From the IMG/VR virus record IMGVR_UViG_3300012936_003576, positions 1 through 49,553 of that record: a DNA stretch of 49,553 nucleotides; one strand, given 5' to 3'. The stretch comes from a virus. A program made the translations under genes and the position numbers. Of the stretch, positions 1 through 49,553 are shown one piece after another (position 1 is the first letter of the stretch; every line of letters starts with the position of its first letter). Under the pieces are notes generated by a model, which worked only from the letters and a program-made list of their open reading frames with translations, did not search any database and was not told the origin of the DNA.

Positions 1-1131
1 AAGTGGGGAAGAGCAAAAGGTTTAGAAATTGAACAGATGGAAATGAACCTAGGTCGTGAATGGGAATCTATGGCTGCGATCGTGAATTGTCATGATTTAT
101 GTATCATATATTCTGTTCCTTCAAAGTCTCACCCTAAAGATTGTCAAGATAACTGGTTAAAGTTTCTTGATCGTATTAATGTTCGAAAAGCATTCATTAA
201 TGTTGATCATAAAGCAGCGTCTATTGCACGTAATGCTAATCTTAAAGATGTATGCGAAAGTGTAGATGTTATTATGACTCACTCACTTGAAAATGATTTC
301 TCAAAGTTTATGAAGAAAAATAAAATTGATACTCCTCTTACAAAGATGGCTCTAGGTTTTGATTATGATGGTCACAGAGAAAAATACTGGAGACCTATTG
401 AAGAGCAGCAAGATAATATGATTCGCTGGATAGGACGTACTGCTATGTGGAAGGGTCCTAGTCTTATGATTGATTACCACCAAGATGAATTAATGAACAA
501 TGGATTTATAACTGTCCTTGAAGGACTAGAAGCTTCTATTCAATATCCGCTTGTTCTTTATAGAGATAATAAAGAAGAGAATCCAGTTGATAGAAGGATT
601 GTTGAGAATCACTTCAGGCCAGAAAAACAATATGGTGACGTTAAGTTTACACCTGATCTATATGGAAAAGAAGTTACAGGTAAAGGTGCATACTTATATC
701 CTCAATATATAAACTCAGATTGTATGGAAAGAATGGCTCTATCAGCATTCGGTTCAGATCTATATCACTTAAAAGCAGAAACTTATGGAGATAATATTGA
801 AAACTGTCACGCAGAATGTATCGCGTCAGGAACAGTACCAATATTTCATAAACACTTTTGTGACAACGTAATTCACCCTGTACAGGGTAAACCAATTAGT
901 CAATGCCAAAACAGCGGCACCATTGGTCTTGACTATTCCAACTTTGAAGAGTGCCGCGAACTAATGATCAAACTAAAGAATGATCCTACTATGAGAGATG
1001 ATTGGAGAGAGATGGCATTTGAATTTTGGAAGCAACACTCAGACGGTGAGATGGTTGTTAACGAAATTGTCGATCTCGCAATTAACACAACTGAAAACCA
1101 ACCACAAGGACTAGAGGAGTTTTTCGCATGA
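1..1131 (+). CDS. glycosyltransferase (GT-B-like), 5' end outside window
   Basis: The frame is open from base 1, so the protein begins upstream; the first internal ATG is at 37. The C-terminal half contains an acidic, Gly-containing segment (ENCHAECIASGTVPIF, around residue 250 counted from the internal Met) that resembles the nucleotide-sugar donor site of GT-B glycosyltransferases (E-x7-E type). The N-terminal half looks like the acceptor-side Rossmann domain (DLCIIYSVPS; later VDVIMTHSLEN). The stop overlaps the start of the epimerase gene by 4 bases, and a nucleotide-sugar dehydrogenase follows, so the three likely form one sugar-transfer unit. The target (phage DNA base, virion or host envelope glycan) cannot be told. 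The family call is by overall pattern and is moderate. Confidence 0.6.
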   Translation, partial: KWGRAKGLEIEQMEMNLGREWESMAAIVNCHDLCIIYSVPSKSHPKDCQDNWLKFLDRINVRKAFINVDHKAASIARNANLKDVCESVDVIMTHSLENDFSKFMKKNKIDTPLTKMALGFDYDGHREKYWRPIEEQQDNMIRWIGRTAMWKGPSLMIDYHQDELMNNGFITVLEGLEASIQYPLVLYRDNKEENPVDRRIVENHFRPEKQYGDVKFTPDLYGKEVTGKGAYLYPQYINSDCMERMALSAFGSDLYHLKAETYGDNIENCHAECIASGTVPIFHKHFCDNVIHPVQGKPISQCQNSGTIGLDYSNFEECRELMIKLKNDPTMRDDWREMAFEFWKQHSDGEMVVNEIVDLAINTTENQPQGLEEFFA

Positions 1132-2075
1132 AAATATTCATCACAGGACAAGCCGGAATGATCGGCTTTCATTCAGCCATTGCGTTTGCAAAGGATGGAT
1201 GGGAAGTTAAAGGAATAGATAACTTTAACGATTATTATGACATTAAACTAAAACAAGATAGATCCGATATTCTAAAGGAAGAACATGGTATCGAAACTAT
1301 TAACGAAGATATAGAGAACTTTGCATTTGTTGAAGACATTGTAAAAGACTTTGACTGTATCTTACACCTCGCAGCATATGCAAATCCAAGACACGCTCTT
1401 GAAACACCACAACCATATATTGACACCAATATTACAGGAACTCAGCGCATTATTGAAGTCGCTGAAGCTCATGATATTCCAGTCGTTTACGCATCGAGTT
1501 CATGTGTAATGCATGGTCAACCACTTCCATGGAACGAACATGACAGACCAGAACACCAGAACAATCCTTATGGCTGGTCAAAGCGTGTAAACGAATGTCA
1601 GTTTATGCATTCAAAAATTTCAAGATCTGCCGGATTGAGGTTCTTTACTGTGTATGGTCCTTACGGTCGACCAGACATGGCACTATTCACCTTCACCGAT
1701 CTGATCGTAGCAGGTAAACCTATTGAACTCTATAACTATGGAGATATGAAACGTGACTTTACTTATGTTGACGATATTGTACAAGGTATTGGTCTCGTTG
1801 TCAATGAAATCACAGAGAGCGATGAGACTTATCACGAAATATATAACATCGGTCACGGAACGCAAGTAGAACTTGTAGATTTTGTTGATGAGATTGAAAA
1901 GAACTTAGGTAGAAAAGCTGAAAGACGACTTGTTGCTGCTCATCCAGCGGATACACCAGAAACTTGGTCAGATACTACTAAGCTTCAAAAACTAGGATAC
2001 GTTCCTACAACACCTATACCAGTTGGAGTTGAAAAGTTCATAACTTGGTATAAAGAATATTATGGGGTCAATTAA
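1128..2075 (+). CDS. NAD-dependent nucleotide-sugar epimerase/dehydratase (extended SDR)
   Basis: Extended short-chain dehydrogenase of 315 residues, the usual size for UDP-glucose or UDP-glucuronate 4-epimerases. The N-terminal NAD-binding motif is GQAGMIG (residues 7-13). The catalytic Ser lies in YASSSCVMHG and the catalytic pair in NPYGWSKR (Y-x3-K, about residue 150). The segment LRFFTVYGPYGRPDMA is typical of sugar epimerases that act on UDP-hexuronates or UDP-hexoses. It overlaps the glycosyltransferase by 4 bases (ATGA) and abuts the next gene (stop and start share a base at 2075), showing translational coupling. The likely role is to make or convert the sugar donor used by the upstream transferase; the exact substrate is not determined. 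Confidence 0.85.
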   Translation: MKIFITGQAGMIGFHSAIAFAKDGWEVKGIDNFNDYYDIKLKQDRSDILKEEHGIETINEDIENFAFVEDIVKDFDCILHLAAYANPRHALETPQPYIDTNITGTQRIIEVAEAHDIPVVYASSSCVMHGQPLPWNEHDRPEHQNNPYGWSKRVNECQFMHSKISRSAGLRFFTVYGPYGRPDMALFTFTDLIVAGKPIELYNYGDMKRDFTYVDDIVQGIGLVVNEITESDETYHEIYNIGHGTQVELVDFVDEIEKNLGRKAERRLVAAHPADTPETWSDTTKLQKLGYVPTTPIPVGVEKFITWYKEYYGVN

Positions 2076-2911
2076 TGAAAAAAATAAGAGTATGTATAGT
2101 AGGTCATGGATTTGTAGGAAAAGCTGTTGACTATGGTTTCAATGATCATACTTGTGAAAAAATAATTATTGATCCAATCTATGGAACATCTATCGATACA
2201 ACATCTCCTATAGACGCAGATATTACATTTGTCTGCGTCCCAACTCCTATGTCAGACAATGGAACTATAGACACTTCTATTGTTGAAGAATCGATTAAGA
2301 AACTTCTGCTTCGAAGATCTGGAATAATCGTTCTTAAGTCGACTGTTACACCTGACATTGTAAAGAGTTTGTGTACTCATGAAGTAGGACGTAATAGAGT
2401 TGTATATAATCCTGAGTTCTTGACGGAAAAAAATGCAACTGAAGATTTCGTAAATCCACCTATGCAGATATTTGGTGGTGAGAAAAGCGTTACTGAAAAG
2501 GTTGAAGAGATATTTAAACAACACAGTTTATGTAAGCCTTGTCCGGTATTTCACATGGAAGCTGAAGACGCTTCCTTTGTAAAGTACGGAATGAATTGTT
2601 TTCTCGCAACAAAGGTATTATTCTTTAATCAGTTCTATGACGTAGTTGAAAAGTTTGGAGGTAACTTTGGTCGTATCATCAATGCAATTGGAGAGGATCC
2701 AAGAATTGGACAGTCACATACTCGCGTCCCTGGACATGATGGAAGACGTGGCTTTGGTGGTGCATGCTTTCCTAAAGATACCTCTGCATTTCTACACTTT
2801 TCAGATCACAGCTTTTCTATTCTAGATAAAGCTATTGAAGAGAATAATAAATACAGGAAAGATTACGAAAAATGCGACAGAGAAAAAGCGCAGAACGTGT
2901 CCTATGAATAA
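2075..2911 (+). CDS. UDP-glucose/GDP-mannose dehydrogenase family protein, short form
   Basis: NAD-dependent nucleotide-sugar 6-dehydrogenase fold: Rossmann motif VGHGFVGKA near residue 10, the VCVPTPM and YNPEFLTE segments, and the catalytic Cys in GFGGACFPKD (about residue 230). At 278 residues it stops soon after the catalytic Cys and lacks the C-terminal nucleotide-sugar domain present in the usual enzymes of roughly 390-450 residues. It may therefore be a naturally compact phage form or have a changed substrate. It forms a cassette with the epimerase and glycosyltransferase, consistent with producing a uronic-acid-type donor. The 3' end overlaps the next gene by 8 bases. Confidence 0.75.
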   Translation: MKKIRVCIVGHGFVGKAVDYGFNDHTCEKIIIDPIYGTSIDTTSPIDADITFVCVPTPMSDNGTIDTSIVEESIKKLLLRRSGIIVLKSTVTPDIVKSLCTHEVGRNRVVYNPEFLTEKNATEDFVNPPMQIFGGEKSVTEKVEEIFKQHSLCKPCPVFHMEAEDASFVKYGMNCFLATKVLFFNQFYDVVEKFGGNFGRIINAIGEDPRIGQSHTRVPGHDGRRGFGGACFPKDTSAFLHFSDHSFSILDKAIEENNKYRKDYEKCDREKAQNVSYE

Positions 2912-4094
2912 CTACGCGAGCATAGTACCACTCATAGGTGGTGAAACCATAGCTATGGAAAATGTGTTTGGTTCTAGACCTGAATACATTCTTTCATACT
3001 CAGATTTTGAAGCAAATGATAGTCAACTTGTTAATCATTATAGTAATGACGTTCCTTATATTAAGCTTGATATGGGTGGCAGTGTCCCTTATCGAGTGGA
3101 TGTTGTCAATACTGTCTGTCCTTGTGCTGGGCTTTCTTCGCTTAATACTTCCAGTTCTTCTGATAGTCCTACTAACGATTGGATGCTTAAGTCTGCTAGG
3201 TTTATTCTAGAAAAAGTCCAGCCTCAAGTATTCTGGGGTGAGAACGCTCCTAGACTTGCTAGTAAGATGGGTGAACCAATCGTGAAGAAGATGAGAGAAC
3301 TTGCAGATCAATATGGATATACGGTTTCTCTATATAAAACAAAATCAATATTACACGGCTTGTCTCAAGTAAGAGATAGAAGTTTTTATTTCTTTTGGAA
3401 AGGCGATGAGATACCTGTCTTTAAATACTACAAGAGACCGTACACAACTATTGCAGATCAAATAAGAAGTAGTTCAACTAACGAACCTGATCCTATGGTA
3501 GATATGATGGTTAAGACTTCAAAACCTAGTGAAGATCTGTTCTACAAATACGTTTTAGAAGTAATGCACGATAATATAACTCATATGGATTTTCAAAAGA
3601 AGATTGATAAAACATGGGACGTAATGCATTACATCGAAGATAACGGTAGTAACTACTACGAAGTAGCTGAATGGGCTGACAAGAATGGATACACTGACCA
3701 TGCAATAAAGTGTAGGAGAATGGGTGATAAGTTAAAAGCTGGAGGAAACATTATGAGACGAGGTGTTGTAGTTCCAAAAGATTACATTGGTGCTTTTGTC
3801 GGTGCTTATCCTAGTATGCTAACTCATCCAGATGCTGATAGATACTTGAATGTAAGAGAGTGTCTAGATATTATGAAGATGCCAAAGGACTTTGAACTAG
3901 TTGGTGGCGTCAAGAATTTAAATATGATTTGTCAAAATGTTCCGGTAACAACCGCAAGTGATATGGCGGCCAACGTAAAAGATTTTGTGGACGGTATAAG
4001 TAAGACAGTAAAAAGTAGCTTTGCTGTTCAATGCAATAAAACAAAAAGCTTTTGGTCAGAAAAACAACCTGCCACACTTGAAGCGTTTTTTTAA
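2904..4094 (+). CDS. DNA (cytosine-5) methyltransferase-like protein, divergent
   Basis: Key C5-methyltransferase motifs are visible: PCAGLS (residues 73-78, motif IV with the catalytic Cys), ENAP (113-116, equivalent of the ENV motif VI) and SQVRDRSFYFF (154-164, motif VIII Q-x-R-x-R). The SAM-binding motif I is only weakly recognisable in PLIGGET near residue 10. The start at ATG 2904 was chosen because an upstream in-frame start (2835) would overlap the dehydrogenase by 77 bases. Likely it methylates or otherwise modifies cytosine at C5, protecting phage DNA or acting on a nucleotide. The C-terminal region (residues 230-396) is not recognised. A promoter follows directly after the stop. 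Confidence 0.65.
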   Translation: MNNYASIVPLIGGETIAMENVFGSRPEYILSYSDFEANDSQLVNHYSNDVPYIKLDMGGSVPYRVDVVNTVCPCAGLSSLNTSSSSDSPTNDWMLKSARFILEKVQPQVFWGENAPRLASKMGEPIVKKMRELADQYGYTVSLYKTKSILHGLSQVRDRSFYFFWKGDEIPVFKYYKRPYTTIADQIRSSSTNEPDPMVDMMVKTSKPSEDLFYKYVLEVMHDNITHMDFQKKIDKTWDVMHYIEDNGSNYYEVAEWADKNGYTDHAIKCRRMGDKLKAGGNIMRRGVVVPKDYIGAFVGAYPSMLTHPDADRYLNVRECLDIMKMPKDFELVGGVKNLNMICQNVPVTTASDMAANVKDFVDGISKTVKSSFAVQCNKTKSFWSEKQPATLEAFF

Positions 4095-4123
4095 TTTACA
4101 TTTCTGTTAACATGTGGTATAAT
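4095..4123 (+). promoter_or_regulatory. phage sigma70-like promoter P1 (uvsX operon)
   Basis: TTTACA (4095-4100), 17-base spacer ending TGTGG, TATAAT (4118-4123). It is one of eight near-identical elements in the window and lies 29 bases before the uvsX start. It overlaps nothing coding apart from adjoining the preceding stop. Confidence 0.9.
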
Positions 4124-4151
4124 AGTACTATTCTAAAATTAGGAGACTCGT

Positions 4152-5186
4152 ATGTCAATTATGGATAAACTCAAAAAGAACTCAAAGTTAAGCCACACTG
4201 AGATTCTTGCAGAGTCTAAATTTTTTACTGAAAAGGACATGGTAGCAACCGATGTTCCAATGATTAATGTTGCTTTATCAGGTTCAGTAAATGGTGGCTT
4301 GGCGCCAGGACTTACAGTTCTAGCTGGTCCTTCAAAACATTTTAAAACTTCATTTGCACTGCTTATGGCCGCTGCATATATGAAACAGTATCCTGAAGCT
4401 GTAATGTTATTTTACGATTCAGAATTTGGTTCACCTCAGTCATACTTTAAACAGTTTGGCGTAGATACAAATCGTGTTCTTCATACACCTATTACAAATG
4501 TTGAAGAGCTTAAGTTTGATATGATAAGTCAATTGGAAAATCTAGATCGTGACGATAAAGTTATTATTGTAATTGATTCAGTTGGCAACCTTGCGTCTAA
4601 AAAAGAAATGGAAGATGCACTGAATGAAAAGTCCGTAGCAGATATGTCAAGGGCAAAAGCTCTCAAAGGTTTGTTTCGTATGACGACTCCATATCTCGCT
4701 ATGAAGGATATTCCTCTCTTAGCGGTTAACCATACATATCAAGAGATTGGTTTATTTCCAAAAGCTATCGTTTCCGGTGGTACAGGAATATACTACTCAG
4801 CCGATAACATCTGGATCATTGGCCGTCAACAAGACAAGAAAGGTACAGAAATCAAAGGTTACCACTTTGTCATCAATGTTGAGAAGTCTAGGTACGTAAA
4901 AGAAAAATCAAAGATTCCTATCTCAGTTACATGGGAAGGTGGTGTATCTAACTACTCAGGTCTCCTTGATGTTGCACTTGCTGGTGGTTATGTAGTTAAA
5001 CCTTCAAACGGCTGGTATCAAAGAAAAGGCGAAGAAAGCAAAGTACGAGAAGCTGAAACTCTTACTAAAGAATTTTGGGATCCTATCTTTACTGACACTG
5101 ACTTCAAAGAGTTCATGAAGAAACAATACTCTATTGGATATACTGAACAGGTTTCCATGGATGAGATTGTTGTAGAAGATGCGTGA
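4152..5186 (+). CDS. uvsX: UvsX, RecA-like recombinase of T4-type phages
   Basis: Strand-exchange recombinase for recombination-dependent replication and repair. Walker A is GPSKHFKTS (residues 59-67), the variant typical of T4-like UvsX. Walker B is VIIVIDSVG (about 138-146), followed by NHTYQE and the segment GGTGIYYSADNIWIIGRQQ that matches the RecA core L2 region. Length 344 is close to the T4-like family norm (around 350-390). The start ATG follows an AGGAG ribosome site at 4141-4145. It is the first gene of a unit that also carries the replicative helicase, as in many marine T4-like phages. Expression is set by the promoter at 4095. Confidence 0.95.
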   Translation: MSIMDKLKKNSKLSHTEILAESKFFTEKDMVATDVPMINVALSGSVNGGLAPGLTVLAGPSKHFKTSFALLMAAAYMKQYPEAVMLFYDSEFGSPQSYFKQFGVDTNRVLHTPITNVEELKFDMISQLENLDRDDKVIIVIDSVGNLASKKEMEDALNEKSVADMSRAKALKGLFRMTTPYLAMKDIPLLAVNHTYQEIGLFPKAIVSGGTGIYYSADNIWIIGRQQDKKGTEIKGYHFVINVEKSRYVKEKSKIPISVTWEGGVSNYSGLLDVALAGGYVVKPSNGWYQRKGEESKVREAETLTKEFWDPIFTDTDFKEFMKKQYSIGYTEQVSMDEIVVEDA

Positions 5187-5457
5187 GAATGTTGACTACG
5201 AATTTATACCTGAAGGAGACGATCAATGGCGTATTCGTTTCCTTGAAGGTCCTTTCCCTGAAACTATAATTTCATTTGGAAAAGTAAGTGTAGCTGAAGG
5301 TGATGGAGAATCAGCTATACTAAAGTATGATTTCACCATACATGAAACACCTGATCCAGATCTAACCGACCGCGACGCTGGACTTCAAAAACATTGTGGC
5401 GATGTACTAGTATCCATCATCGAAAACTCAAACGAGGTAGAAAATATTGAACACTAA
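5179..5457 (+). CDS. conserved T4-like phage protein of unknown function, between uvsX and helicase
   Basis: A 92-residue acidic protein (rich in Asp and Glu) with a predicted beta-rich core (WRIRFLEGPFPETIISFGKVS). It overlaps uvsX by 8 bases and the helicase start by 11 bases, so it is translationally coupled to both. From memory, proteins of this size and composition occupy this gap in marine T4-like phages. I recognise no domain and assign no function. The position suggests a replication or recombination accessory role, which is inference only. Confidence 0.7.
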   Translation: MRENVDYEFIPEGDDQWRIRFLEGPFPETIISFGKVSVAEGDGESAILKYDFTIHETPDPDLTDRDAGLQKHCGDVLVSIIENSNEVENIEH

Positions 5458-6835
5458 TATTGAACAAGTCGTACTTAAAAATATTCTTGTAAACGAAAAA
5501 TATATGAGAAAGGTTTTACCATTTGTAAAGCCAGACTATTTCGAAGGAACATACAAGCTCCTATTTAAACAAGCCGGAAAGTTTGTTCAAAAGTATAATA
5601 AGCTTCCAAACGCAGAATCTTTTAAGATTGAACTTGATAATTCAGATGCTTTTAACGAAGAGCAGTACAGACACGCTGTAGAAATACTTCCAAACATATT
5701 TGAAAAAGAAGAAGTTAATGAAGCGTGGCTATACGAAAACACCGAAAAGTGGTGTCAAGATCGAGCTCTATACAATGCTGTTATGGAATCAATTCAAATC
5801 ATTGATGGAAAACATAATACTCTTACAAAGAATGCTTTACCAGAAATATTAACAAAAGCACTAGGAGTTTCTTTTGACACAAACGTAGGTCATGACTATA
5901 TCGAAAATGCAGATGAGCGATATAAGTTTTATCACACAGATGAAGAAAGAATTCCTTTTGATCTAGATTATTTCAATAAGATTACAAAAGGTGGTCTTCC
6001 TAATAAAACTCTTAATATATGTTTAGCCGGTACTGGTGTAGGTAAGTCACTGTTTATGTGTCACTGCGCTGCAGCTGCTCTATCATCTGGAAAGAACATA
6101 CTGTATATCACTATGGAAATGGCTGAAGAAAGAATCGCTGAACGTATTGATGCTAACTTACTCGATGTTCCTATTGATCAACTTAAAAACTTAAGTCAAG
6201 AAATGTTTTCAGATCGAGTGTATAAATTATCTACAAGAACAAACGGAAAGCTTATCATTAAAGAATATCCTACTGGTCAAGCAAACACTTCTCACTTCCG
6301 TGCGTTACTCAACGAATTAAAATTAAAAAAGTCTTTTGAACCTGAGATGATCTTTATTGATTATCTCAACATATGTGCATCTAGTAGAATGAAAGGAATG
6401 GGTGGTGCAATCAATTCATACTCCTACATTAAAGCAATTGCTGAAGAGATACGTGGCCTTGCGGTCGAGTTCGACGTACCGATCGTCTCTGCAACGCAAA
6501 CGACTCGTTCGGGTTATTCTAACACGGATGTTGGGCTTGAAGATACGTCCGAGTCTTTTGGATTACCCGCTACCGCCGACTTAATGTTTGCTATTATATC
6601 CACTGAAGAACTTGAACAGATGGGTCAGCTCGCAGTAAAACAATTAAAGAACAGGTACAATGATCCTACATATAAGAAAAGATTTGTCATTGGTGTGGAC
6701 AGATCTAAGATGAGATTATTTGACGTAGATCAAGCTGAACAGACTCTTATCGACACTGATGGTAAAGAAGATACGCCTGCATTTGACAACACTCCTACAG
6801 GACAACAAATGAAATTTGAAGGATTTAAGCTATGA
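5447..6835 (+). CDS. 41: replicative DNA helicase, DnaB/T4 gp41 family
   Basis: Hexameric 5'-3' helicase of the phage replisome. Residues 1-130 form the helical N-terminal domain seen in gp41. The RecA-like motor begins with Walker A GTGVGKS (195-201), has the ILYITMEMAEERIAERI segment typical of DnaB motif H1a, Walker B FIDYLNI near residue 303 and SATQTTRS (H3). The start is a TTG at 5447 with GAGG seven bases upstream. The next Met (residue 20) would remove part of the N-terminal domain that aligns with gp41, which favours TTG. Length 462 is normal. It sits in one unit with uvsX. Confidence 0.93.
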   Translation: MNTNIEQVVLKNILVNEKYMRKVLPFVKPDYFEGTYKLLFKQAGKFVQKYNKLPNAESFKIELDNSDAFNEEQYRHAVEILPNIFEKEEVNEAWLYENTEKWCQDRALYNAVMESIQIIDGKHNTLTKNALPEILTKALGVSFDTNVGHDYIENADERYKFYHTDEERIPFDLDYFNKITKGGLPNKTLNICLAGTGVGKSLFMCHCAAAALSSGKNILYITMEMAEERIAERIDANLLDVPIDQLKNLSQEMFSDRVYKLSTRTNGKLIIKEYPTGQANTSHFRALLNELKLKKSFEPEMIFIDYLNICASSRMKGMGGAINSYSYIKAIAEEIRGLAVEFDVPIVSATQTTRSGYSNTDVGLEDTSESFGLPATADLMFAIISTEELEQMGQLAVKQLKNRYNDPTYKKRFVIGVDRSKMRLFDVDQAEQTLIDTDGKEDTPAFDNTPTGQQMKFEGFKL

Positions 6836-7476
6836 TGATACCCCATCCACCAAAACATAACCTTGATGTTCCCGGATTTAATAATCAGAAACATCTTAAC
6901 AATCTTACAGCTTTTGCAAGAACTATGAAAGAAAACTCAAAAGTATTAGAGATAGGTTGTGCATGGGGTGGTAGTACATGGGCACTAATGGATGGATTGC
7001 CAAGCGGGTGTAAACTACATGTATGCGATACGTTTGGTTTGAATGGACCACAGAAACACCAACACTATAGTGGAGTAATGGAAAAGCATTCACATAATCC
7101 TGCAATATCATATGCAATGAATTTATACATGGAAAAGGATCATCGAGCAGTGTTTGACTACTGTGTGTCTCAACATCCTAGATACTTTTCTCTTCACAAG
7201 AAAACACACGCTATGAAAAGTTTGGAACTACTAGAAAAAGATAGTGAATGGGATATGGTGTACATTGATGGCCATCACAGTTATACAACTGTAAGAAAAG
7301 AATTGAGCTACTTAAATGGAACAAAGTACTTATGTGGAGATGACTATCACCCTGCACACGAAGGAACTATGAAAGCTATAGATGAATTTTTAGAAAATGA
7401 TAAATATATTTTTAGCCATGATGAATTTGAATCTGGCTCTGGATTTTGGAAAATGGAGTTAAAAAATGAAAATTAG
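6832..7476 (+). CDS. class I SAM-dependent methyltransferase (Methyltransf_24-like)
   Basis: The SAM-binding motif I is VLEIGCAWGGSTWAL (residues about 39-53). Motif II lies in KLHVCDTFG, and a later acidic motif (DMVYIDGHHSYTTVRKEL) is the DGxHxY signature of the Methyltransf_24/cephalosporin-hydroxylase-like group. This family methylates small molecules or sugars as well as macromolecules, so the substrate is open. The gene starts with ATGA overlapping the helicase stop and is part of the uvsX-helicase unit, but no replication role is implied. A 3' overlap of 11 bases couples it to the next small gene. Confidence 0.8.
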   Translation: MMIPHPPKHNLDVPGFNNQKHLNNLTAFARTMKENSKVLEIGCAWGGSTWALMDGLPSGCKLHVCDTFGLNGPQKHQHYSGVMEKHSHNPAISYAMNLYMEKDHRAVFDYCVSQHPRYFSLHKKTHAMKSLELLEKDSEWDMVYIDGHHSYTTVRKELSYLNGTKYLCGDDYHPAHEGTMKAIDEFLENDKYIFSHDEFESGSGFWKMELKNEN

Positions 7477-7675
7477 TTGTGTAGATAGATTGCTGGTAAT
7501 ACAGTCAGAAATAGAAATACTGAAAGCTCGATTGCAGCCTCATGATACTGGACATATTCACACTGCAATCAGCGTGTTGAATGAAAGACTTTCAGAGGTA
7601 GCTGACAACATAAAACAAAGAACTGATCCAGAGACAATGAGTGGAACCCTAAGGAATATTGCGGATGGAGTTTGA
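7466..7675 (+). CDS. small hypothetical protein (69 aa)
   Basis: Predicted all-helical, no cysteine pairs beyond Cys5, no signal peptide and no motif I recognise. It starts inside the end of the methyltransferase gene and overlaps the next gene by 11 bases, so it belongs to the same polycistronic message. The coding call rests on tight gene packing, the ribosome-site-like sequence in front of the ATG and the codon pattern matching its neighbours. Confidence 0.6.
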   Translation: MKISCVDRLLVIQSEIEILKARLQPHDTGHIHTAISVLNERLSEVADNIKQRTDPETMSGTLRNIADGV

Positions 7676-7916
7676 AGATTTAGAGGATAAAGACTTCAAA
7701 GAGTGCTATAGTCTAGCTCTTACGGCTGTAAAAGTACTAATGGATAAGCAAGTAGATCCTCTTATGATTGCTGGAGTACTTACCACTTTAGGTTTGAGTT
7801 TATATAAAACTTCGCTAAACGATCCTGATTTTGATATGATGATGGAAACTATAATGGATATGAAAGAGCAAATAAAATATTTTAATGAACCACAAGAAAA
7901 GGAAACTATACATTGA
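7665..7916 (+). CDS. small acidic helical protein (83 aa), unknown
   Basis: The start was set at ATG 7665 (MEFEDLEDKD) because AAGGA at 7651-7655 lies at usable spacing; an in-frame TTG at 7659 is the alternative. The protein is helical and Met-rich in its second half (DFDMMMETIMDMKEQ). The segment VLMDKQVDPLMIAGVLTTLGLSLYKT resembles an amphipathic helix pair, not a secured membrane segment. No family is recognised. It is coupled at both ends to neighbouring genes. Confidence 0.6.
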   Translation: MEFEDLEDKDFKECYSLALTAVKVLMDKQVDPLMIAGVLTTLGLSLYKTSLNDPDFDMMMETIMDMKEQIKYFNEPQEKETIH

Positions 7917-8359
7917 GTATGATATCAAGAATGAGCAAAAAAATCCCTGAATTTTGTATGAGCCACTGGTTATTTAGGATTCCGGTTGCAGTTGTTTTTA
8001 TTCAGCAAGGTTTAGATAAGATTCCTGTTGATGTTGAAACTGCTGAGTCGTTTGGCTTAACGTATTTAGTTTGGTGGGTTGTTGCGTATGGTGAGCTTCT
8101 AGCAGGAATTGGCTTAATCGTTGGTGGTATATTATATAGAACACCTTCATCATTAGAACAAATATTTGGTGCAAACTGGATAGAGCCTTATGGTGACACA
8201 ATTACAAGACTTTCAGGTATCACTATCGCTAGTATTATGACAGGCGTAATATGGATAGGAGAACCTGCGAGTGTTATGGATGTTATACTATATGACAACT
8301 TGCATGTATTACTTTGGGTAGGTGGAATGTACTTTGCTTTAAGAGGAAACCGCACGTAA
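7913..8359 (+). CDS. DoxX-like four-helix membrane protein
   Basis: Small integral membrane protein with about four hydrophobic helices. Helix 1 carries WLFRIPVAVVFIQQGLDKI, the R-x5-F-x2-G-x2-K pattern of the DoxX/SURF4-like family, and helix 2 is VVAYGELLAGIGLIVGGIL (E-x3-G-x3-G). The start is either TTG 7913 (TTGA overlap with the previous stop, AAAGGA ideally spaced) or ATG 7919; I keep TTG. DoxX-family proteins are linked to quinone or thiosulfate redox chemistry and oxidative stress in bacteria, so this may be an auxiliary metabolic gene acting in the host inner membrane. The biochemical role here is unknown. Confidence 0.7.
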   Translation: MSMISRMSKKIPEFCMSHWLFRIPVAVVFIQQGLDKIPVDVETAESFGLTYLVWWVVAYGELLAGIGLIVGGILYRTPSSLEQIFGANWIEPYGDTITRLSGITIASIMTGVIWIGEPASVMDVILYDNLHVLLWVGGMYFALRGNRT

Positions 8360-8863
8360 ATGTCTGCCAAGTCGAAGACTATTACGTTTGAAGATGATGT
8401 TGTAGTCAAAAAGTATAAAGGAGATACTTTAAAAAGACTAGATGATAATTGGCTTTGGCACTACAACGAGTTAAGAGAAATAAATCCAGCATTAGTTGAG
8501 ATTATAAGTATCTCTGCAGATGATAAAGTAATGATAATGAAAAACGTTCCACACGTAAATTTAGAAGATAACTTTAAGAAAAAACATGTGTACCAGATAA
8601 TACAACTTATAAAGGATATGCTTGAGTTGGCTGACGTTACAGACTTTATTCACACTGACTTTAATACTCATAATATAAAAGTTAGAAAAGATAATGATGA
8701 TATAGTGCTACTAGATCCTGATGGATTTAAGTTTTATCAGCATGAAGCTAAAACATCAAATATAAATGATCAATGGTTATTTAGAACACAGTTAGAATTT
8801 AACAGCTTAATGAGTAGCCTATTAAAAAGATGGTTTCATAAACATGAAGAGGAATTTAGTTGA
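8360..8863 (+). CDS. small kinase-like protein (protein-kinase/APH fold)
   Basis: The sequence has the catalytic loop of eukaryotic-like kinases and aminoglycoside phosphotransferases: HTDFNTHNIKVR (H-x-D-x4-N) followed by VLLDPDG in place of the DFG metal motif. VVVKKY near residue 15 could hold the ATP-contacting Lys. At 167 residues it is minimal, with most of the N-lobe reduced. A second protein with the same layout is at 15855. These may phosphorylate a small molecule or a host protein; no substrate can be named. The gene starts directly after the DoxX-like stop. Confidence 0.65.
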   Translation: MSAKSKTITFEDDVVVKKYKGDTLKRLDDNWLWHYNELREINPALVEIISISADDKVMIMKNVPHVNLEDNFKKKHVYQIIQLIKDMLELADVTDFIHTDFNTHNIKVRKDNDDIVLLDPDGFKFYQHEAKTSNINDQWLFRTQLEFNSLMSSLLKRWFHKHEEEFS

Positions 8864-8864
8864 T

Positions 8865-9755
8865 ATGCAAGTAAAGATTGTAGGTTACACTAAACCAGAA
8901 GGAGAATTTGCCGATGGAAATAAAATCAGTTCCGCCCAGGATCTCGTCGCCTACTGCGCGCGTGTCTCCAATCCGGCGAACCAAGCAAACAAAAAGACGA
9001 GTGCAAAGCTTATCAAGTATCTCATCAAACACAAGCACTGGTCGCCACTCGAAATGGTCTCAGCAACACTCGAGATCGAGACAACAAGGGACATCGCAAG
9101 GCAACTCCTCCGGCACAGATCTTTTAGCTTTCAAGAGTTTAGTCAGCGTTATTCTAGTGTTGCTGATCTTGGTGATAGTTTTGTCGTAAGAGAAGCTCGT
9201 CTACAAGATGAAGAAAACAGACAGAATAGTATTGATACAGATGACACTGCACTAAAAGTTTGGTGGGACGCTAAACAAAAGTTTATCATTGAACATGTAA
9301 TGGAGATATATAAAGAAGCACTAGAAAAAGGAATCGCTAAAGAACAAGCTAGGTGTATACTTCCTGAAGGTAACACCAAGTCAAGATTGTACGTTAATGG
9401 TACACTTAGATCTTGGGTTCACTATATTGAACTAAGATCTGCAAATGGAACTCAAAAGGAACACATGGAACTGGCCAAAGCATGCGGTCAGATTATATCT
9501 GAGATATTTCCAGTAATAGGAGAAACTAACATGGGACGACCAATCACTACGCACTACGCAGACAATGGTAAAGGGAAAGCTGTTGTTATGATGGATTTCA
9601 AAGAAGAGATGGCATATATTGAATATTATGATGAAAATGATAAATGGTTTTTTAAAGAAGAGTTTCCTAATAAATCCATTAGGTACGTGGAAGACGCAGC
9701 AGAGAATTGGGCCCTAGGAGTAAAGAAACTAGAAGATGGCACTGGAATCATGTAG
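8865..9755 (+). CDS. thyX: flavin-dependent thymidylate synthase
   Basis: Makes dTMP from dUMP using methylene-tetrahydrofolate, FAD and NADPH, supplying DNA precursors. The ThyX signature RHRSFSFQEFSQRY (residues 83-96, R-H-R-x7-S-x-R-Y) is intact, and the early HWSPLE segment and late NGTLRSWVHYIELR match the FAD- and dUMP-binding parts. ATG 8865 was chosen over ATG 8844 because AGAGGA lies at good spacing and the N-terminus (MQVKIVGYT) then matches phage ThyX proteins. Length 296 is somewhat longer than cellular ThyX (about 220-250) because of a C-terminal extension after residue 230. A stretch near 8930-9110 is more GC-rich than its surroundings. Confidence 0.93.
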   Translation: MQVKIVGYTKPEGEFADGNKISSAQDLVAYCARVSNPANQANKKTSAKLIKYLIKHKHWSPLEMVSATLEIETTRDIARQLLRHRSFSFQEFSQRYSSVADLGDSFVVREARLQDEENRQNSIDTDDTALKVWWDAKQKFIIEHVMEIYKEALEKGIAKEQARCILPEGNTKSRLYVNGTLRSWVHYIELRSANGTQKEHMELAKACGQIISEIFPVIGETNMGRPITTHYADNGKGKAVVMMDFKEEMAYIEYYDENDKWFFKEEFPNKSIRYVEDAAENWALGVKKLEDGTGIM

Positions 9756-9933
9756 AATGTTTCAAGCCCATAAAGAAATAATATGGCATATTACTTGTGA
9801 AGAGTGTAAGTATTACTTCAGCCACGCTACAATGATGGAAAACGAAAAAATAGATAGAAGAGATCTTCATTGTCCATCATGTGGGAAAAAACAACCCGTA
9901 ATAGTCTATAAAGACTTAGAAAAGGAACTGTGA
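9736..9933 (+). CDS. small zinc-ribbon protein
   Basis: A 65-residue protein with two Cys pairs, TCEEC (residues 20-23) and HCPSCGKK (44-47), spaced as in a treble-clef or zinc-ribbon fold. Such phage mini-ribbons bind nucleic acid or protein, but no specific role is visible. The start is either ATG 9736, overlapping thyX by 20 bases, or ATG 9757 just after the thyX stop; both retain the zinc-binding part. It ends the uvsX-thyX gene block. Confidence 0.65.
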   Translation: MALESCRMFQAHKEIIWHITCEECKYYFSHATMMENEKIDRRDLHCPSCGKKQPVIVYKDLEKEL

Positions 9934-9983
9934 TAAATATATTACAGCTATAAAACTAAAAGACGCATGAATGAATTTTTTAG

Positions 9984-10012
9984 TTTACTTTCTCGTGATT
10001 TATTGGTATATT
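9984..10012 (+). promoter_or_regulatory. phage sigma70-like promoter P2 (sleB-like gene)
   Basis: TTTACT (9984-9989), 17-base spacer, TATATT (10007-10012). It is the most divergent -35/-10 pair of the set (TTGG in place of TGTGG). It fixes the downstream gene start at 10040, because an ORF start at 9971 would lie upstream of the promoter. Confidence 0.7.
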
Positions 10013-10039
10013 AGATATAACAATAATGAGGCAGTAGGA

Positions 10040-10564
10040 ATGAAGAAACTAATCACAATCTTTACCATTGTAGTGAACACTATTGTGTTTTCAACAATTG
10101 GTTATACAGCGAAGGCTCAATATGATCGTATTGAGTTTGACCAAGAAAGACGAGCGATTGAATGCTTAGCAATGAATATTTACTTTGAAACCCGTGCATC
10201 ATCTTTAGCAGATGCTATGGCTGTTTCTGACGTTGTATTAAATAGAGTAAATAGCACTAAGTATCCAAATGACGTATGTAAAGTAATCAAGCAGGGACAT
10301 CAGGATGCTAATGGAAATATGAAACGCCATAGGTGCCAGTTCAGCTGGTACTGTGATGGAAAATCAGACGTTCCAAAAAATAAAACTGCTTGGGAAAAAT
10401 CAAGGAAGTATGCAAGAGACTTTTGGGTTCATAGTCAGTATGTAGGACTTACTGAAGGAGCAACTCACTATCATGCAACTTATGTAAAACCACGATGGGC
10501 TCCAACTCTAGATAGAATAACTAGAATTGGATCACACATATTCTATAGAATGAAAGGCAAATAA
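10040..10564 (+). CDS. secreted SleB-like cell wall hydrolase (Hydrolase_2)
   Basis: Exported peptidoglycan hydrolase, probable lysis enzyme. Residues 1-25 (MKKLITIFTIVVNTIVFSTI...) form a signal peptide or anchor ending near AKA. The mature part shows the Hydrolase_2 pattern: CLAMNIYFETRASS with the catalytic-type Glu, VVLNRVNSTKYPNDVC, CQFSWYCDG and the closing GATHYHA. Length 174 suits a single-domain enzyme. ATG 10040 follows GAGG at about 9 bases; the promoter at 9984 rules out the longer reading from 9971. Its own early-type promoter suggests timing separate from the late block. The signal-bearing N-terminus suggests Sec export rather than holin-dependent release. Confidence 0.88.
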   Translation: MKKLITIFTIVVNTIVFSTIGYTAKAQYDRIEFDQERRAIECLAMNIYFETRASSLADAMAVSDVVLNRVNSTKYPNDVCKVIKQGHQDANGNMKRHRCQFSWYCDGKSDVPKNKTAWEKSRKYARDFWVHSQYVGLTEGATHYHATYVKPRWAPTLDRITRIGSHIFYRMKGK

Positions 10565-10953
10565 TGGGACAGTTCAAACCACAGTTCAACGGTAACTATG
10601 AAGAGATAAAGTACAGTATGCTTGAACAAGGCGCTCCGCCACAACCAACTATTGGTTCAGACGAAGTAGACATTCGTTATAAGTTCAATGAGGATAATAC
10701 TCTACAAGAACTTAAGAATCACATTGACAAGACTTATGATAGTCACTACTCAAAAGAAAAGTTTCAGGCAACGGAATTCATAGTTGACGGTGGACATGGA
10801 ACTGGTTTTTGTATCGGTAACATACTAAAGTATGCACAGAGATACGGTAAGAAGGGTTCACCTTCTGATGCACGTCGTGATCTTATGAAGATTTTACACT
10901 ATGCTGTAATTCAGCTTCATGTTCACGATCAAGAAAATGATCCAGAAAATTAA
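10564..10953 (+). CDS. DUF3310-like phage protein
   Basis: The C-terminal half contains the order HYSKEKFQATEFI, GFCIGNILKYAQRYGKKG and DARRDLMKILHYAV, matching the small DUF3310 family (H-Y, then E-F/I, then G-F-x2-G-N-x2-K-Y-x2-R-x-G-K-K, then D-L-x-K-A-x-x-Y). In other phages this domain is often fused to or near nucleotide-metabolism genes, but its reaction is unproven. The N-terminal 45 residues are not recognised. The gene overlaps the hydrolase stop by one base (TAATG), and its own stop lies inside the following terminator hairpin. Confidence 0.7.
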   Translation: MGQFKPQFNGNYEEIKYSMLEQGAPPQPTIGSDEVDIRYKFNEDNTLQELKNHIDKTYDSHYSKEKFQATEFIVDGGHGTGFCIGNILKYAQRYGKKGSPSDARRDLMKILHYAVIQLHVHDQENDPEN

Positions 10954-10971
10954 TTCTGGATCATTTCTTTT
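10938..10971 (+). terminator. Rho-independent terminator after DUF3310-like gene
   Basis: Ten-pair stem TGATCCAGAA / TTCTGGATCA with a short AATTAA loop, followed by TTTCTTTT. The gene's stop codon is within the hairpin. Confidence 0.85.
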
Positions 10972-10987
10972 ATATATATTAATTTAA

Positions 10988-11040
10988 CCCCTGGCGGAGT
11001 AGTCCTTACGATCCCGCCTCATCACCCTCGAAAGGAAAAA
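10988..11040 (+). promoter_or_regulatory. GC-rich structured leader before solute-binding protein gene
   Basis: In AT-rich surroundings, GGCGG (10993-10997) can pair with CCGCC (11014-11018), with an inner GGA/TCC pair. AAAGGA, the ribosome site, lies just downstream at 11031-11036. No -10/-35 element of the common family is present. It could be a small riboswitch-like or stability element; I cannot match it to a known class. Confidence 0.35.
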
Positions 11041-11041
11041 T

Positions 11042-12061
11042 ATGAGAGTATTACTCAATGCTTTGGTAGTATTGCTACTACCATTATCTTTTGCTGTTTC
11101 TGCTGTAGCAGATCCACTAAAAATCGGATTCGTATATGTAGGCCCAACTGGCGATCATGGTTGGACTTATATGCACGATGTAGGTCGCAAAGAAATTGAA
11201 AAAGAATTTGGTGACAAAGTAGAAACTACATTCGTAGAAAGTGTAGCCTACGGTCCAGATTCAGAACGCGTCATGACTCAAATGGCAATGCAAGGTGTAG
11301 ACTTGATCTTCACAACTTCATTTGGATACATGGACCCAACACAAAACGTTGCGAAAAAATTTCCAGATGTAAAGTTTGAACACGCTACTGGTTATAAGAC
11401 TGCACCAAACGTGTCAGTGTATTCTTCTAAATTCTATGAAGGAAGATACGTTCAAGGTGTAATTGCTGGTCACATGTCTAAAAAAGGAAAAGCCGGATAC
11501 ATCGCATCATTTCCAATCCCTGAAGTTATCAGAGGAATCAATGCATTTTACTTAGGCGCAAAGTCTGTAAACCCAGATTTTGACGTAGACGTAGTATGGG
11601 TTAACACGTGGTACGATCCAAGTAAAGAAGCAGACGCTGCGACTGTATTAATTCAACAAGGTGCTGACATTATTACTCAACACACAGATTCTCCAGCGGC
11701 ACTACAAGTTGCTCAACAGTCAGGAATTAAAGCTTTTGGACAAGCATCTGATATGATTCAATTTGCACCGGACACTCAACTTACTGCTATTCTCGACTTA
11801 TGGGGACCTTATTACATTGAAAGAGTAAGAGCAGTTCTTGACGGTACATGGAAAGAGTCTGACACTTGGGGAGGTATGGATACTGGAATGGTTGCAATGG
11901 CACCATACACTAACATGCCTGACGAGATCAAAAAGATTGCTATGGCAGTAGAAAAAGATATTACAGAAGGTAAACTTGATATATTTCCAGGAAAAAGTGT
12001 TGGAGATCTATTAGGAATGAATCAATACGTTGAAGGAATTGATGCTTTTCTACCAAATTAA
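11042..12061 (+). CDS. BMP/PnrA-family periplasmic solute-binding protein
   Basis: Periplasmic component of an ABC importer. Residues 1-23 are a clear signal peptide (MRVLLNALVVLLLPLSFAVSAVA, cleavage about A-D). The mature part has the BMP/PnrA order: IGFVYVGPTGDHGWTYMHDVG, DLIFTTSFGYMDPTQNVAKKFPDVKF, EGRYVQGVIAG and VNTWYDPSKEADAATVLI. Length 339 is typical. Family members bind purine nucleosides or related ligands and, in alphaproteobacteria, other small solutes. No permease or ATPase is present, so it would dock onto a host transporter, as phage PstS proteins are thought to do. It sits alone between two terminators with a structured leader. Confidence 0.88.
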   Translation: MRVLLNALVVLLLPLSFAVSAVADPLKIGFVYVGPTGDHGWTYMHDVGRKEIEKEFGDKVETTFVESVAYGPDSERVMTQMAMQGVDLIFTTSFGYMDPTQNVAKKFPDVKFEHATGYKTAPNVSVYSSKFYEGRYVQGVIAGHMSKKGKAGYIASFPIPEVIRGINAFYLGAKSVNPDFDVDVVWVNTWYDPSKEADAATVLIQQGADIITQHTDSPAALQVAQQSGIKAFGQASDMIQFAPDTQLTAILDLWGPYYIERVRAVLDGTWKESDTWGGMDTGMVAMAPYTNMPDEIKKIAMAVEKDITEGKLDIFPGKSVGDLLGMNQYVEGIDAFLPN

Positions 12062-12097
12062 ACTGTGACAAAAATGTAACAGAATACATATAAAAAG

Positions 12098-12126
12098 AAA
12101 AAAAGTGCGTTTCGGCGCACTTTTTT
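12098..12126 (+). terminator. terminator after solute-binding protein gene
   Basis: Stem GTGCG (12105-12109) / CGCAC (12116-12120), extended by A-runs and T-runs on either side, with six T's at 12121-12126. The promoter -35 at 12128 begins immediately after. Confidence 0.85.
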
Positions 12127-12127
12127 G

Positions 12128-12156
12128 TTTACAATCCAATATTCCTGTGGTATACT
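12128..12156 (+). promoter_or_regulatory. phage sigma70-like promoter P3
   Basis: TTTACA (12128-12133), 17-base spacer ending TGTGG, TATACT (12151-12156). It drives the two small genes at 12186 and 12465. Confidence 0.9.
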
Positions 12157-12185
12157 GGTATCAAGATAAAGGAATGGAGTTAAAT

Positions 12186-12449
12186 ATGAAAAATCTACTT
12201 AAATTAATCTCAGAAACTAAAGCTGAAGCTAAATCTAAATTTGCTATTGAAAACGATATGGTTGATATGTACACTGAAGATGCAGCTGACTATGAAAAGG
12301 TTATGAAATTAATTAAAGCGAAACAGATCGATGAAGCTAGACAAAAGCTTGAGTATATGGACACTGCTCCAAGAGAAGCTGCTGTAATGGCTATCTTTGA
12401 AGATACTGATTCAAACTTTGTTTACAATCTAGGTTGGACAATTAACTAA
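12186..12449 (+). CDS. small acidic helical protein (87 aa), unknown
   Basis: The start was set at ATG 12186, as the promoter -10 lies at 12151; AAGGA and GGAG elements precede it. The protein is helical and Ala/Glu/Lys-rich (LLKLISETKAEAKSKF) and ends in FVYNLGWTIN. No domain is recognised. It is the first gene behind promoter P3, so it is probably expressed early. Small early phage proteins often bind host machinery, but nothing in the sequence shows a target. Confidence 0.7.
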   Translation: MKNLLKLISETKAEAKSKFAIENDMVDMYTEDAADYEKVMKLIKAKQIDEARQKLEYMDTAPREAAVMAIFEDTDSNFVYNLGWTIN

Positions 12450-12464
12450 GGGAGATTTTTTGTA

Positions 12465-13025
12465 ATGGGAATGATGAAAAGATTTAATGAACTTTTAGAG
12501 CACGTTAAGGCACAGAACGCTAAGACGATTGCTTGGGTCAATGAAGATCCAAAGAATCGTTGGGCTGGTACTATGCCAGAAGATCCACAGTACTGGATTG
12601 ATGAAGGTATCATCACTGTTCAAGCTCTAGAGCGTAGAGACCTAGAGACATTCATATACGAAGGACATAAAGATGCTTTCGGTAGTAAAGGTCATCACTA
12701 CGACTTTAAATCCATGTCAATGGAAGAACTTAGGAAAGAAGCCGACTATATTTCTAAAGCTGTTGCTGAAGCACAGGCTGAGGAAAAGGCTGCTGTAGAA
12801 AGAAAGCTAAAAGCTTTCAAGTCTGAGGTTGAAGATATAATTAATATTGGTGCTGGTGATGAAGAAACCGCTCTTCGTTGGATGACTCAAACTGAGAAGT
12901 TCTATCACATCCAAGACATCGAACACTTTGTCTGGAATAAAGGTATTCTCTTTACCGAGTACGGTAGAGATCTAGTTAAGAAACTAGAAAAAATTCTAAC
13001 TTACGAAGAGTGGGAGGCAGCATAA
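12465..13025 (+). CDS. hypothetical protein (186 aa), helical
   Basis: A soluble, charged protein with a Trp-rich N-terminal part (IAWVNEDPKNRWAGTMPEDPQYWIDEGI) and a long helix from about residue 85 to 125 (EELRKEADYISKAVAEAQAEEKAAVERKLKAF) that could form a coiled coil. No family is recognised. It follows the 12186 gene by 15 bases, preceded by GGGAG, so it is in the same early unit. The following non-coding region begins with promoter P4. Confidence 0.65.
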   Translation: MGMMKRFNELLEHVKAQNAKTIAWVNEDPKNRWAGTMPEDPQYWIDEGIITVQALERRDLETFIYEGHKDAFGSKGHHYDFKSMSMEELRKEADYISKAVAEAQAEEKAAVERKLKAFKSEVEDIINIGAGDEETALRWMTQTEKFYHIQDIEHFVWNKGILFTEYGRDLVKKLEKILTYEEWEAA

Positions 13026-13033
13026 AAAAAAGG

Positions 13034-13062
13034 TTTACATTCTCGTGTAAGTGTGGTATAAT
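13034..13062 (+). promoter_or_regulatory. phage sigma70-like promoter P4 (tmRNA)
   Basis: TTTACA (13034-13039), 17-base spacer ending TGTGG, TATAAT (13057-13062), close to consensus for the set. The predicted start near 13069 would be a few bases before the tmRNA acceptor piece. Confidence 0.9.
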
Positions 13063-13069
13063 ATAAATA
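13062..13069 (+). promoter_or_regulatory. T4-type late promoter box overlapping P4 (tmRNA)
   Basis: TATAAATA, the T4 late -10 consensus, shares its first base with the end of the P4 -10 box. The tmRNA may thus be transcribed both early and late. Confidence 0.6.
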
Positions 13070-13452
13070 TAATTTCAAGCGTGGAAGCAACGTGAAGATA
13101 TACTGGACTCGGGTGCGATTCCCGACTCCTCCACCATGAATACTTGGTCCGGCTAATAGGCCTTCGTAGCACCGCCCGGGCACCACCGCTTAGTAAGGTG
13201 GTTAGCAGTCAGGTGACAGAAACGGTAAGACGTTTTACGGTTTAATTGATGCGGCCCATCAAGTCAAGTATTCATGGGGGGAGAGTTTAGGATCGACAGG
13301 TATGGGATCGAAGTGGAGTTTGACGGATGATCGCGTATAGATCACTAAACTAAATGCAAACGATAATTTTGCACCTGTAGATTACGCACTCGCTGCTTAA
13401 TCGTACTGAGCCCGGAGGAGCTTGGAAACAGAATCCTCCACGAGATTTGACC
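13070..13452 (+). ncRNA. ssrA: circularly permuted (two-piece) tmRNA gene
   Basis: Rescues stalled ribosomes by acting as tRNA and mRNA in turn. The gene order is reversed. The acceptor piece comes first: T-stem TCGGG/CCCGA at 13109-13113 and 13121-13125 with loop TGCGATT, then CTCCTCC at 13126-13132 and ACCA at 13133-13136. After an intervening segment (about 13137-13276) the 5' half follows, beginning GGGGGAG (13277-13283). These strands form a 7-bp acceptor stem with G-U at the third pair, the alanine identity element. An 11-bp inverted repeat (13136-13146 / 13265-13275) folds the intervening segment. The tag frame is 13356-13400. CGTGGA (13080-13085) can pair with TCCACG (13437-13442), which would join the new ends after processing. 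Outer boundaries are estimates. Confidence 0.93.
13356..13400 (+). other. tmRNA proteolysis-tag reading frame
   Basis: Resume codon GCA, then a 14-codon frame encoding ANDNFAPVDYALAA and a TAA stop. The ANDN start and hydrophobic ALAA end are hallmarks of ClpXP-directed tags; the pattern resembles alphaproteobacterial tags such as Caulobacter's (AANDNFAEEFAVAA). Confidence 0.95.
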
Positions 13453-13455
13453 GAC

Positions 13456-13737
13456 GGGTCGGATAGTGTAGTGCAAGGAAACGCGTCTTACCAAGAGGCG
13501 TAACTTGATTGCTCAGGGGTGGTACCCAGGTTCAAAGCCTAGCGGCTAAGAATCACATCACTCTACCGAGTGGGAGTAAGTGCTAGGGGTTATGAGATGT
13601 GGTATCTTGAGCGACCTAGTTGGAGGTAAACCCATAGTCCTCCCTACACATTTTAAAGGGGCAATATCGCCCCGACACAACAAGGGGTGATGCCCTAATA
13701 CATCCGCGGGGAGTCACGGTTAGCTCCCCATTTTGCT
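13456..13737 (+). ncRNA. structured non-coding region after tmRNA, class unknown
   Basis: No ORF and no tRNA that I can fold. Several stems are visible: ACGC-G-TCTT/AAGA-G-GCGT at 13481-13501; AGCC/GGCT at 13536-13547; CACATC (13554-13559) with GATGTG downstream near 13605, competing with CCTAGC/GCTAGG; GGAGG/CCTCC at 13622-13643 followed by TTTT; and GGGGC/GCCCC at 13658-13673. The alternating pairings suggest a pseudoknotted RNA, either a separate ncRNA or a trailer of the tmRNA transcript. Confidence 0.45.
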
Positions 13738-13738
13738 T
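13708..13738 (+). terminator. terminator closing tmRNA/ncRNA region
   Basis: GGGGAG (13708-13713) / CTCCCC (13724-13729), followed by ATTTTGCTT. It lies just before the late promoter at 13738. Confidence 0.75.
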
Positions 13739-13745
13739 ATAAATA
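13738..13745 (+). promoter_or_regulatory. T4-type late promoter box
   Basis: TATAAATA directly after the terminator. A start near 13751 would give a roughly 65-base leader to the gene at 13818. Confidence 0.75.
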
Positions 13746-13817
13746 AAGATATGCTAGAATTAATTACAACACTTTGGATTATAGAAATTACCGCAACTAT
13801 CATAGGAGAACTAATGA

Positions 13818-14045
13818 ATGAAACCCGGTGAGCAAATTCTTGTAGCCGCCAGAAAGCAAGCGGAAGGCGAGCTAGAAGTACATAAAGCAAATATTGCAGT
13901 TTACCAAACAATGCCGGCAGGGATTGGCGAACACAGCGATATTGTTGAAGCAGTCATGGCCGAACTTGATAAGATGGCGATGGCACATGATCGAATTGAA
14001 ATGTTAGACAAATATTTTACAAATAAGAGGGAAAATAATGACTAG
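13818..14045 (+). CDS. conserved small phage protein (75 aa), helical
   Basis: Helical, Ala/Glu-rich protein (MKPGEQILVAARKQAEGELEVHKANIAVY) of a type common in marine T4-like phages; function unknown. AGGAG at 13803-13807 serves ATG 13818 (ATG 13814 in another frame gives no extended protein). It is the first gene behind the late promoter at 13738 and overlaps the pseudoazurin gene by 8 bases, so both are probably made late. Confidence 0.7.
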   Translation: MKPGEQILVAARKQAEGELEVHKANIAVYQTMPAGIGEHSDIVEAVMAELDKMAMAHDRIEMLDKYFTNKRENND

Positions 14046-14481
14046 ACCATTAATCATTGTAATGTTACTCAGCTTCATGGGTACCATTTTTTTACAAGCA
14101 GCAAATGCTGAAGACATGACTATTGACATGTTGAATAAACGTGATGACGGAGCTAAGATGGTTTATAGCGAAGACATTGCATATATTGATGTTGGAGATA
14201 CTATTACATGGGTACCTACATCTAAAGGACATAACGTGCAGTTTATTGCTGGTCCAGACGGATGGGATCTACCTAAGAAAAGTAAGAACAACAAAGAAGT
14301 GTCAATCACTTTCGATGTTCCTGGTGTATATCTCTATCAGTGCACACCACATGCAACCATGGGTATGATTGCGTTAGTAGTTGTTGCTGAAGGTGGAGAG
14401 GTTCCTATGAACGATCTCAGTAAAGCTAAAGTCAGAGGAAAATCCAAAACAAAACTAAAGAAACTACTCGAACAGCTATGA
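14038..14481 (+). CDS. pseudoazurin-like type I blue copper protein, exported
   Basis: Periplasmic one-electron carrier. The signal peptide spans residues 1-24 and ends ANA-E. The cupredoxin core has the copper ligands His65 (KGHNV), Cys102 and His105 (YQCTPHATMGM) and Met110, spaced exactly as in pseudoazurin (C-x2-H-x4-M). A basic tail follows residue 125 (KAKVRGKSKTKLKKLLEQL), which is longer than in the cellular protein. In bacteria pseudoazurin passes electrons to copper nitrite reductase, nitrous-oxide reductase or cytochrome peroxidase. In the phage it may keep host respiration or redox balance running during infection. It precedes an Fe-S carrier and a nitroreductase, forming a redox set. 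Confidence 0.88.
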   Translation: MTRPLIIVMLLSFMGTIFLQAANAEDMTIDMLNKRDDGAKMVYSEDIAYIDVGDTITWVPTSKGHNVQFIAGPDGWDLPKKSKNNKEVSITFDVPGVYLYQCTPHATMGMIALVVVAEGGEVPMNDLSKAKVRGKSKTKLKKLLEQL

Positions 14482-14843
14482 CAGTATGTACTCTAACACC
14501 AGCAGCCGAAGCACAGATAGACAAGCTTTGTGAAGAAAACGATGTTTATGGAGTTAGTCTTAATCTAAAAGGTGGAGGTTGCGCTGGTTTTGAGTACGAT
14601 TGGGACTTTGTTAAAAGTCCTGAAGATCTTGAAAAAGACGACGAAGTTATAAAAACATCAGAAGGCAAGTGTGCATTTGTAATAGGTGCCACTAGCCTTA
14701 TGTTTTTATTTGGAACTGAACTTGACTACGTTAAGAGTATTGTAGGTAGTAATTTTGAGATAAAAAATCCTAACGCTAAGAGCTCATGTGGATGTGGAAT
14801 TAGTGTAAACTTTGATATGGAGAAAATAGGATATGCTCCTTAG
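14478..14843 (+). CDS. A-type iron-sulfur carrier (IscA/ErpA/HesB family)
   Basis: Carries and delivers Fe-S clusters to apo-proteins. The three conserved cysteines are present: Cys35 in KGGGCAGFEY and Cys104/Cys106 in SSCGCGISV. Length 121 is slightly above the cellular norm (about 107-116) because of a C-terminal extension (NFDMEKIGYAP). It overlaps the pseudoazurin stop by 4 bases and the nitroreductase start by 11. The phage encodes at least one 4Fe-4S enzyme in this window, the radical SAM protein at 20620, which could be a client; that link is inference. Confidence 0.92.
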   Translation: MTVCTLTPAAEAQIDKLCEENDVYGVSLNLKGGGCAGFEYDWDFVKSPEDLEKDDEVIKTSEGKCAFVIGATSLMFLFGTELDYVKSIVGSNFEIKNPNAKSSCGCGISVNFDMEKIGYAP

Positions 14844-15564
14844 TGACATAAAGTCTGCGGCCGCAGCAACAAATCCAGCACAAAGAAATTGGGACAGGAG
14901 TAGAGATATTCCTAAAGAGCACTTAGATCTGTTTGAAGATATTATCAGACTTGCTCCATCAAAACAAAACGAGACTCACTATAAAGTCTTTATGTTCACA
15001 GATCCTACTACTATAAGAAAGATATACGATAAGACTAATTACTTTGGTGTTCCACCTGCAAAGGAGGGTGATGATCCTACTGCTTTTACAGACAATCAAG
15101 GAATAACAAAAGACGAATACAACGTTAAGAATTCGCAGGTATGGTCTAACTTAGTTATCGCACTCTGTGAAGATTGGGATCAAAGTAGATCTAGAACTCT
15201 AATTCATAAAATAGTTGATGAAAGAGAAGACGTTAACTATGAAGCGATTAGAGAAAAGAATAAGATAATTCATATGAGTCAAGGAATTCTTTTAGGAGAA
15301 TTGATGTTGGCAGCTACTCTCTTAGGATATAGAACCGGATTGTGTTCTGCTTATGGACCTCAAGATATGTGGGACTTTGTAGAAGGCAGTGAATGTAACT
15401 GTCTTTTGGGCATTGGGTTCCCTCATCCGGATAAAGATAGAAGAGAACACGAAGAAGTTTATAATAGAGACATTGTAGCAGAAGATAGAAGGACTGGACC
15501 ACTCGATGAAAAGTGGAAGTTTCCTACTTTTGAAAAAGATGTTTATATTAAAAGAGATGATTAA
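14833..15564 (+). CDS. nitroreductase-family flavoprotein
   Basis: FMN-dependent oxidoreductase fold. The early segment LAPSKQNETHYKVFMFTD matches the APSxxNxQPW/xF FMN-binding start of the family. The middle GILLGELMLAATLLGYRTGLCSAY and CLLGIGFPHPDKDRREHEE match the second FMN contact. At 243 residues it has an insertion around residues 60-95 compared with minimal nitroreductases. Members of this fold also carry out dehalogenation and ring-forming or reductive steps, so the substrate is open. It is transcriptionally linked with the copper protein and Fe-S carrier. Confidence 0.8.
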   Translation: MLLSDIKSAAAATNPAQRNWDRSRDIPKEHLDLFEDIIRLAPSKQNETHYKVFMFTDPTTIRKIYDKTNYFGVPPAKEGDDPTAFTDNQGITKDEYNVKNSQVWSNLVIALCEDWDQSRSRTLIHKIVDEREDVNYEAIREKNKIIHMSQGILLGELMLAATLLGYRTGLCSAYGPQDMWDFVEGSECNCLLGIGFPHPDKDRREHEEVYNRDIVAEDRRTGPLDEKWKFPTFEKDVYIKRDD

Positions 15565-15733
15565 AGCACTACAAAAACTATTCAAAAAGATTGATGAGGA
15601 TCAAAAGAAACCTCCTCCCAAGTTTAATCATAAAGTACGTAAAGATGGTGAGGAAATGACAGACAAAGAAAAAATGGATAAAGGTTTTAATGGAAAGACT
15701 TATGTCATCAATGGCATAGAATACGATTTCTAA
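15557..15733 (+). CDS. small basic protein (58 aa), unknown
   Basis: The start was set at ATG 15557 (MIKALQKLFKKIDEDQKKPPP), overlapping the nitroreductase stop by 8 bases with AAAAGAG just upstream; longer readings run deep into that gene. It is Lys-rich and ends in GKTYVINGIEYDF, a short beta-hairpin-like motif. No family is recognised. The stop overlaps the next start (TAATG). Confidence 0.6.
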   Translation: MIKALQKLFKKIDEDQKKPPPKFNHKVRKDGEEMTDKEKMDKGFNGKTYVINGIEYDF

Positions 15734-15858
15734 TGGGTAGTGGAATGCACGGAAACAATCACCCACAAGGTAAACGTACCGTTATCCTTATGATTGCGTT
15801 GTGTGTGATATTACATTTTATTGTTATTCCGGTTTGGATGTGGATTTATGGATTATGA
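15733..15858 (+). CDS. 41-residue single-pass membrane peptide
   Basis: Short gene between two coupled genes. It starts in TAATG with the previous stop and ends in ATGA with the next start. After a His/Asn-rich soluble part (MGSGMHGNNHPQGKR) comes one strongly hydrophobic segment of about 24 residues (TVILMIALCVILHFIVIPVW). Overlaps at both ends support real translation. The function is unknown; a membrane-embedded regulator or small holin-like role is possible but unsupported. Confidence 0.6.
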   Translation: MGSGMHGNNHPQGKRTVILMIALCVILHFIVIPVWMWIYGL

Positions 15859-16316
15859 TTCCTGATACTTACGTAAAGAAAATACAAGAAAAAGACATTG
15901 ACGGTAAACAATGTCCTATGGCAAATATACTTACTGCCGGATCTATAAAGCATTCTCTTATACCTTTCATAGGTGTATACAATGAGTTAGCGTATGAGAT
16001 GGAATATATTGATGGAGAAAATTTATATCAACTTTTTAGAAGTTACGGACAAAAGAAAAGAAGAACCGAAACGTTTAAGCTTGTAGGAAAGATAGCAACT
16101 CTAATAGAAAAGATGTCACAACTTGAGAATGAATCTTATCCTAATCACATGTTTATGGGAAAAGATATGAGAAACTTAGGAAACTATATGATGAGGAAAG
16201 ATGGAAGAATATTATGCATAGACTTTGACAGTTGGAAATGGTGGCCAAGAGAACAAGCAATATGGCATGCTCGTAACGCTCTCGCCTGGCCGGTTGAAGA
16301 GCTTCTTATTTCTTAA
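15855..16316 (+). CDS. second small kinase-like protein
   Basis: ATG 15855 was chosen because it forms an ATGA overlap with the membrane-peptide stop. YEMEYIDGENLYQLF resembles the hinge and first C-lobe helix of kinase-fold proteins. DMRNLGNYMMR followed by ILCIDFDSW mirrors the catalytic loop (D-x4-N) and metal motif of aminoglycoside-phosphotransferase-type kinases. The residue before the catalytic-type Asp is not His. With 153 residues, the N-lobe is reduced, as in the 8360 protein. It may be a catalytically altered kinase. Its 3' end overlaps the convergent minus-strand gene by 11 bases. Confidence 0.5.
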   Translation: MIPDTYVKKIQEKDIDGKQCPMANILTAGSIKHSLIPFIGVYNELAYEMEYIDGENLYQLFRSYGQKKRRTETFKLVGKIATLIEKMSQLENESYPNHMFMGKDMRNLGNYMMRKDGRILCIDFDSWKWWPREQAIWHARNALAWPVEELLIS

Positions 16317-16695
16317 AGGAATCGTTTAAAGAGTCTAATACGCTATCAATATCTGGTTCTTTACCATGTGGATCATACTTGCATTGGTACGTATTAGGAC
16401 ACTGACCCTCTACAACTAAAGTGTACGTATTATTAGCACCTTTGTAGATACAAACTTGTTCACCACTTTTTGCAGTTCTTCGTTTGTATCTTCGACAAGT
16501 TATGTACTTAGGATCTTCTCTCATTCCTAGTCTTTTCTGCTGTTCTATTGTCCAGTCAGAAAAATTCTTTAAGAAACAAGTATAGCAGTTTCCGAAGATA
16601 CTGTCAGGTTGAGACTTCTCTCCGGCAAACGCGGGACTGTAGAGTGCAATAAGAAATCCTATTGCAATTAGTTTGTTAACGTATTTCATCTGCAT
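16306..16695 (-). CDS. secreted Cys-rich protein, unknown
   Basis: Minus-strand gene with a signal peptide (MKYVNKLIAIGFLIALYSPAFA, cleavage before GEK); the better start is Met3 (16689). The mature part of about 105 residues has about seven cysteines (CYTC, TCRRYKRR, QVCIYKG, GQCPNTYQCKYD), suggesting disulfides or a metal site in the periplasm. No family is recognised. Two 18-base palindromes lie directly upstream. It is downstream of the 16756-17238 gene on the same strand and probably shares its late promoter at 17284. Confidence 0.65.
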   Translation of the reverse strand: MQMKYVNKLIAIGFLIALYSPAFAGEKSQPDSIFGNCYTCFLKNFSDWTIEQQKRLGMREDPKYITCRRYKRRTAKSGEQVCIYKGANNTYTLVVEGQCPNTYQCKYDPHGKEPDIDSVLDSLNDSFKK

Positions 16696-16708
16696 CCTAA
16701 ATTTTAAA

Positions 16709-16726
16709 TTTACTCTGTAGAGTAAA
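16709..16726. repeat. palindrome copy 1 upstream of secreted Cys-rich gene
   Basis: TTTACTCTGTAGAGTAAA, a perfect inverted repeat around a central GT. It is one of two near-identical copies 27 bases apart; it could be an operator or an RNA hairpin with a TGTA loop. Confidence 0.7.
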
Positions 16727-16735
16727 AATCAATAA

Positions 16736-16753
16736 TTTACTTTGTAGAGTAAA
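16736..16753. repeat. palindrome copy 2
   Basis: TTTACTTTGTAGAGTAAA, differing from copy 1 at one base. It ends two bases before the stop of the 16756-17238 gene. Confidence 0.7.
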
Positions 16754-16755
16754 TT

Positions 16756-17238
16756 TTACAGCATTCCTCTATCATACATAACAAGCCATGCTGTGCCTGC
16801 TATCATTCCTAATAATACTAAGGCTGCTCCAATAATAGCAACGACCTCAATAACTTTTCTTCTTCGCTCTTCTTGGTCGTATATTGCTTTTTGTCTTTTC
16901 TTTCGGATATCAGCTTCTGTCTTTAGCAACTCCTGCCAAGCGCTTGGTCCTCTTGTAAAAGAAATGATTTGCTTCAATTGTTCTCGCATGTCTTCTGCTT
17001 TTTTCTTCGCCATGAAAACATTCATAGCCTCTTCTTCAACTGAACCAGATGCAAATAATTTTTTAAACAGTGGAGGTTTCTTATTGTATTCTTCAGCTTT
17101 TTTAATATCGGAAACAGCACCCATCCAACGACCCAAGTCGCCAGCCATAGACTCTACGTCTCTGCCGAACTCAAATCCTTTTTTAATCGCGTTGAATGCT
17201 GCCGTAGCTGTAGCCACCGCCGTAATCGGATCTACCAT
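16756..17238 (-). CDS. conserved phage protein with C-terminal membrane segment
   Basis: 160 residues. The N-terminus is helical and Ala-rich (MVDPITAVATATAAFNAIKKGFEFGRDVESMAGDLGRWMGAVSD), followed by a Lys/Glu-rich helical middle and one membrane segment near the end (VIEVVAIIGAALVLLGMIAGTAWLV). Proteins with this DPITA start and layout are, from memory, frequent in marine T4-like phages and unassigned. A late promoter box on the minus strand (17284-17291) lies 46 bases upstream, so it is probably a late or virion-associated protein. Confidence 0.7.
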   Translation of the reverse strand: MVDPITAVATATAAFNAIKKGFEFGRDVESMAGDLGRWMGAVSDIKKAEEYNKKPPLFKKLFASGSVEEEAMNVFMAKKKAEDMREQLKQIISFTRGPSAWQELLKTEADIRKKRQKAIYDQEERRRKVIEVVAIIGAALVLLGMIAGTAWLVMYDRGML

Positions 17239-17283
17239 GAATTCCTTCCTTCATTTCCTAAACAACCATTCCTTGGTCAGTTA

Positions 17284-17291
17284 TATTTATA
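17284..17291 (-). promoter_or_regulatory. late promoter box, minus strand
   Basis: TATAAATA on the minus strand, 46 bases before the 17238 start, divergent from promoter P5 at 17302. Confidence 0.75.
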
Positions 17292-17301
17292 AGAACAACG
17301 G

Positions 17302-17330
17302 TTTACAATTTAACTAAAATGTGGTATAAT
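17302..17330 (+). promoter_or_regulatory. phage sigma70-like promoter P5 (11-kb metabolic operon)
   Basis: TTTACA (17302-17307), 17-base spacer ending TGTGG, TATAAT (17325-17330). It is the only strong plus-strand promoter before 28535; every gene from 17362 onward is plus-strand and closely packed. Confidence 0.9.
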
Positions 17331-17361
17331 ATATAAGATAAAGTAAAAGAGTACGAGTGTT

Positions 17362-17790
17362 ATGTTTTTTGATTTTAATTTTGATAAAGTGAATAAGAGA
17401 TTGCATTGGACAACCGTATATAGTGAAAAGTTACTTTTAGCTGCGATCGGTATACTTACTATGATAGCAGCTGGAATTGACATATATAATATGGTCCTTG
17501 CACTTAAGATTACGTTAGGTGGAATATTCTTACTATTCATATACGCAGAGATTATAGGAATGGTTGGAGCATTTTATATAAGTAATAGGATTCCTGTAAC
17601 GTTACCGATTATAATTGCAATGACTGCTTTGTGCAGATTAATTGTGTTACATAGTAAAGATAATGAACCCCTCACACTTATTGCTGAAGCTGTAGCAATT
17701 GTTGTCCTTGCGGGCGCAGCTTATCTCATGAGTCTCAAGGATAAGTTAAGTTTGGAGAAACAAAAACTGAGAGAAGATTTGGAAGAATAA
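17362..17790 (+). CDS. PsiE-family membrane protein (phosphate-starvation-inducible type)
   Basis: Four hydrophobic helices, preceded by HWTTVYSEKLLLAAIGILTMIAAGIDIYNM, match the layout of PsiE (about 136 residues; here 142). Internal LLFIYAEIIGMVGAFYISNRIPVTLPIIIAMTALCRLIVL carries the conserved E-x-R-Y-type helix 2-3 region of the family. PsiE is induced by phosphate limitation in bacteria, but its biochemical role is not established. As the first gene behind promoter P5 it may be an auxiliary gene for phosphate stress, in line with the PiT-type permease at 33019. The stop overlaps the PEPCK start by one base. Confidence 0.75.
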   Translation: MFFDFNFDKVNKRLHWTTVYSEKLLLAAIGILTMIAAGIDIYNMVLALKITLGGIFLLFIYAEIIGMVGAFYISNRIPVTLPIIIAMTALCRLIVLHSKDNEPLTLIAEAVAIVVLAGAAYLMSLKDKLSLEKQKLREDLEE

Positions 17791-18983
17791 TGCCCAATAT
17801 TAATATTACAACATCACCAACTGGACGAAGTCCAGAGAATAAGTATTTCTTTGGTACTCAAACACGTGATCTAGATTTGTCACGTCCAAAGTTTAATAAA
17901 ATAGGATCTGAAGAAGATTTTCAAGATTTTTATAACGTCTTACTAAGTCAAAAAAATTACTTAGATCCTCTTAATTTTGAAACAGTAGGAACTAACTTTA
18001 CTCTTCATACAAATGATGAGAGACACAAGCAGTTCGTATGGAACATGTTTAAAATTACTGCAGAGGATCAAGAAGGTGATTGGACTATCTATCACAACAC
18101 CAGTATTAAGATGGAACCTAAGATCCATATTCACTTAGATAGAAAAATCATGCTTATTGCTGGTACGACTTTCTTAGGAGAAATTAAGAAAGGTGTCTTT
18201 GGTATTGTTAGTTTTGAGCTGCCTAAGTTTGACATCTTACCTATGCACTGTGGCGCTTTTACTTACAGAAGAACTACAAATCTTATGTTTGGTTTAAGTG
18301 GAACTGGTAAGACTACGTTATCTTCTGATCCTGAATATAAGTTAATAAGTGATGATGAAGTTGCGTGGACTAACATGGGTATACGTATGATTGAAACAGG
18401 TTGTTACGCTAAGTCAGAAGGACTAACACCTGAAACACATCCAACTATTTTTAATGCAGTTGAAGAGGCAAGACGTAGAGATACATTAGTAGAAGAAAAT
18501 CCAGAAGCAACAAATGCAAGATTAAGTTATCCTATTAGTTGTGTAGAGAACGCTTATCATAAAAGAGGAAACTTTGACCACGCTAATAACATATTCTTTT
18601 TAACTATGGATGCAGAAGGACTATTTCCCGCTATAAGTAGAATTAGTGGAAAAACTGTACAAAGGTTCTTTGAAACAGGTTATACTTCTCAAATGCCTGG
18701 GACTGAAGCTGGATCAAATGAAATAAAGAAGACGTTTAGTCCTTGTTATGGATCTCCTTTTATGCCGAGAGTAGTAAAAGAATACAGCAACTTGTTAATG
18801 GATAAGATTGAAAAACATGGTTCAAACGTTTTCTTAGTTAATACAGGAATGAATCCTGATACGGGTGATAGATTTGATCTTGACTTTACACGTAATACTA
18901 TTAAACAAGCTATCTTAACAGAGTATCCTTTAAGAGATACAAGTAACGAAGTACTAAAAACATTGGAGGCACTACTAGAGTAA
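17790..18983 (+). CDS. pckA: ATP-dependent phosphoenolpyruvate carboxykinase, compact form
   Basis: Converts oxaloacetate and ATP to PEP, CO2 and ADP. Active-site parts are in place: GRSP (residues 12-15, oxaloacetate-binding Arg), KK at 133-134 and His153 (Mn ligands), the P-loop GLSGTGKTTLS (168-178), SDDE (187-190, metal Asp) and NARLSYP (Arg244). SRISGKTVQRFFETGYTSQMPGTEAG matches the nucleotide-binding region. At 397 residues it is much shorter than cellular enzymes (about 530-540). About 50 residues before GRSP and part of the C-terminus are missing, while catalytic residues remain. The PEP could feed sugar or other synthesis in this operon. Confidence 0.9.
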   Translation: MPNINITTSPTGRSPENKYFFGTQTRDLDLSRPKFNKIGSEEDFQDFYNVLLSQKNYLDPLNFETVGTNFTLHTNDERHKQFVWNMFKITAEDQEGDWTIYHNTSIKMEPKIHIHLDRKIMLIAGTTFLGEIKKGVFGIVSFELPKFDILPMHCGAFTYRRTTNLMFGLSGTGKTTLSSDPEYKLISDDEVAWTNMGIRMIETGCYAKSEGLTPETHPTIFNAVEEARRRDTLVEENPEATNARLSYPISCVENAYHKRGNFDHANNIFFLTMDAEGLFPAISRISGKTVQRFFETGYTSQMPGTEAGSNEIKKTFSPCYGSPFMPRVVKEYSNLLMDKIEKHGSNVFLVNTGMNPDTGDRFDLDFTRNTIKQAILTEYPLRDTSNEVLKTLEALLE

Positions 18984-19519
18984 TGTGGAGAATCTTAATA
19001 TTTCTAATTCTATTTTCATGTCATCCTGTGCATGCGCATGATCAGAAGAAACAATTAGAAATACCATATAACATCTTAATGGAAATGATTGGATTTATAG
19101 AAGAGAACAGCGAGTACGAATACGATGGATCTCCACTTCCAGAGTTTTATATCCAGAGCTCAGAAGAGATGTGTCTCGTTCTTTTTGATGATCCTCCTTC
19201 ACCTTGTCATATTGCTGGTTATTATAATGATGAGACAAACACTATATACGTTGCAGATAAACCTACACAACACATGCATCAAGAAGGATATGTAGAGTCG
19301 ATTGTAGTTCATGAACTAGTACATTTCATGCAACTTATAAATGGTTACTATGATGTTGCACCGTGTATACAACACTTAGAGGGAGATGCGTTTGATATTC
19401 AAGATTTATACACTGATCAGAACGATCATATTCATGAAGAGAATTTAAATGATCCTTTGTTTTCTATGATAGCGAGACAGTGTCCAGGACCAGGTGGGTT
19501 TAGTCTTGGAGGTGGTTAG
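18983..19519 (+). CDS. secreted zincin-type metallopeptidase-like protein
   Basis: Signal peptide or lipoprotein leader (MWRILIFLILFSCHPVHA), then a single catalytic-type helix VVHELVHFMQ (H-E-x2-H, about residues 112-121) with a downstream Glu in HLEGDAFDIQ as the likely third zinc ligand. Four further cysteines (MCLVLF, PCHIAG, APCIQH, RQCPG) could form disulfides in the periplasm. It could be a protease or a non-peptidase zincin acting on the envelope. It overlaps the PEPCK stop by one base. It is the only clearly exported product of this operon. Confidence 0.7.
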   Translation: MWRILIFLILFSCHPVHAHDQKKQLEIPYNILMEMIGFIEENSEYEYDGSPLPEFYIQSSEEMCLVLFDDPPSPCHIAGYYNDETNTIYVADKPTQHMHQEGYVESIVVHELVHFMQLINGYYDVAPCIQHLEGDAFDIQDLYTDQNDHIHEENLNDPLFSMIARQCPGPGGFSLGGG

Positions 19520-20030
19520 TATAACACTAGATCACTTTGATCTAATAGAAGAGTTCTGTAAAAGATGTAAGGATCTCAATTGGGTAAATAACTCTACACC
19601 TGATGCAATGCATTTTGAAAAAACTATTGTACAAGGTGGTGGTTGGTGTGGTATAATAAAGGATAAGAAACTAGTTTCAATTGCAGGATATCATCACATA
19701 CCTGAAGTTCATGATAATGCATGGAGAGTTTTTTATAGATCGGCTACCTTTCCGGAAGGTAATAACAAAACACTACACAGAGGAACAGGGCCAAGAGGAA
19801 AAAAGTATATAAATAAATTTATACAGTTACTACCGGATAAAGACCTGATTGTAACTACTAATATTGAAAACGCTGAATATGCAAATATTACTCGATATCA
19901 CAGAGCTCTCTACTTAGAAAGTAAAATGAAGAACAGTATAATTGAGCACGTAAAAGATATGGAATATAGATTATGCATGCAGTCTATTTGGAGAATAAAC
20001 ATTGAAAGATTTAAGTCACTACATACGTGA
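19494..20030 (+). CDS. GNAT-like acetyltransferase family protein
   Basis: Alpha/beta protein with the N-terminal GNAT order (DHFDLIEEFCKRC, then WCGIIKDKKLVSIAGYHHI as beta strands 2-4) and a possible acyl-CoA loop at GPRGKKYINKFI. The start is uncertain: GTG 19494 is used here, but GTG 19512 behind GGAGG is also possible. The call is by fold pattern, and the CoA-binding R/Q-x2-G-x-G/A motif is only partly recognisable. It may acylate an amino group made later in the operon, which is inference. An internal promoter-like element lies at 19628. Confidence 0.5.
   Translation: MGLVLEVVSITLDHFDLIEEFCKRCKDLNWVNNSTPDAMHFEKTIVQGGGWCGIIKDKKLVSIAGYHHIPEVHDNAWRVFYRSATFPEGNNKTLHRGTGPRGKKYINKFIQLLPDKDLIVTTNIENAEYANITRYHRALYLESKMKNSIIEHVKDMEYRLCMQSIWRINIERFKSLHT
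19628..19657 (+). promoter_or_regulatory. possible internal promoter inside GNAT-like gene
   Basis: TGTACA (19628-19633), 18-base spacer ending TGTGG, TATAAT (19652-19657). It matches the promoter family except for one extra spacer base and lies in coding DNA, so it may be chance; if real, it would drive genes from 20002. Confidence 0.35.
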
Positions 20031-20616
20031 ACTTACACATATAACATACGACAGACAGGCTCTTGAAGATTATTATTACTCAATCCAACATAAAGCAAAG
20101 CCTTACGTTGAGTTTCATCAACCCGATACCGTATCAGGCGAAGATGAAAAGAGTCCGTATTTCAGGTGTATATGTAAAAAGTGTTGTGAAACTGAAAAAC
20201 AAGAACATAGCGGCGACAAGCATAAATACATTAGGAAGTTAAAACATCCTGAAATTGATAGAATAACCTCGCTTATAAATCCTATTATTGGAACAGACTA
20301 TCCAGCGTTTATGTGGATATATGAACCAGGGTTTGAATTAAGACCACATAAGGATTTTACAAGAGGTGCTAGTGTAATGGTTCCAATTCTTCCGGCAGAA
20401 GGAGGAGCAACTGTTCACTTATACAGAGATGACTTACCAGTCATTGATGTAGGAGAATACAAAACAGTTATGCATAATGATGACTATGTGCATCATATAC
20501 ATAATTATAGCACAGAGTGTCCTACTATCCTAAACGCAGGAGAGGTCATTCATGGTGTTATAAATAAAGAGAAAAGAGTTTTTTTAAACTTTTCAGGAAA
20601 CGTAGATTGGGAATAA
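20002..20616 (+). CDS. 2-oxoglutarate/Fe(II)-dependent oxygenase family protein
   Basis: A double-stranded beta-helix enzyme. LRPHKDFTRG gives the H-x-D iron pair, and NAGEVIHGVINKEKRVFLNFS gives the distal His and the 2-oxoglutarate-binding Arg. The N-terminus includes HYIRELTHITYDRQALEDYYYSI, and four Cys in RCICKKCCETE may bind a metal or be structural. The start is TTG 20002; the gene overlaps the GNAT-like stop by 29 bases. Such enzymes hydroxylate or otherwise oxidise amino acids, peptides, nucleic acids or small molecules. Its place before the radical SAM gene suggests a tailoring step in the same pathway. Confidence 0.78.
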   Translation: MKDLSHYIRELTHITYDRQALEDYYYSIQHKAKPYVEFHQPDTVSGEDEKSPYFRCICKKCCETEKQEHSGDKHKYIRKLKHPEIDRITSLINPIIGTDYPAFMWIYEPGFELRPHKDFTRGASVMVPILPAEGGATVHLYRDDLPVIDVGEYKTVMHNDDYVHHIHNYSTECPTILNAGEVIHGVINKEKRVFLNFSGNVDWE

Positions 20617-20619
20617 GAT

Positions 20620-21873
20620 ATGAATTTTGACGAAGCAATGCAACTCGCCAAAGAGGCAATGCATAAGGACAAGTTTGACCACAACTTAAAGCCACGCGAA
20701 AGAGTATTTTCAAAGGTAGATGACGCTATGAATCTACCTATGACTGGAAATCCAGAGAAGGATAACATTACTCTTCTTCCTGATAGACCACCCGTCTTTC
20801 ATAACGTGCCAAACTACGAGTTAGAAAAGAATCCTTTCTCCTTCTTATATCTCGATATGACTTATAAGTGTAACATGGAGTGTGGATTCTGTGATACTCC
20901 TATTCGTCACTATAAAGATATGCCTATTGAAGTGTTTGAAGATTTGTGTAGGAGACTTCCTCGTCCAGTAAACATGAGGTTTGTTGGAGCTGAACCTACT
21001 CTTTATAAGAACTTACACAAGGCTATTGAGATCGGTACAAAATACGGTCACCAACTAGCAATTGTTACTAATGGTATTCGACTATCAAGTAAAAGATTCG
21101 TAGCAGATTTAAAACGAACGATTGATAACTGTGCTAATCCTAACTTAGTTAATCTTTCAGTTTCACTGAATGGTGGGTTCGAACATGATGAGTGGTACGA
21201 AACAATCGATCATGACATCAGCCACAGAAGAAAAAAGGTCATGGGATTCTGGAATCTTGTAGAAGCAGGATTTAAAAGAATATGTATTAACGCTATTATT
21301 GTTAGGAACCTAAATGAAGGAGTTATTAAACAGTTTTATGATACTGCAACAAGCCTACCTCCTGGCGTCGTTCAGAATATTAGATTTAGATGTGCAGCAA
21401 AGCAAGGAAGATACGTAGAGGATCTTTATCAAGCTGAAGAAGAGCAAACATCTTATACTGGATTGGAGCTTAATGAATACATTAAGTCAGTCATTCCAGA
21501 AGCAAACAGACCTTTAAAATGGATTAGAGATGGTATCCACCCGTCAGACGGTGCAGGAAACAGAATCAACAATCCAAACTTAAAGTGCAACCAGTGCTGT
21601 ATGATGTACTACATTAAGCCAAAGCTTTGGGTTGCAACAGTAGAGTTCGGTTCTCACAACAGTGCGATGTGTTGGCGCAGAGGACAGTTCGTAACTAGTA
21701 CACAAACAATTCAGCCAGCACACCATTATATTGACGAACTGAGTAGATACGTTAATTCGTATGTTCCTGATGGAATGAAAACTTATAGCGCCCACCAGTT
21801 AAAGAAAAAAATGTATGATGATTTTAAAAACAAGGGGAGGAATCCTCTAACGGAACCAAATTTTCAGGAGTAG
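20620..21873 (+). CDS. radical SAM enzyme
   Basis: The 4Fe-4S/SAM-binding motif is C84-x3-C88-x2-C91 (TYKCNMECGFCDTP). The GGEP-equivalent is VGAEPT near residue 126, and LVNLSVSLNGG is a core barrel strand. The C-terminal part has more cysteines (LKCNQCCMMYY and AMCWRRG), suggesting an auxiliary cluster or SPASM/twitch-like region. Length 417 suits a barrel plus C-terminal domain. The substrate could be a peptide, sugar or nucleotide; no small Cys-rich precursor peptide is visible next to it. ATG 20620 follows the oxygenase stop by 3 bases. Confidence 0.88.
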   Translation: MNFDEAMQLAKEAMHKDKFDHNLKPRERVFSKVDDAMNLPMTGNPEKDNITLLPDRPPVFHNVPNYELEKNPFSFLYLDMTYKCNMECGFCDTPIRHYKDMPIEVFEDLCRRLPRPVNMRFVGAEPTLYKNLHKAIEIGTKYGHQLAIVTNGIRLSSKRFVADLKRTIDNCANPNLVNLSVSLNGGFEHDEWYETIDHDISHRRKKVMGFWNLVEAGFKRICINAIIVRNLNEGVIKQFYDTATSLPPGVVQNIRFRCAAKQGRYVEDLYQAEEEQTSYTGLELNEYIKSVIPEANRPLKWIRDGIHPSDGAGNRINNPNLKCNQCCMMYYIKPKLWVATVEFGSHNSAMCWRRGQFVTSTQTIQPAHHYIDELSRYVNSYVPDGMKTYSAHQLKKKMYDDFKNKGRNPLTEPNFQE

Positions 21874-21875
21874 GG

Positions 21876-22118
21876 ATGAAACTATATGACTTCAAGCATT
21901 TATCCACTGTTGGAGAAAGTTATTGGCAGCACCTTCACTGGTGCTTGTATTCAACATGGATATTTCTCATTATGATACCTATTGCTCTTATTCACGGCTT
22001 TTTTCCAGTTTTACTGGCAAACTTGCCTGATAGGATTATGGCTAGGTACTTGAATAATTTTAAGAAAAGACGTTTGGCCACTGGTCAAGAGGAAGCGAGT
22101 GGAATAAGTACAGGATAA
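21876..22118 (+). CDS. DUF6356-like small membrane protein
   Basis: 80 residues with one or two hydrophobic segments (WIFLIMIPIALIHGFFPVLLANL). The order STVGESYWQHLHW, IHGFFPVLL and DRIMARYL matches the small membrane family DUF6356, which is common in bacteria; its function is unknown. It lies between the radical SAM and thiolase-like genes with 2-base and 1-base junctions, so it is fully embedded in the operon and may tether the pathway to the inner membrane (inference). Confidence 0.65.
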   Translation: MKLYDFKHLSTVGESYWQHLHWCLYSTWIFLIMIPIALIHGFFPVLLANLPDRIMARYLNNFKKRRLATGQEEASGISTG

Positions 22119-23200
22119 TGTTTAGGAAGGCTTATGTGGGGACTTATTATTCAAGTCCGTTTTGTAGATATGGTGGGTCTTTTAAATCTCACAATGCAAT
22201 AGAATTAGCTGCTCAAACTACGAAGGAATGGGCAGACTACACAAGTCTTGACGTTCAAAAATTTGACTATGTTATTTACGGAAATAGCGTACATCAAGAT
22301 CATGGTTTTTGGGCTGGTCCCTGGTCAGCCGCTCTACTTGGAGCAGAAAAAACTCCAGGTGTAATGATGAGTCAGGCCTGTACTACGGGCCTGTTCTCTT
22401 TATTTCAATCGGCAACAATGATTGAAACAGACGTATACGATAACGTCTATAATCTTACTTCAGACAGAACATCGAACGGACCAGTTATAACTTGGCCTGA
22501 CACTATGAAAAAAGAAGTTTGGGTAAAGGATAACTTTGAGTGGGATCCTTGGGGTAAAACTTCTATGATCGAAACTGCTGAAAGAATCAGAGATAAGTAT
22601 AAAGTATCAAGAGAAGAACTTGACGCGTGCACTGTTGAAAGGTATGAACAGTACGATAACGCGCCAAAAAGAACTTATATATTTCCAACTGCAGGAGTTA
22701 GCGAAGACGAAGGCATTAAAAAAATATCAATTGAAAGACTACAGAAACTAAGAAGAAATCATTCTCACTCAGTTGGTAACTGTACACAACCTGCAGACGG
22801 CCACACTGGAATAGTAGTTACAAGTGAAAAGACAGATGTAAAGATTATTTCATTTGCAATGTCTAGAGTTGAAAAAGGATATATGCCTGAAGCGTCAATA
22901 CCTGCAACAAAAAAAGCTTTAGAAAAAGCAAACTTAACGATAAAGGATATGAAAGTTATAAATCAACATAACGCCTTTGTTGTTAATGATATTGCTTTCT
23001 GTAAAGAGTTTGAAATAGCTACTTCTAGATTAAATCACTGGGGAAGTCCTCTGGTATATGGTCATCCACAAAGTCCAGTTTTAAGTCGACTTGCTATTGA
23101 AGCAATTGAAGAGACTAAAACACTTGGTGGTGGCTATTGTTTAGTAACAGGAGCAGCGGCTGGGGATCTAGGTGCTGCAATGATATTTAAGGTGGATTGA
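22118..23200 (+). CDS. thiolase-fold enzyme (acetyl-CoA acetyltransferase/ketoacyl synthase-like)
   Basis: The nucleophile Cys lies in MSQACTTGLFSLF (about residue 89), as in thiolases. VINQHNAFVVNDIAF is the NEAFA-like His loop, and YGHPQSPVLSR matches the GHPxGxSGxR segment. The last motif (GGGYCLVTGAAAGDLGAAM) departs from the classic C-x-G-x-G-x-G, so the reaction may differ from degradation of 3-ketoacyl-CoA. Length 360 is slightly short for thiolase (about 390). It could build or cleave a carbon-carbon bond on a CoA- or carrier-bound intermediate made by the AMP-forming ligase at 27174. Confidence 0.85.
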   Translation: MFRKAYVGTYYSSPFCRYGGSFKSHNAIELAAQTTKEWADYTSLDVQKFDYVIYGNSVHQDHGFWAGPWSAALLGAEKTPGVMMSQACTTGLFSLFQSATMIETDVYDNVYNLTSDRTSNGPVITWPDTMKKEVWVKDNFEWDPWGKTSMIETAERIRDKYKVSREELDACTVERYEQYDNAPKRTYIFPTAGVSEDEGIKKISIERLQKLRRNHSHSVGNCTQPADGHTGIVVTSEKTDVKIISFAMSRVEKGYMPEASIPATKKALEKANLTIKDMKVINQHNAFVVNDIAFCKEFEIATSRLNHWGSPLVYGHPQSPVLSRLAIEAIEETKTLGGGYCLVTGAAAGDLGAAMIFKVD

Positions 23201-23406
23201 TGGTTACATGGTACGCATATAATGTATACGCAGGAAAGAAACACATAGACTTTGTAAAGGCGTTTAGTGAAGATGATGCTTGTAAAAGAGTTAGAAAAAA
23301 GTGGGGACCTCCGGAAGAATGGTATCCTGATTCAGAGTACTGGGCTGAATGGGTTCCTCTAGGTCCAATTTTAGGTAGATCAGATGGAAAAAAGAGTCAT
23401 AAGTAA
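23200..23406 (+). CDS. small Trp-rich protein (68 aa), unknown
   Basis: ATG 23200 overlaps the thiolase-like stop (TGATG) and is preceded by GGTGGA. It contains a mini-domain rich in aromatic residues (WYAYNVYAGKKHIDFVKAFSEDDACKRVRKKWG, then EEWYPDSEYWAEWVPLG). The KAFSEDDACKRVRKKWG segment looks like the amphipathic helix of small beta-alpha-beta proteins. No family is recognised. It overlaps the next gene by 23 bases. Confidence 0.6.
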   Translation: MVTWYAYNVYAGKKHIDFVKAFSEDDACKRVRKKWGPPEEWYPDSEYWAEWVPLGPILGRSDGKKSHK

Positions 23407-24130
23407 ACCTGCTCCTTTTCTGCAGGTTATAAGAAACAGACCCCTCAAAAAATATAAAACAAATATTAAGGAGTGGCTCAAGCCTGTCATAGACTTGTCA
23501 GACTTTTATGTGTATCCAATGAATGGAATAACTGAAGGTTTGAACTATTGGATGTTAAAAGAAAAGAGAGACATCTATAGAGAGAAGGGTGACTATGAGT
23601 GGGTAGAGATTAGAAATAAGTGGGAAAAGGCTTTTGGAAAATCTGACTACATTCACTACTTAAGTTGTCCAAGTAGTATAGACGGAAACTTTAGAGAAAT
23701 TCCTAAAGATGTTCCGGTTGCTCTTGATCTTGCATACATAGGATCAACTCCTATTCGAAAGATTGAAGTTACACCAAACATTGAATACGTATTTTATGGG
23801 TTGAGTAAACCTTTTGGACTCAACGGCATAAGAACAGGTTGGTTCTTTACAAGAAGACCTGACATAAAACTTCATAAACTCTTGAAACTAAACTACTACA
23901 ATCATTTAGCACATGATGTAGCAGAAGAAGTTATGAAAGAGTTTCCAATAGACTTTATATATAATACATATAAAATGGAACAGAAAAAGGTGTGTGATCA
24001 GTACAATCTTTTACCGAGTGATTGCGTTTGGTTAGGAACTTCATCTGACCCCGCATACAATGACTTTGTTAGAGCGACAGTTGCTAGATTATGCTTGACA
24101 GAATATTATGAAAACAAACCATATATCTAA
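23384..24130 (+). CDS. PLP-dependent aminotransferase-like protein (fold type I), short
   Basis: Resembles class I/II aminotransferases. NGITEGLNYW is the small-domain/PLP-entry region, VALDLAYIGSTP carries the Asp and Tyr that contact the PLP ring, and YGLSKPFGLNGIRTGWFF matches the S-x-S-K-x-F/Y-G-L-x-G-x-R-x-G-W motif with the Schiff-base Lys. At 248 residues it is far below the usual 380-420, lacking most of the C-terminal small domain. It is either a compact phage enzyme or works with a partner. Its place beside cupin and RuBisCO-like genes suggests amino-group transfer onto a keto intermediate. Confidence 0.72.
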   Translation: MEKRVISKPAPFLQVIRNRPLKKYKTNIKEWLKPVIDLSDFYVYPMNGITEGLNYWMLKEKRDIYREKGDYEWVEIRNKWEKAFGKSDYIHYLSCPSSIDGNFREIPKDVPVALDLAYIGSTPIRKIEVTPNIEYVFYGLSKPFGLNGIRTGWFFTRRPDIKLHKLLKLNYYNHLAHDVAEEVMKEFPIDFIYNTYKMEQKKVCDQYNLLPSDCVWLGTSSDPAYNDFVRATVARLCLTEYYENKPYI

Positions 24131-24434
24131 TTTTACTCGTGGTTGGTTCATAGGCAACTTCGAGCCATCAGTACTTCAAACAGAAGATTTTGAAGTAGCA
24201 ATTATTTCACATACAAAAGGCGAAAAGATCCCACGGCACTATCATCCAGTGGCGACGGAATACAATGTAATGTTATCCGGTAATATGTTTGTCAATGGAA
24301 AGAACCTAACAAAAGGAGATATGTTTACGTTTGACCCGAATGAAATTTGTAACGTTAAAGTACTAGAAGATTCAGAGGTCTTATGCGTAAAAGTTCCTAG
24401 TATACAAGGAGATAAAGTATGCACACAACGGTAG
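24108..24434 (+). CDS. single-domain cupin
   Basis: Small beta-barrel protein. PRHYHPVATEYNVMLSG is cupin motif 1 (H-x-H-x4-E-x6-G) with the metal ligands, and GDMFTFDPNEICNVKVLED is motif 2, though its metal His is replaced (P-N-E). Such single cupins are sugar isomerases, dioxygenases or lyases. It overlaps both neighbours (23 bases with the aminotransferase-like gene, 16 with the RuBisCO-like gene), so its stoichiometry is probably coupled to theirs. The substrate is unknown. Confidence 0.8.
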   Translation: MKTNHISNFTRGWFIGNFEPSVLQTEDFEVAIISHTKGEKIPRHYHPVATEYNVMLSGNMFVNGKNLTKGDMFTFDPNEICNVKVLEDSEVLCVKVPSIQGDKVCTQR

Positions 24435-25420
24435 TGTATAAAGTTAAGTCAAGAGACATGCAGGCAGCCGCACATGCTATTGCAATCGGACAGAGTATTG
24501 GAAATCCAAACATTAGAAATGAATATGAAAATAATGACCACGCAGCTGAAATTAGCTATGTACATAACGATGAAATTGTGGTAAAATATAAACAGAAGAA
24601 CTTAAACAGACCAACTGATGTTGCACAGCTTTTATGTACAATACAAGGAGGTCAAAGTGATATTGAGTTAATCGATGAGTGTAAAGTTGTAGATCTATTT
24701 GTAGACATTCCTGAATATAAAAAGATTTGGAATCACCCTACAGATAGACCCTTAGTTGGAGGTATTGTCAAACCAAAGACAGGACTTACACCTAATCAAT
24801 TATCTGATATCGTAAAAAGAATGTGTGATGGTGGAATAGACTGGATAAAAGAAGATGAAATACTAAGTGATCCAGCGTACTTTCCACTTTCAGCTCGAGC
24901 TGAAGTTGTAGCAAAAGTGCTTGATAACTATAGAGACGTTAAGTACTGTTTATGTGTTAATGGAGATCCTATACACTTTTTAAGACAAAGAAAATCTGCT
25001 GAAGAGCATGGATTAGGAATACACACAAACTTTTGGACTGGCCTAGGTGCCTATGAAAACCCTTCAGTGTATCAACACTTTCAAAGGAGCGGAATAAGAA
25101 TACTAACAGATGACAGAAATCCTTTCTCAATATCTTGGCCCGTTATTTGTAGACTAGCTATACTTCAAGGAGTTGACAGTATTCATGTAGGAATGATTGG
25201 TGGTTACTATCCAGGAAACGAAGAAGAAGTTTATGAAGCAATTGAGATGTGTAATGATCACAACAGGATACCAACACTAAGTTGTGGAATGAATCCTGAA
25301 ACTGCAAAGGCGATAAAAGATAAGATAGGAAACAAATGGTTGGCTGCAGTCGGTGGTTGGCTCCATGAAGGAGATATTACAGAGAATGTTAAGAAAATGA
25401 GGAAAGCAGTTGAAAGTTAA
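24419..25420 (+). CDS. RuBisCO-like protein (form IV-type), 333 aa
   Basis: TIM-barrel enolase/carboxylase-superfamily protein. Residues 1-110 resemble the RuBisCO N-terminal domain (VVYKVKSRDMQAAAHAIAIGQSIG). The barrel begins GGIVKPKTG (KPK 118-120) and has GGIDWIKEDE with Lys144, Asp146 and Glu147 at the carbamate/Mg site; SIHVG supplies His256, LSCG Ser288 and VGG 312-313. Loop 6 (GYYPGNEEE, 262-270) lacks the CO2-gating Lys, so carboxylase activity is unlikely. At 333 residues it is shorter than known RuBisCO-like proteins (about 400). Cellular relatives catalyse enolisation, isomerisation or decarboxylation of sugar-derived keto compounds. The pathway is unknown. Confidence 0.88.
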   Translation: MHTTVVYKVKSRDMQAAAHAIAIGQSIGNPNIRNEYENNDHAAEISYVHNDEIVVKYKQKNLNRPTDVAQLLCTIQGGQSDIELIDECKVVDLFVDIPEYKKIWNHPTDRPLVGGIVKPKTGLTPNQLSDIVKRMCDGGIDWIKEDEILSDPAYFPLSARAEVVAKVLDNYRDVKYCLCVNGDPIHFLRQRKSAEEHGLGIHTNFWTGLGAYENPSVYQHFQRSGIRILTDDRNPFSISWPVICRLAILQGVDSIHVGMIGGYYPGNEEEVYEAIEMCNDHNRIPTLSCGMNPETAKAIKDKIGNKWLAAVGGWLHEGDITENVKKMRKAVES

Positions 25421-26087
25421 TATTTTAATGTTGGCCGCTGGTCGAGGTTCAAGGTTTAAAGAATACACTGACATTCCTAAGCCTATGATTCCTGTATGGG
25501 GAGAACCTATGTATAAGTATGTTCTCAGATCTTTAAACATGGAAAATGATTATCAACTTCATGGCGTGTTTCAAGATGACGTTGCACCTACAGAAGAAAA
25601 GGGTATGATTATTCATACACTAGATGGAGTAACAGATGGAGCTGCAACCACTGCTTATCACGTCATAGATAATTCACATGATAACAATCCGTGGTTAATT
25701 ATGGATTGTGATTTAATCGTTCGAACCGGAAGATTGTTGTTTGGTCCTATGAGTGGAATTATTGTTGAAAAGAAACACACGTCTGATCCAAGAGCTAGTT
25801 ACAGTTTGATAAGAGATAATAAGATCTTATGCACAGCAGAAAAGCAAGTTATATCTCCGAATAGAAATGTAGGAATGTATTACTGGTCAAGTGGTTCACT
25901 GTTCTGTGAATGTTATGAAGATGCAGTGGTAGATGACGCAAGAGTAAACGGTGAGTTTTATATCTCACCTCTATATAATTATGCAATCAGAAAAGGTGAA
26001 ACTGTGGTTCCTTTCTATGCAGAATCATTTCATCCGATTGGAACACCTGAGGATTTAGAGGAATATGTATCACGAACGGGGATTTAA
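25410..26087 (+). CDS. sugar-phosphate/alditol-phosphate nucleotidyltransferase
   Basis: NTP-transferase fold (GT-A-like). The N-terminal signature LMLAAGRGSRFKEYTDIPKPMIPV (G-x-G-x-R and the P-K-P loop) is intact. WLIMDCDLIV gives the metal Asp, and GEFYISPLYNYAI plus HPIGTPEDLEEY close the sugar pocket. Length 225 matches the small nucleotidyltransferases that make CDP-, GDP- or UDP-activated sugars. The start is TTG 25410, behind GAGG and 11 bases inside the RuBisCO-like gene. Likely it activates the pathway's sugar or alcohol product for the transferase-like gene that follows. Confidence 0.88.
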   Translation: MKVNILMLAAGRGSRFKEYTDIPKPMIPVWGEPMYKYVLRSLNMENDYQLHGVFQDDVAPTEEKGMIIHTLDGVTDGAATTAYHVIDNSHDNNPWLIMDCDLIVRTGRLLFGPMSGIIVEKKHTSDPRASYSLIRDNKILCTAEKQVISPNRNVGMYYWSSGSLFCECYEDAVVDDARVNGEFYISPLYNYAIRKGETVVPFYAESFHPIGTPEDLEEYVSRTGI

Positions 26088-26979
26088 TGAACAGTGGCCA
26101 AAATACGTGACTGGTCACCGGTTAAAACTAGCTGTCTTACTTACAGGATCACCTAGGTTTGTTTCAGAAGGTGCAGACTGGTGGTTCTCTAAAGCGATAC
26201 CTTTTAATTGTGATATAGACTACTATGGTCATTGTTGGGACGATGATGATGAAATAGGATCCACAAGATACAACACGAGACTGAATGTAAGAGATTTTGA
26301 AAAGTGGCCTTTTAAAGACTTTTCTTTTACAAAACACACGTTTGATTTAGATCTATATGATTCATTTCGAAATGAGGATACAAGACTTAGTAGACATATA
26401 TTCAGACCACAGAGAAGAGACCACGTTGTAAGTGTTCACAAAGCAACTCAACTCATGCTTGAAAGTAAGATTCAATATGACATGGTGTTAGTTATGAGAT
26501 ACGACACAATCATAAAACCTGGATGCTTAGATCTTTCAATTCCATTTGTGTATGAATTCAATAAAAATCTAAATAGCTTTCATAAAGGACATGACGTAGC
26601 CCTTTTAAAAAACGATACAAATCCTCATATATTTACTTCTTGGGTTCAGGTAAGACAAGGACTTCCAATGATGCAAGATTATATGTTTCTTTCTACATAC
26701 AAAGACTGGAAAAAATATGCAGGAAATTTGTATAATACATATAGTAAACTACTCAATGAAAATAAAAGTTTTTTAGAGTGCACTAATTTTGTTGAGTCAA
26801 TATATCAACCTCACGTGTTTTGGGCTTTTATAGGAATGTATTCAAGAGCAAACTTCATCGCACAGGAAGACTTAGGCTGTGTGGCATTAAGATCTGCAAA
26901 AGAAAATATACAGAAGTGTTTCTATAATGATATAGTTCAGGAACACGATGAATCTTTTAACAGGATGTTTAATGGATGA
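26065..26979 (+). CDS. glycosyltransferase-like protein (WavE-like/GT-A?)
   Basis: 304 residues. LKLAVLLTGSPRFVSEGADWW begins a nucleotide-binding-type strand-helix, YDMVLVMRYDTIIKPG has the R-x-D-like acid pair used by LPS-synthesis transferases of the WavE type, and MMQDYMFLSTY occupies the usual C-terminal position. It overlaps the nucleotidyltransferase by 23 bases. These points suggest it moves the activated product onto a glycan or another acceptor. The family assignment is tentative; I see no clear DxD beyond RYD. Confidence 0.5.
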   Translation: MYHERGFNEQWPKYVTGHRLKLAVLLTGSPRFVSEGADWWFSKAIPFNCDIDYYGHCWDDDDEIGSTRYNTRLNVRDFEKWPFKDFSFTKHTFDLDLYDSFRNEDTRLSRHIFRPQRRDHVVSVHKATQLMLESKIQYDMVLVMRYDTIIKPGCLDLSIPFVYEFNKNLNSFHKGHDVALLKNDTNPHIFTSWVQVRQGLPMMQDYMFLSTYKDWKKYAGNLYNTYSKLLNENKSFLECTNFVESIYQPHVFWAFIGMYSRANFIAQEDLGCVALRSAKENIQKCFYNDIVQEHDESFNRMFNG

Positions 26980-27187
26980 ATTGCCCGATGACAGAGAAGT
27001 AATGAAAATGTTCTACATGACGAAAGGACATTTAGAGGCTACCATAGAAACAATGAGAAGTTGTTACTGGGGATATTTCAAAAGAGCCTGGTACAATACA
27101 GAGTTCTATAGAGCAGAAGAAGGTTTTGACGAAGCTTATGACAAAGCGATTAAAGAGAGGATAGAAAAGAAAGATGGCGATGTATAA
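26972..27187 (+). CDS. small acidic helical protein (71 aa), unknown
   Basis: The start was set at ATG 26972 (MDELPDDREVMKMF), an 8-base overlap with the previous gene; an upstream ATG at 26948 is possible. It is helical and aromatic-rich in the middle (RSCYWGYFKRAWYNTEFYRAEEGFDEAYDKAI). No domain is recognised. It is coupled to the ligase gene by a 14-base overlap. Its size and helical composition would allow a carrier or adaptor role, but there is no acyl-carrier DSL motif. Confidence 0.6.
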   Translation: MDELPDDREVMKMFYMTKGHLEATIETMRSCYWGYFKRAWYNTEFYRAEEGFDEAYDKAIKERIEKKDGDV

Positions 27188-28535
27188 TGCAGTAAAAGAT
27201 TTTATTAGAGAATCTCCTCATATAGCAATATACTATAAAGATGAAGAGATTACCTATCATGAACTTTATGAGAAAGTTTGTAGTTACAGCAACCAACTAC
27301 TAAAGCAGTTTAAAAGAGGAGATGAGTTTGTCATAAAAATGTCTGACAGGCCAGAATACTTTTATTTGTTTTGGGGTGCTGTTAAGTCAGGTATAGTTCC
27401 GCACTTAATTAATCCTGCATCATCTACACAACCTGAAGGTCTCTATACATTTACTGATGAAAATATTGGAGAGCTTGATAGTAACGCACAAGATTCAACT
27501 GATAATTTACCAGCTGACACAAACAAGGAAGACCTATGCTTCTATCTGTACACTAGTGGAACATCAGGATATATGCAGGCAGTTCCTCACAGACACCAAG
27601 ACTTAGTTGGAGTTGCTTCTTCATACGCAAAAAAGACTCTTAATATTATTTCATATGATGTAGTGTTTAGTGCTGCTAAATTATTCTTCGCGTATGGAAT
27701 GGGTAACAGTATGACATTTCCATTGTATGTTGGTGCTGCTACTGTTCTAATGAGTGAACCTTCTACAGCAAAGAGTACTCTTGACGCTATTGAAAAGTAT
27801 CAACCAACAATTTACTTTGGTGTTCCTACGATATATAACTATCAGTTAAAAGCTAAGAAGAGAGATCTATCTTGTTTAAGACTATGTGTATCTGCAGGTG
27901 AATCTCTCCCAGGAAAAATTAAGCAGCAGTGGGAAGATCAGCACGGTACAATTATTCTTGATGGAATAGGTACAACTGAAGCTCTACATATCTTTATATC
28001 CAACTTTACATGGGATCACGAGAATGATTGTACTGGACGAATAGTTCCTGGGTACGAAGCTAAAATACTAAAAGATGATGGATCTGAAGCGGCAGATGGA
28101 GAAATTGGATCTTTATACGTAAGAGGTGAATCCATCACTGAAGACTGGTTAAAAACTGGTGATGAGTTTATTCGAAGAGGAGCAAAGTACTACTATCAAG
28201 GTCGAACAAACGATATGATCAAAGTTGGTGGAGTATGGATCTCTCCAGTTATTATGGAAAAGAAGATTATAGAGATTGAAGATGTTACCGAAGTTGCAGT
28301 TGTTCAACACTTAGATAATAACACAGGACTTAGGTTTCCGAAAGCCTATATTGTTTCAGATACAAACGATCAAGTAAAACTAAAGAATGCAGTCAAAAGA
28401 AAGTGTATGGACGAACTTCCAACGAACTACTTTCCACGATCTGTGCAGTTTGTAGATAGTTTACCTAAGACTGATACCGGAAAAATTAAGAGAGCTACGC
28501 TGCGCGAGCTATATGCTGACGAGCAATCTCAGTAA
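27174..28535 (+). CDS. AMP-forming acyl-CoA synthetase/acid-CoA ligase (ANL family)
   Basis: Adenylates a carboxylic acid and usually links it to CoA. The P-loop A3 is YTSGTSG (residues 126-132), GIGTTEAL matches A5, LKTGDEFIRRGAKYYYQGRTNDMIKVGG covers A7-A8 with the hinge, and KTDTGKIKR carries the A10 catalytic Lys near residue 437. At 453 residues it is compact for the family (about 500-550) and most like benzoate/short-acid CoA ligases in the A8 region. It probably loads the pathway's acid for the thiolase-fold enzyme. Its last 41 bases overlap the convergent gene 28495-29025. Confidence 0.9.
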   Translation: MAMYNAVKDFIRESPHIAIYYKDEEITYHELYEKVCSYSNQLLKQFKRGDEFVIKMSDRPEYFYLFWGAVKSGIVPHLINPASSTQPEGLYTFTDENIGELDSNAQDSTDNLPADTNKEDLCFYLYTSGTSGYMQAVPHRHQDLVGVASSYAKKTLNIISYDVVFSAAKLFFAYGMGNSMTFPLYVGAATVLMSEPSTAKSTLDAIEKYQPTIYFGVPTIYNYQLKAKKRDLSCLRLCVSAGESLPGKIKQQWEDQHGTIILDGIGTTEALHIFISNFTWDHENDCTGRIVPGYEAKILKDDGSEAADGEIGSLYVRGESITEDWLKTGDEFIRRGAKYYYQGRTNDMIKVGGVWISPVIMEKKIIEIEDVTEVAVVQHLDNNTGLRFPKAYIVSDTNDQVKLKNAVKRKCMDELPTNYFPRSVQFVDSLPKTDTGKIKRATLRELYADEQSQ

Positions 28536-29025
28536 GTTTTTCATCATAATCTTCAAGCATACACCCTACAATATGAATTCTTTCAATGTTACTACAGTTC
28601 ATTGCTGTATGTAACTTTCTTGTGTCTGTTACGTAGTGCTTACCATCAGCAGGAAGTCTGATAACTTCATCATCAATAATCATCATACACCTATCATCAG
28701 TGATAAGAGGAATATGGATTCTTCTTGTTGGGTCTACGTGATATGAATAGCATTGGTGTGGAACCATCTTCATAACTCTTGTCCTACACAGTTCTAGATC
28801 TTTCATAACTTGATTGATGTACTCAAACTTAGGAAACAAAGGAACCGTAAAATCGCTTTCAATGTGATTTAGTTCCTTTAGTTTTCCGGTACCGTAATCT
28901 GGATCGCCTTTGTGTCCTTCCACAGTCTGTAAAGAAATCTGTGACTCATACATAGGTAACCACTGTAACTCACTCAATATACGATCTATGTCTATTCTAT
29001 AATCTTTGTCATAAACTTTACTCAT
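28495..29025 (-). CDS. aspartyl/asparaginyl beta-hydroxylase-like oxygenase
   Basis: 2OG/Fe(II) oxygenase of the Asp/Asn hydroxylase type. YHVDPTRRIHIPL holds the H-x-D iron pair followed by the strand typical of this group. HTAMNCSNIERIHIVG gives the distal His and Arg. Length 176 is normal for the small phage versions, which are common in T4-like marine phages. The substrate is unknown; it differs from the 20002 oxygenase in motif spacing. It is the second gene of a minus-strand late pair (start and stop share base 29025 with the next gene) and its 3' end overlaps the ligase gene. Confidence 0.8.
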   Translation of the reverse strand: MSKVYDKDYRIDIDRILSELQWLPMYESQISLQTVEGHKGDPDYGTGKLKELNHIESDFTVPLFPKFEYINQVMKDLELCRTRVMKMVPHQCYSYHVDPTRRIHIPLITDDRCMMIIDDEVIRLPADGKHYVTDTRKLHTAMNCSNIERIHIVGCMLEDYDEKLTEIARQHIARAA

Positions 29026-29264
29026 TACGCGCTAATAACCCTCTTTGTTTCTAGTCTCATCTTTTGCTCCATGTGACTAACTAATACACGTCTCATAGAT
29101 ACAGCTCTATCTCTATTTGTAAAAGAATACTCTCTAACATCGTCACCATTTAATCTAATAGAAAATATGTAAAATGCACCTTGCTTCGTTATATTCGATG
29201 CTGTACCATTTGCCATACGATTTACGTCGATTTTACCAAAACTTGTTTCAATAATATTAGACAT
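29025..29264 (-). CDS. small conserved protein (79 aa), unknown
   Basis: A basic, mostly beta protein (TSFGKIDVNRMANGTASNITKQGAFYIFSIRLNGDDVREYSF) ending with a helical basic tail (RAVSMRRVLVSHMEQKMRLETKRV). No family is recognised. GGAGGA lies immediately upstream, and the late promoter box is at 29289-29296. It is coupled to the hydroxylase gene downstream. Confidence 0.65.
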   Translation of the reverse strand: MSNIIETSFGKIDVNRMANGTASNITKQGAFYIFSIRLNGDDVREYSFTNRDRAVSMRRVLVSHMEQKMRLETKRVISA

Positions 29265-29288
29265 TTTGTCCTCCTATAAATATAATTC

Positions 29289-29296
29289 TATTTATA
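29289..29296 (-). promoter_or_regulatory. late promoter box, minus strand
   Basis: TATAAATA on the minus strand, 25 bases upstream of the 29264 start. A second TATAAATA on the plus strand lies nearby at 29275-29282 with no obvious target. Confidence 0.75.
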
Positions 29297-29300
29297 AGTA

Positions 29301-29327
29301 AAAAAAATGCAAATAAGTGCATTTTTT
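29301..29327 (+). terminator. hairpin terminator before promoter P6
   Basis: ATGCA / TGCAT stem with loop AATAAG, flanked by a run of A's and a run of T's, so it can work in either direction. It insulates the unit behind P6. Confidence 0.7.
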
Positions 29328-29329
29328 CC

Positions 29330-29358
29330 TTTACATTCCCTGAGAACTGTGGTATACT
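29330..29358 (+). promoter_or_regulatory. phage sigma70-like promoter P6 (DUF932 gene)
   Basis: TTTACA (29330-29335), 17-base spacer ending TGTGG, TATACT (29353-29358); 38 bases before the DUF932 start. Confidence 0.9.
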
Positions 29359-29395
29359 ATACTTATTAAATGATTAAAATAAGGAAGGAGCCAAA

Positions 29396-30355
29396 ATGGC
29401 ACATGAAGTAGAAACTATGGCGTACGCCGGAGAATTACCCTGGCATGGATTAGGTACTAAAGTATCAAATGATTTGACACCTTTTCAGATGCAGCAAAAA
29501 GCTGGTCTAGACTGGGCAGTTGAAAAAGTAGATGCTTACGTCACAATCGGTGGAAAGCAGATCAAGACTGGTCAACAAGCACTGGTACGTACATCTGATC
29601 AAACAATTCTTACAAACGTTGGTGAGAACTGGAACCCAGTACAGAACACTGAAGCTTTTGAATTCTTTTCAGAGTTTGTTCTTTCTGGTGATATGGAAAT
29701 GCATACTGCAGGATCGTTAAAGAACGGTCAGATAGTATGGGCTCTTGCAAAAGTAAATGAGTCTTTTGATGTTTTTGGTGATGATAGGGTAGACGCTTAT
29801 ATGCTTTTCTCAAATCCTCATCAGTATGGTAGATCTATCGATATTCGATTTACTCCAATCAGAGTTGTATGTAACAACACATTGACTATGGCACTAGACA
29901 GTGCTTCAACTCAACAAGTAAAAGTTGGTCATAGAAAAGTGTTTGACGCTGATGAAGTAAAATCTACTCTTGGCATCGCTCATGAAAAATTTGCTAAGTA
30001 CAAAGAAATGGCTCAGTTTCTTGGTAGCAAAAAATTCAAAGTTGAAAATCTTATTCAATACTACAATGAGGTCTTTCCATCAACATCACGTAAAGAAGGT
30101 GAAAAGACACCTGTTAAAGTTTATGATGATATGTCAAGAGGTGCAAAGATGTGTTACGATGCACTTGAAATCCAGCCTGGTGCACAGTACGCAGAAGGTA
30201 CTTGGTGGCAAGCTCTAAACTCAGTTACCTACTTCACTGATCACCATCAGGGTAGAAACGCTGAGAATAGACTTCACAGCCAGTGGTTTGGTTTCAACCA
30301 GACTCGAAAAGTAAAAGCTGCAGAAAAAGCAGTTGAATATGCGCTAGCCTCATGA
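29396..30355 (+). CDS. DUF932-family phage/plasmid-like protein
   Basis: 319 residues, the family norm. The start MAHEVETMAYAGELPWHGLGTKVS, followed by KAGLDWAVEKVDAYV and VLSGDMEMHTAGSLKNGQIVWALAKV, is the DUF932 order (TIGR03299-like). FTPIRVVCNNTLTMAL is another conserved block. These proteins are widespread in phages and plasmids; their function is unknown, although an association with DNA maintenance or anti-restriction has been suggested. It has its own early promoter and good AAGGAGG ribosome site. A strong hairpin sits over its stop codon. Confidence 0.88.
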   Translation: MAHEVETMAYAGELPWHGLGTKVSNDLTPFQMQQKAGLDWAVEKVDAYVTIGGKQIKTGQQALVRTSDQTILTNVGENWNPVQNTEAFEFFSEFVLSGDMEMHTAGSLKNGQIVWALAKVNESFDVFGDDRVDAYMLFSNPHQYGRSIDIRFTPIRVVCNNTLTMALDSASTQQVKVGHRKVFDADEVKSTLGIAHEKFAKYKEMAQFLGSKKFKVENLIQYYNEVFPSTSRKEGEKTPVKVYDDMSRGAKMCYDALEIQPGAQYAEGTWWQALNSVTYFTDHHQGRNAENRLHSQWFGFNQTRKVKAAEKAVEYALAS

Positions 30356-30363
30356 GGCTAGCG
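30342..30363. promoter_or_regulatory. perfect intercistronic hairpin at DUF932 stop
   Basis: CGCTAGCCT / AGGCTAGCG, nine pairs with CATG loop. It covers the DUF932 stop and the AGG that would serve the next start at 30366, with no T-tract, so it looks like translational coupling rather than termination. Confidence 0.6.
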
Positions 30364-30365
30364 AC

Positions 30366-31022
30366 ATGAGTGACGTCTTTGTAGAAGATACCAGTATCTA
30401 CTGGACTAACTATTACTTCTTTCATTTCGACAACATCATAGTACATCCCGACATGTTAGACTACTGGACTAACTGTCAGGATGTTTATGATTATGTGTTT
30501 GGATGGAGAAAAGGTAAAGTGTGGTCTTATGAAGTAGGTGGCTACACTGAAGAACAGTGGTTAAAGGAATGCCGTAGCACTTGGAGTGATGTTGTAAAAC
30601 TAGTTGAACAGTTAGATAGAGATCAGGTTCTAGAAAAAAATGTTGCTGTTGAACCTACAGAAAAAAATTATATTACATACTCTTTTTTAGATCCTAATGA
30701 CTCAAAGCATGTCGACAATGAATTAATAAACTATAACAGTTACAAGACTGACTTGTCTGTAAGAGGCATGGATAAAAAAGACATAGAGTTATTTACAAGA
30801 AGTATGTACAACTCTTATGATCTAGGTGATAGTAGAGACTCAAATCCATTAGTAGACAGAATAGAGCTCTTACTCAACTGTAAATTTTTTATAGGTTCTC
30901 CGTGTAGTTGGAAAGACTATGCTCATCTATTGAATAAAAAGTGTTATCTCACTACCGATTCAACGTATAATCGCACTTTAAGACCAGAAGATAAGGCGTA
31001 CTATCTCTTTAAAAACTACTGA
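30366..31022 (+). CDS. hypothetical protein (218 aa)
   Basis: A soluble, aromatic-rich protein (SIYWTNYYFFHFDNIIVHPDMLDYW; VFGWRKGKVWSYEVGG). The C-terminal stretch RIELLLNCKFFIGSPCSWKDYAHLLNKKCYLTTD resembles the donor-side end of some glycosyltransferases (a G-S-P-x-S-x2-x2-A-H-L pattern like GT9/GT-B proteins), but the match is weak. Its start is 10 bases after the DUF932 stop and inside the influence of the hairpin at 30342. I assign no function. Confidence 0.6.
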   Translation: MSDVFVEDTSIYWTNYYFFHFDNIIVHPDMLDYWTNCQDVYDYVFGWRKGKVWSYEVGGYTEEQWLKECRSTWSDVVKLVEQLDRDQVLEKNVAVEPTEKNYITYSFLDPNDSKHVDNELINYNSYKTDLSVRGMDKKDIELFTRSMYNSYDLGDSRDSNPLVDRIELLLNCKFFIGSPCSWKDYAHLLNKKCYLTTDSTYNRTLRPEDKAYYLFKNY

Positions 31023-31024
31023 AT

Positions 31025-31032
31025 GATAAATA
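31025..31032 (+). promoter_or_regulatory. late-promoter-like box GATAAATA
   Basis: One mismatch to TATAAATA, 32 bases before the 31065 start. AGGGGGCG precedes that start. Confidence 0.45.
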
Positions 31033-31064
31033 AATCTTATCTGTAATAACAACAGGGGGCGAAC

Positions 31065-31262
31065 ATGGTCAATCAAGATCTTGTTCTCGATAAGGAACTA
31101 AGGAAAGACGTAACGCTAAGAGACTTTTGTCTCATGGTAAAAGATAGGAACTTAGATTTTGAAATCGTAGAAATTCTAGATAACGGAAGAACACACATAC
31201 GATTCAAAGCTAGGAACCAAGATTCAATGAAGGAATTTAAAGAAATGTTAGCAAAACATTAA
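31065..31262 (+). CDS. small conserved protein (65 aa), unknown
   Basis: A compact alpha/beta protein, MVNQDLVLDKELRKDVTLRDF, ending in FEIVEILDNGRTHIRFKARNQDSMKEFKEMLAKH. The second half reads like one beta-hairpin and a helix. AGGGGG lies 8 bases before ATG. No family is recognised. Its stop abuts the 3' end of the tRNA gene encoded on the opposite strand. Confidence 0.65.
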   Translation: MVNQDLVLDKELRKDVTLRDFCLMVKDRNLDFEIVEILDNGRTHIRFKARNQDSMKEFKEMLAKH

Positions 31263-31349
31263 TGGCTCTGGGGGGTGGATTCGAACCACCACGTCCCGCC
31301 GGACAATACATAAACAGTGTATCGCGTCTACCGTTTCCGCCACCCCAGA
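31263..31349 (-). tRNA. class II tRNA, positional anticodon GUU, Leu-like body
   Basis: Complete cloverleaf with encoded CCA on the minus strand. Acceptor stem TCTGGGG/CCCCAGA (7 perfect pairs), discriminator G; D-arm GCG-GAAACGGTAGA-CGC; anticodon stem ATACA/TGTAT with loop CTGTTTA; long variable arm GTCC-GGCG-GGAC; T-arm GGTGG-TTCGAAT-CCACC. By position the anticodon is GTT (complement at 31313-31315), which reads Asn codons. However, the long variable arm and the GGTAGAC D-loop are of the Leu type, Leu expects A73, and position 37 is U. Isotype is unresolved. It lies 4 bases downstream of the synthetase-like gene on the same strand. Confidence 0.88.
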
Positions 31350-31353
31350 TTAA

Positions 31354-32178
31354 TTAAGCTGCTATCTTTTCTTTCTCTTCTAGAAGATCAAGTGCTGATA
31401 TCATTCTAGTCATACCGATACCGCCACCAACTCTTTGAAAGAAGTCGTGCTTTAAGAACTCTTCAAGCTCCGCTTCAACTCGATCTTTTCCAAACAAATC
31501 ATATAACAAGTTAGCGTAGGCACCATCAGTGATAGTGTGAAACGTGTCTCTCATCTGATGAACGTCAGTTGAACGTTCTGCTGATCCGATCGTCTCCATC
31601 CCTCCAAGTATTACATCAATCTTTTTACTTGTAACACCATCAGAGTTTCTTGACATGTTCCAAAACGGTGATGTGAATTCTGGAAAGTGTGTTATCAATC
31701 CGTGTCCAATCTGTTCTTCATGTTCATGATCTAATTCTTCAACTTCAAATTCAGACGCCCAGTTATAGTACGTTCTGTCTTGCAACTTAGGAAAGCCTAA
31801 GTATTCACACAGCTCTATTTCCATATCCTTTAAATCGTCTACGCCTCCAGGAAACTCAAACTCAAACATTGGAAAGATTATGTCGTGTCTTCCCGGCTTT
31901 GCGTTTGGTTCTTGTCTGTACGAAGTCGAGCTACAAAAAAACCCCTTCTCAGAGGGGCGGGTAAGTAGTTCGTATTCTAACCACATTTGGCCTGTTTGGG
32001 GCAGTGGCCAACGTTGGCCTGCGTATTCATACGTTGCAACATTAAATGGATCTTCACATGCTGCAAGTATTGAAAGTCTGTTTTGAGTATGGACTTCTAA
32101 GAATCCTTTACTTAAAAAAAAGGACCTTAAAAGGTCCACGGTTTTCGTATATTTTGATGGGTCTATAAGCTGCGTCAT
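31354..32178 (-). CDS. class II aminoacyl-tRNA synthetase-like protein (Asp/Asn/AsnA-type core)
   Basis: The catalytic core of a class IIb synthetase without an anticodon-binding domain. Motif 2 is SYRQE...GRHDIIFPMFEFEF (residues 86-108) and motif 3 is VGGGIGMTRM (249-258). WPLPQTGQMWLEYELL and KKIDVILGGMETIGSAERS match the Asp/Asn-RS order before motifs 2 and 3. At 274 residues it has only the core, like AsnA-type paralogues and other aaRS-like enzymes that aminoacylate non-standard substrates. It is followed 4 bases downstream by the unusual tRNA, and a late promoter box lies at 32212. It may charge that tRNA or make a small amide. Confidence 0.85.
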   Translation of the reverse strand: MTQLIDPSKYTKTVDLLRSFFLSKGFLEVHTQNRLSILAACEDPFNVATYEYAGQRWPLPQTGQMWLEYELLTRPSEKGFFCSSTSYRQEPNAKPGRHDIIFPMFEFEFPGGVDDLKDMEIELCEYLGFPKLQDRTYYNWASEFEVEELDHEHEEQIGHGLITHFPEFTSPFWNMSRNSDGVTSKKIDVILGGMETIGSAERSTDVHQMRDTFHTITDGAYANLLYDLFGKDRVEAELEEFLKHDFFQRVGGGIGMTRMISALDLLEEKEKIAA

Positions 32179-32211
32179 TTTTATCTCCGTTTTATCACAC
32201 TTAAATCCTTT

Positions 32212-32219
32212 TATTTATA
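32212..32219 (-). promoter_or_regulatory. late promoter box, minus strand (synthetase-tRNA unit)
   Basis: TATAAATA on the minus strand, 34 bases before the synthetase-like start; no other minus-strand promoter is visible between it and the tRNA. Confidence 0.75.
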
Positions 32220-32260
32220 CAAGATGGTCTACCATTTACGCATAAAAATTCATAATAATA

Positions 32261-32268
32261 AATAAATA
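32261..32268 (+). promoter_or_regulatory. late-promoter-like box AATAAATA
   Basis: One mismatch to the late consensus, 31 bases before the 32299 start; divergent from the minus-strand box at 32212. Confidence 0.45.
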
Positions 32269-32298
32269 ATACGATTCACTGATAAGGAGGGAACGTAA

Positions 32299-32532
32299 AT
32301 GGAAATATTAAATAAAATCAAGAGTTGGGCTGCTGCGCTCGCAGAAGTTGGCGTAAGTCTTGCTGCTCTTGCAATCATACTTGAAGTTCTAGGTTTAGGC
32401 AATGTGCCTTTTATGCCTTCGAACGTAAGTGTGGTCGATAACGTATCAGGAATGCTGGCTAGTCTAGGTTCCCAAGGAATTATGGGATTGATCGCCATCT
32501 GGGTCTTATGGGCTATTTGGCAGAAAAAATAA
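32299..32532 (+). CDS. small two-helix membrane protein, late
   Basis: 77 residues with two hydrophobic segments (AAALAEVGVSLAALAIILEVLGLG and GIMGLIAIWVLWAIW) separated by a short hydrophilic loop and ending in KK. This layout is, from memory, common in marine T4-like phages, often as an abundant small late or virion protein. AAGGAGGG precedes ATG, which suggests strong translation. A very strong bidirectional terminator follows, isolating the gene. The function is unknown. Confidence 0.72.
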   Translation: MEILNKIKSWAAALAEVGVSLAALAIILEVLGLGNVPFMPSNVSVVDNVSGMLASLGSQGIMGLIAIWVLWAIWQKK

Positions 32533-32540
32533 TCCAATAA

Positions 32541-32565
32541 AAAAAGGGGGCGAAAGCCCCCTTTT
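32541..32565. terminator. bidirectional terminator
   Basis: GGGGGC-GAAA-GCCCCC with A-run upstream and TTTT downstream; it serves both the 32299 plus gene and the 32583 minus gene, which converge here. Confidence 0.92.
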
Positions 32566-32582
32566 CGAAAATTAATCCAAGA

Positions 32583-32948
32583 TTAAAAAGAAAGTGTCAT
32601 TGACACTACGATATCTTCTCTTTCTCCATCAACATCAATACCTGAATCGACTTCGAGCAACATATGCTCTGAAACGGAATAGTCGACACCAATATCAATT
32701 CCTTGATACACGTCGCCTGTCGCGTTTTCACCAAAGTTGGTGAGGTCAAAGTCAGCGTTAACGTTTGCACTCAAAATCCAGACAGGTACAGTAATACCTG
32801 ATTCTAGAGTAATAGAAGTTGTTTCAGCATCCATTGCATACTTTGCTTCTAATTCGTTATCGAGTGAGATTCCGTTTCCTAGTTCCCATGCGCTCGCTGG
32901 AACGGCAAAAGCGAGTGCGGCCAGAAAGGCCAGTATTTTCTTTTTCAT
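32583..32948 (-). CDS. exported protein, possible small outer-membrane/beta-sheet protein
   Basis: Signal peptide MKKKILAFLAALAFAVPASA (cleaved before W) and a mature part of about 100 residues made of alternating beta-strand patterns ending in VVSMTLSF, a terminal Phe as in outer-membrane barrels. There are no cysteines. It is acidic (GIDVDGEREDIV). It is too short for a classical porin, so it may be a partial barrel, an oligomeric barrel or a soluble periplasmic beta protein. It has a late promoter box at 33002 and a hairpin leader. A phage-made envelope protein could alter superinfection or permeability (inference). Confidence 0.65.
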   Translation of the reverse strand: MKKKILAFLAALAFAVPASAWELGNGISLDNELEAKYAMDAETTSITLESGITVPVWILSANVNADFDLTNFGENATGDVYQGIDIGVDYSVSEHMLLEVDSGIDVDGEREDIVVSMTLSF

Positions 32949-33001
32949 TAATTGTCTCCGGGTTGGATGTTACGGGATATGGGAGAAGACCCCCATACCC
33001 T

Positions 33002-33009
33002 TATTTATA
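33002..33009 (-). promoter_or_regulatory. late promoter box, minus strand
   Basis: TATAAATA on the minus strand. The 53-base leader to 32948 contains an imperfect GGGTATGGG/CCCATATCCC hairpin (about 32974-33000). Confidence 0.7.
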
Positions 33010-33018
33010 TTAATCCTA

Positions 33019-33978
33019 TTACAGACCGTTAGGAACTATAATATAGTGAATAGTTAAAACAACTCCTACTGATGCACCAAGACCTATCATCATTTTGATA
33101 AAATCTTTAGTGATAAGAGGAAATACTGTTTTAAACTTATGCTTGCCTGTTACGGTTGCCATTGCTAGTTCTCTTCCACAAAGAAGTCCAACAAATACCC
33201 AAGTCGTTGACATAGGAATATCATTGAGTTCTTTAAAGAAGAAAAGTATAATCCAATACACACCATCAATGATAGTAGCACTTCTTACATAACGAGTGTT
33301 ATGTTTTTCAAGTACAATGTTTTGAATCTTACCACCACCTTCTTTGAACATATACCAAAGACCAGCGACAAAGACAATGCTTATCCCTATCATAAGATCT
33401 ACTGGTATTTCTCGTGGAAGGAACACTGCGATATTGGCCATATCATGTGATAGCCATGTCCACCACAAAAATCCTGTAGTAAACCATTGACCAATACGCC
33501 ACCATCGTTTATGTTCTTCTTTAACGGGTTTATTCTCGTCTAGAATCTTAGTTACACAAATCCAGATAGCATATGCTGCAACGGCTGCTACAGCGTATCC
33601 CATCATTGACTTTACAAGCATTTTTTCTAAAACGAAAGTAGAAGCGAAAGCGCTTAAAACTAAAAAAGACGTACTCACTGGTACGCCTATTCTTGTTAAT
33701 ATTAGTAGTAATCCTGGAGCCATGGCATGATACCATTGTATCTCCTGAAAAGGTATTTTATTGAGACGACCATAAGAAATGTCTCCGCCATACTGGTACC
33801 AACCGTACCACAAAGCCCATAAGAGAACTGCAGAAGCAGATACCCACATGATCTTCCAATTTACTTTTTCGTTATTACTCGCAATCCATGTTCCTAAAGT
33901 TTGGACTGAATCATTTGCAATAACCGAATAAGCGGCGAATAAAAATCCTATAAACATCCATAGAGTTATAAGTTCCAT
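33019..33978 (-). CDS. PiT-family inorganic phosphate permease-like protein
   Basis: About eight to ten membrane helices. Both PiT repeats are visible: ANDSVQTLGTWI near residue 22 and SHDMANIAVFLPR near 176 correspond to the paired GANDVANA signatures. GVPVSTSFLVLSAF and IPMSTTWVFVGLLCG correspond to the paired P-x-S-T-T-H/W segments. Length 319 is short against cellular PiT proteins (about 400-500). It would import phosphate into an infected, phosphate-hungry cell. A near-consensus late box (34013-34020, minus) lies upstream. With the PsiE-family gene it suggests phosphate-related auxiliary metabolism. Confidence 0.82.
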   Translation of the reverse strand: MELITLWMFIGFLFAAYSVIANDSVQTLGTWIASNNEKVNWKIMWVSASAVLLWALWYGWYQYGGDISYGRLNKIPFQEIQWYHAMAPGLLLILTRIGVPVSTSFLVLSAFASTFVLEKMLVKSMMGYAVAAVAAYAIWICVTKILDENKPVKEEHKRWWRIGQWFTTGFLWWTWLSHDMANIAVFLPREIPVDLMIGISIVFVAGLWYMFKEGGGKIQNIVLEKHNTRYVRSATIIDGVYWIILFFFKELNDIPMSTTWVFVGLLCGRELAMATVTGKHKFKTVFPLITKDFIKMMIGLGASVGVVLTIHYIIVPNGL

Positions 33979-34012
33979 TATAGTTTCTCCATGTTTAGTT
34001 TAAGAACATTGC

Positions 34013-34020
34013 TATTTATT
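34013..34020 (-). promoter_or_regulatory. late-promoter-like box, minus strand
   Basis: AATAAATA on the minus strand, 35 bases before the permease start; one mismatch to consensus. Confidence 0.5.
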
Positions 34021-34031
34021 TAAATTAATGG

Positions 34032-34060
34032 TGTACATTCTAAAATAAATGTGGTATACT
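34032..34060 (+). promoter_or_regulatory. phage sigma70-like promoter P7
   Basis: TGTACA (34032-34037), 17-base spacer ending TGTGG, TATACT (34055-34060); it fixes the next start at 34088. Confidence 0.85.
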
Positions 34061-34087
34061 AGAATCAGGAATGAAAAAGGAGAATTT

Positions 34088-34303
34088 ATGTTCTATTCAC
34101 TAACAACTGATATCGCATATACCACAACTAAAAAAGAAATTATTCAATTCGCATCGGACCATGGGTGTACCCTTATGGATTTCCAAAAAAATGGTCCAGC
34201 CGGTGGAAATCATGTGTGTACTTTCAAATCAAATAACTATGATTATATTGAGGAACTTACTCACCAACTAAACCTTCCATCTTCTAAAATAAAACAACTG
34301 TGA
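34088..34303 (+). CDS. small early protein (71 aa), unknown
   Basis: ATG 34088 follows AAGGAG at ideal spacing. The longer reading from 34049 overlaps the promoter and is rejected. The product (MFYSLTTDIAYTTTKKEIIQFASDHGCTLMDFQ...) looks like a small alpha/beta domain with no family match. It is monocistronic: promoter P7 before it and a hairpin terminator after. This gives it an independent early expression unit. Confidence 0.7.
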   Translation: MFYSLTTDIAYTTTKKEIIQFASDHGCTLMDFQKNGPAGGNHVCTFKSNNYDYIEELTHQLNLPSSKIKQL

Positions 34304-34335
34304 CATTTTTATCACAAATAATAATAAATGTAAAA

Positions 34336-34357
34336 AAAATGCATTTAGGTGCATTTT
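34336..34357 (+). terminator. terminator before promoter P8
   Basis: AAAATGCA / TGCATTTT stem with TTTAGG loop; same design as the hairpin at 29301. Confidence 0.75.
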
Positions 34358-34361
34358 ATGG

Positions 34362-34390
34362 TGTACAACCCTAAAAAACTGTGGTAGATT
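34362..34390 (+). promoter_or_regulatory. phage sigma70-like promoter P8
   Basis: TGTACA (34362-34367), 17-base spacer ending TGTGG, TAGATT (34385-34390). It has the weakest -10 of the family and drives four small genes to 35397. Confidence 0.75.
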
Positions 34391-34426
34391 AGTATTATCA
34401 AAAGTTAATAAAAGGAATGAAAAATT

Positions 34427-34720
34427 ATGAACGTAACTACTAAAAAAATCTCTCAAATGATCAAAGACATTATTGATATGAAAGAGTTAAATGAAGTAAT
34501 TGAAACTGTTAAGTTCCAACAAAAATTCTTACGTGGTCTACAAACCGCATCAGCACGTGGTGCTTTTAGAGTTGGTGACACAGTTTCAGCATCTGGTCGT
34601 AACGGTTCGATTGAAGGTGAGATCACTCAGATCAAACGAACAAAAGCTATCGTAAATGTTAACGGTACACGTTACGATGTTCCAATGTCAATGTTAAAGA
34701 TGGTAAGGAGCATCGCTTAA
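34427..34720 (+). CDS. small protein with KOW-like beta domain (97 aa)
   Basis: The N-terminal half is helical (ISQMIKDIIDMKELNEVIETVKFQQKFL). The second half, FRVGDTVSASGRNGSIEGEITQIKRTKAIVNVNGTRYDVP, reads as a small SH3/KOW-like barrel (G-D-x-V...G-x-I...A-x-V). Such domains bind RNA or protein in transcription and translation factors. It is the first gene behind P8. The domain call is by pattern only. Confidence 0.65.
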   Translation: MNVTTKKISQMIKDIIDMKELNEVIETVKFQQKFLRGLQTASARGAFRVGDTVSASGRNGSIEGEITQIKRTKAIVNVNGTRYDVPMSMLKMVRSIA

Positions 34721-34980
34721 TGTACTGGACAAAAGTTATCCGTACAGATGATACGAAAAATCTTCCTATGATGATGGGTCATGACACTATTGCTCAAGCC
34801 AAGAAGTCATACCTGAAATCATGGGGAGATAAGAAGGATGAGGTAAAAGAAGTAGTTCTCCTCAAAGGATCAGGACAAGGTCGAAAGCCAATGAAGATTC
34901 ATAGTTATCGCGATAACAGCTTTAAGATCGATCGCAGCATTCCTGTAGATATTCACAATATAATTTATGGGTATGAGTAA
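34720..34980 (+). CDS. small basic protein (86 aa), unknown
   Basis: MYWTKVIRTDDTKNLPMMMGHDTIAQAKKSYLKSWGDKKDEVKEVVLL, then a basic GQGRKPMKIHSYRDNSFKIDRS segment. The stop and start share a base with both neighbours (TAATG). No family is recognised. It looks like a small alpha/beta nucleic-acid-binding-type protein from its charge, but nothing more can be said. Confidence 0.6.
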   Translation: MYWTKVIRTDDTKNLPMMMGHDTIAQAKKSYLKSWGDKKDEVKEVVLLKGSGQGRKPMKIHSYRDNSFKIDRSIPVDIHNIIYGYE

Positions 34981-35159
34981 TGTATTATGTTGAAGGAAAA
35001 AAAGAAAGTGGATGGACAGACAAGACTATTTGTCTAGAAGATCATGTTGTCGCTCGCACTTTGTATGAAGAAATGATTAACTCAGGCGATTATGTTTATG
35101 TTGAAACAAATCTGCCTACAATTGAAGGAGTTTGGTATGGGAATCAACGTATCAACTGA
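34980..35159 (+). CDS. small protein (59 aa), unknown
   Basis: A short gene lying exactly between two coupled genes: ATG 34980 overlaps the previous stop, and its end overlaps the next gene by 23 bases. The product (MYYVEGKKESGWTDKTICLEDHVVARTLYEEMINSGDYVYVET...) begins like its upstream neighbour (MYWTKVIRTDD), with a similar beta-strand then helix layout, so the two may be distant paralogues. No function is visible. Confidence 0.55.
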   Translation: MYYVEGKKESGWTDKTICLEDHVVARTLYEEMINSGDYVYVETNLPTIEGVWYGNQRIN

Positions 35160-35397
35160 ACGTACTGACGCTTATGTCGGTACTTTTTATAAGAATAATC
35201 CTGACGATATGGAACAGTTACAAACTATTCGACAGATCGTCAAGAACATGAACGCTTCTTTACGTAGATCAAGATTTAACTATCAGTTCTATGTAAAGTG
35301 CCAGGGACGAGGTCACCGACACGGTGTTCCTCGATATAATCAGTCGCTCCCTTTACCTCTAGCATCACACATGGATGCGTATATCTATCGCAGGTGA
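35137..35397 (+). CDS. small basic protein (86 aa), unknown
   Basis: ATG 35137 follows AAGGAG; the longer reading from 35092 lies in the middle of the previous gene and is rejected. MGINVSTERTDAYVGTFYKNNPDDMEQLQTIRQIVKNMNASLRRSRFNYQFYVKCQGRGHRHGVPRYN is basic and contains a GRGHRHG cluster. It closes the P8 unit; a strong terminator follows at 35432. No family is recognised. Confidence 0.65.
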   Translation: MGINVSTERTDAYVGTFYKNNPDDMEQLQTIRQIVKNMNASLRRSRFNYQFYVKCQGRGHRHGVPRYNQSLPLPLASHMDAYIYRR

Positions 35398-35431
35398 TGA
35401 TAGGGGGATTCATTCCTTATCTAGACTGATG

Positions 35432-35462
35432 ACAAAAGGGCCTACGGGTCCTTTTGTTTTTT
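35432..35462 (+). terminator. strong terminator between early and late blocks
   Basis: Eleven-pair stem (35432-35442 / 35447-35457, one G-T pair) with TACG loop and a T-run. It separates the P8 early unit from the virion block. Confidence 0.9.
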
Positions 35463-35463
35463 A

Positions 35464-35471
35464 TATAAATA
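35464..35471 (+). promoter_or_regulatory. late promoter box for head/virion block
   Basis: TATAAATA two bases after the T-run, 24 bases before the 35496 start. Additional TATAAATA boxes inside coding DNA at 37312-37319 and 41078-41085 could boost downstream late genes. Confidence 0.85.
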
Positions 35472-35495
35472 GTATTACTAAAAGGAGAATCTACA

Positions 35496-36284
35496 ATGTT
35501 TGACATAGATAAGCTAGATAAAGAATTCATATCAAAAGCACAAAAGCAGTTTGTTTTTAATATTTCTTCTCAAGATTTTAATACTACAAAATATAAAAAA
35601 GAAATACAATATCTAATCAACACAAACATATTCCCTAAGTTTGACATGTCAACTACTATAAAGGGAGTACCAAGATCTGCTGATCAAATCAATAAGTTGA
35701 TTAAGAAGCTTAAAAGTTTTGGTAATGAAGCTTTTGAAAGAGTGTACAAGTATCCTATGACTGGTGTAGGACCAGGAGAAATCATGCTTTATTTCTTGTT
35801 AGATGATTGTAAACTTGGTGGAGGCTCATCAGCAGGTGTTGATGTAAGTATAGGTTCTAACAATTATGAAGTTAAGTCTGTTCAGAATCCAGCAAAAGAA
35901 AACTTTGCTTACGTAAGTGGATTTAAAATAGGAGGAACGAGTGATGTGGCTGACATTGTTGCAGCGGCAATGGATATAAAGAAGAAAGCTCTTGCAGATA
36001 GAATCATACCACCAAATGCAGAAAAATCTGGAATAAGCAAGACACAGATTGAAGCTCTTAAAAAAGACAACACTCTAAAAAAAGAATGGTCAGAAAACGT
36101 TGAAGGTCCTTATCAAAAAATTGCAGGAAAATACTTATCTGCAAATCCAGTAATATTTATGATTAATACTACTCCAAAACCTAGACTAGGTGAGGTTGTG
36201 TTCTTTGGAAAAATTGATCCTAAAAACGTATTTTTAGAAGTTGTTACTCAAGGAGTAATAAAGCCAGAGGTTAAAATTAAATGA
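35496..36284 (+). CDS. putative PD-(D/E)XK nuclease-fold protein, late
   Basis: Residues about 90-130 read GPGEIMLYFLLDDCKLGG, then GVDVSIGSNNYEVKS. This gives an early Glu, an Asp and E-V-K in the spacing of the PD-(D/E)XK nuclease core (E...D-x8-E-x-K). The remainder is mixed alpha/beta with ISKTQIEALKKDNTLKKEW. It is the first late gene behind the 35464 box, next to a KxDG protein and a nucleotidyltransferase. It lacks the leader motif found on its neighbours. A DNA-cutting role is inferred from the motif and is not shown by context. Confidence 0.55.
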   Translation: MFDIDKLDKEFISKAQKQFVFNISSQDFNTTKYKKEIQYLINTNIFPKFDMSTTIKGVPRSADQINKLIKKLKSFGNEAFERVYKYPMTGVGPGEIMLYFLLDDCKLGGGSSAGVDVSIGSNNYEVKSVQNPAKENFAYVSGFKIGGTSDVADIVAAAMDIKKKALADRIIPPNAEKSGISKTQIEALKKDNTLKKEWSENVEGPYQKIAGKYLSANPVIFMINTTPKPRLGEVVFFGKIDPKNVFLEVVTQGVIKPEVKIK

Positions 36285-37513
36285 TAGACTTTAATAAATA
36301 TCTTTTGACGGAACAAAAAAACACCCACATGACTCACATTGAAGATAGAGTCATATATGGTGGTGTCAATGGAACGCGAGAAGCTATCTTTGCTCTAAGA
36401 GATTTAAGAGATATGCTAGGCGGAGTTAAGGAAGGAAAAGTAAGTGTTAAGTGGGACGGTGCTCCTGCTGTTTTTGCTGGTATTGATCCGAGTGATAACA
36501 GCTTTTTTGTTGCTAAAAAAGGGATATTCAACAAAGACCCTAAGGTCTATAAATCTGCAGCTGATGTTGATGCTGATACTTCAGGTGATCTTGCTGTTAA
36601 GCTTAAACTCGCCCTCAAGTATCTCCCAGAACTTGGAATCAAAGGTGTCATTCAAGGAGATTTTCTCTTCGGACCCGGCGACTTGTCCAAACAAACAATA
36701 AAAGGGAAAAAATATGTTACTTTCCATCCTAACACGATTGTATACGCAGTGCCAGAAAGATCTAGAGGAGCAGAAGAAATTAAATCAGCAAAAATTGGAA
36801 TCGTCTGGCATACTACATACACTGGCTCGTCTTTTGAAACGATGAAAGCGTCATACGGCGTTGACGTGTCAAAACTAAAAAAATCAAAAAATGTTTGGTC
36901 ACAAGACGCAATGCTGAGAGATGCTACTATGGCGACTATGACTAAAAAAGATACGGAGATGGTCAATGAATATCTTTCGCAGATTGGTAAGCTATTCAAT
37001 CAGATCTCGGGTAACGTCCTCAGAGAGATTGAAGGAAACGACGAACTTGCAAAAACAATTGAAACCTACAATAATACCTTTGTTAGAAAGGGACAGGTTG
37101 TGGCTAACACTAGCAAGCATGTTGATGGACTCATCAGATTCATCAGTGACAGATATAAAAAAGAGATCGACAAGAGATCAACTGAAAAAGGTAAGGCAGC
37201 GCAGGTTGCAAAGAAGAATGCAATCCTCAAGTTCTTTTCGCAAAGGAACAAAGCGAACTTAAAAAAGATATATGATTTACAAAAGTTAATCGTTCTTGTA
37301 AAATTAAAACTTATAAATATACTTAATAATTTAAATTCAATTGACACTTTTGTAAAGACTAACAAAGGATTTAAAACAACTGGTCAAGAAGGTTATGTAG
37401 CTATTGATAGACTTGGTGGTGATGCGGTAAAGATTGTTGACAGATTAGAGTTTTCATACAACAACTTTTCGCCTAATGTACTAAAGGGATGGGATAAACC
37501 AACGAGGAAGTAA
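36281..37513 (+). CDS. ligase-like KxDG nucleotidyltransferase-family protein with head-targeting-like leader
   Basis: The N-terminus MIDFNKYLLTEQK resembles the capsid-targeting leader of T4 internal proteins, with a possible LTE cleavage site. VSVKWDGAPAVFAG (about residue 55) has the K-x-D-G adenylation motif I of DNA/RNA ligases. FVAKKGIFN, GVIQGDFLFGP, YVTFHPNTIVYAV and GQEGYVAIDRLGGDAVKIVDR are plausible motifs Ia, III, IIIa and IV-V. At 410 residues the region 235-345 is a helical insertion. If active, it would be an enzyme packed into the head and injected. Family recall: similar proteins are conserved, unassigned, in marine T4-like phages. Confidence 0.6.
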   Translation: MIDFNKYLLTEQKNTHMTHIEDRVIYGGVNGTREAIFALRDLRDMLGGVKEGKVSVKWDGAPAVFAGIDPSDNSFFVAKKGIFNKDPKVYKSAADVDADTSGDLAVKLKLALKYLPELGIKGVIQGDFLFGPGDLSKQTIKGKKYVTFHPNTIVYAVPERSRGAEEIKSAKIGIVWHTTYTGSSFETMKASYGVDVSKLKKSKNVWSQDAMLRDATMATMTKKDTEMVNEYLSQIGKLFNQISGNVLREIEGNDELAKTIETYNNTFVRKGQVVANTSKHVDGLIRFISDRYKKEIDKRSTEKGKAAQVAKKNAILKFFSQRNKANLKKIYDLQKLIVLVKLKLINILNNLNSIDTFVKTNKGFKTTGQEGYVAIDRLGGDAVKIVDRLEFSYNNFSPNVLKGWDKPTRK

Positions 37514-37966
37514 ATGTTAAGATTAAAAGATCTAATGCGTCCGGAACCTGCAAATGCGAAAGCACCAGGAGAGCCGGAAGAAATACAATACAGAAGACAT
37601 CGCAGACGAGCGCTTGATGTGGAGGAATCTCCAGATGAAGCACTAACAATGATGCAGAGATTAAAAAGAGCGCGTCAGCTCAAAAGAATCAAGAATAAAA
37701 TTAAGATAGGTCAAGCGAGAGCCAGAAGAAGAACAGCGTCAAAAGCAGTTCTTCAGAAGAGAGCTCGTCGTGCAGCACGTAATTTTATTCTACAAAGAAT
37801 AACAAAAGGAATTCCTAAATCAGAACTGAGTTATGCACGGAGACAAGAACTCGAAAAAAGACTTGGCTCTAAGTCAATGAAGGGAAGGATTGATAAGATT
37901 GCGTTAAGGTTGTTACCTAAAATGAGAAAGAGGGAACAGGATCGCAAGAGAGGAAAGAAATCATAG
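37514..37966 (+). CDS. very basic head-associated protein (150 aa)
   Basis: Over a third of residues are Arg or Lys (e.g. RLKRARQLKRIKNKIKIGQ, then RARRRTASKAVLQKRARRAAR), with no signal peptide or cysteine. It starts MLRLKDLMRPEPANAK, a leader-like segment, and lies between two leader-bearing genes (1-base gaps). Composition fits a DNA-binding or condensing internal head protein. No enzymatic motif is present. The virion role is inferred from position, charge and late transcription. Confidence 0.62.
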   Translation: MLRLKDLMRPEPANAKAPGEPEEIQYRRHRRRALDVEESPDEALTMMQRLKRARQLKRIKNKIKIGQARARRRTASKAVLQKRARRAARNFILQRITKGIPKSELSYARRQELEKRLGSKSMKGRIDKIALRLLPKMRKREQDRKRGKKS

Positions 37967-37967
37967 A

Positions 37968-39293
37968 ATGATAAAAGGTTTTAGTCAATATTTAGTTGAA
38001 GAAGAAAAAAGAATCTTCTTTACGTTTGGAAGGATGAATCCTCCAACGATTGGTCATGGTATGCTTATTGACAAATTAGCTTCTATGTCAGGAAAGAACT
38101 CGTATAGAGTATACGTATCTCAAACTCAAGACAATAAAAAGAATCCTTTATCTTATGTAGATAAAGTTAAGTTTGCTCGTAAAATGTTTAAGAAACATTC
38201 GAGATACATCATGCTTAATAACAAAATTAAGACAGTGATGGACGTAGGAAATGCTCTATACAACGAAGGTTTTAGAAAAGTAACTATGATTGTTGGTGAT
38301 GATAGAGTAAACGAGTTTAAATCTCTATTGAACCAGTACAACGGTAAAAAAAGCAGACATGGTTTTTATAATTTTCAAGAACTGAATGTAGTTTCTGCCG
38401 GAGCAAGAGATCCAGATTCAGATAACGTATCAGGAGCATCTGCAACCAAACAAAGACAAGCCGCTTCTGACAATGATTTCGTTAAGTTCTCTCAAGGACT
38501 TCCAAAAGATATGGGAAACAAAGATGCGAAAGCATTGTTTAATAGCGTGAGAAAAGGAATGGGACTCAAAGAACAAACAGAATTTAGAAATCACCTGCAG
38601 CTTAACAGTGTATCAGACATTAGAGAAAAGTTCGTCGAGGGCGGGATATTTAACATCGGCGAAAAAGTAGTAATAAAGAGCACGGAAGAAGTTGCAGTGA
38701 TAACACACAGAGGATCCAATTATGTTATCCTCGAAAAATTTGATAATAGCATTGTAAGAAAGTGGATAGAAGACATTGAACCAATGGAAGAAGCTTATGA
38801 TGTAGGAACACCTGACTATGTTCTTCACTACACAAGAGGAACTCCAGGTCAGCATCCTCCAGATTTTCCTGTTAAAGGACAAAAGAACACAGCAAACGTT
38901 GGAGAAAGAACAACTTCACCTCAAGATCCAGATATAAAAGATCGTAAAGGTACTCAACCTAAAGCTTATCACGGTAAAGACGCTAGAGGTAGAGAGATGT
39001 CAAAATCTACAAAAGCAGCAAGAGACAGGCACTTTAAGAAAGGTGCTAAGATGGATGATGATAATCCAGCAGCTTACAAGCCAGCACCGGGTGATAAAGG
39101 TGCTAAGACAAAACCAAGTAAACACACATTGAAATTCAAGCAAATGTTTGGTGATGAAACAGATCCCTTGGCTAGAGCTAAGTCAAGGATTGATAGAGAG
39201 AAGAAGTCCGACGCTCTTAAGTTTGATAGAAGATTGGACAGAGCAAGATTAGCGAGAGCTAGAATGAAAAACGCACAAACTAAAGGAAAGTAA
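37968..39293 (+). CDS. HIGH-type nucleotidyltransferase with leader and long basic tail
   Basis: The leader MIKGFSQYLVEEEK is followed by FFTFGRMNPPTIGHGMLIDKL. This is the strand-loop with GH of the cytidylyltransferase-like (NadM/NadD-type) superfamily. KKNPLSYVDKVKFARKMF and VTMIVGDDRVNEF continue the Rossmann-like fold to about residue 180. The rest (to 441) is low-complexity, Lys/Asp/Pro-rich. Relatives act on NMN, pantetheine or CTP-activated alcohols; the substrate here is unknown. Its late position suggests a virion-borne enzyme. Confidence 0.75.
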   Translation: MIKGFSQYLVEEEKRIFFTFGRMNPPTIGHGMLIDKLASMSGKNSYRVYVSQTQDNKKNPLSYVDKVKFARKMFKKHSRYIMLNNKIKTVMDVGNALYNEGFRKVTMIVGDDRVNEFKSLLNQYNGKKSRHGFYNFQELNVVSAGARDPDSDNVSGASATKQRQAASDNDFVKFSQGLPKDMGNKDAKALFNSVRKGMGLKEQTEFRNHLQLNSVSDIREKFVEGGIFNIGEKVVIKSTEEVAVITHRGSNYVILEKFDNSIVRKWIEDIEPMEEAYDVGTPDYVLHYTRGTPGQHPPDFPVKGQKNTANVGERTTSPQDPDIKDRKGTQPKAYHGKDARGREMSKSTKAARDRHFKKGAKMDDDNPAAYKPAPGDKGAKTKPSKHTLKFKQMFGDETDPLARAKSRIDREKKSDALKFDRRLDRARLARARMKNAQTKGK

Positions 39294-39294
39294 T

Positions 39295-40500
39295 ATGAAA
39301 CAGAACTTTTTTCAAATGCGAGAGGCAGCATCAGAAGAAAACTCAGAAGATACTCTCGCCGAAGCAACCAATTGGAAAGGAACCCCTCATCTTGACTTGA
39401 CCAGATATGCGGCTGGTAAAGGCAAAGGTTATGGGCTTCAAATAACTCAAAACAAAAGAATGGGTGATGAGAAGTTTAGGATGGGAGCTCACGTGAGTTT
39501 TCCTATGAAAGATGTTCCTAAACTAATTAAGTCTCTCCAGAAAGTGTATAACGATAAAGGATCGCAACTTGGAGATAATGAATCTCATATTCCTTATCAC
39601 GGTGAAGATGAGAAACATGTAGAAGAAATCTCAGAAGATGCAACAGCCGCATTGAAGAAAAAAGCTGAAAAGTCCGGAATGCCTCTCGGAATTCTCAGAC
39701 AAGTATTCAATAGGGGGAAGGCTGCATGGAGAACCGGTCATAGACCTGGAACAAATCCTGATCAGTGGGGTCATGCTAGAGTCAACTCATTTGTAACTAA
39801 GTCCTCCGGAACTTGGGGAAAGGCTGACAAGGATCTTGCTGCAAAAGTTAGAGGCAGTAAAAAATCTAAGAATGAATCTATACTCTTTACTGTAGCTGAT
39901 GAAACATTATCTGAGGATTTACCGGGTCATACAAGTTATAGAGTATCTACAAACAAGCTTCAAGGAAACGTCAGCGCAAAGAGTCACGACCACGCTGCAG
40001 AGATTATGAGAAAACAACATAAGGCTAAAGGTCCTATGACGATATCTCATCATCCTCATTCTCCTAAGTATAATAAAGATGGAAACAATACAAAGACATA
40101 TGAAGCAGTAAAGGAAAATACTAAAGTTGTTGGTATGCACTACGGTAAAAACACTAAAGCTGCTCAAGCCGGTATGAAAAAACATGGAGGTAAAATCCAC
40201 ACAGATCCTCATGGCAACCATACACTTATGTATGATAAACCTAAGATGCAGGCTAGAGGAAGAGATGCTCTTGTTCAAAAAGGTTTGTTACCGAAGAAAG
40301 TATCAAAACCATTTTCCAGACCAATTAAGTCTAATGAATCTATAGGTATGACTCCTGGAGACCACAGCTATCACCACTTGCAAAAAGCCAAGAGACTAGC
40401 TGCTGCTGACGGACATGACTATGATAAATTACCTGCGTATGATCGTACGCATAATAAGCACAAAGACTATTACGATCAGAAAGCGAAGTCGTCATCATGA
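39295..40500 (+). CDS. DUF5824-containing late protein
   Basis: The N-terminus MKQNFFQMREAASEENSED ends in TLAEA, matching a gp21-type L-x-E cut site. Residues about 120-185 hold a DUF5824-like domain: KKKAEKSGMPLGILRQVFNRG, AAWRTGHRPGTNPDQWGHARV, NSFVTKSSGTWGKADKDLA. The C-terminal half is His-, Lys- and Gly-rich (KAKGPMTISHHPHSPK; HYGKNTKAAQAGMKKHGGK). DUF5824 has no known function and is common in marine myoviruses. It ends 4 bases into the next gene. Confidence 0.7.
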   Translation: MKQNFFQMREAASEENSEDTLAEATNWKGTPHLDLTRYAAGKGKGYGLQITQNKRMGDEKFRMGAHVSFPMKDVPKLIKSLQKVYNDKGSQLGDNESHIPYHGEDEKHVEEISEDATAALKKKAEKSGMPLGILRQVFNRGKAAWRTGHRPGTNPDQWGHARVNSFVTKSSGTWGKADKDLAAKVRGSKKSKNESILFTVADETLSEDLPGHTSYRVSTNKLQGNVSAKSHDHAAEIMRKQHKAKGPMTISHHPHSPKYNKDGNNTKTYEAVKENTKVVGMHYGKNTKAAQAGMKKHGGKIHTDPHGNHTLMYDKPKMQARGRDALVQKGLLPKKVSKPFSRPIKSNESIGMTPGDHSYHHLQKAKRLAAADGHDYDKLPAYDRTHNKHKDYYDQKAKSSS

Positions 40501-41312
40501 GTGTTAAAAATCTAAACGAAAATTACATTGCTCTTTTTGAGGACGATGGTATCGATCCAAAAGAGTACGATTACGAAGGTGATATGGCAAAGAGTCAGTT
40601 AGTAACTATGATGGATGCTGCTGAAGAGCTTCATGACATGTTAGACGATACTGAAAATCTTCCTGAATGGGCACAAAATAAAATCTCAAAAGCTACAGAT
40701 TACATTGATAGTGTAAGAGATTATATGATTGCAGCAAAGTCTGACGATATTGAAGATGATGATGATGACGATAATGATAATAAGAATGAAGCCTATAGTG
40801 AACCACAAGGTCAGGCAAAAAGAATGATGTCTCCATTACATAAAATGAGAATGGACAAAGAGAAAAAAGATCGTGATAGTAAGGGTAGACTGAAAGCAGG
40901 CATTGGTGCTATGAAAAAGGCAGGCAATGCAAAAGCAAAAGCAGAGTTAGGTGAAGGTTATGAACAAGAAGTTATCAAGATTCTTAATAAGAAAGGTATT
41001 GATGGCTACTTTAAAAATAACGCGCTCTATGTTTCTAGACGTGATGTTAATGACGCAAAGAAGGCACTAAAGAAGGCTATAAATATTTATCAGCTACCTA
41101 GAATAGTTGGTGAAGGTCATACTTATGAAAACTTCAAGCAGTCAATAAATGAGGAAGATATACAAGAGAAACTAAAACCGTCTATGGGAATTGGTTCCTA
41201 TATAAAAGATTTTTCTAAGTCTGACGCTCCACAGTTTAAAGGTAAGTCAGAAAAAGAAAGACGTGACATGGCGGTAGCTGCATATCTTTCTGCAAAGAGA
41301 GGCGATAAATGA
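40497..41312 (+). CDS. late head-region protein with acidic cluster (prohead-core-like)
   Basis: The order is: leader-like MSVKNLNENYIALFEDDG; a helical domain GDMAKSQLVTMMDAAEELHDMLDDTENLPEWAQNKIS; a run of acidic residues near residue 85 (DDIEDDDDDDNDN); a basic middle; and a C-terminal module SYIKDFSKSDAPQFKGKSEKER that recurs in marine T4-like head-region proteins. Mixed acidic and basic helices resemble scaffold/core proteins. It overlaps both neighbouring genes by 4 bases. The prohead-core role is inference. Confidence 0.65.
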   Translation: MSVKNLNENYIALFEDDGIDPKEYDYEGDMAKSQLVTMMDAAEELHDMLDDTENLPEWAQNKISKATDYIDSVRDYMIAAKSDDIEDDDDDDNDNKNEAYSEPQGQAKRMMSPLHKMRMDKEKKDRDSKGRLKAGIGAMKKAGNAKAKAELGEGYEQEVIKILNKKGIDGYFKNNALYVSRRDVNDAKKALKKAINIYQLPRIVGEGHTYENFKQSINEEDIQEKLKPSMGIGSYIKDFSKSDAPQFKGKSEKERRDMAVAAYLSAKRGDK

Positions 41313-41476
41313 TTGATAAAGAAGCAGAAGAAAAGGTTAACGTAGTTAACACTAAAATCTATAACGCTTATAAGAGTGTAGCAGACAAGACTGTATGGAA
41401 AGAAGAAGAAATGACATACAGTTCTACTGCTGAAGCTTATAAAAAAATGAAGGAAAAGGACGATGAAAAAGTTTAA
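41309..41476 (+). CDS. small charged protein (55 aa), unknown
   Basis: ATGA overlap with the previous stop and a 14-base overlap with the next gene. The product (MIDKEAEEKVNVVNTKIYNAYKSVADKTVWKEEEMTYSS...) is helical and Lys/Glu-rich. The double overlap supports translation. No motif is recognised; like its neighbours it is probably late. Confidence 0.5.
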   Translation: MIDKEAEEKVNVVNTKIYNAYKSVADKTVWKEEEMTYSSTAEAYKKMKEKDDEKV

Positions 41477-42059
41477 GGAACACTTTAACGAAGACGGTCC
41501 ATGCTGGTCCACACATAAAATGGTGGGAATGAAGAAAAAACCTGGACACCCAGGCATGGTTCCTAATTGTGTTCCTAAAGAAGCATCAGTGGATGAAGCG
41601 TTGAAATATAACTTCATGGTTTTAGATAGAGACGGTAGAGTTATGGGTATGACTACCAATGAAAGAGATGCAATGAGAATGGCGAAGGGTGATAATATTA
41701 GAGGACAGTCCGGTAGATATGTCAAGCTCAAGAGACCAATGGCACAGGCAAGAGGTGATAGATTAATAGGACAACTACCTGCACATAATCTTGGCGAAGC
41801 TGATCAGATTCAACGTGACGGTGCAAAGATTAAAAAAGCTTATGCTGCGTTAAAAACTGAGATCTCAGCGCCAGCACTCAACAAGTATTATAATGCAGCC
41901 AAAACATCTCATGATAGAGCAGGAAACTCCGCTTTCGCTAGACACCTTAGAAAAGAACCGGGTATGGAAAAAGATTTAGATACGATGCGTAAAAGAAAAG
42001 CCGGTATTAAGCTTGCTAAGAATAGAGCAATAAAAAGACTTAGGGGAGAAATAAAATGA
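41463..42059 (+). CDS. late protein with GPCWSTHKMVG module
   Basis: A short leader, MKKFKEHFNEDGPCW, is followed by CWSTHKMVGMKKKPGHPG and MVPNCVPKE, a conserved Cys-containing module found in marine T4-like head-region proteins. The middle has YNFMVLDRDGRVMGMTTNERDAMRMAKG, a PAS- or beta-hairpin-like stretch, and the C-terminus is basic and helical. Function unknown. The leader with FNED suggests proteolytic maturation in the prohead. Confidence 0.65.
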   Translation: MKKFKEHFNEDGPCWSTHKMVGMKKKPGHPGMVPNCVPKEASVDEALKYNFMVLDRDGRVMGMTTNERDAMRMAKGDNIRGQSGRYVKLKRPMAQARGDRLIGQLPAHNLGEADQIQRDGAKIKKAYAALKTEISAPALNKYYNAAKTSHDRAGNSAFARHLRKEPGMEKDLDTMRKRKAGIKLAKNRAIKRLRGEIK

Positions 42060-42409
42060 AAGCGTTTAGAGAAATAAGAAAACTTAGCGAAGACGTAAAC
42101 TATCATAAAGCAATGATGAAACATCATGATAAATGGACCGATGCTCACGATCATGAAAGTAATAATAGAGATGGTGAGAAAATGGAAAATCACGTTAGTG
42201 CTCATATATCTCATGGAAACGCTGCATTAGATCACAGAACAGCAATAAAGATGCATGTAAAACATGGAGCTAATTCTCCACAATATAAGAGTGCTCGAAA
42301 GGCTGCAAATAGTGCGTCACGAGAAGCACACAGTGATACTAAATATGCCGGATCAAAGTTTGTTACAGCCGGGAAACCAAAACATCCAACTCCTAAAATA
42401 AGAGATTAA
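42056..42409 (+). CDS. His-rich small late protein with leader
   Basis: MKAFREIRKLSEDVNYHK has the leader pattern (aromatic, charged, then L-S-E). The body is unusually rich in His (KAMMKHHDKWTDAHDHESNN; HVSAHISHGNAALDHRTAIKMHVKHG), with no cysteine. Histidines could bind metal or make the protein pH-sensitive. It overlaps the previous gene by 4 bases. No family is recognised. Confidence 0.62.
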   Translation: MKAFREIRKLSEDVNYHKAMMKHHDKWTDAHDHESNNRDGEKMENHVSAHISHGNAALDHRTAIKMHVKHGANSPQYKSARKAANSASREAHSDTKYAGSKFVTAGKPKHPTPKIRD

Positions 42410-42413
42410 GCAG

Positions 42414-42650
42414 ATGAAAACTTTTAGAGAAATTAGAGAAGGAAGCGGTAAACCAGAATCATGGGAAGCAGGTTATAAGAGACGTGTAGTAAAGACTACA
42501 AAACCTGAGCACAAAGAAAAAGGTTACAATTGGAGAATTAAAGGTAAAGATAGACCAGAAATCTCAATAAAGTTATATAAAGAAAAACCGTCACAAGCAC
42601 AGTTTAATAAACAAATGAAAAGGGTAGCAGGTCATGAGTTTGGTGGATAA
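42414..42650 (+). CDS. small basic late protein with leader (78 aa)
   Basis: MKTFREIREGSGKPESWE is the clearest match to the T4 internal-protein leader (M-K-T-[F/Y]-x-E...; I-R-E cut-type motif). The remainder is basic (KRRVVKTTKPEHKEKGYNWRIKGKDRPE; SQAQFNKQMKRVAGHE). It overlaps the next gene by 17 bases. Probable internal head protein; no domain is recognised. Confidence 0.62.
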   Translation: MKTFREIREGSGKPESWEAGYKRRVVKTTKPEHKEKGYNWRIKGKDRPEISIKLYKEKPSQAQFNKQMKRVAGHEFGG

Positions 42651-42999
42651 ATTTAAAACACACAGAGAACAGGAAATCGATCAGTACTGCGAGGAGTGCA
42701 ACTTATACGAAGATCTTGAAATCACGGAAGCAGAGTATCAAGGTAAAAAGGTTAAGCTCAATGATCCGATTCGTACATCAGAAAATCCTAACAAAAAATT
42801 TAAAGTTTACGTTAAAGGTCCTTCTGGCAACGTTGTCGTTGTACGTTTTGGTGATCCCAATATGGAAATCAAGAGAGACGATCCGAAGAGAAGGGCTTCC
42901 TTTCGTGCCAGACATAACTGTGACAACCCTGGACCAAAACACAAAGCCAGATACTGGTCATGTTACCAGTGGAGAGGCGGAGCAAAGGTAGATAATTAA
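42634..42999 (+). CDS. late protein with DUF5872-like module
   Basis: EAEYQGKKVKLNDPIRTSENPNKKFKVYVKG and VVVRFGDPNMEIKRDDPKRRASFRARHNC lead to KARYWSCYQWRGG. This is the module with paired Cys and W-S-C seen in head-region proteins of marine T4-like phages. The N-terminus (MSLVDKFKTHREQEIDQYCEEC) differs from the leader consensus, but ITEAEY near residue 30 could be a cut site. A structural virion role is likely but unproven. Confidence 0.68.
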   Translation: MSLVDKFKTHREQEIDQYCEECNLYEDLEITEAEYQGKKVKLNDPIRTSENPNKKFKVYVKGPSGNVVVVRFGDPNMEIKRDDPKRRASFRARHNCDNPGPKHKARYWSCYQWRGGAKVDN

Positions 43000-43011
43000 G
43001 GGTGACTAATA

Positions 43012-44547
43012 ATGTCAACAAAGGCTAGTTTACTTTCAAAACTTGCGCCTCCGGCAGGTTTAGATTCTGATCACATTCAGTTAGGTGATTCTGCTACAAA
43101 TCGCTTATTTTTACCCGGTTTAAGACTAGATACAGATTCTGCACAAAACAACCAAGTGCTTACTTGGAATGATGCAACTAAGACTTTATCATTTAAAGAT
43201 GCTCAAGGTGGCAGCGGAACTGACTCCGCAGCAATTATCCAACTAATCGATTCTAACTATGTCCAAGCGAGACAAACTTCTGGAGGAGGCGGTGGTGGAA
43301 CTGTCGACTCAGCTTCCACAATTACACTTATACAAGAGACAGTTGACTCATCTTATGTATCTTCAAGAGCTCCTACTGCTCTAATAGCAAGTGGTGGAAT
43401 TAGTTCATTCCCTTTTGATGCCACCGCAGGTCAAACAGTATTCTCAGGAAATGATAAAACTGGAACTCTCATGGCATTTCAGTTTGAACCTAATGTATAT
43501 CTAAACGGCTCTATACTTAGGAAGACTGAAGATTATACAGTAAATACTTCAACAGACACAGTGACTCTTAATGTTGCGGCTTCTCTTGGAGATGAAGTAA
43601 CAATACAAGCCTATGAACCTACTAGTGATACGAATATGGCTGAGTACTTTGACTCTGCATTTATAGCAGCTAGAACAAAGGCAGTATTTCCAGGATCTCG
43701 AACGATTGAAACGTTTAGGTACGTAGCGAATTCAGCTCAAGTAATATATGAAGGTGTAGACGCAAACGGCAACACTTTATCATATGATCACATATCAGGT
43801 GTACAAGTAAATGTTAATGGTATACTATTAACTTCAGGAAATGATTATGTTGGAAACGCTGGTCTTAACAGAATAACTCTACAAGATTCAGTTCCTGCAG
43901 GATCAGAAATTATTATTCAAGACTTTCAAAGTAGATTTGTTCACAGGTTTGAAGACATAGTAGACTCTGCTTACGTTCAAGCAAGAATTCCTGACTTTAC
44001 AGATTCTCGAGGGATAGAGAAATATAAGTTTACAACTTCAGGTCCTCAGTCAGTATTCACTGTCGACTCGGCTGGTAATACATTATCACTTGGAACATCT
44101 AACTATCTTGTGTTTCTTAATGGTGTTAATCTTGATGAGGGACCGGACTTTACGGTTAGTCCAAACAAAGACGCTATTACTCTTACTCCCGCTGCAGACA
44201 CTAACTTTGAACTCATAGTATATGATTGGGATAAAAAACTTAGTAAGACTTTACATACACCAGACAATTTTATTGAAGTGACATCATCACCTCACAATGC
44301 AGAAGCTGGAAAGACACTTATAGTCGACACATCATCAAGTAGAACTATTAATCTACCGACAGGAGTGTTTGGAAGTAAAATAAATATCATAGATGGAACT
44401 GGAACAGCAGGAACAAATAATATCACTGTTGCTTCTAGTCAAAAGATCAGAGCGTCAGATTCAGATCTTATCATAGACTTAGACGAAACAACTATCGGGT
44501 TAGTATATTATAACGCTACTCGAGGCTGGATAATAGCGGAGAAATAA
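43012..44547 (+). CDS. tail-fibre-like protein with three repeated beta modules
   Basis: 511 residues. After a Gly/Ser-rich N-terminal part containing the repeated D-S-x-Y-V-x-x-R motif (SNYVQARQ, SSYVSSRA, SAYVQARI), three related modules of about 75 residues follow (about 130-205, 225-305, 330-410). Each has Q-[T/V]-[V/I]-[F/Y] then [V/F]-x-[V/L]-N-G-x-x-L, then D-Y/F then T-L/V-x-x-A/S. The end (GLVYYNATRGWIIAEK) is a compact beta segment. This architecture is typical of fibre or baseplate-appendage proteins. No receptor-binding domain is identified. Confidence 0.78.
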   Translation: MSTKASLLSKLAPPAGLDSDHIQLGDSATNRLFLPGLRLDTDSAQNNQVLTWNDATKTLSFKDAQGGSGTDSAAIIQLIDSNYVQARQTSGGGGGGTVDSASTITLIQETVDSSYVSSRAPTALIASGGISSFPFDATAGQTVFSGNDKTGTLMAFQFEPNVYLNGSILRKTEDYTVNTSTDTVTLNVAASLGDEVTIQAYEPTSDTNMAEYFDSAFIAARTKAVFPGSRTIETFRYVANSAQVIYEGVDANGNTLSYDHISGVQVNVNGILLTSGNDYVGNAGLNRITLQDSVPAGSEIIIQDFQSRFVHRFEDIVDSAYVQARIPDFTDSRGIEKYKFTTSGPQSVFTVDSAGNTLSLGTSNYLVFLNGVNLDEGPDFTVSPNKDAITLTPAADTNFELIVYDWDKKLSKTLHTPDNFIEVTSSPHNAEAGKTLIVDTSSSRTINLPTGVFGSKINIIDGTGTAGTNNITVASSQKIRASDSDLIIDLDETTIGLVYYNATRGWIIAEK

Positions 44548-45765
44548 ATGAAGTTATCAGAAGTTGCTATATACAAAACTAAAGGTGTTAAGAACACAGC
44601 AGACTCTGGTGGACTCCAAGTAATAGGAGAAGAAGGAGAACTGAAGTTTGTTTCAAACAGAAAAACTTTGTATCTGTATGACGGGGACGAGTGGGATAGA
44701 ATAGCTGGAGGACAAGACGAAGCACCTGTTATCATTACAGATCCTGGTGATATAGAAATAGCGGCAACTTCAACAGATTCAGCCAGACAAACATTTAGAG
44801 TTGCAGATCCAGAAGGATTTCCTATTACTTATGATATAGCTTATATGAGAGATAGCGACAAAGTATTTTTTAGAAATGATTCGGCAAATCTTCCACCACC
44901 TCTAGCTCATCCAACTCGAATAACTACTGCCGGAGATGGAACAGCGACTTACCAGTTTTTAACTCGAACAGTTGAATCGGACGGTAGCGGTAATTCTACT
45001 AAAGACGCTTATAAAGTACGTTACATAGGATCTGATGGATCAAAACTAGTCACTTCTACTAAAAACTTTATTATGCAGTTCTCAACTCCTATTACTTTCG
45101 GACTAGTAAATTCTGGTTCTGGTTGGGCAGCAGCAGGAGCTACTCCTACTGTCACTACAGGTGATACGGATTTTACCAATATGTTGAGTGGTACTACATC
45201 AGGTGGAATAAGTCAGTTAAATCAATATGCTGGCATTGCTTTAAGTTCTCCACTACCGTTAGGTAGGAGATACTTTGAGTTTAGATGTCAAAACTTAGAA
45301 CCTTACATGCAGTTCGGCCTTATGGCTCAAAAAACAATTGATGACGCCGGTGCTACTACAAACGGTGAAAATGAATTAGTAGGTAACTATGAGAATTCTA
45401 ATGTAGTAGGAAACTATCACTATAGTGGTGATGAATTTAAAGGTAGCAACTTTGGCAACGCCACGTATACAATTCCAGGAGGAGCTTGGGGTAACGGAGA
45501 GATCATAATGGTTGCATACGATACTGACACTAGAGCGGTTTGGTTTGGAAACGGTACTAATGGTGGCGGTGTTGGAGGTGGTTGGCATGCTACTTACAAC
45601 CCACTCGCTGGTGGACAAATTAGTGGTACACTAGAAGGAGGCTCAGATGATCGACCAAGAATGTATATGGGTGGAGCATCTTCTGGTGCAGATGGTTGGA
45701 ATGCTTACACTATGAGAGCTGGAGATTTGACTTATGCACCCCCACCCGGATTCACTTCAGTATAG
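44548..45765 (+). CDS. fibre-like protein with Ig/cadherin-like and SPRY-like domains
   Basis: Residues 1-60 share SLYLYDG-x-x-WDRI-type sequence with the 45996 protein (LYLYDGDEWDRIAGG versus LYLYNGTGWDRVLSG). Residues 60-160 hold a cadherin/Ig-like stretch (VADPEGFPITYDIAY). From about 200 a SPRY/B30.2-like domain is suggested by RRYFEFRCQNLEPYMQFGLMAQ and IIMVAYDTDTRAVWFGNG. SPRY-like folds bind proteins or sugars, so this may be the receptor-contact part. 405 residues. It ends with PPPGFTSV. Confidence 0.72.
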   Translation: MKLSEVAIYKTKGVKNTADSGGLQVIGEEGELKFVSNRKTLYLYDGDEWDRIAGGQDEAPVIITDPGDIEIAATSTDSARQTFRVADPEGFPITYDIAYMRDSDKVFFRNDSANLPPPLAHPTRITTAGDGTATYQFLTRTVESDGSGNSTKDAYKVRYIGSDGSKLVTSTKNFIMQFSTPITFGLVNSGSGWAAAGATPTVTTGDTDFTNMLSGTTSGGISQLNQYAGIALSSPLPLGRRYFEFRCQNLEPYMQFGLMAQKTIDDAGATTNGENELVGNYENSNVVGNYHYSGDEFKGSNFGNATYTIPGGAWGNGEIIMVAYDTDTRAVWFGNGTNGGGVGGGWHATYNPLAGGQISGTLEGGSDDRPRMYMGGASSGADGWNAYTMRAGDLTYAPPPGFTSV

Positions 45766-45775
45766 GAAAAAGGAT

Positions 45776-46003
45776 ATGAAAAAATTTAAAGAATTTCTAG
45801 AAGCACATTACGCAGTAGACATAGAAGGTCTACCTAAATTGTATATGCAAACAGACAATCCAGGCGCCTTAAGAAGAGATCTTCGAAAGATTGTAAGAAA
45901 AGTTGACATGATTAATAGTTTAGATAGAGTACAAAAATCGGATATAAGAAAAGCACTTCAATTAAAACTAAGAGGTAAAGAAGAAGAGGAGCAAGATGAG
46001 TAA
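45776..46003 (+). CDS. small leader-bearing protein between fibre genes (75 aa)
   Basis: ATG 45776 (AAAAGGAT upstream) was chosen; a longer reading from 45734 lies in the previous gene. MKKFKEFLEAHYAVDIEG closely follows the T4 leader pattern (M-K-x-[F/Y]-x-E-F-[I/L]-x-A). The rest is helical and ends in a run of Glu (GKEEEEQDE). Its leader suggests head packaging although it is flanked by fibre genes, so it may be misplaced in the modular order or be a fibre-assembly helper. It overlaps the next gene by 8 bases. Confidence 0.62.
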   Translation: MKKFKEFLEAHYAVDIEGLPKLYMQTDNPGALRRDLRKIVRKVDMINSLDRVQKSDIRKALQLKLRGKEEEEQDE

Positions 46004-47633
46004 CGGAAGAAACTTATCAAATCTACTAGGTGGAAATACTACGCTTTCTGCGGACAACGTTGAAGGAGTCCAAAAGAAAGAAGTAACTTCTGACACGACT
46101 GGTCTAGGAACTGGTGATCAGGCTGATCAAAAGTTTGTTGCTGGTCAAAAGAGTTTGTATCTCTACAACGGAACCGGTTGGGACAGAGTGCTGTCAGGAA
46201 CTGACGGTCCTCCTCAGTGGGACAGTGGAGGTAGTGTTGTTGCAAAACCACGTATTTTAAATCAGAGCCATAGTTTTGACACAAACCTAGCAACTTTAGA
46301 TTCTCAAAGAATTACTCTTAGTGTGACCGCAGTAGATCCTGATGGTTTTCCTATTGTTTATGATTTTGATGAACATCCATCACCAAACAATGTAATAGAC
46401 AGTGTGCAACAAACAAGCGCAGGAACATTTAGACTTTCACCAAATATTATGAGCGGTGAGAGTAATGCAAATGATACCGTAAGTTTTAGAATACTCGCTT
46501 CAGACGGTGCTCGTGTCACAACAGCCTCAACTATAATTGGTATGACTTACTCTAAGTTTAGTATATTCAAGAAGGGTGCAGCTGCACCTGGATTCTGGGG
46601 AACTACCTATGGCAGTAACTATAATTACGGTGGTGATGGACAATCAGGTATTGGTGATGAACTTATTGATGTTGGACAGACAATGATATTAAACAAGTTT
46701 GGAGAGTACTGGTTATTACCTAAATCAAATTTTACAGCTGACTTAAAGATGTGGGGAGCTGCAGGATCAACAGCATCAGATGGTGTAGTTGGTGCTGGTG
46801 ATGATTATGATGGAGGACACACTTACAGTGGCTTTGGTGGATACACATACGCAAGAATGGATTTTACAGCTGGACAGTATTATACTATTATTGTAGGACA
46901 AGGTGGCGCGTTCGGTACTGGAAATGGAAACAGTCATGGTCCTCCGGGTGGATTTGGAGGAGGCGGTAACGCAGGTAGAGCAAACAATGGTGGAATGCAA
47001 CACGGTCGTGGATCCGGTGGTGGACTCACTGGTATATTCCTAGGAAAAGAATTTGCTAATGTCAACGACGCACATGCAGCAGCATTACTCATCGCCGGAG
47101 GAGGCGGCGGTGGATTTGGTCAAGTCGGTGGCGGTGGATCCGCCGGTGGTCTTGAAGGAACAAGAGGTTATGCAGCATCATCTACCTTAGGTGGTTACGG
47201 CGGTACACAGTCTGCTGGAGGAGCAACCAGTGGTGGCGGCTATGGAGCAGGAACAGCAGGTGGTAAATTACTAGGTGGAAGTCGCGGCCGAACAAGCGTT
47301 CATACTCCTGGCGGCGGAGGTGGTGGCTACTATGGTGGTGGTACAGGAAATAGAAATAACTATGCAGGTGGTCCAGGCGGCGGTGGATCTGGATATATTA
47401 AGTCAGATGCTAGTATAACAAACAGTGGAATGAATACGGCACTTGCTTATAATGTTGATGGACCTTCTCCAGGAAGAGATGAACCAGAATGGGGTGATAA
47501 TGCTGGTGTTGGACACTTTGATCACGGCTCAACAACAGCGAATCCATATACTGGAGGCGGCGATGACGAAACAGATATTGGCGGCTGGAGAAGATCTTAT
47601 CCGGGTAGATTTGCAATAATTCCGGTAGCATAG
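45996..47633 (+). CDS. fibre/adhesin with long glycine-rich domain
   Basis: 545 residues. The N-terminal region is paralogous to the 44548 protein (LYLYNGTGWDRVLSG; VDPDGFPIVYDF). From about residue 250 to 500 the sequence is dominated by glycine-rich runs (GGGGGGFGQVGGGGSAGG; GGYGGTQSAGGATSGGGY; GGGGGGYYGGGTGNRNN), separated by short variable segments. This recalls the polyglycine-helix sandwich of the T-even-like phage S16 adhesin gp38. Such adhesins contact the host receptor through variable loops. The closing segment is GRFAIIPVA. Confidence 0.8.
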   Translation: MSNGRNLSNLLGGNTTLSADNVEGVQKKEVTSDTTGLGTGDQADQKFVAGQKSLYLYNGTGWDRVLSGTDGPPQWDSGGSVVAKPRILNQSHSFDTNLATLDSQRITLSVTAVDPDGFPIVYDFDEHPSPNNVIDSVQQTSAGTFRLSPNIMSGESNANDTVSFRILASDGARVTTASTIIGMTYSKFSIFKKGAAAPGFWGTTYGSNYNYGGDGQSGIGDELIDVGQTMILNKFGEYWLLPKSNFTADLKMWGAAGSTASDGVVGAGDDYDGGHTYSGFGGYTYARMDFTAGQYYTIIVGQGGAFGTGNGNSHGPPGGFGGGGNAGRANNGGMQHGRGSGGGLTGIFLGKEFANVNDAHAAALLIAGGGGGGFGQVGGGGSAGGLEGTRGYAASSTLGGYGGTQSAGGATSGGGYGAGTAGGKLLGGSRGRTSVHTPGGGGGGYYGGGTGNRNNYAGGPGGGGSGYIKSDASITNSGMNTALAYNVDGPSPGRDEPEWGDNAGVGHFDHGSTTANPYTGGGDDETDIGGWRRSYPGRFAIIPVA

Positions 47634-47646
47634 AGAATAAAAATCT

Positions 47647-47654
47647 TATAAATA
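47647..47654 (+). promoter_or_regulatory. late promoter box
   Basis: TATAAATA between the adhesin stop and the gene at 47685. Confidence 0.75.
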
Positions 47655-47684
47655 TAACTAATACTTTATCAGATGGGAAAACTG

Positions 47685-47996
47685 ATGGCAGAAGAAGTAA
47701 ATAAGAGACTCGACAGGATTGAGGAAAAACTCGATAAGATGGGTGATGCACTCATCAATCTTGCTCGTTTTGAAGAGAAGATAATCTCTTATTCAAAATA
47801 CTTTGAAGAAAAGATGGACACCTATAACAAGTATAGAGAAGAGTCCTGGGAAAGAATGAATAGGTTTTCCGAAAAGTTAGATGCAATAGAAAAAAAGGTT
47901 GAGGAAAATTCAGCTACTGTTGCAGTCATTAATAAATTATTTTGGGTCGCAATCGTTGCGGCATCTGGCGCTATAGCCGCACAAATATGGATGTAA
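47685..47996 (+). CDS. coiled-coil protein with C-terminal membrane segment (103 aa)
   Basis: ATG 47685 follows GGGAA at usable spacing; ATG 47673 is possible but sits only 19 bases after the late box. The product begins MAEEVNKRLDRIEEKLDKM with heptad-like charged helices to residue 75, then a hydrophobic stretch (LFWVAIVAASGAIAAQIWM). The layout resembles small phage holin-like or spanin-like membrane proteins, but no family is secure. Lysis or virion role is unknown. Confidence 0.62.
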   Translation: MAEEVNKRLDRIEEKLDKMGDALINLARFEEKIISYSKYFEEKMDTYNKYREESWERMNRFSEKLDAIEKKVEENSATVAVINKLFWVAIVAASGAIAAQIWM

Positions 47997-48010
47997 AGAA
48001 AGGGAAAACT

Positions 48011-49396
48011 ATGGATCATTCAAACATCGATCATGAAAATATGACTAGCGCCTACTTAAAAGTTTTAGGCCTAGGCCAAAAAGAAGAACTCGACGAGACA
48101 AGGATTGTCACAAAAGATGGTAAGTTTATTGTCATGACAGACAATGATACAGAAGCTGGTTCTTTTGAAGACAGAGAATCTGCTCTCGAGTATATAAAGA
48201 ACAATAAAGATAAACTTACTATGAGAGACGACAAGTCAAAACCTGCTACCAAAGATGTTGCAGAGAAAGAAGTGAAAGAAGATAAGGAAAAAGATTTTAA
48301 ACCTCACATGATGTATGACCCAAAAACTGGTAAAGGTTATAAAGCTAAAAAGTATGCCGATCATGTCAGAATGGATAAAATGGGATATACTCATGATGAC
48401 CCAAAAACTAAAAAAGTTGAAGAGTCAGTTCAGTTCATAGTTCCAGAAGAGATTACAGACACTAAAGAAAGAACTGCTTTTATGGGTGCTGCAGCTGCAG
48501 CTCACAAAGCTGGTAAGTCACACTTTAATTTTGCAGGAAAGAAACATCCCGTAACTATCAAGAAAGATACTGCTAAAGCAGTAAACTCTTCAACTAATGA
48601 AGCTCACATGGGCATGAACGGAATGTGTTGTAAGAACTGTGGTGATATGTTTGGTAAGCCTACAGCAGAAAATAAGAGTTGTACATACGATGCCTATGAT
48701 CCAAAAGGAAAGAACTGGGTCAACGCTGAAAAGCACCACAATAAAGAACATGTAGAAGAAAACAAGCAAGCTGCTTTAATGAAAAAACTTTCTAAATCTG
48801 CGCAGAGTTCTGCAAAAGGAAAGGCCGCTGTAAGTTTAGCTCCAACACCGTTCTTGAAAAAGAAAGAGGATAAACCTAAAAAGGTTGGTCGGGGTAGTGA
48901 GATTGTAAAGTATGAAGATAAACAAATTAGAAGTGCCGATAAAAAGCCTATCAAAATGAATATTGGTGGAAAGGAGGTTGTAAGAATGGAGCCAGTTAAG
49001 AAGAGAGTTGCAGAAGGTGTAACTCGAGAAAATTGGTTAAATAAACTAAAAGCGAAGCAGGAAACTATTGTAACTGAAAATTCAATTGCACCTGTTCCAA
49101 TGCCAACAAAAGATATCGTGAAAAAATCACCTCATGCTGGAGGAGAAGACACAAGAGATTCATTCTCTAAGCAGTTATCTACTCGTAAAGGTGAAGAAGC
49201 GTTTGTTAAAATGCATGAACCAAACATGCCAGAATTTGCTGATGCAAAGTCTGTTATCCCAAAAACATTTAAAGCGTATACTGCTGGTGTAAACGGGCCT
49301 AAATATAGACATACAGACAATGGTGGACTTGGTGATAAGACTCCAGTCTCGCCAGTAAATATTGGAAAAGCAGGAGCAACTGGTCCTAAAGATTAA
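48011..49396 (+). CDS. large lysine-rich late protein (prohead-core-like)
   Basis: ATG 48011 follows AAAGGGA; a longer reading (from 47942) overlaps the previous gene. 461 residues, strongly charged (about 20% Lys). Modules: SAYLKVLGLGQKEELDE near the start; SVQFIVPEEITDTKERTAFMGAAAAAHKAGKSHFNFAGKKHPVTI (split here only for description), a conserved marine-myovirus module near residue 145; GMCCKNCGD (C-C-x2-C); and long basic linkers. It resembles scaffold/core or internal head proteins. No enzyme domain is seen. Confidence 0.62.
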   Translation: MDHSNIDHENMTSAYLKVLGLGQKEELDETRIVTKDGKFIVMTDNDTEAGSFEDRESALEYIKNNKDKLTMRDDKSKPATKDVAEKEVKEDKEKDFKPHMMYDPKTGKGYKAKKYADHVRMDKMGYTHDDPKTKKVEESVQFIVPEEITDTKERTAFMGAAAAAHKAGKSHFNFAGKKHPVTIKKDTAKAVNSSTNEAHMGMNGMCCKNCGDMFGKPTAENKSCTYDAYDPKGKNWVNAEKHHNKEHVEENKQAALMKKLSKSAQSSAKGKAAVSLAPTPFLKKKEDKPKKVGRGSEIVKYEDKQIRSADKKPIKMNIGGKEVVRMEPVKKRVAEGVTRENWLNKLKAKQETIVTENSIAPVPMPTKDIVKKSPHAGGEDTRDSFSKQLSTRKGEEAFVKMHEPNMPEFADAKSVIPKTFKAYTAGVNGPKYRHTDNGGLGDKTPVSPVNIGKAGATGPKD

Positions 49397-49417
49397 AGGG
49401 TATTTGATTATAATATT

Positions 49418-49553
49418 ATGAAATTATTTGATGAGTTAAATGACAAGAACGTTGTATTGTTTGCTGCGAAGTATTACTACAACCCTATATGTATGGATGC
49501 TGAAGAATTTTATGAAGACTTAAATCGGTTTAAGTATATAAAAAGACTCGTCA
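49418..49553 (+). CDS. conserved phage protein, 3' end outside window
   Basis: The first 45 codons only: MKLFDELNDKNVVLFAAK, then YYYNPICMDAEEFYEDLNRFKYIKRLV. From memory, this type of short N-P-x-C-x4-E-F-x-E-D-x-x-R-F-K-Y-x-K-R segment is conserved in T4-like marine phages; function unknown. An AT-rich TATAATATT segment precedes the ATG. The C-terminus is beyond the window. Confidence 0.55.
   Translation, partial: MKLFDELNDKNVVLFAAKYYYNPICMDAEEFYEDLNRFKYIKRLV

Follow-up and report, generated by a model that had tools for sequence, protein, structure and literature searches.

The window, i.e. the whole 49.6-kb stretch of the IMG/VR viral record that was analyzed, carries at 24419-25420 on the plus strand an intact ORF with an ATG start, which encodes a RuBisCO-like protein (RLP) of 333 residues. 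The preliminary description had recognized the protein as RuBisCO-like, and this is borne out by its match to the Pfam family PF00016 (RuBisCO_large) with E=1.4e-19 and 70.9 bits at a cut-off of 30.1. The top match of a single-sequence phmmer search of the PDB is the RuBisCO-like protein 3nwr (9.5e-17), and with a profile of the clade (A3) the match to a solved RuBisCO rises to 5.5e-49. The AlphaFold2 model (mean pLDDT 93.2, pTM 0.91) consists of an N-terminal α/β domain and an α/β barrel, the architecture of the RuBisCO superfamily. Its best Foldseek matches are the RuBisCOs 2d69 and 2cwx and the RLP 3nwr (TM-score 0.82–0.87, normalized by query length), and 50 of the top 50 matches are RuBisCOs or RLPs; the BFVD viral structure library searched with the same model returned generic barrels only. 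Membership in the RuBisCO superfamily is thereby confirmed, the protein being RuBisCO-like in the form IV sense of a homologue without the carboxylase residue set. The small size remarked upon earlier is also real. Among 65 members of its clade the protein is the shortest, the next one (337 residues) being clipped by a contig end and the rest having 346–443 residues; part of the linker preceding the barrel is missing and the C-terminus is short.

Residue columns were aligned to spinach RuBisCO numbering, with counts taken over the 65 distinct clade members and compared with 77 sampled cellular relatives. The active-site residues named in the preliminary description all lie at the positions it gave. 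K118-P119-K120 (codons at 24770..24778) provides K175 and K177 and is invariant (65/65), as is the metal and carbamate triad K144/D146/E147 of the GGIDWIKEDE motif (codons of K144-E-D146-E147 at 24848..24859), which corresponds to K201/D203/E204. H256 (25184..25186) occupies the H327 column and is His in 62/65 members. The S288-C289-G290 stretch (25280..25288) corresponds to S379/G380/G381 and is invariant, Cys replacing G380 in every member. The phosphate-site glycines G312-G313 (25352..25357; G403/G404) are conserved in 65/65 and 64/65 members, respectively. Columns K175, K177, K201, D203, E204, S379, G381 and G403 are thus retained without exception.

The absence of the loop-6 lysine of true carboxylases, noticed earlier, holds for the whole clade: Lys334 is replaced by Tyr263 (25205..25207), which is Tyr in 65/65 members, the cellular relatives having Lys in 76/77. 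His294 is likewise replaced by Gln (Q222; 65/65 against His in 76/77 cellular relatives), next to R223, where R295 is retained as Arg or Lys (codons of Q222-R223 at 25082..25087). Asn123 is changed to Gly, Glu60 to Gln, Thr65 to Asn and Trp66 to Pro, each in 65/65 members, the Trp66 column being gapped in the sampled cellular set and uncertain as a single column. N29, P30, Q222, Y263 and C289 are new invariant residues specific to the clade. Established RuBisCO enzymology assigns part of these columns to the handling of CO2 and of the carboxylated intermediate. On this basis, and given which columns are retained and which replaced, the metal center and both phosphate ends appear to be usable, and the residues which handle CO2 and the carboxylated intermediate appear to be gone. 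As H294 is replaced by Gln, K334 by Tyr and N123 by Gly in all 65 members, a carboxylase is almost certainly excluded, and the branch very probably does not fix CO2, in support of the non-carboxylating enzyme proposed previously. The identity of the protein as a true CO2-fixing RuBisCO, brought by the phage as an auxiliary carbon-fixation gene, was considered in view of the intact metal triad, of the best NCBIfam score being that of the RuBisCO large-subunit model (2.2e-17) and of viral genes annotated as rbcL in the accessible parts of two reports (PMC12615777, PMC8506154). It was rejected, being highly improbable: this score amounts to 62.7 bits against a cut-off of 438, and E60, T65 and W66 are replaced along with loop-6 K334, H294 and N123.

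The replacement of E60, N123, H294 and K334 in all members could also mean that the protein is catalytically dead and plays a binding or regulatory role among its neighbors. This is improbable as well: across the 65 divergent sequences KPK, Lys-x-Asp-Glu, S379 and the glycines of the phosphate site show little or no variation, and purifying selection acts strongly on close pairs. Pairs with dN below 0.15 give dN/dS of ~0.02–0.23 (values near 0.5, obtained with distant pairs close to saturation, were disregarded). The residue pattern is not due to chance because it is invariant down to ~36% identity to the window RLP and because of these low ratios. The clade-specific invariant residues point to an active site which has been remodelled rather than lost.

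Neither a single-protein scan of the IMG/VR viral contigs with the window RLP nor tblastn against 50,697 phage records gave a match; the branch therefore escapes close-similarity searches, and an alignment including PDB fragments was needed for the scan that recovered it. The alignment-guided scan of IMG/VR found 226 viral stretches encoding relatives, and nearly all of the best 80 are full length with 38–50% identity to the window RLP. A second scan, seeded elsewhere in the branch, gave 346 viral stretches; the two scans have stretches in common, and other RuBisCOs may be counted among the loci beyond those fetched. The gene is thus widespread in viral contigs other than the window, for which the preliminary description had suggested a search. 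In a search of bacteria and archaea with one genome for each species, at least three matches were at the level of the branch; among the matches listed these are a SAR11 single cell (L083), an alphaproteobacterial single cell (L084) and a Pacearchaeota MAG (L085), and the remaining ones are ordinary RLPs and RuBisCOs with 22–31% identity. Whole-genome sampling found the branch in 3/397 genomes of the SAR11 order and in 1/162 genomes of the order of L084, and a phylum-level sample of 398 genomes contained no member besides the query genome.

Two trees set the branch apart from every cellular RLP and RuBisCO sampled (SH-aLRT 100 in one, bootstrap/SH-aLRT 100/100 in the other), and the cellular SAR11 sequences nest inside it. 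The trees cover cellular sequences other than references of forms IV-Photo, IV-AMC, IV-Aful and IV-GOS. In the comparison with bacterial RLPs, the window RLP therefore falls into a branch of the RuBisCO superfamily that is distinct, mainly viral and sporadic in cells. As for the carrier, the window contains matches to the UvsX, DnaB-type helicase and ThyX families, and neither a capsid gene (gp23) nor a terminase gene was found on the 49.6-kb fragment. The T4-like phage named earlier is a possible carrier of this fragment. T4-type gp23, full-length or nearly so, is present on six other RLP contigs, one of them of 307 kb, so that the branch can be taken as securely viral in its setting, and the window as probably so. 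That the gene is borne by phages is supported accordingly.

The RLP gene lies within a tight co-directional gene set. The gene for a small cupin of 108 residues with invariant H44 and E51 (24108..24434, plus strand; Cupin_2 at 2.7e-5, below the curated cut-off; alignment A5) overlaps its start. The gene for a sugar-phosphate nucleotidylyltransferase (25410..26087, plus strand; PF12804 at 2.2e-6) overlaps its stop with a TTG start, so that the three genes overlap end to end. This arrangement supports the dedicated operon suggested in the preliminary description. The nucleotidylyltransferase gene is in turn overlapped by an uncharacterized one (26065..26979, plus strand) whose product has no Pfam match, is possibly glycosyltransferase-like and resembles, by eye, the C5 and C17 families found near other RLPs and gp066 of the cyanophage S-CAM9. 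Upstream of the cupin a PLP-aminotransferase-like protein is encoded (23384..24130, plus strand; weak Alliinase_C match of 0.0079, below cut-off). This gene and the thiolase gene upstream were considered as members of a conserved cassette, a view that is not supported, as neither is found again next to an RLP elsewhere. A HAD mutase or a GDPD-like gene was not seen beside the RLP of the window.

The nucleotidylyltransferase is the conserved partner of the RLP. When the neighbors were clustered, 62 of 64 loci had it near the RLP in the same orientation; the remaining two are cut by a contig end or lie on a contig of 3 kb. In 50 distinct new loci from the second scan, which had no part in the original observation, the partner lies within 4 kb in 48/50, the cupin in 43/50 and a short GDPD-like protein in 40/50; several of the pairing exceptions are clipped by contig ends, and the loci are not evolutionarily independent. 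Counted over 83 loci, the cupin family lies within 4 kb of the RLP in 42/83. One subgroup has the partner downstream of the RLP and another has it upstream; the pair has therefore survived rearrangement. It carries the nucleotidylyltransferase signature G-x-G-x-R-F...K with invariant G11, G13, R15, F16 and K24, and its family profile matches the nucleoside-diphosphate-sugar pyrophosphorylase 4evw (2e-36) and, more weakly, mannose-1-phosphate and heptose-pathway enzymes. Profiles of the cupin and of the GDPD-like neighbor matched PDB entries only weakly. The latter family, of ~145 residues, matches no Pfam entry and is marked by invariant HRG, ExD and GHD motifs (e.g. L168:8379-8807 and L069:11109-11546, besides other loci).

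In eight loci the partner is fused to a HAD domain which is closest to β-phosphoglucomutases, and the RLP of the L040-L050 group is accompanied by an adjacent HAD of the phosphomannomutase type (PF03332, 1.9e-20). HADs of the β-phosphoglucomutase type can equally be plain phosphatases. That mutase-like HADs of two kinds occupy this same place suggests an order of RLP product, sugar-1-phosphate and nucleotide sugar.

The sulfur-salvage or sugar-catabolism role put forward earlier was not supported. In such a case the protein would be a catabolic or salvage RLP (methionine salvage enolase, methylthioribulose isomerase or branched-sugar decarboxylase) recycling sulfur or carbon for the phage. To our knowledge, all characterized RLPs have catabolic or salvage roles, and there are weak NCBIfam matches to OiaX (NF042437, 6.4e-15) and MtnW (TIGR03332 and NF007095, 5.7e-9 and 1.8e-5). 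These scores are, however, far under the curated cut-offs (54.9 against 700 bits for OiaX; 35 against 409 and 23.6 against 513.6 bits for MtnW). In the tree the branch is placed outside both the MtnW-like and the OiaX-like branches, the MtnW-like rows being assigned by genome of origin and sequence, without a family scan. Unlike the sampled cellular relatives, which keep H294 and K334, the branch has other residues at both positions. The conserved neighbors are nucleotide-sugar genes (nucleotidylyltransferase, mutase-like HADs, glycosyltransferase-like proteins and epimerases) rather than genes of salvage or catabolism. Identity with MtnW or with OiaX was rejected on these scores and the separate position in the tree, and a salvage or catabolic role is unlikely. 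MtnW, the 2,3-diketo-5-methylthiopentyl-1-phosphate enolase (2oek), shares with the branch the superfamily fold and the lack of carboxylation, and differs in that the branch is separate in the tree and no salvage genes are found near the RLP.

The setting of the pair points instead to synthesis of a surface sugar. In two SAR11 genomes the RLP and the nucleotidylyltransferase are found in chromosomal surface-polysaccharide islands among glycosyltransferase-like genes. One of the islands encodes polymerase- and flippase-like membrane proteins, and the islands adjoin housekeeping genes (pntA-like in one genome, lepA-like and pheT-like in the other), as read from the sequence without a profile search. 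In one SAR11 locus the RLP is flanked by two different nucleotidylyltransferase-like genes (L169:8866-11592). The phage loci are flanked by glycosyltransferase-like, methyltransferase and epimerase genes. In the T4-type cyanophage S-CAM9 the same HAD-nucleotidylyltransferase family (gp067) occurs in a glycosyltransferase cluster which differs by lacking an RLP; the family is therefore not specific to RLP products. The product of gp066, which follows the fusion gene in S-CAM9, was considered as a replacement of the RLP and rejected, since by eye it is glycosyltransferase-like and not barrel-like; it therefore gives no clue to the substrate.

T4-type phages glycosylate their DNA, and a gene for a C5-methylase (PF00145, 2.9e-18) is present in the window. 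Both would agree with a cassette which makes an activated sugar or a similar group for hypermodification of phage DNA. The occurrence of the same gene pair in the SAR11 polysaccharide islands, and of the phage copies among glycosyltransferase-like and epimerase genes, speaks against this, and it is not a probable explanation. A role in surface glycan synthesis is the most economical one because of these islands, the flanks of the phage loci and the S-CAM9 cluster; DNA modification or virion glycosylation is a possible alternative destination of the sugar.

As the RLP lies almost always beside a sugar-activating enzyme, it most likely takes part in making an unusual sugar that goes into a surface glycan. 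The best reading is thus a biosynthetic role rather than salvage or catabolism: the RLP is probably a non-carboxylating isomerase, epimerase or enolase making a phosphosugar which is converted to a nucleotide sugar and incorporated into a surface glycan. The substrate would be a keto-sugar (or keto-acid sugar) carrying phosphate, bound by the phosphate sites and by the metal site of the conserved Lys-x-Asp-Glu residues, possibly with the lysine carbamylated. The protein would then take a proton to give an enediol, re-protonation of which would amount to isomerase, epimerase or enolase action. The product may be passed to the neighboring nucleotidylyltransferase, in some relatives via the HAD-type phosphosugar mutase, and the nucleotidylyltransferase would convert it to an activated nucleotide sugar. 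Glycosyltransferases would then attach this sugar to a surface glycan as the presumed acceptor. During infection the sugar may serve to change the surface of the host (or be added to parts of the virion), and the few SAR11 carriers may build it into a surface polysaccharide of their own.

A more tentative proposal is that the virus-dominated branch as a whole is a biosynthetic nucleotide-sugar enzyme whose isomerization, epimerization or decarboxylation is new for RuBisCO relatives and whose sugar is undescribed in phage or bacterial glycans; this may well turn out otherwise. If right, RuBisCO relatives would have an anabolic role in surface-sugar synthesis, carried mostly by phages, and one of the most studied enzyme folds would have a new chemistry. 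It would also re-explain viral genes which automatic annotation is likely to call rbcL and to count as carbon fixation.

Form IV RLPs (3nwr of Burkholderia fungorum, 1ykw of Chlorobium tepidum and the 3-oxo-isoapionate-4-phosphate decarboxylase OiaX) have in common with the branch the two-domain RuBisCO fold, the K175 and K201/D203/E204 columns, S379, the phosphate-site glycines and an incomplete carboxylase set. In contrast to them, the branch (~22–31% identity) has Gln for H294, Tyr for K334, Gly for N123, Asn for T65 and Pro30, comprises proteins of 333–443 residues, is paired with the nucleotidylyltransferase and is mainly viral. Archaeal type III RuBisCOs (2d69/2cwx and 8dht) give the best fold and profile matches, whereas the RLP is without the loop-6 Lys and other carboxylation residues and has a shorter C-terminus. 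According to the accessible text of the GOS survey, ocean RuBisCO homologues fall outside all known forms (PMC1821046), and a form IV-GOS is listed in the accessible part of PMC10173188. Judged by these descriptions, such proteins are marine, divergent and without assigned function like the branch, and could include it; neither a viral origin nor a gene pairing is mentioned for them in that text. A landfill virus is reported, in the available part of PMC12607003, to carry an RbcL-like AMG, virus-encoded RbcL clustering with "RbcL-like" proteins; it is virus-encoded like the window RLP and is described there without pathway or gene context. Soils and a salt lake have yielded viral rbcL genes, one of which, from soil, reportedly functions as an active carboxylase together with rbcS, as far as the accessible text goes (PMC12615777, PMC8506154). 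In the accessible portion of the open literature on RuBisCO-like proteins together with phage, polysaccharide or nucleotidyltransferase, neither a description of the viral RLP branch nor a nucleotidylyltransferase partner or glycan setting for a viral RLP was found.

Several other genes of the window deserve mention. An ATP-type phosphoenolpyruvate carboxykinase of 397 residues (17790-18983; PF01293, 6.2e-90) belongs to central metabolism and is unusual in a phage. At 20620-23200, upstream of the RLP set, lie genes for a Radical SAM protein and for a thiolase-family protein (PF00108/PF02803), neither of which recurs beside other RLPs. Downstream of the set an AMP-binding ligase near the benzoate-CoA ligase family is encoded (27174-28535; 4.1e-104, slightly below the curated cut-off). 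Consecutive genes at 14038-15564 encode a plastocyanin/azurin-type copper protein, an A-type Fe-S carrier and a protein with a weak nitroreductase match. A PnrA/Bmp-like ABC transporter substrate-binding protein is found at 11042-12061 (3.1e-56), and a stand-alone class II aminoacyl-tRNA-synthetase core of the D/K/N type (274 residues, 3.3e-11) at 31354-32178 on the minus strand. An NAD-dependent sugar epimerase and a UDP-glucose/GDP-mannose dehydrogenase are encoded in tandem at 1128-2911 and add to the nucleotide-sugar genes of the contig.
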